Below are positions 1 to 64,000 of a DNA stretch of 64,000 nucleotides, in pieces (the stretch's first letter is position 1; each line of letters opens with the position of its first letter). Source of the stretch: Primula veris (lineage: Eukaryota > Streptophyta > Magnoliopsida > Ericales > Primulaceae); contig OY821740.1 of the NCBI GenBank assembly GCA_963682055.1, forward strand, positions 32,628,795-32,692,794, read 5' to 3'. A model generated the notes under the pieces. The model was not told the origin of the DNA, did not search any database, and was given only the letters and a program-made list of their open reading frames with translations. Position numbers and translations under genes: made by a program.

Positions 1-3000
1 CTGAACTAAACTTTCTAACAAAAAACAGTCTGAACTAAACAGTCTGACAAAAACACAATTGATCATTTTTTAAAAAGAGTGAGCTATATAAAAAAGAACT
101 AAAAACAGTCTGAACAGTCTATAAAAACAGTCTGAACTAAATTTAAAAAGAGTCCAAGCTATATAAAAGTATCATAAATACAAAACAGTCTTCATTAAAA
201 CAATTCATACTGTTTTAAACAGTCTGAGGTAAATGTAAAGAGTGTGAGACCTAATTGTATCATAAACACAAAAATAAAAAGAGTCTGACTTACAATGGTC
301 CATTTGCGTTGTGAATTTCTTGAATTTTGCTGAAGATGTTGTCAGGGAGCTTTGTTGTGATATCATTCTCGTTTTTATTTGTGATGATATCGTGTGCTCT
401 CTCTGTTTTGTCCGGTACATGGTCTACTAGACTACTGAAGTCGATTTGTGGGAAATAGCCTTCGTCACCTTGGTCGTCCAGTACAGGAGTTTTCTTTTTT
501 GATGCTCTCCCTTTTGCTGTTCGTCCACCCTTTGGTTTTTTATTTGGTTTTTCCAACAACGGCTCAGGAGCGCCTACGTCTGCGACCATTTCAGACTTGT
601 CATCTTGATCAGCTTGCTTACGTTTCCGTAGCTGGTTCTCATTTTCTTGGATTTTTGTTGGAGAGTCTATTTTACTTGGTGTGTACTTCACTGGTGGTCT
701 CCTATCTGTTCTTGCTCTGATACGGAGAATGTTGGATCCCGGACCATCATACTCATAACCGAGTCTTTCCAGAATTTCTTTGCGGATTAAATCTAGCTGT
801 GGAGTCTGTATATCCGCATTTAGGAGAGCATCAGTTATAACTTCATCGATTCGGCACTTTTGTGAGTAGTCGTGTGCCGCATACACCTGTGCATCATTGT
901 ATAGCCCTTCTTTTAGCTCATGTTCCCCTGCAACAATAGGAGGAAAAATAGTCTGAATAATTCATTGAAATAATACAGTCTGATTATGATAGTAATAATA
1001 CAGTCTGAGGTTTCTATTTGATATATTTCATTGAAAGAAGAATTTACTAAGCAAAAGAAAGGGATTCAGACTGTTTTTAATAATACATTACGAATGATAG
1101 TAACAATACAGTCTGAGATTTTAATAATATATTTTCAGACTGTTTTTAGTAATACAATATGAATGAAAATAGTTGCATTAATATTCAAATAATTTTTGTA
1201 TTATTCAGACTCTTTTTACAGTTTTGTACTGTAATAATTCAAAAACAGTCTGAATAATTCATTGAAATAATACAGTCTGATTTATGATAGTAATAATACA
1301 GTCTGAGGTTTCTAGTTGATATATTTCATTTAAACAAATTTACTAAGCAAAATAAAGGGATTCAGACTGTTTTTAATAATACATTACGAATGATAGTAAC
1401 AATACAGTCTGAGATTTTAATAATATATTTTCAGACTGTTTTTAGTAATAGAATATGAATGCAAAATAGTTTATATGATTACAATAGAGGTACTCTACCT
1501 TTACCTTGTAGGTCTTCCTCAAGCTGCTTTTTTTCATTCTCCAATTTTTCCATTCTTTGCTTCATCTCGACTTCTTTGTTTCGCATTTTATTTTTTTCTA
1601 CATCTGCCTCTTGCTGGAGATCAGAGACAATTCTTTGGTATTTGGTGATCATCTCCTCCTTTTCTATAACACAAACAGTCTGACTTAGGGAAACCAAGCT
1701 AATGGAAAAAAAATTAGACAAGAGAGGAAGAGTTTGAATTGCATTTTATGGCGTTTACCTTTTATTTCCTTCTCGAGCATTTTCTTTTCCTCAACCATTT
1801 GTTCAATCTTTTGTTTCCACTCAGGTACCCACTTGGACTTTAATCTTTCTTCTAAAGCCAAAGATTTCCCAAGGTCGTTGATGCTTTTCTGCATTGTGGT
1901 TGTTAGGTCTTTATACTCTTTAATTTGCAAAATTGCCTCATCTAGGTTTTTCTGCAATTCAGCCACTTTGGTCTCTTCTTTTTCGGACTCTTCTTCTCTC
2001 CTCTCTTCGTGAATTGGACTTTCATTCACATGCATATCATCGGCACTGTAATTATAACAGCCACCACCTCCAGAGGGACCTCCCTCGTCATATTCGGTGC
2101 TCTTAGATGTTCCCATTATTTCATTGAATTTTGGAGTTTTTGGTGTTCCGAATTGTTTCCGAAGGGAGATGGTAAAATTGTTGTCTGACTCATTTTCGCT
2201 CTCAGAGTCTTCTTCTGTGTTTTCCGAGCCTTCATTTTCAGAGTTTTCCAAGCCTTCCTCTTCTGTTGAACTAGAGTAAACATTCTGAGGATCTTCAACA
2301 TCTTCGTCTATCTCTTTCTCCAACTCCTCATCTGTTAATCGCTTTGGTTTCGGAGGTAGCTTCTTTTTACCATCATAAATAACGAGGTTTTTTGATTGTT
2401 TTCTACATCCCTATGATGATAATTTAAAGAATGAAAAGGTTTTTAGAAGCAATTGTATAGATAGAATAAAAACAGTCTACAATTGTATAGAAATAGTGTT
2501 ATACCTTTTCATTGCACAGGTCTACAATTGTGAACCTTGAGGAACACAACTTGAAGAATGAAAAGACGTCCCATTTGACACACAAAGCCTTTGTGGATGC
2601 TTCTTTTGTCATGTCCGGTTTTGAAATATTGAACTTTTCAAGGATGACATACTGTACAGATGGAAATACAGTTTTTAAGAATACAGTCTGAGATTTAAAT
2701 GATAGTAACAATACAGTCTGATTTTTAATAATATATTTTCAGACTGTTTTTACAGTTTTTGTAAAAACAGTCTGAGATAGATAGAGCAATAATATATTGT
2801 CTTAAATGATTCAGACTGTTTTTTAAATGATTCAGACTGTTTTTTAGTATATTGTCTTAAATGATAGTAACAATACATTATGAGATTTAATAATATATTA
2901 TTCAGACTGTTTTTAGTATTATTCAGACTGTTTTTACAGTTTTGTAAAAACAGTCTGAGATTCTTTTGTCATGTCCGGGTTTGAAATATTGAACTTTTCA

Positions 3001-5081
3001 AGGATGACATACTGTACAGATGGAAATACAGTATTTAAGAATACAGTCTGAGATTTAAATGATAGTAACAATACAGTGTGATTTTTAATAATCTATTTTC
3101 AGACTGTTTCTAGTATTATTCAGACTCTTTTTACAGTTTTTGTAAAAACAGTCTGAGATAGATAGAGCAATAATATATTGTCTTAAATGATTCAGACTGT
3201 TTTTTAAATGATTCAGACTGTTTTTTAAATGATTCAGACTGTTTTTTAAATGATTCAGACTGTTTTTTAGTATATTGTCTTAAATGATAGTAACAATACA
3301 TTATGAGATTTAATAATATATTATTCAGACTGTTTTTAGTATTATTCAGACTGTTTTTACAGTTTTGTAAAAACAGTCTGAGATTTTTTGATATTTTTTA
3401 AACATACTGAGATTTAATACAGTCTGATTTATGATAGTAATAATACAGTCTGATTTATAATGGAAATAAATAAAGAGTCTGATGTAATAATAAACAACTT
3501 AAGAACATTATGAACATATAAAAAGAGTACTAACTTATAAAAAAGAGTATGAACTAATAAAAAAAGGTCTTGAGAAGTAATTTTATTGTACCGGTATCGT
3601 GAGTAGACACGTGGACAGTGATCTTGGGTCTTGGTTGTTGAGCGACTCCATAAGCTTCTCATGTATATGAGTTGCCCAATCATATTCCTTTATCTCTTTG
3701 ATGTCACCGGCAACTATTTTCAAGTACCCCAATGCTATGGTCATGCCGCTCACCGTCAAGAAAAATGCATTTAGCATGTACAATGTTACCAGTCGGACGA
3801 CGTCCTCTCTACCAACTTTTGTTGTTAATACCAATGCTTCGTTCAATGCCTTTACGATAGCTGTTTTGGTTAGGTTGGATTTGTTGAGTTTATTTGAAAA
3901 GCATCTTTCAACAAAGCTGTGGTAGGCTTCTTGGTTTTTAGCAAAGCTTGTGAGAGCTATTGGATTTTCAGCATTACCAGAAATTCCATAAATGTCACGC
4001 ACACGGTCTCTCTCTATTGGAACTGTGAATCTACCTAGCTTAAGGGCCTGTGAGTTTCGGTCGTACCTCAAGGCCATCTGGTACAATTCTTTATCACTTT
4101 TCCTAGCCTGGTTAGTGGTTAATTCTCCATTTCTAGAAGCATTGATCAATTCCCAGAACGGACAGTGTTGCTTAACTAATTCAAGTTGTGCCGGATTGAA
4201 ATTTGTTTCGACAAAGAACTTGATTACAGTAACCAGGTTTGATTTGTACTGTATGTTGCCTTTTTTGGTGTTTGTGGTGTCAGATGGTTGGTTTTTGGGG
4301 ATTGTCGAATGTTTGATGGCAATATGTTTCTAAAAACAATAACAAAAAGTATGTAAACAGTCTGTGTAAACTCATGCACATATTAAAATACAGAGAAAGT
4401 AAACAGTCTGAGTATTTTTCCAACATAATCCTATTAGAATATAAAGAGTATGAGTACCAATTTTATTAGAATCGCTAAACATAAAAACAGTCTGAATACT
4501 ATTTTTACCAATTTTATTACGAAAATAACTGAATATAAACAGTCTGAATACGAATTTTATTAGAATCACTAAACATAAACAGTCTGAATACTATTTTTAC
4601 CAATTTTATTACGAAAATAACTGAATATAAACAGTCTGAATACGAATTTTATTAGAATCACTAAACATAAACAGTCTGAATAATATTTTCAACAATTACA
4701 TATAGATCACTAAACAGTCTGAATCACTAAACAGTCTGAATACTTTTTTCCAGGCTGTTTTATGTTTTTATTCCCAAAACAACTGAATATAAACAGTCTG
4801 AATACTTTTTTCCAGGCTGTTTTATGTTTTTATTCCCAAAACAACTGAATATAAACAGTCTGAATAATATTTTCAACAAATATTATTAGAATCGCAATTT
4901 TTATTTAAAAATAGAGTATGAACAATAGAGTATGAACCCTAATTTATATATAAAATGGGTAAACACAATTAATAACCCTAATTTATGTAAAATGTCACTG
5001 AACTTACCCTAATTAAATTAATTTATATATTTTTCAGACTGTTTTAATAAAAACAACGATTAATAAACTTACCTTCACCAT
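1..5081 (-). CDS. Ulp1-fusion MULE gene, left copy, exons 1-6 only (runs off window)
   Basis: This is the second copy of the gene described at 10411-16863, with the same exon structure. Exons on the minus strand are 5081-5073, 4329-3592, 2651-2505, 2410-1759, 1663-1505 and 927-294. The donor after exon 6 (GTAAGT at 293) opens an intron that leaves the window, so the five exons encoding the Ulp1 protease domain are not seen. The six exons are open and in frame. Amino-acid differences from the right copy are few: Glu for Gly in the acidic segment near 2200, Gly for Glu near 2118, and Asp for Gly near 471. Introns differ in motif copy number, notably a 21-bp unit present four times near 3190-3270 but twice in the other copy. 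Whether the protease half is intact cannot be judged from this window. Confidence 0.8.
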
Positions 5082-5355
5082 GTTGTTTTCTGAAATTAAC
5101 GAAGAGAGGTTTTTCAGTTTGATAGCCGGATTTGTTGGCGGTTTAAAGAGAGAAAGTTTCAGGGTTTTCGGAGAGAGAGATGAGAGAGAGAGGAGAGAGA
5201 GAGAAAAAAAGTTTCTGTTTTTTTTAATTGTGTTATGATGACGTCAGCAATTTTTTAATGATGTCAGCAAATGGACCAATCCTTAATTAGTTTCAGTTTC
5301 ATGGACCAATCCTTAAATACTTGTGTTTTCATGGACCAATCCAAAATTTACCCTT
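5082..5355 (-). promoter_or_regulatory. Leader and promoter of the left Ulp1-fusion gene; right end of the element copy
   Basis: Just upstream of the ATG (minus strand) lies a GA-rich tract on the plus strand (about 5149-5210), which would be a CT-rich 5' leader. A perfect palindrome TGACGTCA, the classic bZIP/TGA-factor core, is at 5239-5246, followed by a partial copy TGATGTCA near 5259. Three copies of TGGACCAATCC (about 5273, 5313 and 5332) close the element and contain CCAAT on the plus strand. Apart from one copy near 5379, just past the end, the CAGTCTG motif is absent here. The promoter function is inferred from position. Confidence 0.55.
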
Positions 5356-6350
5356 ATAATAAACACTGTTTTTTAAAACAGTCTGAATGCAAGAAAAAAA
5401 CAGTATGAAGTATTGAATTTTAATAATAAACGCAATTGATCTCTAAAAACCTAACCAAAACATGCATTGTGTTACAGAAAACAGTCTGAGTTATTATATA
5501 ACAAGAAATACAGTAGCTCAGACTGTTTATTAATAACTCAGACTGTTTTCTGTAACTCTTGAATACAATAGCTCAAACTGTTTTTTTAAAACAGTCTGAA
5601 TAAATCATACATTGTGTTAGAAAATTCTGATTTATTATTTATTATAATAAATCTCTAAAACCTAAATTCAGCAAAGCAATTTGAGCTAAACTCAGCAAGA
5701 AAAACGAAGCTAGCAATAAAAAAACAGTTTGAAGAGAGAGAACCTGTCTGTCGAGAGAGAGAGATATACAGAAATTTGATAAAATTCGTTCAGTGAGAGA
5801 GATATACAGCTAATAGTGTATATAGATGGTTTAGAGAGAGAGATGGAGAGAAACGGTTTAGAGAGAGAGAGATAGATACAACTGTTTAAAAAAACAGAAT
5901 ATGTATAGTATATATATAGTGGACCAATCCTTAATTAGTTTCATAAATAATGGACCAATCCTTAAATGAATTTTATAGCTGGACCAATCCTTAAATACTT
6001 TTGTTTTCGTGGACCAATCCTTAATTTTCTCTTATTATAATAATTCAGACTGTTCTGTATGATTTTGTATTGTTAAAATTCAAGAGTTCATACTGTTTTT
6101 TCTTGTATTCGGACTGTTTTTAAAAACAGTCTGAGCTATTTATTCTAGAGTTACAGAAAACAGTCTGAGTTATTATAAACAGTCTGAGCTATTGTATTCT
6201 TATTATATAATAACTCAGACTGTTTTTTGTAACACAATGTAGGTTTTTGTTAGGTTTTTAGAGATCAATTGCGTTTATTATTAAAATTCAATACTTCATA
6301 CTGTTTTTTTCTTGTATTCAGACTGTTTTAAAAAACAGTGTTTATTATAA
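5356..6350. repeat. Inverted repeat pair, about 150-bp arms
   Basis: The arm at 5356-5505 matches the reverse complement of about 6200-6350, including the stretch AGAGATCAATTGCG and the flanking CAGTCTG motifs. The arms enclose about 700 bp with the GA-rich and TGGACCAATCC segments. A transcript crossing both arms could fold back, which is a possible source of double-stranded RNA. Confidence 0.8.
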
Positions 6351-6617
6351 TAATTCAGACTGTTCTGTATGATTTTGTATTGTTAAAATTTAAGAGTTCA
6401 TACTGTTTTTTCTTGTATTCAGACTGTTTTTAAAAACAGTCTGAGCTATTGTATTCTAGAGTTACAGAAAACAGTCTGAGTTATTATAAACAGTCTGAGC
6501 TATTGTATTCTTATTATATAATAACTCAGACTGTTTTTTGTAACACAATGTAGGTTTTTGTTAGGTTTTTAGAGATCAATTGCGTTTATTATTAAAATTT
6601 AATACTTCATACTGTTT
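6036..6617. repeat. Tandem duplication of about 272 bp, 310-bp period
   Basis: Positions 6036-6307 and 6346-6617 are nearly identical and carry the same series of motif copies in the same order. The second copy stops where the transposase start region begins. This shows that motif number grows by local duplication just upstream of the transposase. Confidence 0.85.
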
Positions 6618-6639
6618 TTGTGCACAGGTATTTTTTCTG

Positions 6640-9232
6640 ATGGATTCGTTTGATTTAGTAATGTATTGTCGATATAATGATCAATGTGTCCCTGTTGCTC
6701 TGAATAAGCGTATGACCTATGCGGAGTTATTACATACAATAAGTAATAGGTTTAGCTTGAATTTGGATTCAGTGTCTCTAACCTACTTAGCAATTAGAGA
6801 TGAGCGATGTTTATTGAGATCGGATGATGAGTTGAAAGATATGGTCGCTCTGTTTAACGTGTTGGGAAAAAAAATAGTAGAGATTCTAGTTTTTGTTGGG
6901 ACTGTATCCACTTGCACTGTTGGTACTTCGAAGGAAATAAGTGCTGATTGTTCTGAATTTTCGGATGATGATGATTGGTGTGATGCAGGTTCTAGTTTAG
7001 CTGTTAGGAAGGTTTATAAAACGAGTGAGTGGGCAAACTTGATAACTGGGGTTGGGCAGATTTTTAGTTGTGCTGATCACTTTAGAGAGTCATTACGGAA
7101 ATTTTGTATATATGAAGGTCATGTCCCCTGGTTTGGAAGGAATAACTCGGTTAGGGTGGTCGCTTATTGTGAAGAGAGGGATAGTATTGGCTGTAGCTGG
7201 TACATATATGCTGGTGTGTGGACCTCAGACCAACAATTTAAGATTAGAAAGTTTGAATCACAACATACATGCAAAAAGTTAGCCCCAGGTGCTCTGAACA
7301 AGCATGTAAATAGCAAGCTCATATCGAAAATAATGGATGAATATGTGAGGGAAAATCCAAATTTAGCCCCTTCTGCTATAATATCGCATTTAAGGATTGG
7401 TTATGGGTTGGAGATAAGCTATTATAAAGCTTGGAATGCTGTCCAAATGTCTAGCGGAATGCACAGTGGGGATATCGATGAATCATACAACCAATTAGAA
7501 AGGTATTTTGTGGGTTTAGAATCGACAAATCCTGGGAGTCGCAGTGTCCTGGAACTTGATAAGGATGGGAATGGTTCAAATCAATTCAAAAGGGTATTTT
7601 TCTCTCTTCATGGCTGCATAAAAGGGTTTAGGGATGTTCGCCCCATGCTTTTCATTGACGGAACATTTTTAAAAGGAAAATATAAGGGTGTTTTATTGTC
7701 CGCAGTCGGCAAGAATGGCAATAAAGGTTTGTTTTTCCTTTTTCAAGCTCTTTTTTTGTTTGTTTTTTGTTACATTAATGGTTTATATAACTCAGACTGT
7801 TTTTAAATTTAGTTCAGACTGTTTTGTTATACAAGCCTAAATTGTGTTGTTATCAGACTGTTTTATATACAACTTTTGTTATATCAGACTGTTTTATAAA
7901 AATGTTTTTGTTACCAGATTGTTTTTGTTATCAGACTGTTTTTGTTATCAGATTGTTTTTGTTATCAGACTGTTTTTGTTATCAGACTGTTTTTGATTTT
8001 CAGACTGTTTTTGATTTTCAGACTGTTTTTGATTTTTTTAATGTTACAGGGTTGTATCCACTTGCTTTTGCTATTGTTAGCAGTGAGAATATTGATAATT
8101 GGGGTTGGTTTCTAGAACAACTGAAGTTAACTATAGGTGATGACCGTCCTTTGACATTTTTCTCGGATAGACATATTGGGTTGTTGGATGGTATGTCTCG
8201 GATTTTTCCCAACGCAGACCATTATTACTGTCTACGCCATTTGAAGGATAATTTGAAATTGAAGTTTAGTGGGGGTGATGGAACAAAAAGGACTGAAATT
8301 ATTAATTTGTTGCAAACTTGTGCAACTTCTGCTACAATTCCTTTGTTTGAACAGAATATGAAGTTGTTGCGCAATATGGGGGGTCGTAAAATAGATAAAT
8401 TTATGGAGAATTGCAATCCTATGAAATGGGCCGAAGCATATTGTGTAAAGTCGCGATATGGTGAGACAACTTCCAATGCTGTGGAATCATTCAATAATTG
8501 GATCAATGATATTAGAGAATTACCTATCACTGAACTGATTGATAAGCTAAGATTGAAATTGATGAAATGGTTCGATGAAAGAAGAATCAAAGCAGGTTTG
8601 TGGCAACTCAGACTGTTATGTGAATTCGTGTTTGTCATCATATCAGACTGTTTTTACTAGGTATACGTTTTTAAGAGATTTTTGGTTATGTTTTTTTTTT
8701 TGCAGCAACATGGAAAGGTGTTCTGTGTCCTTTCTACCAAGAAAAATGGGACACATTCATTCACAACGGTCTGTCGTTTTTGGTTGTGAGGTCAGGGTTT
8801 TGGAAATATGAAGTGCTGTCAGCTCCATCCGAATACGTGGACCTGGGACATCGGCAATGCTCATGTCATGAATGGAAGAGGACTGGGTTCCCGTGCCAAC
8901 ATGCAGTTTTGTGTATTTCTAGGGACAAACTGCCTATGGAGAATTTTGTTGAAAAATGGTTCTTTGTGGACATTTATCGAAGTTCGTACAATACGCCAAT
9001 CAACCCAGTCCCTAGTTCTATTTGGCGAGATTCTGAATTGATTAATGAGTCAAACATTAAACCTCCAGAAACATCAAGGCCTCCGGGAAGGCCTCAAAAG
9101 AAGCGTATTCCATCAGGTGGTGAGGCAAATCCAGTCGCGAAAAAGAAGAAAGCTAATCAATGCGGGAGGTGCAAGAAATATGCAAATCATAATCAACGGA
9201 CGTGCAAAGAGAAGCTTTCTTCTGAAGGATGA
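6640..9232 (+). CDS. MULE (MuDR-type) transposase, modelled 719 aa, apparently intact
   Basis: It cuts and rejoins the element ends during transposition and would act in the nucleus. Exons are 6640-7726, 8050-8595 and 8706-9232, all with GT-AG introns in matching phase. The order is: a PB1-like N-terminus (about residues 1-88), a MuDR-type DNA-binding region (about 143-225, with Cys/His residues), the MULE DDE core, a SWIM zinc finger and a C-terminal zinc knuckle. Catalytic residues are Asp340 in FIDGTF, Asp402 in FFSDRH and Glu508 in SNAVES. The SWIM ligands are Cys596, Cys598, Cys608 and His610. The knuckle is Cys697, Cys700, His706, Cys711, one residue longer than the usual spacing. The ATG at 6640 is chosen because the PB1-like domain begins there and an acceptor-like site precedes it; an upstream in-frame start at 6580 is unlikely. 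Both introns are filled with CAGACTG motifs. No frameshift or stop is seen. Confidence 0.92.
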
Positions 9233-10410
9233 TCGTGAATAGATTTTTTAGTTGTATATTAGACTTTTTTTAGTTTTATATGATGTTGGCCTTTTTCAGA
9301 CTGTTTTTAATAATACAGTCTGATTTTATGATATTAATAATACAATATGAGGTTCTTGTATTCATACTGTTTTACAAATCAGTTATTTAGAGTTCTTTTT
9401 ACAGATCAATTGCGTTTTTTTTAGGGTTATTATTATTCTTATTCAGACTGTTTTCAGACTGTTTTAGAGATCAATTGCTGTTATGTTTTTTGTGCACAGG
9501 TATTTTTTCTGATGGATTCGTTTGTGCACAGGTATTTATTCAGACTGTTTACAGTTTTGATTTACAGTTTTATATTAAAAACAGTCTGAGATTATGATTG
9601 TAATACAGACTGTTTATATGTTTTCAGACTGTTTTTAATAATACAGTCTTATTTTTACGATTGTAATAAAGAAAACGAAGAAAACTAGTTACATCAATCA
9701 TCATATTATTCAGACTCTTTTTTATTAGTCAATAGACTTCTTTAAAACAGTCTGAATTGTGAGTAATGAAACAGTCTGAGATTCTTTCTGAAAACAGTAT
9801 GATACTCTAATGAACATAAAAACAGTCTGAGTTTCTAATGATACATGTCATATGATGTTTTTTTAGTATATTGTCGTAAATGATTCAGACTGTTTGTAAT
9901 AATACATTATGATTGATAGTAATAATACAGTCTGAGATTTAATAATATATTTTCAGACTGTTTATATTTCATTGAAATATATTAACGGAAGAAATAAAGT
10001 GAAGCAAACTAGTTACATCAATCATATTATTCAGACTCTTTTTTTTTAGTCAATAGATATCTTTAAAACAGTCTGAATTGTGTGAGTACTGAAACGGTCT
10101 GAGATTCAGACTGTTTATAATAATACAGTATAAATGATAGTAATAATACAGTCTGAGATTTAATAATATTTTTCAGACTGTTTTTTGTAATACAGTATAA
10201 ATACGTTTTTATATGTTTTTAATAATACATTTATGATTGATAGTAATAATACAGTCTTAAGATTCATTGAAAAATATATTGGCGAAAGAAAATGGAAAAG
10301 AAACGAAATCATATTCGAACAAAATAATAGAACTCTTTTCTATTCAGACTGTTTACAAATAATGGAACTATTTTTACATTCAGACTGTTTACAACTAATT
10401 TTTACATTAA
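9233..10410. other. Convergent spacer between the two MULE genes, motif-rich
   Basis: No coding sequence is seen. The spacer holds the 3' ends of both genes and more than twenty copies of CAGWCTG. A direct repeat of about 105 bp lies at about 9665-9770 and 9990-10090, sharing ACTAGTTACATCAATCAT and the following motif run. A fragment of the transposase start region is also present (9492-9537, listed separately). Overlapping transcripts from the two convergent genes could form double-stranded RNA here; this is inference. Confidence 0.75.
9492..9537 (+). repeat. Displaced copy of the transposase start-codon region
   Basis: Positions 9492-9523 match 6620-6651, spanning the presumed leader splice site, the ATG and the first codons (M-D-S-F). 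Its first 14 bases then recur directly at 9524-9537. The open frame ends soon after, so it is not a gene. The upstream stretch with ATCAATTG also resembles the transposase leader. It looks like a small template-switch or repair insertion. Confidence 0.8.
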
Positions 10411-13400
10411 TCAAACTGTTTTTGTTAATTCAGACTGAATGTATCGATTGACGATTCTCGTTATTATCTTGGCCTTGAACTCTAGTATCTTGTCGGAAGT
10501 CGTCTCTCTTGTGACAGGTTCACCATTGATGATTGTCTCCATGTTGTAGCACACATACAATGCACAGTCTGATCTGTAAAAAAATAAAACATGTAAAATT
10601 AATTTTGATTTAGATGAATAGTAAAAACAGTCTGAATATCAGTAGGCACATATTTTTCTTACGTGGCTCCTTGATAGGGACAGTCTGTTACAACGTCTAA
10701 CGTGTACCCATCTTGTGAATCAAGTGAGAAGGAGGGCACATCAGCTATCATTTTCAATTTTTCTTGTACAAAGGCCATCTGTAACATTAAAAAAAATATA
10801 TACATTTAAAAGATGAAGAGGGTAGTTTTTGCAAATTCAGACTGTTGTATTTTAAAAAGAGTCTGAATTACCACTAGTTTGGCGTCATCAAGGTAAGGGT
10901 CTGGTCTGTTGATATTGCAAGGAGGTATGTTGCTATTATAAAAACCCCACTTTTTCGATTCGACGTTCAGAACCAATAGAGTCCAGTGGTCTGCCTCTAC
11001 GTCAATGGGTCGGTTCCTATTCGAGTTAATAGGGAAGAACAATAACTTGTATCCGTTCTGAACGTGCTTCCTCAGCTTATCGGTGATTTTCGCATCGAGC
11101 TCATCCTCGTATCTTTTCCTGTCTTTTAAAAAAAACTACAAACCAAACAACAACGAAAAGGTTTAAGATAAAATCTCAGACTCTTTTTGTAAAGAAACAA
11201 AGTGATGCATTGACAACATAAAAAGAGTTTGTGTTTTTACCCATAATACGGAGGTCAATATCTTGAATTTTTTTGTAGATTTTGCCTGGTATTCTTGCCT
11301 CAATATGTGGGTATACCCATTTATGATCTGCGATAAGGACAAGTTTTAGAAAGAGTATGAGTACAAGAGCTTGTAAGCAAGCAATAAAATTGTACGATCC
11401 CTGTATACTTACATTACAGCATAGCAACTGGCCATTAATTAAGTTGTAGATGTCGTTGAGAGTGATGAAGTAATCCTTATTGTTTGAACCGAGTTTTGAG
11501 AACAAGGCGGCACTGTAAATTAAAATTTTATAGTAAGCACAAAACAGTCTGAGATTGAAAAAAACAGTCTGACAACAAAACAGTCTGAGATAAAACAGTC
11601 TGAGATTGAAAAAAACAGTATGACAACAAAACAGTCTGAGTTAAAAAAAAACATTAAAAGTTGTATATAAAAGGGACACAATAGATCATTTTTTTTAAAG
11701 AGTCTGAGCTATATAAAAAAGAGTCTGAGCTATTAAAAAACAGTATGGGGCTTGTATAAAAAAACAGTCTGAACTAAATTTATCATTCTGAACTAAACAG
11801 TCTGAACTAAACTTTCTAACAAAAAACAGTCTGAACTAAACAGTCTGACAAAAACACAATTGATCATTTTTTAAAAAGAGTGAGCTATATAAAAAAGAAC
11901 TAAAAACAGTCTGAACAGTCTATAAAAACAGTCTGAACTAAAATTAAAAAGAGTCCAAGCTATATAAAAGTATCATAAATACAAAACAGTCTTCATTAAA
12001 ACAATTCATACTGTTTTAAACAGTCTGAGGTAAATGTAAAGAGTGTGAGACCTAATTGTATCATAAACACAAAAATAAAAAGAGTCTGACTTACAATGGT
12101 CCATTTGCGTTGTGAATTTCTTGAATTTTGCTGAAGATGTTGTCAGGGAGCTTTGTTGTGATATCATTCTCATTTTTATTTGTGATGATATCGTGTGCTC
12201 TCTCTGTTTTGTCCGGTACATGGTCTACTAGACTACTGAAGTCGATTTGTGGGAAATAGCCTTCGCCACCTTGGTCGTCCAGTACAGGAGTTTTCTTTTT
12301 TGATGCTCTCCCTTTTGCTGTTCGTCCACCCTTTGGTTTTTTATTTGGTTTTTCCAACAACGGCTCAGGAGCGCCTACGTCTGCGACCATTTCAGACTTG
12401 TCATCTTGATCAGCTTGCTTACGTTTCCGTAGCTGGTTCTCATTTTCTTGGATTTTTGTTGGAGAGTCTATTTTACTTGGTGTGTACTTCACTGGTGGTC
12501 TCCTATCTGTTCTTGCTCTGATACGGAGAATGTTGGATCCCGGACCATCATACTCATAACCGAGTCTTTCCAGAATTTCTTTGCGGATTAAATCTAGCTG
12601 TGGAGTCTGTATATCCGCATTTAGGAGAGCATCAGTTATAACTTCATCGATTCGGCACTTTTGTGAGTAGTCGTGTGCCGCATACACCTGTGCATCATTG
12701 TATAGCCCTTCTTTTAGCTCATGTTCCCCTGCAACAATAGGAGGAAAAATAGTCTGAATAATTCATTGAAATAATACAGTCTGATTATGATAGTAATAAT
12801 ACAGTCTGAGGTTTCTATTTGATATATTTCATTGAAAGAAGAATTTACTAAGCAAAAGAAAGGGATTCAGACTGTTTTTAATAATACATTACGAATGATA
12901 GTAACAATACAGTCTGAGATTTTAATAATATATTTTCAGACTGTTTTTAGTAATACAATATGAATGAAAATAGTTGCATTAATATTCAAATAATTTTTGT
13001 ATTATTCAGACTCTTTTTACAGTTTTGTACTGTAATAATTCAAAAACAGTCTGAATAATTCATTGAAATAATACAGTCTGATTTATGATAGTAATAATAC
13101 AGTCTGAGGTTTCTAGTTGATATATTTCATTTAAACAAATTTACTAAGCAAAATAAAGGGATTCAGACTGTTTTTAATAATACATTACGAATGATAGTAA
13201 CAATACAGTCTGAGATTTTAATAATATATTTTCAGACTGTTTTTAGTAATAGAATATGAATGCAAAATAGTTTATATGATTACAATAGAGGTACTCTACC
13301 TTTACCTTGTAGGTCTTCCTCAAGCTGCTTTTTTTCATTCTCCAATTTTTCCATTCTTTGCTTCATCTCGACTTCTTTGTTTCGCATTTTATTTTTTTCT

Positions 13401-16400
13401 ACATCTGCCTCTTGCTGGAGATCAGAGACAATTCTTTGGTATTTGGTGATCATCTCCTCCTTTTCTATAACACAAACAGTCTGACTTAGGGAAACCAAGC
13501 TAATGGAAAAAAAATTAGACAAGAGAGGAAGAGTTTGAATTGCATTTTATGGCGTTTACCTTTTATTTCCTTCTCGAGCATTTTCTTTTCCTCAACCATT
13601 TGTTCAATCTTTTGTTTCCACTCAGGTACCCACTTGGACTTTAATCTTTCTTCTAAAGCCAAAGATTTCCCAAGGTCGTTGATGCTTTTCTGCATTGTGG
13701 TTGTTAGGTCTTTATACTCTTTAATTTGCAAAATTGCCTCATCTAGGTTTTTCTGCAATTCAGCCACTTTGGTCTCTTCTTTTTCGGACTCTTCTTCTCT
13801 CCTCTCTTCGTGAATTGGACTTTCATTCACATGCATATCATCGGCACTGTAATTATAACAGCCACCACCTCCAGAGGGACCTCCCTCGTCATATTCGGTG
13901 CTCTTAGATGTTTCCATTATTTCATTGAATTTTGGAGTTTTTGGTGTTCCGAATTGTTTCCGAAGGGAGATGGTAAAATTGTTGTCTGACTCATTTTCGC
14001 TCCCAGAGTCTTCTTCTGTGTTTTCCGAGCCTTCATTTTCAGAGTTTTCCAAGCCTTCCTCTTCTGTTGAACTAGAGTAAACATTCTGAGGATCTTCAAC
14101 ATCTTCGTCTATCTCTTTCTCCAACTCCTCATCTGTTAATCGCTTTGGTTTCGGAGGTAGCTTCTTTTTACCATCATAAATAACGAGGTTTTTTGATTGT
14201 TTTCTACATCCCTATGATGATAATTTAAAGAATGATAAGGTTTTTAGAAGCAATTGTATAGATAGAATAAAAACAGTCTACAATTGTATAGAAATAGTGT
14301 TATACCTTTTCATTGCACAGGTCTACAATTGTGAACCTTGAGGAACACAACTTGAAGAATGAAAAGACGTCCCATTTGACACACAAAGCCTTTGTGGATG
14401 CTTCTTTTGTCATGTCCGGTTTTGAAATATTGAACTTTTCAAGGATGACATACTGTACAGATGGAAATACAGTTTTTAAGAATACAGTCTGAGATTTAAA
14501 TGATAGTAACAATACAGTCTGATTTTTAATAATATATTTTCAGACTGTTTCTAGTATTATTCAGACTCTTTTTACAGTTTTTGTAAAAACAGTCTGAGAT
14601 AGATAGAGCAATAATATATTGTCTTAAATGATTCAGACTGTTTTTTAAATGATTCAGACTGTTTTTTAGTATATTGTCTTAAATGATAGTAACAATACAT
14701 TATGAGATTTAATAATATATTATTCAGACTGTTTTTAGTATTATTCAGACTGTTTTTACAGTTTTGTAAAAACAGTCTGAGATTCTTTTGTCATGTCCGG
14801 GTTTGAAATATTGAACTTTTCAAGGATGACATACTGTACAGATGGAAATACAGTATTTAAGAATACAGTCTGAGATTTAAATGATAGTAACAATACAGTG
14901 TGATTTTTAATAATCTATTTTCAGACTGTTTCTAGTATTATTCAGACTCTTTTTACAGTTTTTGTAAAAACAGTCTGAGATAGATAGAGCAATAATATAT
15001 TGTCTTAAATGATTCAGACTGTTTTTTAAATGATTCAGACTGTTTTTTAGTATATTGTCTTAAATGATAGTAACAATACATTATGAGATTTAATAATATA
15101 TTATTCAGATTGTTTTTAGTATTATTCAGACTGTTTTTACAGTTTTGTAAAAACAGTCTGAGATTTTTTGATATTTTTTAAACATACTGAGATTTAATAC
15201 AGTCTGATTTATGATAGTAATAATACAGTCTGATTTATAATGGAAATAAATAAAGAGTCTGATGTAATAATAAACAACTTAAGAACATTATGAACATATA
15301 AAAAGAGTACTAACTTATAAAAAAGAGTATGAACTAATAAAAAAAGGTCTTGAGAAGTAATTTTATTGTACCGGTATCGTGAGTAGACACGTGGACAGTG
15401 ATCTTGGGTCTTGGTTGTTGAGCGACTCCATAAGCTTCTCATGTATATGAGTTGCCCAATCATATTCCTTTATCTCTTTGATGTCACCGGCAACTATTTT
15501 CAAGTACCCCAATGCTATGGTCATGCCGCTCACCGTCAAGAAAAATGCATTTAGCATGTACAATGTTACCAGTCGGACGACGTCCTCTCTACCAACTTTT
15601 GTTGTTAATACCAATGCTTCGTTCAATGCCTTTACGATAGCTGTTTTGGTTAGGTTGGATTTGTTGAGTTTATTTGAAAAGCATCTTTCAACAAAGCTGT
15701 GGTAGGCTTCTTGGTTTTTAGCAAAGCTTGTGAGAGCTATTGGATTTTCAGCATTACCAGAAATTCCATAAATGTCACGCACACGGTCTCTCTCTATTGG
15801 AACTGTGAATCTACCTAGCTTAAGGGCCTGTGAGTTTCGGTCGTACCTCAAGGCCATCTGGTACAATTCTTTATCACTTTTCCTAGCCTGGTTAGTGGTT
15901 AATTCTCCATTTCTAGAAGCATTGATCAATTCCCAGAACGGACAGTGTTGCTTAACTAATTCAAGTTGTGCCGGATTGAAATTTGTTTCGACAAAGAACT
16001 TGATTACAGTAACCAGGTTTGATTTGTACTGTATGTTGCCTTTTTTGAGGTTTGTGGTGTCAGATGGTTGGTTTTTGGGGTTTGTCGAATGTTTGATGGC
16101 AATATGTTTCTAAAAACAATAACAAAAAATCTGTAAACAGTCTGTGTAAACTCATGCACATATTAAAATACAGAGAAAGTAAACAGTCTGAGTATTTTTC
16201 CAACATAATCTTATTAGAATATAAACAGTCTGAGTACCAATTTTATTAGAATCGCTAAACATAAAAACAGTCTGAATACTATTTTTACCAATTTTATTAC
16301 GAAAATAACTGAATATAAACAGTCTGAGTACCAATTTTATTAGAATCGCTAAACATAAAAACAGTCTGAATACTATTTTTACCAATTTTATTACGAAAAT

Positions 16401-16863
16401 AACTGAATATAAACAGTCTGAATACGAATTTTATTAGAATCACTAAACATAAACAGTCTGAATACTATTTTCAACAATTACATATAGATCACTAAACAGT
16501 CTGAATCACTAAACAGTCTGAATACTTTTTTCCAGGCTGTTTTATGTTTTTATTCCCAAAACTACTGAATATAAACAGTCTGAATACTTTTTTCCAGGCT
16601 GTTTTATGTTTTTATTCCCAAAACAACTGAATATAAACAGTCTGAATAATATTTTCAACAAATATTATTAGAATCGCAATTTTTATTTAAAAATAGAGTA
16701 TGAACAATAGAGTATGAACCCTAATTTATATATAAAATGGGTAAACACAATTAATAACCCTAATTTATGTAAAATGTCACTGAACTTACCCTAATTAAAT
16801 TAATTTATATATTTTTCAGACTGTTTTAATAAAAACAACGATTAATAAACTTACCTTCACCAT
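10411..16863 (-). CDS. Ulp1-like cysteine protease fusion gene of the MULE, 11 exons, modelled 1022 aa
   Basis: Minus-strand exons are 16863-16855, 16109-15372, 14452-14306, 14211-13560, 13464-13306, 12728-12095, 11512-11413, 11327-11241, 11135-10872, 10778-10663 and 10573-10411; all junctions keep the frame. Residues 4-300 form a globular region like the N-terminal domain (DUF1985-like) of transposon-borne plant Ulp1 genes. Residues 320-410 are acid/Ser-rich, about 410-570 coiled coil, and about 680-720 Lys/Arg-rich (likely nuclear signal). Residues 780-1022 are a Ulp1 (C48) domain, normally removing SUMO-type tags: LLCCNIINGY substrate segment, His892 in DHW, Gln966 and nucleophile Cys972 in SDCALYVC. 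The usual catalytic Asp is replaced by Asn909 (FYNS), so activity is uncertain. The weakest junction is the exon 2 donor (GTACAA). It may be a protease, or a regulator that has kept a binding fold. Confidence 0.85.
14401..15165 (-). repeat. Tandem duplication in intron 2 with a pseudo-exon copy of exon 3
   Basis: The segment from about 14786 to 15165 repeats about 14401-14783. It includes the first half of exon 3 (coding YVILEKFN...) and its acceptor CTGTACAG, followed by the same motif-rich intron DNA. The extra exon piece at about 14786-14833 lacks the exon 3 donor and is unlikely to be used. The left element copy has the same duplication at about 2600-3385, so it predates the tandem doubling of the element. 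Confidence 0.8.
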
Positions 16864-17136
16864 GTTGTTTTCTGAAATTAACGAAGAGAGGTTTTTCAGT
16901 TTGATAGCCGGATTTGTTGGCGGTTTAAAGAGAGAAAGTTTCAGGGTTTTCGGAGAGAGAGATGAGAGAGAGAGGAGAGAGAGAGAAAAAAAGTTTCTGT
17001 TTTTTTAATTGTGTTATGATGACGTCAGCAATTTTTTAATGATGTCAGCAAATGGACCAATCCTTAATTAGTTTCAGTTTCATGGACCAATCCTTAAATA
17101 CTTGTGTTTTCATGGAACAATCCAAAATTTACCCTT
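16864..17136 (-). promoter_or_regulatory. Leader, promoter and right terminus of the right element copy
   Basis: The organisation matches 5082-5355: a GA-rich tract (about 16930-16986), the palindrome TGACGTCA at 17020-17027, and TGGACCAATCC-type repeats near 17052, 17082 and 17113 (the last mutated to GGAACAATCC). Similarity to the other copy ends after ACCCTT at 17136, where host DNA begins. Confidence 0.6.
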
Positions 17137-19203
17137 TATTTTAATCTTTTTAATACCGTGATATGTTTTGTTCTTATTTTGAAAGTAGTGATATGTTTTG
17201 TTCGAATGGAACTTTTTGTCACTAACTTAGTCATACTTACTTAATTAGTTTCCGAGAAAGAGTGGAAGAAATGAGAAATTTCTAAAATGAGAAAAATGAT
17301 CCAAAACAAAGAGACGTATGCGCTGAAAATATTCTTAAATCTTGTTATGATTTAATATCATATTCATCATTACCACTGCTACACATAGCGTCACTATTTT
17401 TGTAAACTAAACAAACGGTTCACGAACCAAAATTTTATTTTTTTGGAAAGTAATCAAGTGTTTTATAAATGCAAAAGCCACAAAAACCCGAAGGTTACAA
17501 AAGTTTCGTGTTAGATTTAGTCCCTAGACGAGAGGGAACTAAACCTCCAAGTGTAGCAAATAAATCTATTCCTAGTTCATGAACCAACTAGTTGTCATCT
17601 TGTTTGGCATTCAATATATTTTCATTCATTTCAAATGAAAACGAGCCGAGCATGACAAAGCCCCATGCGCTAACAAATTGAACATTTCTAGACCTTTTGC
17701 GGAACTCTTTCGCCAAGTCTGCAACCCTTATGTGGAGCTATACACCGGTACAGTTCAGACGATATACTTGTTTGAGTTTTTACTGTCTATATTACCCTTA
17801 ATTACCGGGGTACCTTCGCCAAGTCCGACTCTGTCTATGCATATATGTCAGTTTATAGTGTATATATACAAGTATGTAAAAAAGGACATTAGGTTAAAAT
17901 ATAAAGATAATATGACCTTAATTATTAGCTAGACCTGAAAATTGCCTCCTAGCACGGTTTTTGTTAATCACCGGTAACTTGGTATACAAAAGAGTAATTA
18001 TATATCTTTGCAAATTAATTAAAGAGTAAATGGGACCATTTGCATCATTAGAGTATATATAATAATATAGTGAAGACCTCTAAATAGATCATTGAAATAT
18101 TAATTATCCTAGTCGTAAAAATCTGATTGTAGTTAGGCATAGCATTCCTTTCCCTGTCAACTTCCCACAATATATTATTACTCCTAATTTATATTTCCAT
18201 ATTAAATTCTAAAAGTTAGAGATATTTTTTCAAGTGCAAGCCAAGAATAGCCCAACCTCTTGATCGAAATTCAATTGTCTCTATGTACAATGTAGATGAC
18301 ACAAGGGGACCCAAATGCATGATGATTTATCAATAGAGGGGGACAATTCTCCTACTTGTGGCTCCCGTTCAATGAGTATTTATTACTTATTGGTGGGACT
18401 CTGCATAGAATTGTGCCCTTAAATTCTATTTGGATTGTATTTCATGTTCCCAAACCGAAAAGAATCTAAATAAAATTTATTTGTCTTTTTATTTGGTGGG
18501 ACTTTGGTGTAAATATTTGTATTCAATTCCATGTTACCTCTGCAGCGTAATAACTAATGAACATTTTCCCATGAAGGTTGAATTTCATGTTTAAAGCTTT
18601 TTGTTTGCATGAGCTAAACGTGAAGGATTCTTGTTGAAATAAAAGACAAAAGTCATTTACTAGTATCTAAATTAATATGGATATGGGGTTATGAGCTATC
18701 GGTGCATCGGTGCAACCACTAGTTTAATTATCACAAGATTTTGGTATATCATAAAAGTAAATTGAGAGTTTGATTTATTTAGTTTGAATAGCGTAAGAGA
18801 CGTGAAATTATATCCAAGCCAAAATAATCCTAATAATGACCGAATGGTACACAATGGATATTAAGTAAAGAAGTTTATACAGCTCATATATATGAGAGGT
18901 AACCTGAAAAACAAAAAGAAGTGATTTTGAACCAAAAGATAAAGACTCACCGCTTGCCGATATTAATTGTTAAATACAATAACAATAATCAATCCAAAGC
19001 TATACGCTAAGAAAGTCAGTTCGAGTTGGAATCGTACAAAGATACTTTGTCCGAGTTGCCAAAACTCCTTTCTCATCAGGAACTAACTATAAGTGAGTAG
19101 CTTTACGTTTTCAAACATGGTAGTAATTAAGAACTTGGTTACTAATTATTTACGGAATACTAAAAAAATGAGTGCGGTGGTGGGTGGGGGTGGGAGAATC
19201 ATA
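17137..19203. other. Host intergenic DNA, no gene seen
   Basis: This is AT-rich sequence with only short open frames (for example 17678-17932) that match no family I recognise. CAGWCTG motifs stop abruptly at the element border. Confidence 0.7.
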
Positions 19204-19299
19204 CCTATTCCGTTTCAAAACAACTGTTCCCTTTTTATTATAACATATCTCACATAAATTAAAAAAAAAAGAAAACAGATATGCATGGGACGGAGGGAG
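19204..19299. mobile_element. Short Stowaway-like MITE (96 bp)
   Basis: The right end reads GGGACGGAGGGAG followed by TA, the typical Stowaway (Tc1/mariner) terminus. The left end, after TA at 19202-19203, is a degenerate partner, CCTATTCCGTTTC. TA duplications flank both sides. Only about 60 bp of interior remain. Confidence 0.7.
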
Positions 19300-19752
19300 T
19301 ACATAATAGCTAGTATGAAAATTTGGTATAATTAACATCATACTATATAACAATTTTCTAGTTGATATGTACACTTATTATAATAAATAAATAAAACAAA
19401 TTTCTAATAGTTTAATTATAAGCTTTATTTTTTTTTAAAAAGATTAATTTTTCATTATATTTTATAGTTTGCATTCTTGCTCGGATTATATGTTGTCTTT
19501 ATCTTTCCTCTCAAAACAGATATGCATGGGACGGAGGGAGTACATAATAGCTAGTATGAAAATTTGGTATAATTAACATCATACTATATAACAATTTTCT
19601 AGTTGATATGTACACTTATTATAATAAATAAATAAAACAAATTTCTAATAGTTTAATTATAAGCTTTATTTTTTAAAAAAAGATTAATTTTTCATTATAT
19701 TTTATAGTTTGCATTCTTGCTCGGATTATATGTTGTCTTTATCTTTCCTCTC
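19272..19752. repeat. Tandem duplication, 241-bp unit, two copies
   Basis: Positions 19272-19512 and 19513-19752 are almost identical, differing mainly in a poly-T run. The unit contains the right end of the Stowaway-like MITE plus flanking DNA, so the duplication is younger than the MITE insertion. Confidence 0.9.
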
Positions 19753-20651
19753 CATACAGTCTCTCTGCAAAGAGGCCATCTAGGTTTGAAACTAAAGCTT
19801 TTCACTCTTCATGTATTTTCGAGGTCAAATGAGGCCTTGTTTGGTTAGAATGATTCCGTTTTTTTTTTAACTTTAAATTATCACAACCTTTGACTGTTCA
19901 ATTCAAAAGCTAGCTAAGAGATATTCTGTCCCGGAAAAGCTGTAATCTTTAAGATAATTGAACAGGACTTTTTTTCAAGCTATTAATACAGTTTATTTGT
20001 TTTAACTTAAAGGCTGCTGCAAGCTGTAAGCAAACAAGCTAAGTATTGTGTGGTCCAATAATAAAGAATTATTTCATTTAATCTTTTTTCAACCCTTAAA
20101 TTTGTTACTTCGGCAGTGTTTTTTTTTTTTTTTTTTTTTCAGAATAGAGAAGAACAAATATTCACAAACCGCCTCTCACGCGTTTATACACATAATTGGT
20201 AATTTCAACGAAGACAATTTTATTGGAGCTTCCGATTTCATACTTGACTAACAAAAGATGCTCAAAACCAATAATTTGATTAACGTTATCCCATAACCAA
20301 CCGAAATTTTAGATTTAAATTACGTAATCATCAGTTGTCATGACCCATGATTGTGTCCCTTGAGCTAACTAAAAAGCATAAAAATTGCACCAAAGTCGTC
20401 TCTCTAAAGCAAGGGGCAAGAGAAATGAAAAAAAAAAAATAGTTTAATATAACACTAAAATAATGTGGAAAAAATAAAACTTGTGATTTTCTGGCACAAA
20501 TTATCACAAAGGCAAAGAAAATGTTACTAATTTGTAAGTGCTTTAATAATGATGTGATTATATTATACACCGTTCTAATTTCTCAAAGTCCTTTTTTTAG
20601 ATCTAAATACTTAATATTATCAAAAAAAAAGTTGTGAATATTTTGGAATTC
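19753..20651. other. Intergenic, no gene seen
   Basis: AT-rich DNA with a long poly-T tract near 20121-20139. No supported coding region. Confidence 0.65.
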
Positions 20652-20972
20652 TGTTGTGCTAATTTTAACAATATTAATTTTGACACATCATCATTAATTG
20701 CATGACACATGTGTAACTTAAATTTAGCATTCACAGTATATTAACTTAACAAAATTATCTAATTTTAATTAAAATTAATTATTAATTGAAATCTTATTAA
20801 TTAGTCATTTTGTAAATCACTAAAATAGGAACTAAAATAGTAATAGTTGAAATAGATTTCATGTTCAAATTAATGATATTTTGCTACATCATCAATTAAC
20901 AACATTAAAAACATTGTTATTTTTAACAAACTTTTTTAACATCTATAAAAATAACACATGATTTAACATAAC
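20652..20972 (+). repeat. Dispersed repeat, copy 1 (about 320 bp)
   Basis: This matches the reverse complement of about 22830-23150. Shared stretches include AAAATTATCTAATTTTAATT and AGTCATTTTGTAAA. It is very AT-rich with an internal palindrome around TTTTAATTAAAATTAA. It probably belongs to a MITE family, but no clear terminal repeats or target duplications were found. Confidence 0.7.
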
Positions 20973-21653
20973 TAATTGAGACAAAAAATTGTATTTTTAG
21001 CTAACTATTTTAATTAACAATAGAGATAACAATACTATTTTACAGTATTTTTGGTTCCTTCCTTAACAAAGCAGAAGTTTTCGTCTGATTGTTTTCTATC
21101 ATTCTTGGTTGTTTTGATTCCTCCACTCAAGTTTTTCTTTCATAACCTAGCTTTTTGATTAGTGAACGAACCAAACATTTTACTTGTTTGGTTTAAGCAT
21201 ATATAGTTAATATCAGGAAGTAATCAGATTGATACATTCGGCGCAAGTAAACATTTTCTATTTATTTTGATTAAAATCTTCAAACACTAGCATACTACCA
21301 TCTTACTAAAAAAAAACTCATATACGGTATGAAATAAATAATATAGAATATCAGCCGGTCTCATTTAAAATTGCTGGTTCGAACCTGGTTAATATGTTAA
21401 ATTTCTTCTTACTACATGTCCACTTTGAACTGGTAATTTGACGATAATTGTTCAAATATAACTTCCCAAGGAAAAGATACTGTTGAAATATCCATAAAAA
21501 TACAAACTATTTAAACTTGAATATTATCCATCACTAAATCCGCTAAAAACATATTACAAATCACATATAATAGCCAAAACCAACCCAAAAAAAAAAAAAA
21601 AAAACATGAGTAACGGAATGTTTTCTTTATATAATAATTTCCATACCCTTATT
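20973..21653. other. Downstream of the SAUR gene, no gene seen
   Basis: At 21371-21390 there is a box-B-like stretch, GGTTCGAACC, that could be a tRNA-derived SINE remnant; no partner box A is convincing. A poly-A run of 18 bases lies near 21587-21604. Confidence 0.5.
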
Positions 21654-22013
21654 TTAGACCTTGAAGCACAACAAATGGTGGTGAGTATGGTGATGTTGAT
21701 GATGGTGGTGGTGGTGGTGGTGGATAGAACTATCTTTGACAATTTTACCCTGGACTCTCCTAAATTCCTCCACATGGCAAGGGATTGAAATAGGTCCTTT
21801 TTGGTCAAATCCATACTCCTCTTCAGCTTCTTTCAATAGCTTAATGAACAAAGGGTGATTTATATACACCACTGGGATGATAAACCTTTCTTGCTCTTCC
21901 CCTATGCCAACCATAATTGCTAAGCACCCTTTTGGAACATTTTTTATCTCATTTTTGTGGTGATCATGAACATGAAAGTGGAATTTTTGTATGTTTTTTT
22001 CACCACTTCCCAT
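21654..22013 (-). CDS. SAUR32: SAUR family protein (SAUR32-like), 119 aa
   Basis: Small auxin up RNA proteins inhibit PP2C-D phosphatases at the plasma membrane and so promote cell expansion. This intronless 119-aa frame contains the SAUR core VPKGCLAIMVG...RFIIPV...YINHPLF..LLKEAEEEYGFDQKG, then IPCHVEEF, over about residues 27-90. The N-terminus MGSGEK and the His-rich tail (an eight-His run, then further His clusters) match the Arabidopsis SAUR32 type. The ATG at 22013 is preferred because MGSGEK is the conserved start; an upstream non-ATG extension is not needed. The His run is encoded by a GTG/GTT-rich repeat on the plus strand near 21677-21722. A TATA-like tract lies about 200 bp upstream. 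The gene sits between two inverted copies of a dispersed repeat. Confidence 0.93.
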   Translation of the reverse strand: MGSGEKNIQKFHFHVHDHHKNEIKNVPKGCLAIMVGIGEEQERFIIPVVYINHPLFIKLLKEAEEEYGFDQKGPISIPCHVEEFRRVQGKIVKDSSIHHHHHHHHQHHHTHHHLLCFKV

Positions 22014-22210
22014 TATGAGCAGTACTAGCAAATATTTACACAAGAAAATGTTTTTAGGGTTATAAAAAGATTTGAGAAAGAGGCCAAGAAATGGAAAGTT
22101 TGAAGAGGGTGAAGGAAGAATCTGTGAAAGATTTCGGGATGTTACTCATGATATTATGAAAAACATGAGAATTTGAGAGAAATAAAGGGAGTGATTTAGG
22201 GAGGGTGGAA

Positions 22211-22224
22211 GAGTATATATATAC
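22211..22224 (-). promoter_or_regulatory. TATA-like box of the SAUR gene
   Basis: The stretch GAGTATATATATAC on the plus strand reads GTATATATATACTC on the minus strand. It lies about 200 bp upstream of the SAUR ATG, implying a leader of roughly 170 nt. Confidence 0.5.
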
Positions 22225-22829
22225 AAATTACAACAGAATATGAGAAAGAAAAGTAACTGTATAGATAAAGATGTAAAGATGAGATAGAATTTATGGTAAA
22301 GAGGTTTCGTAACTTATACACAAAGGGTCTTCTTTAAGGAGAAATTAAGTAATTGACTTCGTTAATTAAAGGAAATGCAGAAAGGTTCCTGTAATTTAAG
22401 CAAAGTTACTATTTGGTTTCCTCACTTAATCCATTGTTCTTTTATAGGCCTCAAACTAGTGAAATATGCCAAAGTTGATGGAGTTGAATCATGAACGCAA
22501 ATCATTCAAGATAAAAATTATGAGAATATACATATATGTCCTTCTTTCTTAGGCAAAATAGCTTAATTTTTTATATTTTTGATTCGTGATGATATCATAG
22601 ACCACTGTATCGACTTCGATATAAAATAAGACAAAGCCGGATCAAGTTCCTCAGCTATATCAATGCGGATCAAAGGAGGACCAAATCGGAGTTAGTTCAC
22701 GATATAGAAACCATTGGTGTAATTCATTTTAGTAAATACCAGCAAATCAATGATGACTCCATTCTGGAAGGTAATTGTGAGATCATCTGCACTTATTATC
22801 TCTATTGTTATGCATTTTTTTTCCAACAT

Positions 22830-23150
22830 GAATTATGCTAAATCATATGTTATTTTTATAAATATTAAAATTTTTGTTAAATATAACAATATTTTTAATG
22901 TTATCAATTAATTATGTGACAAAATACAATTAATTAAAAAACGAACTCTATTTCAACTACTACTACTTTAGTTTACAAAATGACTAATTAATGAGATTTC
23001 AATTAATAATTAATTTTAATTAAAATTAGATAATTTTGTTAAGTTAATACAATAATATGAAGGTTAAATTTAAGTTAAATATGTTTCATTTAAATAAGTT
23101 AAATGATAATTTGTCAAAATTAATATTATTAAAATTAACACAACTATTAT
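22830..23150 (-). repeat. Dispersed repeat, copy 2 (inverted relative to copy 1)
   Basis: Reverse-complement match to about 20652-20972 with scattered substitutions and small indels. The two copies enclose the SAUR gene. Confidence 0.7.
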
Positions 23151-26100
23151 AAATGCTATGGGTATGTATATAATCTCCATTATTCCACATATTTACCGTT
23201 GTAACAAAAAAACTTGGTTCTGTTTAATATTACTCTTCTTCCTTTTTCTAGTTATTTACTTATCTGGTGTTAATAACTATGCGATAGGTCGCCAAATTAA
23301 CTAGTAAAGCGCAGAAATAAGCATAATTTTATATAATATTTTTGCACACGCAAATGTACAACGGGATTTGGCATACCTCATTACCAAAGTCGCCAGTTTT
23401 GTGTATTTTGTTAATGTTTATGAATATTAAAATCTTTGTCAAAATGTACCGCGTCAAACTTTGATGTGCTGAAAATGAAGTGAACTACTATAATATGCTA
23501 GGAATAAAGAGTACTGAAATCGCCATTTTGCCGTCCTAGTGGAAGGTTTTTGAACTGCAATGGGAGACTCGATGAGTTATATTAAACTGAAAGTTGTATA
23601 TTTATAATGAGTTGGTTGTTAAATCAGTGTCGTCTATAGAGTTTTGAGACCCAAGTAACCTTTATTTTATTTTAAAAGAAATAACCTTTTTTTCTTGATA
23701 AGCACATTTATATTGTATTAATTTATTCCCAAATGAACATTTTCTGTTACTTCTTTTTTTTATGGATAAACAAACATTTTCTATTACCTTTTTTTTATGG
23801 ATAAACAAACATTTTCTATTGATAAACAAACATTTTCTATTTGCTTAGTATGTTTGTCATAAGAAGTAAAATGTTTCATGCCACTTGACGAAATAAAATT
23901 TATTGAGTAGAACTTTCTTGATAAGCTAATAACTAGTATAAACGGTATATAGTGTAAGCTTTGAGTATACATACATGTAATGAATAAATGAATTTATTGA
24001 AACAAAAAAGGTAAATTTATTTCTATATGGTCTTTATTCTCTACTGCAAGTATAAACAGCCACAACATATAGTAAACGTGCCGGCGCAAAAAGTCTAGTT
24101 CGTGCAATTTCGCTGTCTGTCTTGCTCCCGCGAGTTCCTCAATGAAATTAAAAGTTACTTTTAAAAAAATAAATTTAAAGTTACTCTTCTTCTCCCCTAA
24201 AATATAATTATTTTAGGTCAAGTCGATATCCCATTTCCCAACTTAAAATTTCCACACTCAAAACGTTTAGCACATATTTTTCTACAGCTATATCAGAAGA
24301 TACAACACTCCATTAATACCAAAGCACTAAATTTGAGAGGATTAAGATATGCATGGACGTCTTTTACCTTCCCTCAATCTACTTTTTCTCTCAAAAGAAA
24401 CAAAGAAACTGAAAAAAGCCCTCGTTTCCATTGCTTCTAGACCTGACTAATTCCCCTATTATATATTCCATTAGTTGACATTTGACTTGTGCTGAAAAAA
24501 TTGTAGTAAATATGATGTTATTATACATGAATTTAAAATAAACGGACAATAAAATGCACTGACGTTAATTTATTTAATTTTTAAATGGACTCATTCGGAA
24601 CAAAAAAATCTAGAGGCCCACCCCTGCTCTTAAATGGTCTGCCCATTGCATCCAAAAGTTTCACTGCCAGTATAATTTGTCATGTTCATTAAATTATCAG
24701 ATACGTATGTGTCAAAAAAAAGATAGAAATGATATTAATACATTTAATTAGCATAGAAAAGATCTGTCCAAAATGAGCGAATTGGACATCTGGGAACTAG
24801 TGATGAAGGCCCTGGCACGTGGATGGTTGGGGGTCCAATATTTTGATAAGGTTGACTAGCTAAGAGTGTCAATAATCGGCGTCCGTCCAAAGCGTTCACG
24901 ATACCTTAATTCAACCAAAAATATTCACTCTTAAGACTTTTATTGGGAAAAAAAAAATTACCCTTTAACATTGTTTATAAGAAATAAAAAAAAAATGGTC
25001 CGTCACCCGAGTCGGATGACTGTTTGGACTTGCCACGGGGCGGGGTGTCATGCAACCGTGTAGCATATTCAATAGTGAACTATACAATTAGACAGTAGTC
25101 AAGTATATGTGCTCCTTGTATACTTGGAGATTCAACACCACAATAATCACGTAAGTTGACATTGGTAAAAAATATTAGAAATAATTTAGAAAATAAAGGG
25201 GGTTATTAGCAGTCGTAAGAATTTGATAACCATCGTGCATGTTTGTGATTACGATTATTAATTAAAAAGGAAAAGCTAAACGTTTTTCATTTGAGTTTTT
25301 TTTTCCTTCTTGTCAACTACTTTGATACTGTATAACATGACACAGCAAATTTAAGGCGTGACTAGATTTATTGAAATATACCTGCTTAAATCTTAATTAT
25401 TGTTTGGTGTTTGTTGCTTGCCGGATGCACTAACAAAATTGAAGGCTAGTTAATTATGAGAGTATCAAACACTATTAGTAGATAGTTGTTTCTTTGATGG
25501 CAAAAAAATTGTACTTGTGTGAATACCGATAAGAAAGACCGTTCATTTGCACGGCTCTCGACAATTTGATTGTGGAAATTTTCATTTTTTATGTTGTAGT
25601 TCTTAGTATCAGAAGAAATTAATATGCTTGACGTCGTTATTGTTTTTGTTTAGACAGACTTTTATGACATTTACTAAGATCTTCCTGAGGATTTGACGTA
25701 GTTGTTGTTGTTAATTAAATATAGTTAATTTGTTACTCATCATATATATCTTAGTACGTACCAACACATTTTCGCAACGTGGGTATAGTTTTGTTTATGA
25801 AAATTTTGAATTAATAATACTTGCCGTCAGTTTATCTGGTAAAAATTTGGTATCAAATTGGAAGTTAGAAGACAATCCAGCTTTAATACTTGCCGACATT
25901 TTATTTGGATGACTAAGAAATACTATAAAAATGAAATTTTGGCAAATAAAAACTTTATGAATTGGTTAAGGAAGAGGACAAGTAATGCCGCCCATTTTTC
26001 TGAAATTAAAAGTTAATTAGAAGATTATGCAATGATTACATTATTTAAGTAATTAACTAGGTCGGAGACAATCATCATTCCTTCATTTAAAAAAAATAAA

Positions 26101-26467
26101 ATGATACAAACGTTTTTTTTTTATATTCGATCAAAATCGTTAAAAATTAGCATTAGTCATCTCCCACACAGGAAAAAAAAACTCATATACGAGATGAAAA
26201 ATAAAATTATATATAGGAAATTGTATCTCTCATATGATATTCCTGATTTGCACCGTTGATTTATAAGAAAATAGACGCGTAAAGTTTTAACTAATTTTAT
26301 GCCTCCCCCCCTATTCGTAAAGGTAACATTGGCAAATATGAACGAAATTTACGCATGCAAAATCATTATTCCCGTACAGTACGTTTAATATGGGACAGAA
26401 GAGAAGTAAAAATAAGAATACAAAAGAAAATTGAAGTAAATAATATCTATATAAATTGCATAACATG

Positions 26468-26469
<2 letters not shown>
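23151..26469. other. Intergenic, no gene seen
   Basis: AT-rich DNA with a small local repeat around 23745-23840 (ACAAACATTTTCTATT three times). No open frame longer than about 60 codons with recognisable content. Confidence 0.65.

Positions 26470-26549
<80 letters not shown>
26470..26549 (+). tRNA. tRNA-Leu (anticodon UAG)
   Basis: An 80-nt cloverleaf is visible. The acceptor stem GACAGTT pairs with AGCTGTC, with discriminator A. The anticodon arm is CCAGA-TTTAGGC-TCTGG, with TAG in the loop. There is a leucine-type long variable arm (CCGAAAGGGCG) and a T arm GTGGG-TTCAAAT-CCCAC. Box A (TGGCCGAGTGG) and box B (GGTTCAAATCC) are the pol III promoter elements. A T-rich tract directly downstream serves as terminator. 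There is no intron, and CCA is not encoded, as expected for a nuclear gene. Confidence 0.96.
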
Positions 26550-27764
26550 TTTCTTTTCTTTTTTTCTTCCTTTTCTCTAATTTCTAGTCACATTTTTTTT
26601 ATGTTTTTTTTTTTGGCAAAGGTAAAAAATATTATATACCAACCAAATAGTTTTTTTTTTTTTTTTTTTTTTACTAAATTACAAGCAAAAGAATGGGCTT
26701 GTGTAAGTTTTCAAAAAGCTAAAACTCAGCTAGAGGTAATTCCTTTCTGTTTTACTACTTTAATAGAGGTTTAATACTTGAATGAGAAGAAAACGATGTA
26801 GTAAAATCATAATGCCGAAAATAACATTTTTACAACATTACATGGTATCTGTTAAAAGTTTTAAAAAACCTATTTAAACAAATTAATCGATTTGAGCAAA
26901 AGTGAACTGTGTTTTCCAATATATTGCGAAGTAAATCTTGTGTCACATGAGTTTAGGGTCCAAGATAAGTGAATAAGTGATCACCTCCTTCGAAATCTTA
27001 GAGCTAATATGACCGTCTTTAAAAAATTGTGGATGATCACGGCGACATAGTCAATGCTACAATTATTTATGCAAGGTTTGTTTTCATCAAAGCTTTTCAA
27101 ACATGTATGCCAGACAGAATAATCAAGTCCAAAGCGAAGTGAGTGGTTGTTTACTTGAATTTGTTCTCAACAGCACATTATACGTCATTCATGGTTTTCA
27201 ATAAGTTCTAAATACGGATTCGCAAAAAGATCGTGCCAATAGTGTTTAAGAATATACTTTTAACAATGGTGTGACATTAGATGAGTCGCTAAGGTAGAGC
27301 TCTCTCAAAGCGGTTTGGTTTTCAAGATCAAATAATCAAATATCACGGCCTTAATATGCTTTTTTTTTAATCTTTGATTCAAATTGACTCTATTTCCTCG
27401 TAGCAGATTTATATGTTGATATAATTTCTCTTGCAAATCAGGTTTTTATGGTTATTAAATCTAGTATACATAGTACATACACTGGAATTTTTCATGGATT
27501 CGAAGGTTTTAAGTTCTGGGAAGATGATTGAAGTGTCGCTTGAGCTAAATTCCTGTAGGGTGAAGCGGTATAAGGAAATTGAAATAGTTCGACCCGAAGG
27601 TAGAATAGTGATTTGGGAAAAATTAATTAATGGGTCTTAACTTCTTACCACAAACAAAAATTAAACTTGAATAATGGTTCTTGATATAGTTTCTCCATAC
27701 AAATCGAAAAAACAACTCTACTTTAGAGGGACATGTTGTGAGCCAACTCATCAGCCTTCGACGC
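26550..27764. other. Intergenic, no gene seen
   Basis: Contains a 22-base poly-T run at 26651-26672. A 69-codon frame at 27431-27640 shows no recognisable domain and is not called. Confidence 0.6.
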
Positions 27765-27840
27765 ACAATGGTACAAATGATGTGTCAATTTCACTAATGT
27801 AATACTGATCCATCATTTCTCTAGCAGGATCGCTTAGAGA
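27765..27840 (-). pseudogene. Displaced fragment of cytochrome b5 exon 3
   Basis: On the plus strand 27765-27840 closely matches about 28595-28668 inside cytochrome b5 exon 3 (shared: TAATACTGATCCATCAT and TCTCTAGCAG). It corresponds to the region coding for the stretch around [16 protein letters not shown]. It lies about 600 bp past the stop codon, carries substitutions and has no open context, so it is a partial duplication. Confidence 0.8.
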
Positions 27841-28444
27841 CTGTTCTCAATCTCTATTTCTGTTTTCCTTTGTACATCGAATGAGATTTCAAATGAAATC
27901 TCTCCTTTTTGTTAAAAGACAAAAAAGAAAATCAAATCAAATTGCCATAAATTGTGCTTATCAAAACTGCGTACGCTCTTTTCTTCTCACTGATCTCTTT
28001 CTTGATTGTATATCGACTCTTCAATTTCGAAGTTGAGCTTTGTTTAAACCATATTGCCATGTATTTTCATAATAGCTTAACTTCTACACGAAGAACAGGT
28101 AATGAACGCCATATAATACTAAGGCTCACATGAGAATTAACCGCACAAGTCACAACTATAACAGTTGTGGTTATTTCATAAATCATCAAGTCGACGAACA
28201 CATGCTAGTACCCATCGAAAAAGTGGAGACAAAAGTCTAAAGTGATAACAAACACGACATCGTTTTGTGCCAACACATAACAAAAACACAAGGTAGTTTC
28301 ATGCAAACAGCACTAAAGTAAGTTATCATCAAATAACATTTCAAATAAGTCACCGATACCATGGAGTAAACTGTTTTTCTGAATGCTCCCTTAACATATG
28401 GGAAGAGAAGCGAGACATACAATAGGTACACACCGTAACCACCA
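27841..28444. other. 3' flank of cytochrome b5
   Basis: This should include the 3' UTR of the minus-strand cytochrome b5 gene. No other coding region is supported. Confidence 0.5.
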
Positions 28445-31400
28445 CTACTTTTCTTTGGTGTAATAACGAACACCAAAGGCCAATCCCAAGATCAAAAGAG
28501 GAACAAGGAACTGCAAAATCTTGATCAGAAACTCGGGGGTCTTGTCAGGATTGTAGGCTGCTTGTGTGGGTGGTACATACTGACGTTTCAATGGTATAGA
28601 TGATGCATCCATTTCACCAATGTAATACTGATCCATCATGTCTCTAGCAGCATCGCTGTGGCCGACATCTTCAAAATCATCTGTCGCATCTTTGCCTAAA
28701 TTCGACAAAAGTAGAAGATATTTAAGAAAGAAATTACAGATTTGAAGCTTATTGATACTAAGTGAAATAATGTGTGCTAGAGTTGGAATTTGATGTTTAA
28801 AATTTACCAGTGGCAGCTAGCAACACTTCGTCGCCTCCAGGATGATCGTCCATGAACGGCGTGACGTCATACACCTGGAAAAACAAATTTTATTCTCCTC
28901 AGTTCATTGCAGTCACTAAATTAAGAAATTAATGTCATTTAGTATCCTTTTTGCAGATGACTTGGTTCATACAAGCGATAATATTCTGCCATCATGTAAA
29001 TATTGAATATAAAGGGAAGAAATCTCTTTGAGCAATACCCAACGTTTTCTTTTGTAGAGGATGCTTATGCTTTTCTTTCCAAGAAACAATTTATTTGGTG
29101 TTTTGTAAAATTAAAAGCACATATCATAATCCAATGGTTCTTTTTAGTGCGGTGCTTGTTTTTCAACATCCTAACTGCCAAAGCAGTTTTCTAAAAGAGG
29201 CAGTACAACCAAACTAGCCCTTGAAACGAAAGTGAGGAAGTGAAGCCACAACAAAAACGACTACGTACGCCATCTTACGAGAGACTAGATAAACATCCAG
29301 ACTGAACAGTACCTTAAATCAATAGAACCTTATAATCTTTACAAGTAAGAGCTGCTTCTACAATCCACCAAAAAGAATAGCATGTTACCTTACATCTACT
29401 TTACAAGTTTAGTTATGCTACAGATACACCCACCCAAATATTTTACCCAAAAACCTACCCGCTGATGTAGCGGTATATGTGGAGCAAACCTGCATTTATT
29501 GCTTTTTTGAAAAATAAAAAAGCAACAAATATAGGTAATGGTCCACATATCCATCCACATCAACTTGTCAAGTTTTTGGGTAGAAGATTTCGTAATAAGA
29601 ATCATTTCTCTAAACCTAGAAAAGTGATGATATTCACTTTTAACAGAAAGTACCACCACTATTTAGCTTTTATATCAATCAACCCAGTTCTTCGCCCACT
29701 TCAAAGAACTCCATATTGTTTTACCACCACTGCGAACAATCCCCAAACATGTATTGATTATCCGGTTATGTAACAAGCAATAATCGCGTTCAAGAAGTTG
29801 CAAAAGAAAGTAGGTTCCACAGCAGCAAAGAAAGTAGGTTCCACAGCAGCAACTAGCTCTAACAACTTGATGCTAAAACAGACTTATAGCACTTAATAGT
29901 GAATCAATACCATTGTCTATTTGCTTCAACCGATTGAACAAAAACTTATTAAATTCTACAGTTCCATATTTTAGCAAAAGAGCAATTTCTTCAAAGAAAT
30001 TTATAATTAGAACATCAAAAGCTTCTTTAGATAAAGAGAGACATCTCATTTTCAGATAGCTTCTCTGTAAAACTCATGAAGACAGGGATATCTTGAAAGA
30101 AGACTTTAAGAATTTCGACTAGATTTTGAGCATAATTTATGGTTTGATTAAGCTCAAGGTTGCAAACAAGCTTCGAAGTTCTAATTTTCTAGCCAAGTAT
30201 TGAAAGGCAAGTAGCTCGGTACCATATGCAGCCCTACCATTTGGTTAGACTGACTCAACTATACCAGATATTATACGGGATTATATCTTAACCATGCTAT
30301 TAAAAAAATTCATGTAAATTACACATAATTCCAAAGACATATAACATGATTTATAATTTTAGTGAAACAATCTGATGAGATTGATAATACTGTTACAACT
30401 TTGCTGAGAAGCATATCCACGAGTAATCGAATTAATCTCCACTTTCCATGATAAGACTTTCTACACATTTTTCCTCATAATCGCGGATAATTATAGGTTC
30501 CCAATAATTTAGTTTAAACAGGAAGACGAGCAACTTTAGTATGGAACTTTAATTTACAGAACAAGCAACATGGCCTTTCCGTTGAAAATCTTTCCCTTTT
30601 ATTAATCCCCTAGCTCAAAGTCACTTGTAACTATAGTCACTATGGATGCAGATGAACCAAAGACTAGCTTCCTAACCGAAATTTGTTTACAAGTTCAAGT
30701 CTAAGCTTAGGACTGAAGTTGCTTTCTGATTGTTATTAATTAAGATGAAAAAATACTATCAATAGTGTGAGAACTAATATCTTAGCCTACAATCCTTGAC
30801 ACAGCCTATTACCTTTCTATATCATTTACTTTTGAATTAAAGTAGGTCATCTAGGAAAGCAAGATTATTAACCGTGCAAACAAATTTGCCCTGGCCTGGC
30901 CACATCACAATGTTGAGAAATTTCAATATTTCACTAAAAGGTCCAACACTCGGCAAACAACAATTCTCACTATCAAATTTAAATTCAAAAGACAGCCTAT
31001 TACCTATAAGAATGCCCAGCAGGCAATAATTCTCATCACAAACATAGAACAATTCTAATCCCCAATCTCATTTAAAAGACGGCAATAATGAGAACCCAGC
31101 AGACTAAATTCCCATCCCAGGCATAAACTTTAATTTGTCGTTCCTCATACCTATCCCTAAGCTTATATCCTCAAAAGAGAACCCAGCTGGGAATATTCTC
31201 ATCAGATTATCGCCTTGATTAACTTCGATTTGGAGCAAGTAAACTAGTTTATCTGAAGTTGAGAAAAATTCTAGGTTCACATAACTTAACACTTTTACCT
31301 TTTAAATTAATTTGAGGCTGTGTAAATTGTAAAACTTGGTTCATCCTAAAATTTTACGCCTTTTTAGGCTTAAAAATTAAAAAGAAGCTTTGATGCTGGT

Positions 31401-32996
31401 TAACTAAGTGTTTAGCACCAAACAAGTATGCAAGAAAAAGAACGCGAACTTGAAAGCTGCAACCAAATAAGCTCTTCACGTTAGTATTGTTTTGTATAAA
31501 TTAAGCAAAATAACTAGCTTACTAAAGCCAAGAAGAAAGCAAACTGAATCTAGCTTAAACTTGAAGCCTTATAGGCCACAGTCAGATAAGTAAAGTTGAA
31601 AAGATAAATCGCATAATGCCCAAAACAAATAGGCTCAGCTAACCGTAAAGAGTCATCACTCGGTTACTTTCTGATAACTAACATTAATTACTAGGAAATC
31701 AAGATAGAAGGTAAGAAATGTCAAAAACAAAACAAAAAAGAAGCAATCTAGATAAAATTAAAACGGAACGTGACAGACAAAGACACCCAAAAAAGTAACT
31801 GTTATATTGCATCCACTTAGATACGATAGTGGTTATTCAACACACATCATGCACTGAATGATGCACACAACAAATCCAGAAATCCCTAATCAAAAATATG
31901 GCAATCATCATAAATAATGACACATAAAATCAGTGTTCTAAAAGGCAAGCCTAGACGAAAATTAGGCCGAGCCTAGGTGCTTAGTAGATTAGGCGGGATT
32001 AGGCGATTAGGTGGCGATTAAACAGAATTAGGCATGACTAGGCGCTAGGTGAGCTATTCCCACCTAGAAACCGCCTTGCGAGTTTTAAAACATTTCATAA
32101 AATCATGGATCCATTCAATTTTGGATCCGAGCTATCCAACGTAATCCAATAAAAATTTCAATCATTGATGTTGGTGTTAGACCCAAGTCAATCAAACAAA
32201 CCTAACACTAGTATCTAACACTAATCATAGATGGGTCAAACTTAACAGGGCCGTTTCCAGAGTTTTGGGGGCCACTTCAAAAATGGGGCTTTTTTTTCTT
32301 TGTAAAAAAAAAGTATTTAAATAAAACTTATAAGATACGATTAATAAATGGTAAAATATTAAGCTAGAAAATATTAGATGCAATAAGTTGAGCACATTTA
32401 ACAAAAAATCAATGAAACGAAGCAATTTTTTTACAAAATTCGCATTCGAACTAAAATTATACTATGATTTTTTTAAAAGGAAATCAGGGACCAAATATGT
32501 TATCTATTCAACAAATCATGTCATTACCTGTTTTTTTTAATATAGGAGACCACGTAGAACCTTACATAAAATTAAAGGGTTCATTAGTGTACTAAAATCT
32601 ATAATGAAATAAAAAAATAAAATCTAGTCTCCGCAAAGACTCGGACATAGGTTGATTAGACTTTTTAGTAAGGATACCAACCAATTGGCCACAGATAGCT
32701 ATTGATTAAAGAAAGTAAATTAATTATATATTTAATATTTTGTCAAACGGGGGCCTTAAAAATATACGTTTTTTGGGAGCTCTAGGCTCGTGCCGGGCCT
32801 AGCCCAAAATCCGGTCCTCCGCCAAAGTAAATTTCCAAAAAAGATCAAATCTTTAGCAGATAGATACAAAATTACAACCTAAATATAAAAATATATGTAA
32901 AGATCTGACCTTTCCAGAAACAATAAGCCAGCAATCTTTGGTTTTGTTGTGCTTAGAAACCTCTTCAAAAGAATGGACCTTTGGATCTGATGCCAT
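28445..32996 (-). CDS. CB5: Cytochrome b5, ER tail-anchored, 134 aa
   Basis: An electron carrier on the cytosolic face of the ER that feeds fatty-acid desaturases, hydroxylases and some P450s. Exons are 32996-32910, 28874-28808 and 28695-28445, with GT-AG introns and an exact 134-aa model, the usual plant length. The haem domain occupies about residues 5-80, with axial ligands His40 in DDHPGGDE and His64 in [10 protein letters not shown] Pro-rich linker leads to a C-terminal membrane anchor (about 107-127, [20 protein letters not shown]) and a short basic tail (YYTKEK) typical of ER targeting. Intron 1 is unusually long (about 4 kb) and has collected small transposons. The transcript starts upstream of 33000. 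A fragment of exon 3 is duplicated downstream. Confidence 0.96.
29803..29850. repeat. 24-bp direct tandem duplication
   Basis: The unit AAAGAAAGTAGGTTCCACAG plus CAGC occurs twice back to back inside cytochrome b5 intron 1. It is a simple local duplication. Confidence 0.9.
31931..32095. mobile_element. hAT-like MITE (165 bp) with 8-bp target duplication
   Basis: The element starts CAGTGTTCTAAAA and ends TTTTAAAACATTT, a degenerate inverted pair. The 8-bp sequence CATAAAAT flanks both sides exactly (31923-31930 and 32096-32103), the target-site length of hAT elements. The interior is rich in ATTAGGCG-type repeats. It lies in cytochrome b5 intron 1. Confidence 0.85.
32249..32822. mobile_element. 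Probable non-autonomous DNA transposon remnant
   Basis: The left end CAGGGCCGTTTCCAGAGTTT and the right end (reverse complement starting AGGACCGGATTTTGGG) form a weak inverted pair typical of plant hAT-type repeats with GGGCC-rich ends. Flanking target duplications are imperfect at best. No coding capacity is seen. It lies in cytochrome b5 intron 1. Confidence 0.45.
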
Positions 32997-33435
32997 CTTT
33001 TGCAAATCCTAAAAAAAGATATTATCAATCCCCCAAAAAAGTTAAAAAGATTCTATAAGTGAATATTCTACAAGTGAATATGCAAAGTACTACATAAGTA
33101 TATAGATAGATTTTGAAAAAAAAAACACCTTTTGGATGAGAGGCTGAGATTTGTTTGTTTCTCTCTCTAAATCACCTGATCACTGTGAGGAGAGCTTGCC
33201 GGCTTGCGTGATTGTGCTTAAATTTAATATTGGTCCAATTAAAATTAATTTTTTTCACCAAACTATAGTCTTTAGTATGGTCCTATTATACCATTTTTGT
33301 CAAAATAAGTTTTTTTTTTTTATCACAGTCATAGAGAAATTGACAACTTTAATCTAGTCATAAGAAGTTGTTAATTGTATTTATCTAGTCAACTATTAGA
33401 CTGTTTATTTATTTTTAATGTTTTTCTTACTAGTT

Positions 33436-33640
33436 GGTCTGAGTAATTTGTCATCCGACATCCAATGACGTTTAGCTTCGTCATTTGCAATAACTTCTCG
33501 TCTCGATTGTTTACATGAGTTATAATCCCGTTTAGACTCATAATATCGGAATTATGACTCATGTAACCAAACGAGACCAGAATATATTGCAAATGATGAA
33601 GTTGAATTTCATTTGATGTCCGGTCACAAATTACTCAACC
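33436..33640. repeat. Foldback repeat, arms of about 95 bp
   Basis: 33436-33530 pairs with the reverse complement of 33547-33640 with a 16-base loop. Long shared blocks include GAGTAATTTGT, CATTTGCAAT and TACATGAGT. It could be a foldback MITE or give a hairpin RNA. It sits between the divergent cytochrome b5 and S40 genes. Confidence 0.8.
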
Positions 33641-34490
33641 TTACACAGCTTTTATGTGACACACGAGACCCATGTCCAACCTCATCATTTCAAATGATGC
33701 AACCGGAAAAGACGTGTCTTATTTTGTTGGATATTTTGCAACTCATTGGATTATGAGCCCGATGAACCTTACATATACTGTGTTTGACAACGCAATTCAC
33801 ATTCGGACAACATATCCGGTCCGAACATCAAATGATAAAGGAGTGTACTTCTAATAACATGTGAAGATGGTATTGAAAATGTTTTAACCCCGATCAAATT
33901 ATTAGTTCAAAGTTATTTTCCTATCTCAATCATAATCCAATTTACAATCCAACTTAATGTCTTCGTAAACTTCATGATTTAGACCACGACCAACATGAAT
34001 TTAAAAGAGTCACACCTAATTTGGTTATACCTTTTGAAAGTGAAACTGGACTTAAAATCTCGTGGACCACACAAAAGATGCGTTTGAGTATAATTTTTAT
34101 GTCGAGATTATGTCTCACGTTCAGACTTCAAATAACTTCAAATTCAAATGAATGTATTTAGAAAGTCATACGAGAGTAATATTATAGTCTCGAAATTAGT
34201 AATCCTATAATATTTTCGAATACAACTCTTTATATTTGTTATAATCAAACTCATAATTCCGAGATCACGTATACCGCAACCAAACGAAGGGTGTAGTAAG
34301 TAGTAGAAACACACAATCTGAGTGGCACGCATTTTGGTGGTCCACGGAACTTACCATACGTGTGGAGGGCACAATATCAAAACCTCCTCATCACCTCAAA
34401 AAGAAACTCAATAACACAAAAATCATCAACATCTCTCCTAAAATAATCATAATCAAAATCAAAATCAAAACTTCCCCACAAACAAAAACC
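33641..34490. other. Upstream region of the S40 gene
   Basis: No gene is seen. The S40 promoter and leader should lie at its right end; the last 120 bp are A/C-rich as in many plant leaders. A second segment near 34240-34290 (CATAATTCCGAGAT, CCAAACGA) resembles part of the foldback at 33436. Confidence 0.45.
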
Positions 34491-35066
34491 ATGACCAACA
34501 AAATCAACCCAGTAAACCCGACCCGGTTCCTTCCCGAACTATCGCAACCCGACCCGAACCACCATGACCAGCTGGAACTCGATGAAGGCGACGTGGTGTG
34601 GTCAGACGACAGATCGGAGACAAGCGACACGCCTTCTATCTCTCCTCCCGCTCCGTCTCCTCACCGCCACCTCCGCCGTGGCTTATCCTCCGTCCTAGAC
34701 TCCTCATCCACCGTCGTCCGCCGTAAATCCACCCTCTCTGCTGTCTCCGCTGCCCGCCTCATTCCTCCCCTTGCGGCCCTATCCGCTGTCCCCTCCTCCA
34801 AGTTCCCCATGTCCGCCCCCGTCAACGTCCCTGTATGGGGCAAACGAGCCGATGACGCCGCGAAGAGGTTTAATAAGTTTGATGACGTGACGGATGAGGA
34901 TGATGGTGGTGACGTGGATGGGGAGATGGTGCCGCCGCACGTCATAGTGGCGAGGTCGCACGTCACTACTTTCTCGGTTTTTGAGGGTGTCGGTAGGACG
35001 CTTAAAGGACGGGATCTGAGGAGCGTGAGGAATGCGGTTTTCCAGAAGACAGGTTTTATTGATTAA
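34491..35066 (+). CDS. S40-type senescence regulator (DUF584 family), 191 aa
   Basis: S40 proteins are small plant nuclear proteins linked to leaf senescence; their molecular action is poorly known. This single-exon frame has the family layout: an acidic N-terminal motif (DEGDVVWSD, about residues 31-40), a Ser/Pro-rich middle, a central block MSAPVNVPVWGK and the C-terminal signature VPPHVIVARSH..TFSVFEG.GRTLKGRDL..VRNAVFQKTGF ending at the stop. The ATG at 34491 is the first in-frame ATG. The coding region is much more GC-rich than its surroundings. Its 3' end is duplicated downstream and its 3' flank has expanded into a tandem array. A partly open frame on the opposite strand (34966-34661) is a shadow. 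Confidence 0.93.
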   Translation: MTNKINPVNPTRFLPELSQPDPNHHDQLELDEGDVVWSDDRSETSDTPSISPPAPSPHRHLRRGLSSVLDSSSTVVRRKSTLSAVSAARLIPPLAALSAVPSSKFPMSAPVNVPVWGKRADDAAKRFNKFDDVTDEDDGGDVDGEMVPPHVIVARSHVTTFSVFEGVGRTLKGRDLRSVRNAVFQKTGFID

Positions 35067-35079
35067 TAATGATAATTTA

Positions 35080-37330
35080 GGAGGTTTCGGATATTTTGTG
35101 CTTTTTTTTTAATAATTATTGTAATTTGGTGGTTGTAGTTTTGGTGCTGCAAGCAAATTTTGATTTGATGTTTTAATTAAAGGGATCGATAATGGGTTGG
35201 ATTTGGTTGGTTATGTGGAGTATATCGATTATTTAAATGATATGAAAAGGGGATTTAGTCGAGATTATGAACTTCCAAGTTTAACATTTTTTTTGGGTGT
35301 GATTGTGTAGTTTTGTTGTAAGCAAGCTGTTTTTTTTTCTTCTTCTTTTAAATAACCTTTTTAAACGGATAATGGTTGGATTATTGCTTAATAAGTAGCA
35401 CATACTATCGATTAATTAAAAGGCGGTGAAAGGGGATTTTATTGAGATTACGAACTTTCAAGTTACATTTATTCTATTTCTTTTCTTTTTGGTGATTGTA
35501 GTTTTGGTGCAAGTGAGCTGTTTTTTTTGTTAAATAATGTTTTCAAAGGGATAATGGTTTGATTATACTATATACTATTGATTAGTTAGAAGGCGATGAT
35601 AGGGGATTTAATTGAGAATTTAAATCTTGAAGTAACATTTAATTAAGAAAGGGGATTTAGGGGGAGATGGTGTCGCCGCACGTGATAGTGGCGAGGTCGC
35701 ACATGACCACTTTTTCGGTTTTTGAAGGGGTGGGGAAGACGCTGAAAGGGAGGGATCTGAGGAGCGTGAGGAACGCTGTTTTCCAGAAGACTGGTTTTAT
35801 TGATTAATAAGTATTTAGGAGGTTTAGAAAGTGTTTTGTTTTGTTTTGTTTTTATTATTAATAATTATTGTAATTCGGTGGTTGTAGTTTTGGTGCTGCA
35901 AGCAAATTTTGATTTGGATGGTTATGTGGAGTGTATCGATTATTTTAATGATATGAAAAGGGAATTTAGTCGAGATTATGAACTTCCAAGCAACATTTCT
36001 CTATTTTGTGTGTGTGTGATTGTGTAGTTTGTTGCAAGCGAGCTGTTTTTCTTGTTAAATAATGTTTTTAAAGGGATAGTGGTTGGATTCTTGCTTATTA
36101 AGTATATACTATCGATTAATTAAAGGGGATGAAAGGTGATTTAGTCGACAATATGGACTTCCAAGTAACATTTCTCCTCCGTTTTACCCTTTTGGTGATT
36201 GTAGGTTTGTTGTAAGCGAGCTGTTTTAAAAAAAAATGTTTTTAAAGGGATAATGGTTGGTTATTACTTACTATATACTATCGATTAGTTAAAAGGCGAT
36301 GAAATTGAGAATATGAACTTTGAAGTAATACTTTTTGTCCTTTTTTTTGGGTGATTGTAGTTTTGGTGCAAGCGAGCTGTTTTTTTTTTAAATAATTTTT
36401 TAAAGAGATAATGGTTAGATTATTGCTTTATAAGTACTATATGCCATCGATTAATTAAAAGGGGATTTAATTGAGAATATGAACTTTGAAGAAACACTTT
36501 TTGTCCTTCTTTGGTGATTGTAGTCCTGGTGCAAGCCAGCAACTTTGTTTTAAAGTGATAGTGGTTGAATTATTGCTTATTATATTACTGGTTATTTAAT
36601 TTTTGAGAGTATGAACTTTGAAGTACAACACTTTAGTTTGAGGTTTTATTGATTGAATTTTAAAAGTAAGGAAATTTTGATACTTTTTTTTTGTTTGGTA
36701 TTTGTAGTTTGGTGCTGCAGGATTTTTTGTTTTAATGTTTTAAAGGGATATTGGTTAGGTTATTGCTTTATATACACTATCGATTGTTTAAAAGGATACG
36801 AAAGTGGATTTAATTGAGAATTTGAACTTTAAAGTAACACTTTTTATCCTTTTTTGGTAATTATAGTTATGGTGCAAGCAAGCAATTTCGTTTTAATGTT
36901 TTTAAGGGATAGTGGTTGGATTATTGCTTATTATAGTATCAATTATTTAAGAGCATACTAAAGGGAATTTAATTCAGAATTTGAAACAACATGTCAGTTC
37001 ATCACTTGATTTCACATTATCACTACCTTGAGCTTGTCTTTAGTGAATATTAAGTAAACTAAGTATCATCTTTTTCTATCTTATAGTTTGGCTCAGTTTA
37101 TTTTTTCATGTGTTGACAATCCTGAGAGGGTGGTTATATACATCGATTGTCCGCAGCGGAATTAATTGATAATTATAAACATAATGGTAATAGGTTAACT
37201 TTATTTAATTGATAATATGAACTTTGAAGTACAACACTTTAGTTTCAGGCTTTAATAATTGAATTTTAAAAGTAAGGAAATTTTTGTCCTTTTTTGGTTT
37301 GGTATAGTAGACTTGAAGTTTGGGGTTGCG
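35080..37330. repeat. Degenerate tandem array derived from the S40 3' flank
   Basis: About ten diverged units of roughly 160-200 bp. Each carries landmarks such as GTAGTTTTGGTGCAAGC, AAAGGGATAATGGTT, CTATCGATTA and TATGAACTT. Landmark positions are near 35135, 35300, 35497, 35885, 36020, 36197, 36355, 36520, 36705 and 36865. The first unit directly follows the S40 stop, so the array probably grew from the S40 3' region. Confidence 0.8.
35658..35807 (+). pseudogene. Duplicated 3' end of the S40 gene
   Basis: This repeats the last ~50 codons of S40 (741 bp downstream of the original), in frame to its own stop TAATAA. Only a few residues change (Pro to Ser, Val to Met, Arg to Lys), while many third positions differ. 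There is no start codon or N-terminal part. It is embedded in the tandem array. It is either a pseudogene fragment or, less likely, an alternative last exon. Confidence 0.85.
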
Positions 37331-40300
37331 GAGTTTTTTGTTTTTAATGTTTTAAAGGGACATTGGTTAGATTTGTCTAGAAACCTTGTTTTACATAAAG
37401 TTCAAAAATGTAGCAAGTGCTGTGAACTTTCTTAGAGCTGCTAAAATTAGTAATGTTAAACTAAATTCCAAGTATCTCTGCGTTAACCACCCTTTACATA
37501 GACAAGCATTTTTGGACATGTGCTGCAAATTAAAGAGTGAATAGTTCTTTGAAATTTTTACATGAAAAAACGTAGCTGTCGCCTTTATAACTGATTATTA
37601 TTTGCTCCGCTTGTGATGATTTTGCGTAATATGCTTTTTAAATACATGTTATTGATCTCGCTTATTTCTTAATTCATCATTTATTGTGTGTAAAGAGGCT
37701 GTTTGTGCGAAGCCTAAGTTTCCATTTCCGTCCCACTTGATCACCATCTTGCTCTCATATTTGAGCCTGAGTTTAATGATTCACCCTTGTGACATCATTA
37801 AGGAAGCTGATTCCTTTTCGATTTTTTTTTTCTGTAAGCAAAATTTTATTTCCAACCCCAATCAAAGCAAGTTCACACCTCTGGACCGGACATATCTGTC
37901 ACCAAGGTAACTCAAAAGAAAAGGCTTAACGACATATGAATACTGTATCAATTTCTAAGAGCAACCACACCGGGTTAGCAATCACACTCTTCAAATTTAG
38001 CACAAAACCCCTACTTTTTTAGTTCTAGACTTCTAGCTGTTCAGTTTACATTGGCACTAAACATCAGCCTCTCTACTGTAATTTTTATTACAATTATATC
38101 ACTGATTTATTTTATATTATTTTTCCTATCTCCAACTTCTCTCTAATCTTCATCAAAGCTAAAATATTGTTACTCAATATGAACTTGTATATCTGAGTCC
38201 TTGACCTCCCTAAATAAGAATTAACATGGAAAATAGGAGAGTATAATAGTTTAAAAAAAAATACCAAGAAAATTTGCATACTTTTGATTTTAAATTGAAA
38301 ACTGAATACATTCTAAGTTTTGGTAAAATTGGATTATCGAGAGTCATAGAAAGGGAGAAAATATATTTTGAATGATTGATCTGTTGTTTTGAGTTTTTAA
38401 ATTCTGTGAAAGTGAAAGACACTTTAGGAGAGAAAAGTTCATTTAATACGGAGTATAATTTTATGGGTAACTAGGCGAATGATGATAGCCATTTTTAGCT
38501 AGCCACTTTAGCGTTATTAGATCTAACTAGCCACCAAACGAGCCTGGAGGTGGGATGAGTTTTGGGACCAACTAGTTGAAATTAAGCTAAAAGCATTAGA
38601 TAGCAAAGCCTCTCTAAGCAAATAAATTAACGAACAATTTTAAAACATGCTTATCATGGAAGCTGACTCCTTTGAATACTGTATACTTTATTGAAAAAGG
38701 TGATCATTTTTAAAACCAAGTGAATACATTTGAATAGAACAATATCTTACTAGATTTGAAGAATATGAACTTTTTGGTATTTAGATTCTATGGACCTCTT
38801 ACTGATGGTACTTCTCAGCCATATGTACCTTCATCTACTTTTCATCTATGACGATTGATGATAAATTGATAATGTTCTTATTCTGTACAAGAAATTGAAT
38901 TTACTATATCTGCTTTTTTTAGTTTCTAGTTTCTAGTTCCAATAATGTAGAGAAATGCTGGTCTTTACTTTTCAGCTTTTAGTAACAAACCTTTTACCTT
39001 TTGGTTGAAATAGCTTTTAGTCACATATGGTGTAGAGAAATGTCGGTCTTTTGCTTTTGTTTACGTATCTTGTAATAAACTTATAATATTTTGTTTAAGT
39101 AGAGAGAGATATTCTTATTTGTATGTCCTAACAAGAATATATTGTTAGATAGTTGTATCTGCTAGAAGGATTTTGCATTTTTTTTATGTCTATGTGCCAT
39201 ACCCGCACCCGTCTTTAATAGAGTGGATGTAATGTTTTTATACTTGGGAAGAACTTGACTTTCTTATGCCCTCTTTCCTAGATTTTAGTTTAAATAATGC
39301 AATGAAATGTTATCTTTAGCATGTTGTTCACTTATGTTGGTAAATTGATATTTTCTTGTCATGAAGAAACTAGCTACTCTTCATTTCAATTTGGAAATTT
39401 AAGTATGAATTTGTTTGTACTCAATATTTATTGGGTACTAAAAATGATAGAAACGAAACATAAGAGACAGAATTACAAACATGTTTGTACTTATGTAATG
39501 GAACTTTTACCAGTAATTTTATGTGCTAAAGCAACATTGTTGGTTTGGGACGTAAGCTCTAAATAGGTGAAGAGATGTATTCATGAAATACAACACTTGT
39601 ATCATTACTTCAAATTTGCTCTCTTTTGTTTTTCATTTTTCTATGCTACTTCTGGTCCGTAGTTCATTACAGCACAGGTGGGCTCCCCAATTTTGCACAA
39701 GTATAAAAGGTCAAAAAATATCAGCACAGATGAAATATGAATTCAACTGCAGAGTAGAAGAAACTAGTAAGTGTTGGACTGGTAATTCTCATGTTCCTTT
39801 TTGTTGCACAATGAATTTTTAGGACAAGGCATTAGCTGAATTGAAAAGCTGTTTCTTGCTGCTCCGTATTTGTCTAGAGCCCCTATTGTCGCGTGCTCCA
39901 AAATCGCAGGTCGGAAAACAGTAAAATTTGCATATTTATGCAATTTGAGCGTTGCATGATCTGTACTGTTAGTGGCTGGAGGCATTAGTATAACGGGGTT
40001 TATAACGTTAAGTTCATAAGAAATTATAGATATGAAGTGTGATTAAAGATTATATGGAGAACGTGAAGTTCAGTGTGCTTGGTGTGATGATATGTTTTTT
40101 TAGCTTGAAGTTGACAAAATTCAGATTTTTTCAAGTCTATCCTTCTACGTACCTTGTAATCGTTGAGGCGATTTGTTGTGAGATATTGAAAAATAGATGC
40201 AGCTGACAGAATTAAGCTCGGTCATAGCCGGTTCTAAGATTGCGATTTAAGCAATGATACTGTATGTTGTGGCAAATTTGAAGAGCTTGCAACTGCAACA

Positions 40301-41786
40301 GCTCGATTTTATTATTTCTAAAACTCTACAAAAGATGTTCCAATTTTTAGAATTGGATTGAAGGTTATAACTTGGAATGGTTTTTCTAGTACTGTCAATA
40401 ACCCTTTAACTGCTATGTACGTCTGTCAGTGTTCGTGTCTGACGTGCACAGACACGATCAAGGTCTGGATTTATGGTTTCAATTTTGCTGAGAGTTCGTG
40501 TTCTTTGAATCTATCGATACGGATACGAGTATATTGGTAGTATAAAACAATCAAGCATTCGGGTAAACAAAAAAGTTGTTGAAGAAGTACGTCTCTCAAT
40601 CTATGAATTGTTCGGAGATTGACTAAAGTTAAGTGCTTCTGAGCTGCTTTTAAGAGCTGAGGAGAGATTGAACTTGTTTGGCCTCTCCTGAAAGTTTAGT
40701 ATTGTGCTAGGGTTGGAAACGGTTGAAAACCCTCCGACGCGCAGTAGGTTGTACAACTTAAGAAGAATAATAAAGTATTGAAAATTAGTATATACTGATG
40801 TAATTGATAGTGATGGTATATTACCTGCAGGTTCGACTTTATTTATAGAGATTATTTACCGATGAATTGTGGTACAAAATGCCCCAAAAGTGATGTACCC
40901 TTATGCCTTGTCGTGAGCTTGTCTGACTCGAGTGTTTTTATTATTTCTTTAGTTATATTATTATCTGGTGTTTCCATTAGTTATTGTATGTTTGTATTTG
41001 GATGCTAATCAGTTGCAGCATGCTCTCCATTTTTTATGTAAAAAAACATCCACTATCAAGTTTACGATAGCTAGCTTGTGAAGGTCCGCCATTCTAAAGC
41101 AGTAATCATTCGTAGACAACATAATTTAAGTTCCGCTTCTGACTGGGAGCTTTAATCTCATTGCAGATTTGAAAAGCCCATGATGGTTGATGGCAACTCG
41201 ATGGATAAATTTACATAAACTATTCCGACCGAGAAATAGATAGAAATTAGAAAGTTATCACGGTGTTTCCAACTTTTACAGATAATGTTAACTGCAATGC
41301 ACAGTTTGACTTAGTTTCTACATAAATGGCTAAATGACCAAAAGATTATGTAATTATCCACCCATGTGAAGAAGAAAGTATCTCATGAATGAGATTCTAT
41401 ATCTGAAAATGTTCTTTCGGAACTAGGAATAAATCCAAGAAATTAAAGTAGATTACCGATCTTTTGAGTTGTTTTGCCGAACCACTAGCTGACGACTTCC
41501 TCTTCTGCTCAACAATGATTCAAAGGATTAGGTGATTGTTCTACGGTCACGTTACTTTCCCAAGAAAGACGATTCAAAATTCAAAAATTTATTTTCTTCC
41601 TCAAGAAGTCGATACAAAATTAAGTTCAAGATTTAGAATATGAAACTACAGTAGTATGCTCATTAAAAAAATTGTAAGCATGAGAGAGTTTTTTGTGTGT
41701 GATCATAGCATGAGAGCGTATAAGAATATGCAAATTGATAAATTAGCTTAGAGAATGAAAATTTGGGTTAAAGGTATGTCAAAACC
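37331..41786. other. Intergenic, no supported gene
   Basis: Several open frames of 60-81 codons (for example 37686-37910, 39321-39566, 39583-39822) have no recognisable domains or splice partners. A small palindromic stretch, GTGTCTGACGTGCACAGACAC-like, is near 40435. Nothing else stands out. Confidence 0.6.
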
Positions 41787-41941
41787 ATAGTTGTCAAGGT
41801 GGAAGACCGAAGCCGGAAACAAACCCGTACATGTTAGGAAAATAAAAAAAATCTAGATTTTACACTTGGAAGCCGGAAACGAGAAGAGGAAACAACAAAA
41901 GTGATTTTTTAAGGGGGAAACGAGTTTCTCGATAACTATAT
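41787..41941. mobile_element. Small MITE-like element (about 155 bp)
   Basis: The ends ATAGTTGTCAAG and CTCGATAACTAT form a short inverted pair. The interior has GAAGCCGGAAAC twice. No clear target duplication. Confidence 0.5.
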
Positions 41942-42403
41942 ATTAAACATGGTAATATTTTGTAAATATACTGCTCTTATTAATAATAGCCGAAACAAGT
42001 GGTTGGTCCTTAAGACAAACTTATTAGTGTTTCGATCTCCTCTTCAAACTCTTTTAATATCCAAAACAAGAACATGCAATACGACACATTCTATATTTTG
42101 TGAAACATTCAAGCCAACGAACTTCTCAAAAAAAAACAATTCACTAAAATTTATTGAAACACAAAATACTGTAAAAACCAAGAATGTTAATTTTGGACTT
42201 TTGGTAAACTAAATAGAGTTTACAATAAACTATAGTAACCATAAATGTATTAAAGCATTATTAATCCAAGCCACCGTAACTCTCTTTTGATCTAAGTAAT
42301 AATTTTCCTTTTAGGGCATACAACTCTTTAATCGTATCGAAAACTATTTCATTTATTGGTAAATCAAAATTAAATAGTTACTTCTATTAATTTCATTGCT
42401 ATA

Positions 42404-42422
42404 TCTCTCTCTCTCTCTCTCC
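42404..42422. repeat. (CT)n microsatellite in the VPS26 leader
   Basis: A run of CTCTCTCTCTCTCTCT about 65 bp before the VPS26 ATG. CT-rich leaders are common in plant housekeeping genes. Confidence 0.85.
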
Positions 42423-42484
42423 ATTGATCTGATCGTGTCTCATTTTTCACAATAAAACTCCAATTTTGAATTCTCTCAGCCACA

Positions 42485-45400
42485 ATGGTAATTATATTAT
42501 TTCAATTCGTTTATTTAATTGATTATAGCTTTGTACGATTTCATATGTTGTATGTTTAATTTTTTGAATTTGTGCAGAATTATATTATTGGAGCTTTCAA
42601 GCCTGCTTGTAACATCTCGATCGTATTTTCTGACGAGAGGAGCCGAAAGAAGGTGAATTTTTGTTCAATTACTATAGTAATATCGTGTTTTGCATCTCTG
42701 AAGATCAATTTATTTGTTTGAGTTTTATAAGCTGCTTTATTTGATTGGACATTTTAGAACACATTTCGGTTTTTTGGGAAAACTTGGAATTTTTAGGATT
42801 GGTAAACTGGGGTTTTTTCGTTTATTTGTTGTCTGCAATTATACGAGAAATGGGTTTTGATAATTTAGTTCTGTAGAAGTATAAGTGAAACTATTGTTAT
42901 ATTGATTGAGCATATATTACCTTTCGGAAAAAAAATGATTGAGCTAATGTTAATTGTGTGATACTGTGATGTATAAAAATTAGGTACAAAAAGTTAAGTT
43001 TGTTACTTTATTAGATTTTTCAATGACATTTCTGCATTTTTTCGTGAAGCTTTTGTAATTTGAGGCATTTCGTGAAGGTATTCTTTCTTGTGCTTGTTTT
43101 GGTTAAAACCTTTAAAAAAATACGCTTGATTTGAAACTGAGAAGCCAAACTGAGTTCATTCAGCTAGCTTTGTAAGGCCATCAAGAAATACTCAGCATTT
43201 AAGCTGGCCTGGCCAAATGGAGTACAACTTGTGAGCATGACATTTAAGCTCAAAAAGGGACTTAAACGTATGAATGGGAGTTTGCAGATTAGATTATGTA
43301 TAAATATTGTGTTCATTTGTAAAACGGAAGTTCCCTGGGTCTTGTTTTTTGCTGCTATGTAGGTCTTAGTCTTGTTTCATGCTACTGTTCGTCTCAAACT
43401 GACAATGGTCTACTTTGTTTTTCGTTTGAAAGCTGCAGAATATGATTACCAAAAAGAAGAAACACCATCTACTTTGTTTCTAGTACTACTGTTTAATGTA
43501 TTCATTCCCAAAGTTCTTCACCCTGTAGGTTCCTCTGAAGAAGGAAAATGGTCAAACCGTAATGGTGCCACTCTTCCAAAGTCAAGAGAATATTGCTGGG
43601 AAGGTATATCATGCGATTGTTGATTTTATCCAACTTTTTCAAGTTGTTTCAGTTAGTCGTTTGTTATTATTGATTAACCATCTTTATTGCAATCTCAGAT
43701 ATCTGTAGAGCCTGTACAAGGAAAGAAAGTTGAACATAATGGAATTAAGGTTGAGCTACTTGGGCAAATTGGTAATCTTTTACTTTGTTATGTTTAAATT
43801 CTGCATTTAGATGTTGGAATATCAGATGAGAGTCTAGTTTAAAAATATGTTGAGAGTTTAAATGATTACTTTGGTGAGTATTTGCAGAAATGTATTATGA
43901 CAAAGGCAACTTCTACGACTTTACTTCCCTCGGTAAGTGTAATAGTATGCGAAATTCCAGGCAATATTCCACTCTTTAACAATGTTATCACTTTTATGCC
44001 TAATAATCCCTCTTTGTTTTCTTCTTTTAAGACATACTTTGCTGTCCTTCCATTTTTTACGTCACTGAAATAGATGATATCTAGCTTTCTGAATATGCTT
44101 TGTTATATTTTTGGTTGGTTGTTCAGTTCGCGAACTGGATATTCCTGGTGAAATCTATGAAAAGAAGACCTTTGCTTTTGAATTTTCTACAGTGGAAATG
44201 CCTTACGAGACGTACAATGGGGTGAATGTGCGACTTAGGTGAGTTCTTCACTCTTTCTGTCTATCCCTTTTACCTATTGACTGGTAGCAATGGCCTTATG
44301 CATATATATATTCTTTCTGAAGTTTGTCTTTCACTTTCAACTTTTGAATTTTAAAGTCAGATATTTTGACATACGATAAAGACATCTTGTGCTTTTGTTA
44401 TATTTTACCATGTATCTTAACTTTATTCTCTAATTTTTTTTCCAGAAGGTTTCATTGTCTACTTATTGGAGTGTTTCCTTAATTTTTATTTATTTTAATT
44501 TATGATTTTGATTTACTTTCTCCCCTAATTTTCAATTGTATTCCTTTCATATTGACTAACATAAGATTTTAGTAATTATAGCACTTTGGCAGTTGAAGCT
44601 TAGTAGTTGCGGCATGCTAAATGCATCTTCATTATAAAAATTCATACTAGCACATACATATGATTACATGTTTTAACCAGCTATATATAGAGTAGTGAAC
44701 CTTAGCTTTAATATTTCATTTTAAAACTTGGAACCTATGTAGCATGAATGGTTTATTTATTTTTTTAAATTGAGTATCGGATACGGATACGAGATGGATA
44801 CGTTGCGGATACGTGGATAGAGTATCCGATAGGCGATTTCGATTTTAGAGTATCATTGGCTTTTTCTATCTTTGACCAACCAGAATACCAGATACCTCTT
44901 GGATACGGCTCCGATACGACGGGCATCCGGTTTTTGGGGATAAATTTGACTTTACTTATTTTATTTATTGCAACTTATAATTCTGAAAAGTAAATCTGTC
45001 ATTATCCAGTTATATGTTGGGTCTAATTATGGTTTAAAATTACAGTTTAAGTTTTTGATAAGTTTGATATATATGTTTTAAAAAATAGAAATGGGTCGAA
45101 TGCGACTAGACAAAAGGCTCGATCAGAGTCGGTTTATTTCATGGCCTCTGACTCAACAAGGATGACTAATGCATGAATTTGACTTCATTCTTTTCACATT
45201 AAATTTTTTGATATGTTATGAAAATCTTAGCTTTATAGAAAAATAGTTAATATAAAAACTAGTTACCATATCATAGCCATATCGTATCCTAAGTGTTAAA
45301 AACCGAATATGCGTATCGGTATCATATCAGATACAATATCCGTATTCTCGCAAACTAGCCTGGAACCCTGCTCCCACATTTGAATGTCACTTGCTGGTCA

Positions 45401-48400
45401 CATGTCTGTATATCTAGTAAGGTGGTCTGTTGATCCAGTGTGATCGTAGAGGAATTCCAGACCTGTTTATTCCATGTAGATAGATAGCAACTACGAGAGA
45501 AAAACAAAAAAGTTCATGTTTACATAACCTTCCTTATTTATACAGATTCCAGCAGTCCATTTAGAGTCTGTTTTTCTAAAAGATTTTGGAAGGCTGTTTT
45601 GCTGGGTACACTGATTACCAGAGTCAGAAAACTATAGATTATAAATTAACAAAAATTATAAATTTATGGTAACCTGATTTACGTATAAGCTATATATTTT
45701 GCTTGCAGTTCTTCGTTTTGCAATTCTCTGATGAAAACAATGGATACAAGTTGAACAAACTTTGTGCCACCTAAGTAAAATTGATGAAAGTTATTTCCTT
45801 CCAAAATCACAAATCACAATATAATTCTTCACATTTTAATGTAAACATAATAATTTACTTTAAATTTTGGAAAATAGATTTATAGAATGAATGTGGATTG
45901 GCAATATCTAGTGTTGCAGCAAAATAATTAATGCAAAATATAGAAATGATTATAGTTAATGCACTACCTTTTGGCTACATTAAATTATTTCCATAATATT
46001 ATTAGACTTAAAAGATAGAAAATGGATGAGATAAATTTGATGCTCTAAACGTGTGCCCCCCGAGCACATTTTAGCTCTTCCATATTAACTTTCTAATAGT
46101 TGTGACTAGCATTAGCCATTGTAAAAAAATTACAGTTATTGTAGAAATAATAGTTGACACATTAGATTGTAAGTTTATTTACAATGTTAGAGTTTCGTTA
46201 TTTGTTTTGATTTGGACATTTTACAGGTATGTCTTGAAAGTCACAATCAGCCGTGGTTATGCAGGCAGCATTGTGGAGCACCATGATTTTGTGGTATGCT
46301 TACATTGCCCTCATCTCTCCATCCCGGTCTTCCTCTCTCTCTCTTCAATTTGTCCAAGACTAAATCTATTTTTACCATGATTTAGATTGGGTTTTAAGGT
46401 CGATGTTTTTTTCTCATTTGGTATTAATTGCCATTTACCACGAGTGGAATACCACTTTCAACAAGAAGCATGTTATTATCCTGCAATGACCATGATTTGG
46501 GTAACTTGGGTTGGACTAGTTGGGTTGGACCTTGAGTAATAGACTAATTTGAAGAGATTTTTATGGGTATTAGATAACTATGAACTGTTAGCAACTTAGT
46601 ACACCCAGTTTCCAGGAGGCGAATTTAGACTGTTAATAAAAGTTGGAAGCAGTTTTGTTTCTCAATTGTGCTTCTTTCAACAATTTGTTACGTGTCTAGC
46701 TCTATTCCTTTTTGTGATTTTAATGAGCATTTGAAAACCAACAGTTTATGCAGAATTAAGTTTCTAATCCTTCTTTTAATCCACCAGGTTCGTAATTACA
46801 CCCCACCACCACCGATTAATAACAGCATCAAGGTAAGTTTGATATTTCAAAATTTCATTTCTATACAAAAACACGCAAGGACCAAATATATTATCACAGC
46901 ATTGTAGTCTTTAGTAATATGCCAACCGTTCATGATATTTTACTGAGGCTCTTTTGATGCAAGGATCATTTGCGAGAAATTGTAAGGAACAGAGATTATC
47001 TTTACACAAATACCATAAGATCGACGAACAGCATTTTCTTTTCTTACTTTTTTTCCTTCTAAGGATCCTTTACATCAAACGCAGCCTCAGGATTCTATAT
47101 ATCGCAATGCTATTGAATATTCTATTTTATCCGGAAAGGGAGGAGACAGTTTATGTTAAGGACCAGTGTGTGATACCCTTGGGATATATTTACTTTACCT
47201 CGCAGATGGAAGTTGGTATTGAAGATTGTCTTCACATCGAGTTTGAGTACAATAAAAGCAAGTAGGTGACAAAAAGATCCTTTTCCTGTTAGCAATTAAT
47301 CTATTCATGATTCAATATCTTAATTGTGCAGGTCTTGGTTTTTCTAAAGCGTGTCACTTGAAAAACATGAAGCGTAGAATACGTGCATTTTTTTTTGTCT
47401 TGATTTTTTTTGCTGACTGCACATTTCTTTCTCAGGTATCATCTGAAAGATGTCATAATCGGAAAGATTTACTTTTTATTGGTAAGAATTAAGATAAAAA
47501 ATATGGACCTTGAGATAAGACGCAGAGAATCAACAGGATCAGGATCCACCACGCATGTTGAGACCGAGACACTTGCAAAATTTGAGTTGATGGATGGTGC
47601 TCCTGTTAGAGGTACAACTAATTGCTTTTATATATGTTTTACCCCTTTTCCAAGACTATATGTCTCTTAGTTGCAGGAAGCTTCGAATTTATCGACGCTT
47701 TGGCCTCGGAAGCTCGCTTACGCGCTTCCGTCGTCGGAAGCTCACGGAAACTTCCATATCACAATGTAAAAGGGAAATAGATACATGGTAATTGAGAGAA
47801 GTAGAAAGATAGGAAATAAAAAATTATCCAGACTTATTAACACCCAATTTGTATTTGCCTATATCAATCACATTTATATCTAACCCAATTTGTATTTGCC
47901 TATATCAACCACATCCATATCTAACCCAACCCTAGCAGACCGGCTCTTAATACCTATGCTAACCCATAAAAGATTATTATGTATTTGTTTTCTATCTTTA
48001 AGTATTAGGAGAATTATTATTGTTTATTGGTATTTTATCAAATAAAATTATAAAATTAAAAATTCTCTTAGACGCTTCAGACGATGCTTCCTCACTTTAA
48101 CTACCATCCGCTTCCTCACCCCCGCTTCCTTACACGCTCCCGTTCCTGCTTCGTGCAACTATGATATATCTATTCCTAGGAGTTACAAACTTGAGTTGGA
48201 GATTTTTGCACAATGGTCATGAAAGCAGAAAATATGCTTTCCTAAATAAATTTGAGTTAATCAAAATTGTATTTGTGTTGATAATCAAAATTGTTATGAT
48301 GTACTTATAGGGAATTCCCGGGAATTCCCCCTCTATGGTTTTCTTCCTATGTGGTGTACACAAACGAAATAATATATTAGGTTCGGGTAGTAATTGCTAA

Positions 48401-48959
48401 CTTTGTAAGTTGGTGATTGAGATCCCAAGTTGATGATACTTTAGTGTATAAAACTGTAATCAACCTATCAACGTGGTTGGATGTTACAGTTGAGAGATCC
48501 GTCTGAAATGGAGCTTCTTAATTTCTCACACATAATTGTAGACTGTACAGTGTCCACAAATGAAATAGATATTCGGTTTAGTAGCTGTAATTGTTAACTT
48601 TAGTAAGTTGGCGTTCGAAATCCAAAGTTGATGATATTTTCGTGTACAAAACTGTAATGAACCTATCATTGTGGTTGTAGATTATAGTTGTGAAATGCAT
48701 CTGAGATGAAGCTTCTAATATTGGCATATATTTGTTCTTGGATTTTACAGGTGAATCCATACCGCTTAGGCTATTCCTTAGCCCCTACGAACTGACACCG
48801 ACACACCGCAACATAAACAACAAATTCAGTGTGAAGTATTACTTAAACCTTGTTCTTGTTGATGAGGAAGACCGTCGTTATTTTAAGCAACAAGAAATTA
48901 CTATTTATCGACTTGCTGAAAACTCGAAGCAAACTGAAGGGGATTTGATAGTCTCATAA
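42485..48959 (+). CDS. VPS26: VPS26 retromer subunit, modelled 311 aa, 11 exons
   Basis: VPS26 has an arrestin-like fold and, with VPS35 and VPS29, forms the core retromer that recycles vacuolar sorting receptors and other cargo from endosomes. Coding exons are 42485-42487, 42578-42652, 43529-43603, 43699-43771, 43888-43932, 44127-44238, 46227-46293, 46788-46832, 47206-47261, 47436-47611 and 48751-48959; every junction keeps the frame. Family signatures include [79 protein letters not shown] and FSVKYYLNLVLVDEEDRRYF. Exon 1 contributes only the ATG. Introns 6 and 10 are long because of inserted repeats. The length matches plant VPS26A/B proteins and no defect is seen. Confidence 0.97.
44770..45365. 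mobile_element. Repeat-like insertion in VPS26 intron 6
   Basis: Both flanks are rich in GGATACG-type units in opposite orientation (GTATCGGATACGGATACGAG near 44776; GTATCGGTATCATATC and ATATCCGTATTCTCG near 45316-45350). This suggests a non-autonomous element with subterminal repeats. Boundaries are uncertain. Confidence 0.45.
47668..48161. mobile_element. MITE-like element in VPS26 intron 10 (about 494 bp)
   Basis: The ends TAGTTGCAGGAAGC and (reverse complement) TAGTTGCACGAAGC match at 13 of 14 positions. Subterminal regions are rich in GGAAGC/GCTTCC units. No matching target duplication was found. Confidence 0.65.
48353..48745. repeat. Tandem duplication in VPS26 intron 10, about 195-bp unit
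   Basis: The segment from about 48353 to 48547 is repeated at about 48548-48745 with substitutions (shared: AAGTTGATGATA, AAAACTGTAAT, AACCTATCA). The second copy ends next to the exon 11 acceptor. Confidence 0.8.
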
Positions 48960-51269
48960 GGTCACAATTCTGAATGAATCGATAGTATCTAATGTCGATT
49001 TCACATGGAAGTTGAATTATTAGATTTTGGGGTCTTAGCTCATCTTTGTACATAAAATTTTATGACAACTCGACTCATTTTCTTTCTGTCATTGTAATAT
49101 TGAAAAAAGAGGGAAAACAGTGATGTTTATGTTCTCCATTTGGTGCAACAGTCTTTTTAAAAAGAGATGTAAGATTTTTGAAGGCTTAATGCCCAAGAAT
49201 TCGTGTGAAAGATATTTCTCTTATTGCTATATATTCGTTGGGAATTCACAAGTCAGATATAAATTGATATATCAGCCTTGATAAATGTGATTATATGAGA
49301 GCAGTTTAAAATCCAATCTTGTTACTTCGCTTATGAGTCTGTCTGGTATTCTGGTACAACTTTTAAACATTTATCTGCATATTCAAGTTTCACACCGAGC
49401 TATTTGGGTCTAAAAGCTTGGGATGTTTCTTGAGATCACCAAAATTTCCCTTCATTTTATAGTGGCAAATGTCTGTTCTTTCTAGCAGTAGGCAATTAAT
49501 TTCTTTGAGATTCTTTTGCTCAAGGCCATCTCATCTCAGCCTTTGGATTTTCAGCGACTAGCCGAGAATGCAACTTCAACAACAAAGGCGGTTGATAGAG
49601 GAGGGGACATCTGAGCCCCAATACAACTTTTATAAAGAGATCAGTGTTTATCATCGAGTACATTTACTGGTAATCCACTAAAATGTGCACACCACAACAG
49701 CCAGCACTGCAAGTACAACAAACTAAAGTAGTAGAATTTAATTCAGAAACTGATAGTTTCTTTATAATAAAATTCTAAACATGAGTAAATTAACAGTATA
49801 TATATTTTTTTAGGGAAAGGCAAGGCCGGTGCTTAAAAATGCGTTTTCTTGATAATTTAATCATTAGGTTTACCTTTTGATTCGCATTACTTCCTGCCCC
49901 TTTTTTCAGATAGAACTTTTCTAAGAGAAAGTTGTTTATAAAACGAGCTAATTAGATGAAAGACCAAGGAAGACATTACCAAAAACATGCATGCATGTAA
50001 TCTATTTAAACAAAAGTTCTGTTAATATTTCCCTTGTAATTGCCTGTCTGAAGTTATAGGATAGACTCGATAGAGTAACTAGGCAGCGTGACAATGCACA
50101 ACAAACTTTTTTGCAACTATTTCAGAATACATTGCTAAGAGCCTAAGAACGATATCTGAAGATGTAAGATAACTATACTAAACATTTCTATTCTTGTTCT
50201 GTTGTTCACCTTAGGTGACAGAACGCTTCTGCGACAATAATAACTACCCATCATGGTATACCTAGAGCCACCGAGTCTACGGCCTCCAGAGATAGAGAGA
50301 ACTGATCAAGTTTCCGTAAGTTTCCTCTGATATTTCTAACAAACTGAACTGCTATACCAATTGTAAAGAAAATTCATAATTTTTGGTATGATTTTTTGTA
50401 TTTTATCACCTTTTCCAGAACGCCTTACATCTTGATTTCTACACTTTTTGCTAAGTACCCAAGTCTTAAGCTATTTCCACTCCTTAAAGAGCGTGTACAG
50501 CGTCACGCCCCGATTTCCACAGAAACCCGGGGACGCGATATATATAAAATAAAATAAAATAAAATAAATAATAAAGGAAAATAACCATTGAAAACAGAGC
50601 CTTCCGAATACGCTACTTAGGCATATATTACACAAAAATAGTACCATTACAGTGGGTTCTTCACAAAACTAATATTCAGCATTTACAATAATACACAACA
50701 CCACAACAACTAGGCCTTGAGTAGCTATACTACAAGTGCAACCCAAAACATCAACTCTTCAGCCCTGTTTGTAAGCTCAAACCGCCTGGGAAACCTGTAC
50801 TACGAGACCTCTGCCTCGATTGAAGCTAAGAAGACTACAGTTAGGGTGGGACAGATACATAGGAAAAGGAATGAAATCACTCGTGCTTAGCCTCCAAAAA
50901 TTCAGGTTAAACCTGCGACGACCAACTCAAAGTACTCTCCCATGTGATAGCTATATAACGGAGAAAACAGATTGAAAAACGGATTAACGAGCACTAAAAA
51001 AAACTAGGTTTTAAGTGTGTGTTTATGGTTTTTCTCTCTTTTTCTCACCCTTACTCTCTAGATCTGTATATATGCGTATATGTATGTGTTTACTGTATGT
51101 TTGTAGATGGTTATAAGAGAAATGAAGAGGTGTGGAAAGATAAAAATAAAGTGGAGTCCATTCATTTTCTTACTACCGAAGTACTTCACTCATTTTTATT
51201 TGGTCTTTTTTAATAAGACAATATAACTTATATATTAATTTGGATATTTTTTTACAAAAATGCTCCAAG
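48960..51269. other. 3' flank of VPS26 and intergenic DNA, no gene seen
   Basis: The first few hundred bases should include the VPS26 3' UTR. Around 50499-50545 the stretch CGTCACGCCCCGATTTCCAC followed by CCCGGGGACGCG and a TAAAA repeat looks like plant retroelement debris. The frame at 51019-51213 is not supported. Confidence 0.5.
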
Positions 51270-51461
51270 GTTAATGTAAATCTCAACGGTTTCATGACGA
51301 AAACACAAATATGCGTCTTTTTTCTTTTCCGAGATGTACAATGACATGTTTTGAAATTTTAAATTTTACCATAATTTCCAAAACATGTCATTATACATCT
51401 CGGAAAAAAAAATAAGATGCATATTTGTGTTCCCGTCGTGAAACCGTTGAGATTTGCATTA
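51270..51461. repeat. Foldback MITE-like inverted repeat, arms of about 90 bp
   Basis: 51270-51360 pairs with the reverse complement of about 51365-51461 (shared: AATCTCAACGGTTTCA, ACACAAATATGC, CCGAGATGTA, AATGACATGTTTTG) with almost no loop. It would give a long hairpin if transcribed. Confidence 0.85.
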
Positions 51462-51535
51462 GCCAAATTTTGATTTGAAGTGTTTTTACAAAAAGTGTCC
51501 AAGTTGATGTTTAAGTTGATATACATGTATACTTC

Positions 51536-51554
51536 ATATATATATATATATATA
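51536..51554. repeat. (TA)n microsatellite
   Basis: A run of about nine TA units adjoining the Helitron-like end. Confidence 0.85.
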
Positions 51555-51865
51555 CTAGTAATCGTGCTCCACGCTTTGCGTGTGAGACGCGAATCGATAA
51601 AATTTAAAAAATAAGTGTAGTTATGATACCAATATTTGGAGAATAAAAAAAAGATAAGAGTATAAGATGAGAATACTAAAAAAAAATTTGAGAGCTTAAA
51701 TAGGGATAAAAAGTGTTATTAGTTATTACTTTTTTTTCTATTTTTTATGAGAATATGGTATTGTGGTAATTAATAAAAAAGTGTAAGAGTATTTTTGGAA
51801 AAAAATGGTAAAATTTAGGAGAATCAAAAAATCTTGGGTTGACTTATTATAATAGTATAAATATA
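51555..51865 (-). mobile_element. Non-autonomous Helitron-like element (about 310 bp)
   Basis: On the minus strand the 3' end reads CTAG followed by T. A short hairpin (CACGC...GCGTG) lies about 17 nt upstream, the classical Helitron terminus. The same terminus occurs at 62816. The proposed 5' end, near TTATACTATTATAATA, resembles Helitron starts but lacks the TC dinucleotide. No helicase gene. Confidence 0.65.
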
Positions 51866-52429
51866 CACGCATATATTTATAGATCAAATATTATAGTATA
51901 TACCAATGAAGAAAAAAACATTTACTTTTGAGGCTGCCAGATTGCTTTCACTTTTTTAGAAAAAAAACTCAAAACTTTTAATAATTACCCAATTTCGAAA
52001 ATACATTTAAAATTTAGAAAAAAAAACTGTCAAGAAATAATTATTTAATGTTAAAAAAAATAAAAAATAAAAACATATTATTTAATTACTAGTATATATA
52101 CAAATATGCATATAATATTCAGGGTATTGCTTCCTCCACAACATTTAAAAATTCGTCCTCGAAATTAATTACTTTAAAGAATATAGAAGGCTAAAGTAAT
52201 ACATCAGTACATATAGAGCTACAGTACTTGTATCAACTTAAATCTTCGTTATGCTCTTCAAAATCAGCCTTGACATGTAAAAAAAGAAAACTTATAGCCT
52301 TGTAGGTTAAGAAAATCAATACAAAATCAACAAGTTTCTTTAATAGATATCAATGCCCACATGAATACCGGTAGCTAGTCGGTGACTCACGTGATCGTCA
52401 ATATTAAAAACAAAACAAAACCTTTTTGA

Positions 52430-52760
52430 GTCGTCCAGAATTAGACGGCTCCAAAATTAACGTCTCGTTTTATATTTTTGAGACGGTAGTGAATCGTCTT
52501 CAAAGATGCATTTGAGACGGTTCATAACCATCTCCTTAAGCTTTTGAAGACGGTTGAAGAGCCGTTTTAAAAGATGCATTTGAGACGGTTTTAACACTAA
52601 CGTCTCAAATCGTCTTTTGAAACGGTTACAGAAATTTTGCTACGTCAATCCTGAAAACGGTTCGTTAAACCATCTCAAAAGCGTTTTGAGACGGTTTGTT
52701 CACTTTTTGAGACGGTTTACAACCGTCTCAATATTAATATTTGGCGTAGCAATACTGTAG
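52430..52760. mobile_element. CACTA-like subterminal repeat cluster
   Basis: About ten copies of GAGACGGTTT, or close variants and complements, lie within 330 bp, in both orientations. Arrays of short subterminal motifs of this kind mark the ends of CACTA elements. A clean CACTA terminal repeat is not visible, so it may be decayed or belong to another class. Confidence 0.5.
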
Positions 52761-52773
52761 GACTAGAAGAAAG

Positions 52774-53073
52774 CTAGACTCTCCCTGTAACAAGCATATC
52801 ACAATATTGAGGGAGCTCAGTGCTTTCATTTCTATTTTCTTTCAGATTATACAACTGTTCAAGAATCTTATAATTCCTCAAAATTACTTCCACATTTCTA
52901 TTCTCAAAACATAATGACATTATAAAGTCAAGTGATAGATTAAAACCTAGGGGAATAATTTTCCAAGAACTCGACCTCGAACAATTTAAACGAACAGATA
53001 AAGGGTCATTGGGGCTAACCCGAATAAATCTAATTATTTTAAAAACCATTGTTAACTGATCGTAACTAATCAA
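52774..53073 (-). other. Open frame of unknown origin, about 99 codons
   Basis: The translated sequence has normal-looking composition (segments WKIIPLGFNLSLDF and NYKILEQLYNLKEN) but matches no family I recognise and has no clear start, introns or partner exons. It sits between transposon remnants, so a degraded transposon-borne gene fragment is the most likely reading. Confidence 0.2.
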
Positions 53074-53209
53074 TTAAGTGAAGGCATGCAGGCTGCCAGG
53101 ATGTATTTAGTTTTATAAGTTAATGGGTTCAGCGGCGGGACTAGAGCAAATTGTTCGTAATTATGTGGGTGCCAAAAGACTTACCTCTAGGAAAAACAAT
53201 TCAAAAATA

Positions 53210-53757
53210 CAGCAAAACCTTTTATAAATTAATAAACTCTCTAAAATAATAATTTTTTCCGGTCCCGACTTGGTCCAATTTAAAAAATTGCTAATTTCGA
53301 TAAATTAATAAGACAATAAATTTTCAAAAGATCTTTATATAAATTTTTTATTCCAACAAAATCATAAATTAATAATTCTCCCATATAACAAACATTAATA
53401 AGGAGATTTCATGAAACATGACTCCATTGTCGATTTATTCTTTTTCAAATCCCATTCTACTTAGAGCTTCTTTGTATTTTAATGTATTTAATGTCTATTT
53501 TTACACTAATAAACGGTTTAATATCTTATAAAATTTTATAATAGTAAGTGAAGTAGAGTATTTGACTTTTCTAAACGAGTTTAACGAGTATTCTTAGTAA
53601 TATATAATGAGGTTTATGTTATTAACGAGTATATTTATTGAATCGATAAAAAAACTTCTTTAAAATAATAAATTATTAATTTATCTATTAATTAATATAT
53701 CTCTAAATTAATAAATTTGTTTGGTCCCATCAATATTAATTTATAGAGGTTTTACTG
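53210..53757. mobile_element. Emigrant-type (pogo/Tc1-mariner) MITE, 548 bp
   Basis: The left end is CAGCAAAACCTTTTATAAAT and the right end reads ATTTATAGAGGTTTTACTG, giving the Emigrant/Lemi1 terminal repeat (CAGTAAAACCTCTATAAATT). It is flanked by TA on both sides (53208-53209 and 53758-53759). Size and subterminal TTAATAA-rich structure fit the family. No transposase. Confidence 0.85.
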
Positions 53758-54902
53758 TACATGGTAAAAACTTTTTTTTTTTTATATGAGGGTGCTAATT
53801 TCATTTTAGCCTACTACTATTTTCTCCCTTAAGGCTCCGCAAACCCAATTGTTAAAGGGGAAATCTACAACTTCACTGTTTGATTCATGGATTTTAAGAG
53901 GGAAATTCCAAATATTTGGAAGCGGAGTGCTTGACCAGGTTGGGAGATCTAGATATCAGTGCAAATCTAGGACCCCGTAATGCGGTTGCTAATCCACCAA
54001 TTCTAAAAAATTGTATCCAAAATATACAATGGGGTGGTAATGTTTTAAATAATATATGGGTGGTTGTAGTCATGTCACTTCCCTCGTAGCTCTGCCCTGA
54101 GAGTTCAGCGAGAACGAAGAGGTGCTTCAAATGATCACTATGACATGATTTTGGGAACTATTGGCGTTATAGTTTTGTTGTCGTGTGAAATGAGCTTTGT
54201 GGAAGTGTGTGCCTGTAATTAAGGTTTGCCATGGCTTTTGAAACAATGAGAAATCGCATAAGGGCTTAACCGCAAACCTCGATAGTAGAATATGATTTCC
54301 GTTGATAATTTCAGTCACCGAGTATTAGTTGAAGATTGATTACCTTTTTGATTAGTTAGAAGGTTGTTGGAAAAACATGTTAAAAACATGGGTGTTTCCG
54401 AATGGTCGCTGGACCAACTTCGAGTCATTTTTTCATGTGACAGCGCTGAGTTGTTTATACCGTACTCAACGTATTTGAGTCGCCCGTGTGACGAGCTTCA
54501 TAACGGTATATCGCAAGGCCTATTTGGAGAATGGGTGTCAATACAAAGTGGCTTCAAAGTTGGTCTATCGAAAGCTCAAATCTGGAAAACGAAATGGTTA
54601 ATGAGAAAACCATTTAGAATAATCTCATATTGGAAGATTGAGGGTCAATTTTACAATATATATAGAAGGCCAACCCATATAGTTGTTAAACAAACAAAGT
54701 CCACATACACCTAAGAGTATTAGTGTGTACCACACACGCGCGCTCGCTCGTGTCTCGGGGCGCGGGCGCGGGCGTGGGCTTGGGATTTGGGGAATGTCTC
54801 GGATCTTGGGTCTTGGGTCTTGGGTCCAAACCTGAATAATGAGTTTTGTATAAAATACATAAGCAGTCCCTAGAGTTTCCAGCAACAGAAACGCCAACAA
54901 TG

Positions 54903-55077
54903 AATGAGATTAAATGCTGTGGTTTCAGAATTGATTGAGCGGATTCTGGGGGTGTAACTCCCAGAATTGATGACCAACATTTATGGCTGAAAATGAGATT
55001 AAATGCTGCGGTTTCAGAATTGATTGAGCGGATTCTGGGGGTGTAACTCCCAGAATTGATGACCAAATTTATGGCTG
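54903..55077. repeat. 89-bp tandem duplication inside the solo LTR
   Basis: 54903-54989 and 54992-55077 are almost identical (shared: AATGAGATTAAATGCTG, GATTCTGGGGGTGTAACTCC). Confidence 0.9.
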
Positions 55078-55432
55078 CGGTTTCATTAGAGGCTATAAAA
55101 GACATACATATAGAGAGAGAGAACCGCACCACCAACAGCTCGACCTGTGGTTCGGTGCCGGTTTCCACACGAGCCACTCTGAGATACAAGTTGTACCTTA
55201 GGAACAAAGTCCCGAAACCAGAAACCTTTAAAGGTGGTTCGGAAAATATTATTTAAGGAAAACTGCTCAGCAGTTGCCTTCTTTTATATTTATGTTATTT
55301 ATTTTTCAGTTATTTACATTCTGTTCATTTCATTTCAGTACCGTTACTTTTCTGTATTTACATTTCAGTACTGTTTACTTCCAGTCTTTCTATTCTGTAA
55401 TTTATTTTCAGTTCTGTAATTTCCAGTTTTTA

Positions 55433-55625
55433 CAAAACCAGTCCGGCAGTTTATTTTATTACAAAACCAGTCCGGCAGTTTGTTTTTTGTTAAAACCAGT
55501 CCGGCAGTTTGTTTTATTACAAAACCAGTCCGGCAGTTTGTTTTTTATTAAAACCAGTCCGGCAGTTTGTTTTATTACGAAACAGTCCGGCAGTTTGTTT
55601 TATTACATAACAGTCCAGCAGTTTA
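55433..55625. repeat. Minisatellite inside the solo LTR, about 29-bp unit, seven copies
   Basis: The unit is close to AAAACCAGTCCGGCAGTTTG plus TTTTATTAC. Copies of CAGTCCGGCAGTTT begin near 55439, 55468, 55497, 55525, 55554, 55583 and 55611; the last is mutated to CAGTCCAGCAG. Confidence 0.9.
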
Positions 55626-55806
55626 ATAATTTATATTAATCTGTCTGGAATTTTAATTAGCGTTATTTAAATTCTGTACGAGTCAGGAATTGTAATTAAT
55701 ATTCCAATTGTCAGAAATAAAGTGTTATTTCCATTGCGTTCCTGTCTTTGTTATTTATTGTATTTTCAATTATTGTTTTCGATATAGTACAAAAACCAAC
55801 AAAGGT

Positions 55807-57177
55807 TATAGTGAAAAATATAATCCATCAATCATGTTTGTTAATTACAAGATTATACAACATTATGAGGACTATGAGGTCTGCTGATTATTTTCCATAC
55901 TTTAGTGGAAAATTACATAACTAATTAGAAAAGTCCTTTTAAGTGTTTCATAAACTATCAAACTAAGTTGATGAATATACAATTTACCATGTTGTCGTGA
56001 CAAGAATGGTGAGAATAAGAGAGCTCTATGAGGGTCACACGTACTAAAACTCGTTGATCTAATTTTGTCTTGGTCTCAGCTTAAATTTAGTGGCCGGCCC
56101 CCTTTTAAAAAAAATCCTGTTCATATATCAAAACTCTCATAAATTTTTTAAATTTAGGTCACATTACAAGTAATAAAAAAATATATTATTTCGTAAATTT
56201 TTGGTATTATTTTTTTTACTTAATAATTTAAACAAAAACTAAAAAAAACAAGCTGTTTTTTTACACTATAATATATTTCTCGTATAGATTATAATATTTT
56301 TTTTAAGTTTAAAAACATCTTTGAATATCTTTTTTACATTTTAATATATTTTTCGTATAGATTATAAGTTATTTTTAATCTTAAAAACAGTTTTTAAGTT
56401 TTTTTTTATTGGGTCGGATGAATGAAATTTAAAATAGTTTCGGTACAGAACTTGAAGACGAAAATCTTATAAAATATGAGCTATATCTAATATTATTCAT
56501 ATAAAATTGATAACATTGATAGGTGTGGTCGTTAATGGATGAGTTATCATTCCCTGACCGTCCAAATGTTATGTGATACTTATCTGGACTTAAGATTTGA
56601 CACAAAGCCTTATTGGAATTAAGTATTAAAAAACTTACTCGTTAGTAATTTTCTGATTTCTATAACCCATATTTTCAGTTAATGGCTGAGCATATGGCTT
56701 TGGGCTTGTTTTGAGCCCACTCACAACTTCCCTTCACCAGTACTCTTGTTCGAAAATTTAAAACTTCTGCATATATAATTATAAAATACGAGTATGAAAA
56801 ATAATAAGGCATAGATCAATTGCGTACAAAGTACTCTATGTAGGCACTTGATCTATGTCTTCATATTGTTGTCCCTATACGAGGAAGATAAGATCGTCGG
56901 GAAAAGCCTGTACTGATGCGGAAACGATCGATATTTGGACAGTAAGGGCTATATAATTAGGATAGGAACTTAGGGATATGGGGTTGCAATAACAACCCAT
57001 AATTTACCTGAAAATTTATTTAACATATGAGATTCTTATGAAATTTTAGAAATGGTGTAGTTTTCCAAACCCGGAATTGTTTTCACAACCACAAAAAAAT
57101 AGTGACGGCTCTGCTTGATCGTAGTTCAAAAAACGTTTATTATATAATAGTTTACAATAAACTTACATGATATAATC
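55807..57177. other. Intergenic, no gene seen
   Basis: AT-rich DNA. The stretch GTGGCCGGCCCCCTTTT near 56090 hints at another GGCC-ended transposon remnant. No coding support. Confidence 0.55.
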
Positions 57178-57495
57178 AGTGCCCGTCCGGTATATCGGAA
57201 TGTGTAAGGCTAGATATTATTTTTTTTGCTCGATAAATATAAATCAAAATAAAAATTAAATTAAATTTTAATTTACGAGTTTTGAATCCATGATTTCTTA
57301 TGTTGAATACCATCTACTTTACCATTTGATCTATTACAACACATTGTAAACAAATTGGTGTTTAATATTTTTATTTTAACTACCCAGTATATTAAAAATA
57401 TAGTCGGGTGTTGTCCGTTTTTTTTTTTTTTCCGGATCAATTAACCAAAACTCAAGTTTTACTCGACTTGAACTTTGAACCGCCCCCGAATATAA
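57178..57495 (+). repeat. Dispersed repeat pair, copy 1 (about 320 bp)
   Basis: Direct repeat of about 58438-58735. Shared blocks: CGATAAATATAAATCAAAAT, CATTTGATCTATT, GTTTAATATTTTTATTTTAA and a GAACCGC end. It starts with a GCCCGGTATAT-type sequence. It is a degraded non-coding mobile element of unknown class. Confidence 0.75.
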
Positions 57496-58007
57496 TAAGG
57501 TTAGTTTATATTAATGCGAGAGGTATAGGTGACTAGTGTTACCACATAATTATAACAATCTCTAATGCGAGTCACTTTCCAGTATAAGTACGGAGTAACT
57601 GAGACATGCCAGTTCACAAAATTATGTAGAAAGGCTCATGATTGTGATAAAATATAGGACCATGCTAACCAAAACCAACCATGATCGAGGGCATAGGGTG
57701 GTCCAAACTTATTGTTTTTTCGGGTACCATAAACGCCACTAGCTGTTGTAAAGCATTAATGTATATATATATATTACATAAGCAAACAGTGGAAAGTTTT
57801 TATTTATTTTTGGACATAAGTTAAAAGGGGAAGTTAGATCCATGGAATACTCATGATTGATTATCACATTGCAGGAGAGACGTTAAAAAAGTCTACACCA
57901 CCCTCCATTTTGAAAAAAATCTGTTCTTTTTCTTTTTTTTTTTTTTTTTTTTTTTTATTTTGCTGAAAAGTTGATGATTATAGACTTTTAGCACATGTAT
58001 AATTAAA

Positions 58008-58125
58008 AAATATAAACATGCAATTCAGTGTCACACATAAGTAAATTCTGGTTCCGCCAAGTGTAAAAAATATAAACATGCAATTCAGCGTCATCCAGTA
58101 TATAAACATGCAATTCAGCGTCACA
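58008..58125. repeat. Three copies of a 23-bp unit
   Basis: TATAAACATGCAATTCAGYG plus TCA occurs near 58010, 58070 and 58100, with partial duplication of the flanks. Confidence 0.8.
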
Positions 58126-58437
58126 CATATGTAAATTATGGTAAGTTAACTTATGTAACACGCCAATAAGTGGTTGATTTGGTTCATAAACAATTCGTCC
58201 TCCTCCTATAACCCGTTTAGGTTTGAGTTTGGCATCTCGCTAGGCATCAATTTCACAAGATTATGCTATACAAAAGGTATTGCACTACTGCTAGTAATAT
58301 TAATTAAGTTTCGAAATTGAACTCCAAAATATGACCCTTCAAACAATTTTCTCCCTTAGTAACTATCGATCTAGTCTTTCCACGGACAGCATGAGACCTC
58401 AACATATTTTTTGTATGAAAATGGTACCACGCATTAA

Positions 58438-58735
58438 GTGACGGCCCGGTATATATGTCCGAATGCCTAAACCTCGATTTTTTTTTGTTCGATAAATATA
58501 AATCAAAATAAAAACAAAATTAAATTGTAATTTAAGAGTTTCAAACGCATAATATTTTTGGTTAAATAACAAACTATTCTATCATTTGATCTATTGTAAC
58601 ACATTCTAAACAAATTGATGTTTAATATTTTTATTTTAACTGTGAAGTATATTGAAAATATAATCGGGTGTTATCAATAATTTTTTTTCCCGGAGCCTAT
58701 GCCTTAATCGACTTGAGCCTGAACCGCTTCTGTAT
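58438..58735 (+). repeat. Dispersed repeat pair, copy 2
   Basis: Same orientation as 57178-57495, about 1.26 kb downstream, with roughly 80 percent similarity by eye. Confidence 0.75.
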
Positions 58736-61700
58736 GTATTGAGCGTCTGGCGACGGATAGGGCAGAGTTATGAATAGCTAACCTAATAATTTTACTCCAT
58801 TTGGTACAATAATTGCCATCACAGGGTTTGTCTTTTAATTCAAAGATAGAGTCGCACATCCTGTGGCTCTAAAGTGTGGTTAAATTTGTAACATATATAG
58901 TTGTAGAATTTATAGTTATTCGGTTCCAAATATAATAACACCCACCATATAGACAAATAAAATATCAACATATCGCCTTTTTCTCCCTCGATATTTTTGT
59001 TGTGCTAGTTTCTCTTGTGTATGTAGACAGTGAAGTCGTCCTGATGGGTCTTAAATCAAAGTACAGAGCTAATTGCTTGATCTTCGCTATAATTAATATT
59101 ATTCATTGAGAATTTATTGTAATTAGGGCTCGTTTCCTTTATTTTCTAGGTTTTTCTCCATAAACCTCGTGAAAGGAACAACTCCACATCAGGAGCACTG
59201 GTTGTTTGCCAAACGATCAACCTCCGATCGATGTCTAGAACCCTTTTAAAAACGGAGTAGGGAAAATATAAATATATGCAATGTAAACTGCGCTGAATAT
59301 GAGTTAAATGTTAAAAATACCAGATAGGTATCCTAAAATCTTATTTTTTGATGATTGCATATATTTATATGTCAATCTTCTTAATGGTCACATAAAATAA
59401 TATTTATATGATTTTATGTACTATATTTGTCAAAATCTTTAATTTGCCTTAAACCTCTTCTCACAATTTTAACTGACCTGTTTTTCACAAATAAGAACTT
59501 GAATAAATGCTCTTCGCTAGGGTTCTCTAACCACCTTACAAATGAAACAACTCTACCGTAGTAAATACTACTGAAAAAACACAAATAAAAATTTAGGATT
59601 TCTTTAAAACATAAGAAAATAAAATTCGAGAAAAACCAACATTCATCTATTTGACTTCTTAAATAAACAAGTCGCTTAATAAATAACACTAAACTATAAT
59701 AAATTTATTTATAAGTTATAACTATATGTATGGACTATTTATCAACATTTTTTACTATACATAGTGTTAGCAATATTCTTTTAGCGTTCGGTAATTATAC
59801 GGAACATGCGAAATGGATAATAAAATTGAGATGATTTTCAAATTTTACTATAGATTTACCAAAACATAGTATGCTGAACTTTTGGTTCTAACATGTGTGC
59901 ATGATTTGGTTCCGAAATCGGTTGGTTGATACTAATGATACAATATTTGCACTAACTACACTCCTCATGCTAGGTCCTAACAGGAGGCCCGAACATCCCT
60001 GCATCCGTTTACGATATTTGCTTGTGAGAATTAATGATGCGCCATGCGTCCATGCCTTCCTAGCTATGTCGGGGGCATCTGCTGAGATATTTAATTTTTC
60101 CATTTGATAGATAAGTTAGACATGATTCATAACAACCATATATTTCCGGTGATTGTGATTGACATGATTTTCGTGTTATCTTGTCAAGTTCATTAGACGT
60201 ATATGTCTTATTAAGGATGATTCCATTCGTTCATATATTTTGTTACATGCTCTGCCTTAAAAGGTAAATCATTTTTGTTCAAACACAACTCCCATCAAAA
60301 TTAATTGTTTCTACTTGTAAAAATGGATTTGGACATCAAAATTACAAAAAAATAAAGTCAAATCTACAGTATACAGTTGTCCCCAAACAAATGCATGCCG
60401 CTTAATCCGGATTATATGGTAGCCCACAACAGTGGTCCTAAATTTGCTGTGTGATTTTGCACTTTTTTTTTTGCAGTAGGACTGCAACAAAAATCACTTG
60501 TCTGTGGGCATTACTTGTTCACGGCAAGACGTGGTAAATTTCAATTACATCCCCAAGTTTTTGTTTAATCACAATAGCACATCTTTTTTAAAAAAAATTA
60601 GTTACCATATATATCCCCTTTCGTATTCTTTATTGTACAATTACAACAGAAGGCATTTCACTCACAAAGTTACGAATCCCAAAAGGCTTGTTTGGTTGCA
60701 CACTCGGACCTTCTTAAGCTCAACATTTCTAATTTTCTATTACTTGCTTATAAGTTTTTGTTTTGTTGGTTAGCTTAAGAATTGGGCTTTTTGCATTCAA
60801 ATTTGAGTAAAAAATAAAAGCTTGAATGAATTTAGCATTCACCATTTAGAATTATAAGCTAGATAAGTGCTAAACCTTAATTTACCTCAAACGAATTTAA
60901 AGTTTCAAAAAGATATATTAAAAGAAATCAACTTGAAACGCAAAATGAGGATTTACATTTTAATACTTCTTTAGAAGATTTTGCAAAGTTTATAGTAATT
61001 AAAATAAGGGGCCATGCTATCTCAGAGTCTTTGATACGTACACTCATGGCCCCATTGATTAGCTTGTTCGGTGGAAATTGGAACATATCCGCCAAACAAC
61101 CAGTCAGCTTCAAATGTCAAAAAAATAAAATCGACATATTACGTTTATGTCTTATCAACTCAATTCATCACTATTTGTGAAACTATGATATCGCATTTTC
61201 ATATCCTGGGAGGTTTACATTTCATATTGTTTCCTCCGAAAACGTCCAAACATCTTGATTTTTTTTAAAATTTTATTAAACAGGATCGAGTGATTTCACA
61301 CCTATCCCTTAACAAGATTGGAACCATTCACCTCTTATTTGATAATGCGGGTTCTACCCCACTAGCTAAAAATGTCCAAACATCTTAATCATACGTACTG
61401 ACCATTGTCGTAACTCATGTTTTATACTCGAAAATTATCTGTTCCATGTAAGCTTATATTTTGAACAGGTTCAATCATTTACTTGTTTGCACAATCTGTG
61501 TCTCCAATGTCTTTCGTTAATAGTTAGTTTTTTGGTCAGCTCGCCAATTAAATTTTGAATAATTGTAAGGGTTGTAAAACTTGTAAATTGATCCTTGGTC
61601 AACTTGGAACAGGTTATACTTTTTCAGAAAATATAGTAAAAAGATTGTAATTTTTTTTTATGACCTTGTTAAGTTTCCACCTATGTACTATAGTAGGATT

Positions 61701-62003
61701 CGAGAGTGCAAAAGAAAGCCATTCTTCCACATTATGGGATTGGATCGATTGCGGGTTCTTAAAAATAAGTTGCCTTTAGTGTTTTTTTTTTTAAATTACT
61801 GTATTTGTTTAAGTTCCAGTTTCTTATATATATCTTTTAAATCATATTTACATTAGCAAAATCAGAGTTTTAGACTTTATATTTTCTGGCATCTATGAAC
61901 TCTCAATAACTCTTTGTTTTGCCTTTCTTGGTAAGTAAACTAGATATATGGCAGCTTATTAATTGTACTAGTTTTCTTTTTTGTAGTGGTTTAACTATTT
62001 ACT
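58736..62003. other. Intergenic, no gene seen
   Basis: Short frames near 59414-59689, 59888-60107 (open on both strands), 60498-60773 and 61071-61268 have no recognisable domain. A possible lone CACTA-type end (TTTTTTGTAGTG) is at about 61976-61987. Confidence 0.55.
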
Positions 62004-62006
62004 ATG

Positions 62007-62167
62007 CACTGCAAAAATCAGGTACGAGCAAATCTGTTATAAATCTGTCACGAAATAACAAAATCCGTCAATATAATTAAAATCCTCGTAAATCCGTCTG
62101 CGATAAGGACGTTGTGGAATAAATATGTCACAAAATCCGTCTCCGATTGAACATTTTTTTTGTAGTG
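62007..62167. mobile_element. CACTA-type MITE (161 bp) with 3-bp target duplication
   Basis: It starts CACTGCAAAAATCAG and ends TTTTTTTTGTAGTG, the CACTA superfamily terminus. ATG flanks it on both sides (62004-62006 and 62168-62170), the expected 3-bp target length. Subterminal AAATCCGTC-type units recur about six times. It has no coding capacity. Confidence 0.88.
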
Positions 62168-62540
62168 ATGGGCGTTTTCTTCCGGCATATTAAATCGAGA
62201 CCTTATACGTGAATGACGACGTTTTCTTCGTGAAATGATGAAGCTCACGGGGTCTTATTTATTGTTGAGTGTGATTAGGTGTTTGTGTATAATTTCTTTA
62301 GTATGGATGCTTTTATAGATACCTTATAGCTAGTTTTGCTATTTATATAAGTTTTAAAGACTACTACGACATTAGTTGTTAGTTTGTAATTGGTGGGGAG
62401 TTGGTGTTGGTTTCCCTTTTCTCATATTAATATACGATTACTCATTATTCTTAACCTTTAAAAAAATTATAAAAATTTATTTATGAGTAAAAGGAACTTG
62501 AAAGACAATAATTAAAGATGCTGACTATACAAACATTCCG

Positions 62541-62816
62541 ACGATACTATTAATATAAACAAATCGAAGAAAAATTGAGTATGTCTAATTTTTCTAAAAA
62601 TATCCTTACTCTATTTTAATAATTACCAATTTAATTAATTAACAATTTGTTATCACTATATTTTCCTAATTACGGATGTAGTATAGATTAATTAACAATT
62701 TATTTTAACATGCATAAAAATGATATCAAATCTGAATAGTATGTTCAAAATAAAATATATTACGAGATTTATGTTATTACGCGTCTCACACGCAACGCGT
62801 GGGTAACTTTTACTAG
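62541..62816 (+). mobile_element. Non-autonomous Helitron-like element (about 275 bp)
   Basis: The 3' end is CTAG followed by T, preceded by the hairpin CACGCAACGCGTG. The stretch GCGTCTCACACGCAA is shared with the minus-strand end at 51555. The 5' limit near ATACTATTAATATAA is tentative. Confidence 0.65.
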
Positions 62817-64000
62817 TATACGGAACCCGATTGGTTTATTAAAAAAGAAAAATTAACTCACTTTTACCAAAAGCAGATAGAAATTGTGTAGGTAGGTTAA
62901 TTATCTTCACCAAATTGCTGCAGCTACATCAACGCTGGTTTACGTAGACTATATAAATAAACGACCTTATTTTCTAGAATCTTGTCACATACTTATTTTT
63001 AATGCATTGATTCGTAAATATAAATCTTTATAACGATATATTTCTTGTTCATTGAAATAAAACAGAAGTACTATTTGCTCCATTAATATGATTTGCATTT
63101 AGGTTGGGCAAAGTTGCAGCAAACCGAAATCCCTCTAGGGCATGCATTACAGTTTCTTTCAAGTTAAATTTTGATTACATTTATTTTTATCAAAGAAGAA
63201 GAAGACTAAAATAACAAAGAAAAATCTTACAAACATTAGGTCGAGCCAGGGGTGGCCCTAACCCAAGACATAACAGTCATTTAGCTTAAGTGGTCGATAT
63301 GTGGATTTTTAAAAAATATATAATTTTATAGGTTAGAAAATAGGTGAAAAAATTTAGCAGGACTGCGGTGTTAAAATAATAAGGCCGCCACTGGGTTGGG
63401 TCGAGCATGGGTCATAGAGTCTTTATTTTAGAACAATTGCAGTTAGGCCATATGGAACTTATAAAAAAAATAGCTAGGGAGCGAGACATTTTTTGTTGTT
63501 GCGTACGACCGTCAATTTTATGCTTCTCATATTCGAAAAAAGGCTAATTATTTTTCATATCAAAGACTTGGTGTTTTTTATGGACCAACTTCCTCATAAT
63601 ACTGAGAGATGTCTGCACCTAAGCTCTTGACTTTGTGTAAAAAGACAATTACAGTAATGGTAATGGAGGTCTTTAATCATAATGATTGAACTAATTAATT
63701 TGGTCGAACTAGTGGAAATATACTTTTGACTATGTGAAGAGTTTGTAGGGGTTTTATGTGGACAAATACTTATCTAAACATAAACTTTACTAGTAATTAT
63801 TGAAAGTCCATTTGTGCAACTAAAAGAAAAAAATATTAAAGAGGAGTTACTACTACTTTATGTGTTTTTTTCTCAAATGTACATGTTCTTGGTGTGGACC
63901 CTATGGCATTTAAACAAAATTTCAATTTTTTATAAAATAATATAATCATTATTCATATCATAATTGTAATCCGTTTAGGTTTTCCACGTTATTTAAAAAT
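62817..64000. other. Intergenic, no gene seen
   Basis: A GGCC-rich fragment at about 63240-63420 (GTCGAGCC...GGTGGCCC to GGCCGCCACTGGGTTGGGTC) looks like another decayed non-coding transposon. No coding support. Confidence 0.55.

Follow-up and report, generated by a model that had tools for sequence, protein, structure and literature searches.

The window, by which we mean the whole 64-kb stretch of DNA analyzed here (GC content about 32%), carries two head-to-tail tandem MULEs at positions 1-17136, rather than the one MULE that an earlier, sequence-only reading had described, with positions 1-5355 and 11802-17136 being about 99% alike. The features are as follows.

1..5355, no strand assigned: right-hand portion of element 1 (the tandem neighbor), whose left end lies about 6.26 kb to the left of the window (self-alignment, end comparison)
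5356..17136, no strand assigned: element 2, a complete MULE of 11,781 bp with 104 exact copies of ACAGTCTGA (self-alignment, ends compared with other copies, 9-mer count)
5356..6035, minus: 680 bp at the left terminus, lying in the opposite direction to those of element 1 and of copy C1:6638303, with TTATAATAA (5356-5364) at one boundary and its reverse complement (6036-6044) at the other
6640..7726, plus: transposase exon 1, with PB1, DBD_Tnp_Mut and the start of the MULE domain (gene model, Pfam)
8050..8595, plus: transposase exon 2, with the MULE domain (gene model, Pfam)
8706..9232, plus: transposase exon 3, with the SWIM finger and its AG acceptor at 8704-8705; the product is 719 aa in all
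10411..16863, minus: VANC-like gene, convergent to the transposase gene, 11 exons, 1036 aa, no stop; exons 16863-16855, 16109-15372, 14452-14306, 14211-13560, 13464-13306, 12728-12095, 11512-11413, 11327-11182, 11118-10872, 10778-10663 and 10573-10411
15366..16109, minus: DUF1985-like exon (coding 15372-16109), Pfam E 0.0057 and 17.1 bits, under the 35.1-bit cut-off
10432..11327, minus: Ulp1/C48 peptidase domain, residues 814-1030, exons 8-11, PF02902 E 3.8e-9, profile positions 7-211 of 217
10564..10572, minus: the sole exonic exact 9-mer, encoding S-D-C at the presumed catalytic cysteine of the Ulp1 domain
17017..17136, plus: right end with subterminal AAGGATTGGTCCA-type repeats (end comparison)

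The plus-strand gene codes for a MULE superfamily transposase with Pfam matches to PF10551 (E 3.2e-20), PF03108 and SWIM; the Pfam scans and exon counts used an exon 3 start three bases later, which gives 718 aa. Of 1234 candidate matches to the right end, 40 were scored and all 40 are near-identical copies. The DUF1985-like exon has 150 matches reported in its own genome, with at least 67 near-identical copies. The VANDAL elements to which this one had been likened were described as MULEs without terminal inverted repeats; the focal family has degenerate ones, with 68 of 81 bases (84%) agreeing between the two ends of copy C1:6638303-6650108. Short derivatives retain the ends and the word arrays. 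For example, a 3648-bp derivative with 29 words has TTGTTTCTA at either side, a 9-bp target duplication that is a trait of MULEs, and a second derivative (L018) has a near-match duplication (8/9 by eye). No target duplication was recognized by eye at copy C1:6638303-6650108 or around the tandem pair in the window.

The minus-strand gene appears to have the architecture of VANC genes of the KIU type, with a weak DUF1985-like start, a probably coiled middle and a Ulp1 end. Its splice sites were inferred from sequence alone in a model built without transcripts, and the reading frame is likewise open in element 1 and in copy C1:6638303. The putative VANC identity draws on the weak DUF1985 match together with the word described below. 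The focal protein and that of clade V, which represent two families, match DUF1985 under the cut-off (E 0.006 and 0.009), with no Pfam match to DUF1985 in the clade IV protein. A homologue search with the 1036-aa protein gave none at E <= 0.001 among the 7986 scored candidates sharing the most words, and a PDB sequence search gave seven matches at E <= 1, all to residues 460-626 and none to Ulp1 or DUF1985. A single-sequence structure of the DUF1985-like exon was discarded (mean pLDDT 39.8).

The most conspicuous feature of the stretch is a short repeated word. As had been estimated (about 160 copies in 17 kb and about one elsewhere), CAGWCTG occurs 158 times in positions 1-17136 and once, at 29298, in the remaining 46.9 kb of the window (17137-64000). 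The 159 sites in the whole 64-kb window compare with 3.52 expected and with 11 in the largest of 100 shuffles. However, the word is not the odd palindrome CAG-W-CTG that had been proposed. When the 158 sites are oriented by a center T, the preceding base is A in 157 and the following base is A in 154, so that the true word is the directional 9-mer ACAGTCTGA, with 153 copies observed versus 0.39 expected in the window and the last copy ending at 16824. The symmetric variant ACAGTCTGT occurs only 4 times, and we reject a palindromic dimer site; the argument for a dimeric reader that had been built on the palindrome is not supported. No 10.5-bp helical spacing of words was seen in the focal element; numbers in the other clades are too small for this analysis.

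Placement of the word was as anticipated, in that it fills non-coding DNA and avoids exons. Exons of our gene models take up 5268 of the 11,781 bp of the complete element, and just one of its 104 exact 9-mers is exonic; the S-D-C cysteine that this copy encodes is assigned by a catalytic pattern that we presume to apply. The other words are scattered through the leaders, introns and convergent spacer rather than being located at the ends. The genome-wide count (436.5 Mb, with matches listed on contigs C1-C12) also revealed strong enrichment, as an 11-bp form of the word occurs 15,396 times versus 267 times when reversed. Whether the word is equally dense in unrelated elements was addressed in part: the word is enriched genome-wide, yet the word-bearing places listed include six multi-copy clusters, five of which have DNA homology to the focal element.

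We compared the focal locus with 13 other VANC-like loci of the same genome. These loci form clades that each have their own dominant word in non-coding DNA, as VANDAL families do (the clade II word is ACAGTATGA). Words are shared to an appreciable degree only within the sister pair of clades I and II. Clade I hardly uses the words of clades III-V, and vice versa. Over the 14 sampled loci the dominant word tracks the DUF1985 clade (0 of 20,000 label permutations). Non-coding DNA of the focal and clade II loci aligns in short pieces only, yet their words are one base apart. Seven of the 13 relatives (L030, L032-L036 and L040) show Ulp1 similarity; the stretches retrieved for the others may stop short of the domain.

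The explanation that best accommodates these results, with a probability of about 0.7, is that the stretch contains, in tandem, two members of a VANDAL/KIU-type MULE family that has recently multiplied and practices motif-addressed anti-silencing through its Ulp1-VANC protein, with the roughly 100 non-coding copies of the word probably letting the element's own protein find the element and undo its silencing. The VANC-like protein would bind ACAGTCTGA and coat the non-coding parts of its own family's elements, among them the short derivatives that retain the ends and the arrays. It would remove or block DNA methylation there, upon which the element genes could be expressed and the transposase could move elements, probably by recognizing the separate terminal AAGGATTGGTCCA repeats. 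Joint drift of protein and word may then have given each clade an address of its own.

An unlikely alternative is that the transposase reads the word, with the arrays being transposase-binding sites. In maize En/Spm, subterminal 12-bp repeats are binding sites for TnpA, a protein that is also linked to demethylation. The transposase does have DNA-binding domains (DBD_Tnp_Mut, SWIM), and transposase matches beside the other clades have diverged as well (66% at L036, 53% at L034, 44% at L030 and 38% at L031). Transposase matches at C3:36195407 and C2:25928669 have no VANC-like match listed close by and are possible candidates for MULEs lacking such a gene. Since the transposase and VANC-like genes travel together, agreement between word and clade is not enough on its own to identify the reader. 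Against a transposase reader are the internal location of the words, the presence at the ends of the different repeat AAGGATTGGTCCA that short derivatives retain, and the printed precedent, in the available portion of that paper, which gives internal words to VANC (PMC5735166).

Slightly less probable again is that the word is satellite-like filler homogenized by tandem duplication or conversion, with no reader or with a host factor bound to it. Many words do lie within tandem repeats, and comparisons between young copies revealed no excess conservation of the word relative to other non-coding DNA (1.06 vs 1.01%, 0.56 vs 0.37% and 0.79 vs 0.88%). However, the 8-mer core, present 58 times in the VANC half of element 2, has 44 distinct flanks there, and filler also does not readily explain the use of both orientations, the sharp boundary at exons or the different words in different VANC clades. 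A role in RNA, such as in splicing, termination or stability, is very improbable. Certain words are near splice sites and all 11 words within the transposase intron stretch point the same way, but orientations are mixed in the leader (9 forward/8 reverse), spacer (8/11) and VANC gene body (30/14), a pattern expected if the word works as a site in DNA and not as a signal in RNA. Words are also still dense in short derivatives where tblastn detected neither of the two genes.

Under motif-addressed anti-silencing by the Ulp1-VANC protein, these loci are candidate natural material for mapping VANC specificity: the genome offers multiple protein-word pairs, including two whose words differ by a single base, together with a young family numbering dozens of copies. 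The loci also suggest that, outside of Arabidopsis, several private anti-silencing addresses can coexist in a single genome. More tentatively, at somewhat below even odds, this one genome may contain five or more distinct VANC-word address systems that form a graded series. The series would include a single-base step between ACAGTCTGA and ACAGTATGA, for which there are mixed intermediates, as well as what looks like a two-base relative (ACAATCTAA) and a CAGTAT core that ACAGTATGA appears to share with the Arabidopsis VANC21 word, printed as YAGTATTAY (PMC5735166). If true, a VANC recognition code and the path of address change could be read from natural pairs in one genome.

Known systems are compared here as described in the available portions of the cited papers. 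Like Arabidopsis VANDAL21 (Hi) and VANDAL6 with their VANC21 and VANC6 proteins (PMC5735166), the focal family has a second gene with a DUF1985 match, albeit weak, and short, often tandem, family-specific non-coding words that differ among related VANCs. It differs in its word (ACAGTCTGA versus YAGTATTAY or AGTTGTCC/AGTTGTAC), in the Ulp1 domain, in its recognizable degenerate terminal inverted repeats, which some VANDAL-group members also have (PMC6446971), and in the abundance of near-identical DUF1985-like exons. Ulp1-carrying MULEs of melon, rice and grapevine share the extra domain, with descriptions that make no mention of an internal word array (PMC13317346, PMC2528002). A further parallel is Kaonashi/KIU, the Ulp1-carrying VANDALs of Arabidopsis, where the VANC gene has a Ulp1 domain (PMC13317346, citing Sasaki 2022) and runs in the opposite direction to the transposase gene (PMC2528002), as in the focal element. 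Word-addressed hypomethylation is already reported for these VANCs (PMC13317346, citing Sasaki 2022), so that use of this logic by a Ulp1-MULE is not the novelty that had been claimed. What survives of the proposed VANDAL/VANC logic is the convergent DUF1985-like/Ulp1 gene, the family word and the other words in other clades. The focal element differs from KIU in its plant and its word, and the part of VANC that sets target specificity was left for later in 2017 (PMC5735166). What is new here is the 13 other VANC-like loci in clades with their own dominant words, and the graded series of protein-word pairs within one genome is the unusual part.

We found that positions 1-5355 duplicate 11802-17136 (~99% alike), and two head-to-tail elements become visible once 40 kb upstream are included. 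The sequence-only reading had treated 1-17136 as one MULE; the transposase domains uphold the identity as a MULE, but the single element resolves into two:

Element 1: starts ~6.26 kb outside the window, on its left side, and ends at 5355
Element 2: 5356-17136, complete, the focal element

Word counts in the 40 kb upstream and the rest of the window found no further element. The transposase gene of element 2 has three exons coding for 719 aa with PB1, DBD_Tnp_Mut, MULE and SWIM domains (scan run on a 718-aa version), with PB1 located at its start (6640-7726). Its frame has one stop in element 1 and none in element 2 or in a copy on another stretch of this genome (C1:6638303-6650108). Convergent to it is an 11-exon gene coding for 1036 aa, the VANC-like gene, whose frame is uninterrupted in each of these three copies. 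Its product combines a Ulp1 domain (E 3.8e-9; positions 7-211 of the 217 in the profile) with an N-terminal exon of weak, below cut-off, resemblance to DUF1985 (E 0.0057). By eye, the Ulp1 active site retains histidine, glutamine and cysteine with asparagine replacing the usual aspartate of the catalytic pattern. Residues ~572-663 (12445-12720), for which no Pfam match was found, are ~55-64% alike between clades I and II (defined below), better conserved than the DUF1985-like part. At its two ends the C1:6638303-6650108 copy carries a degenerate inverted repeat, 84% alike over 81 bp, with AAGGATTGGTCCA-like repeats inside it. The CpG observed/expected ratio is 0.585 in element 2 versus 0.788 in the remaining window, as expected for formerly methylated DNA. 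Beyond the elements, a minus-strand ORF (21654-22145) looks by eye like a SAUR-type auxin-response protein.

At the left of element 2 (5356-6044), 680 bp are inverted and lie between two oppositely oriented copies of a 9-bp sequence, TTATAATAA / TTATTATAA. The other two copies compared have normal left-end order and a single target of that 9-bp sequence. This inversion would be the expected product if one copy's right end and the left end of a neighbour or sister copy had transposed jointly into the element. Alternative transposition of this type occurs in Ac/Ds. The same joint-end event would account for the tandem pair as well.

Positions 1-17136 hold 158 copies of the core CAGWCTG and the remainder of the window one (whole-window chance expectation 3.52), which bears out the reported motif density. 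The real unit is the 9-mer ACAGTCTGA, with 153 copies versus 0.39 expected. When the core is oriented with T at its centre, the preceding base is A in 157/158 cases and the following base is A in 154/158, while the symmetric form ACAGTCTGT occurs only four times. The word is thus directional rather than the palindrome that had been proposed, and the argument for a dimeric reader therefore falls. Single-base variants in element 2 are led by AGAGTCTGA (11) and ACAGTATGA (9), with all others at three or fewer. The reported avoidance of exons also holds, as only 1 of the 104 exact words in element 2 is exonic although exons make up 5268 of 11781 bp. This exonic word (10564-10572) codes for Ser-Asp-Cys at the presumed Ulp1 catalytic cysteine; the same site in the clade II locus L033 uses different codons. 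No helical spacing of words was found in the focal element, nor any excess conservation of the word over other non-coding DNA between young copies.

We compared 13 further VANC-like loci, a subset of those in the genome picked by distance and place, several with stops, using unsupervised 8-mer counts per locus.

VANC-like clades, with identities in brackets, and their words
Clade I: focal; L035 (66% identical); ACAGTCTGA
Clade II: L032, L033, L036, L037 (43-50%); ACAGTATGA, minority ACAGTCTGA
Clade III: L034, L038, L039, L040 (30-33%); TGACAATCTAA
Clade IV: L031, L041, L042 (31-34%); GCATACACAAT
Clade V: L030 (27%); around TGCATCTAGTTC

In the count table, ACAATCTAA occurs 41, 15, 13 and 23 times in clade III, once in L032 and nowhere else, and ATACACAAT occurs 33, 6 and 12 times in clade IV, once in L034 and nowhere else. 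Clades I and II overlap, with ACAGTATGA present 1-4 times in each of the four clade I rows and ACAGTCTGA 2-7 times in clade II; ACAGTCTGA also occurs once in L030. Protein identity is at least 0.62 within a word class and at most 0.49 between classes, DUF1985 tree support is 1.0 for clades II, III and IV, and 0 of 20,000 label shuffles matched the observed class agreement. This shows that word follows clade, which does not imply many independent events because class members share ancestry. Non-coding DNA of the focal and clade II loci is alignable only as 30-80 bp pieces, longer alignments being exonic, and their similar word is therefore not simply explained by inherited spacer DNA. No Pfam DUF1985 match was found in the clade IV protein scanned, and Ulp1 similarity was present in 7/13 relatives across fetched stretches of unequal reach.

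As controls, 19 tiles (6.5 kb each) of other DNA (7 in the window, 5 upstream of it and 7 from stretches retrieved at or next to listed sites) gave top word scores of 0 to 25.4, versus 135.9 for the focal locus. Nine of the 13 relatives exceeded 25.4; L036 (24.0), L042 (24.9), L030 (24.1) and L041 (11.0) did not, with the words of L036, L042 and L041 being those of their clade mates. Evidence for clade V comes from L030, its genome count and six word matches at C1:23455437-23464306, a region with VANC-like (C1:23455549) and transposase (C1:23461850) matches that we infer to be a clade V copy. Genome-wide, AAACAGTCTGA occurs 7553+7843 times versus 117+150 for the reversed pattern. The corresponding counts are 2616 versus 371 for the clade II word (part of these matches lying inside clade I elements), 7026 versus 87 for clade IV and 1630 versus 9 for clade V.

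The surroundings of every listed word site (15 stretches, contig C1 as far as 6.65 Mb) contained six clusters with at least four words and six single words. Homology to the element by blastn was present at five clusters (one near-complete copy, four shorter) and one single (L020). The remaining cluster, L019, consists of a tandem array in which blastn homology to the element was not found; its ~31-bp units (L019:4998-5347) carry ACAGTCTGA and decayed variants. One derivative (C1:5591462-5595109) has 29 words in 3648 bp with TTGTTTCTA at either flank. These short derivatives thus retain ends and word arrays, and tblastn found neither the transposase nor the VANC-like gene in them. By our own count among the matches listed, which gives lower bounds, the DUF1985-like exon has at least 150 matches in the genome, with residues 1-248 covered by at least 67 at ≥97% identity (62 stop-free) and at least 82 at ≥90%. 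Comparison of three family copies over their full length gave differences of 0.19-0.57% for exons and 0.37-1.01% for non-coding DNA other than the word. These small differences, together with the many near-identical matches, point to a young burst of the family.

VANC-type anti-silencing appears to best fit the focal family, with the VANC-like protein predicted to bind the word and demethylate family DNA. The transposase could instead be the word's reader, which is less likely because the element ends bear a separate repeat of their own. Reportedly, Sasaki et al. 2022 described gain and loss of DUF1985, DUF287, Ulp1 and target words in eudicots. A literature search that took in few subscription papers listed none dealing with this word, or with several VANC-word pairs within a single genome outside Arabidopsis. 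For VANC-type recognition itself, one study indicates that Arabidopsis VANC21 binds YAGTATTAY, that VANC6 targets are enriched in AGTTGTCC/AGTTGTAC, and that these words are located in tandemly repeated non-coding DNA (PMC5735166). According to a review, VANCs that carry Ulp1 (KIU) recognise words within their own elements, which they hypomethylate, and Ulp1 capture is old and conserved across eudicots (PMC13317346). Extension of motif-addressed anti-silencing to a Ulp1-carrying MULE, which had been proposed as new, is thus already in print for KIU. The focal family would therefore be a further case of the known VANC-type system, with an unusually rich natural protein-word series.
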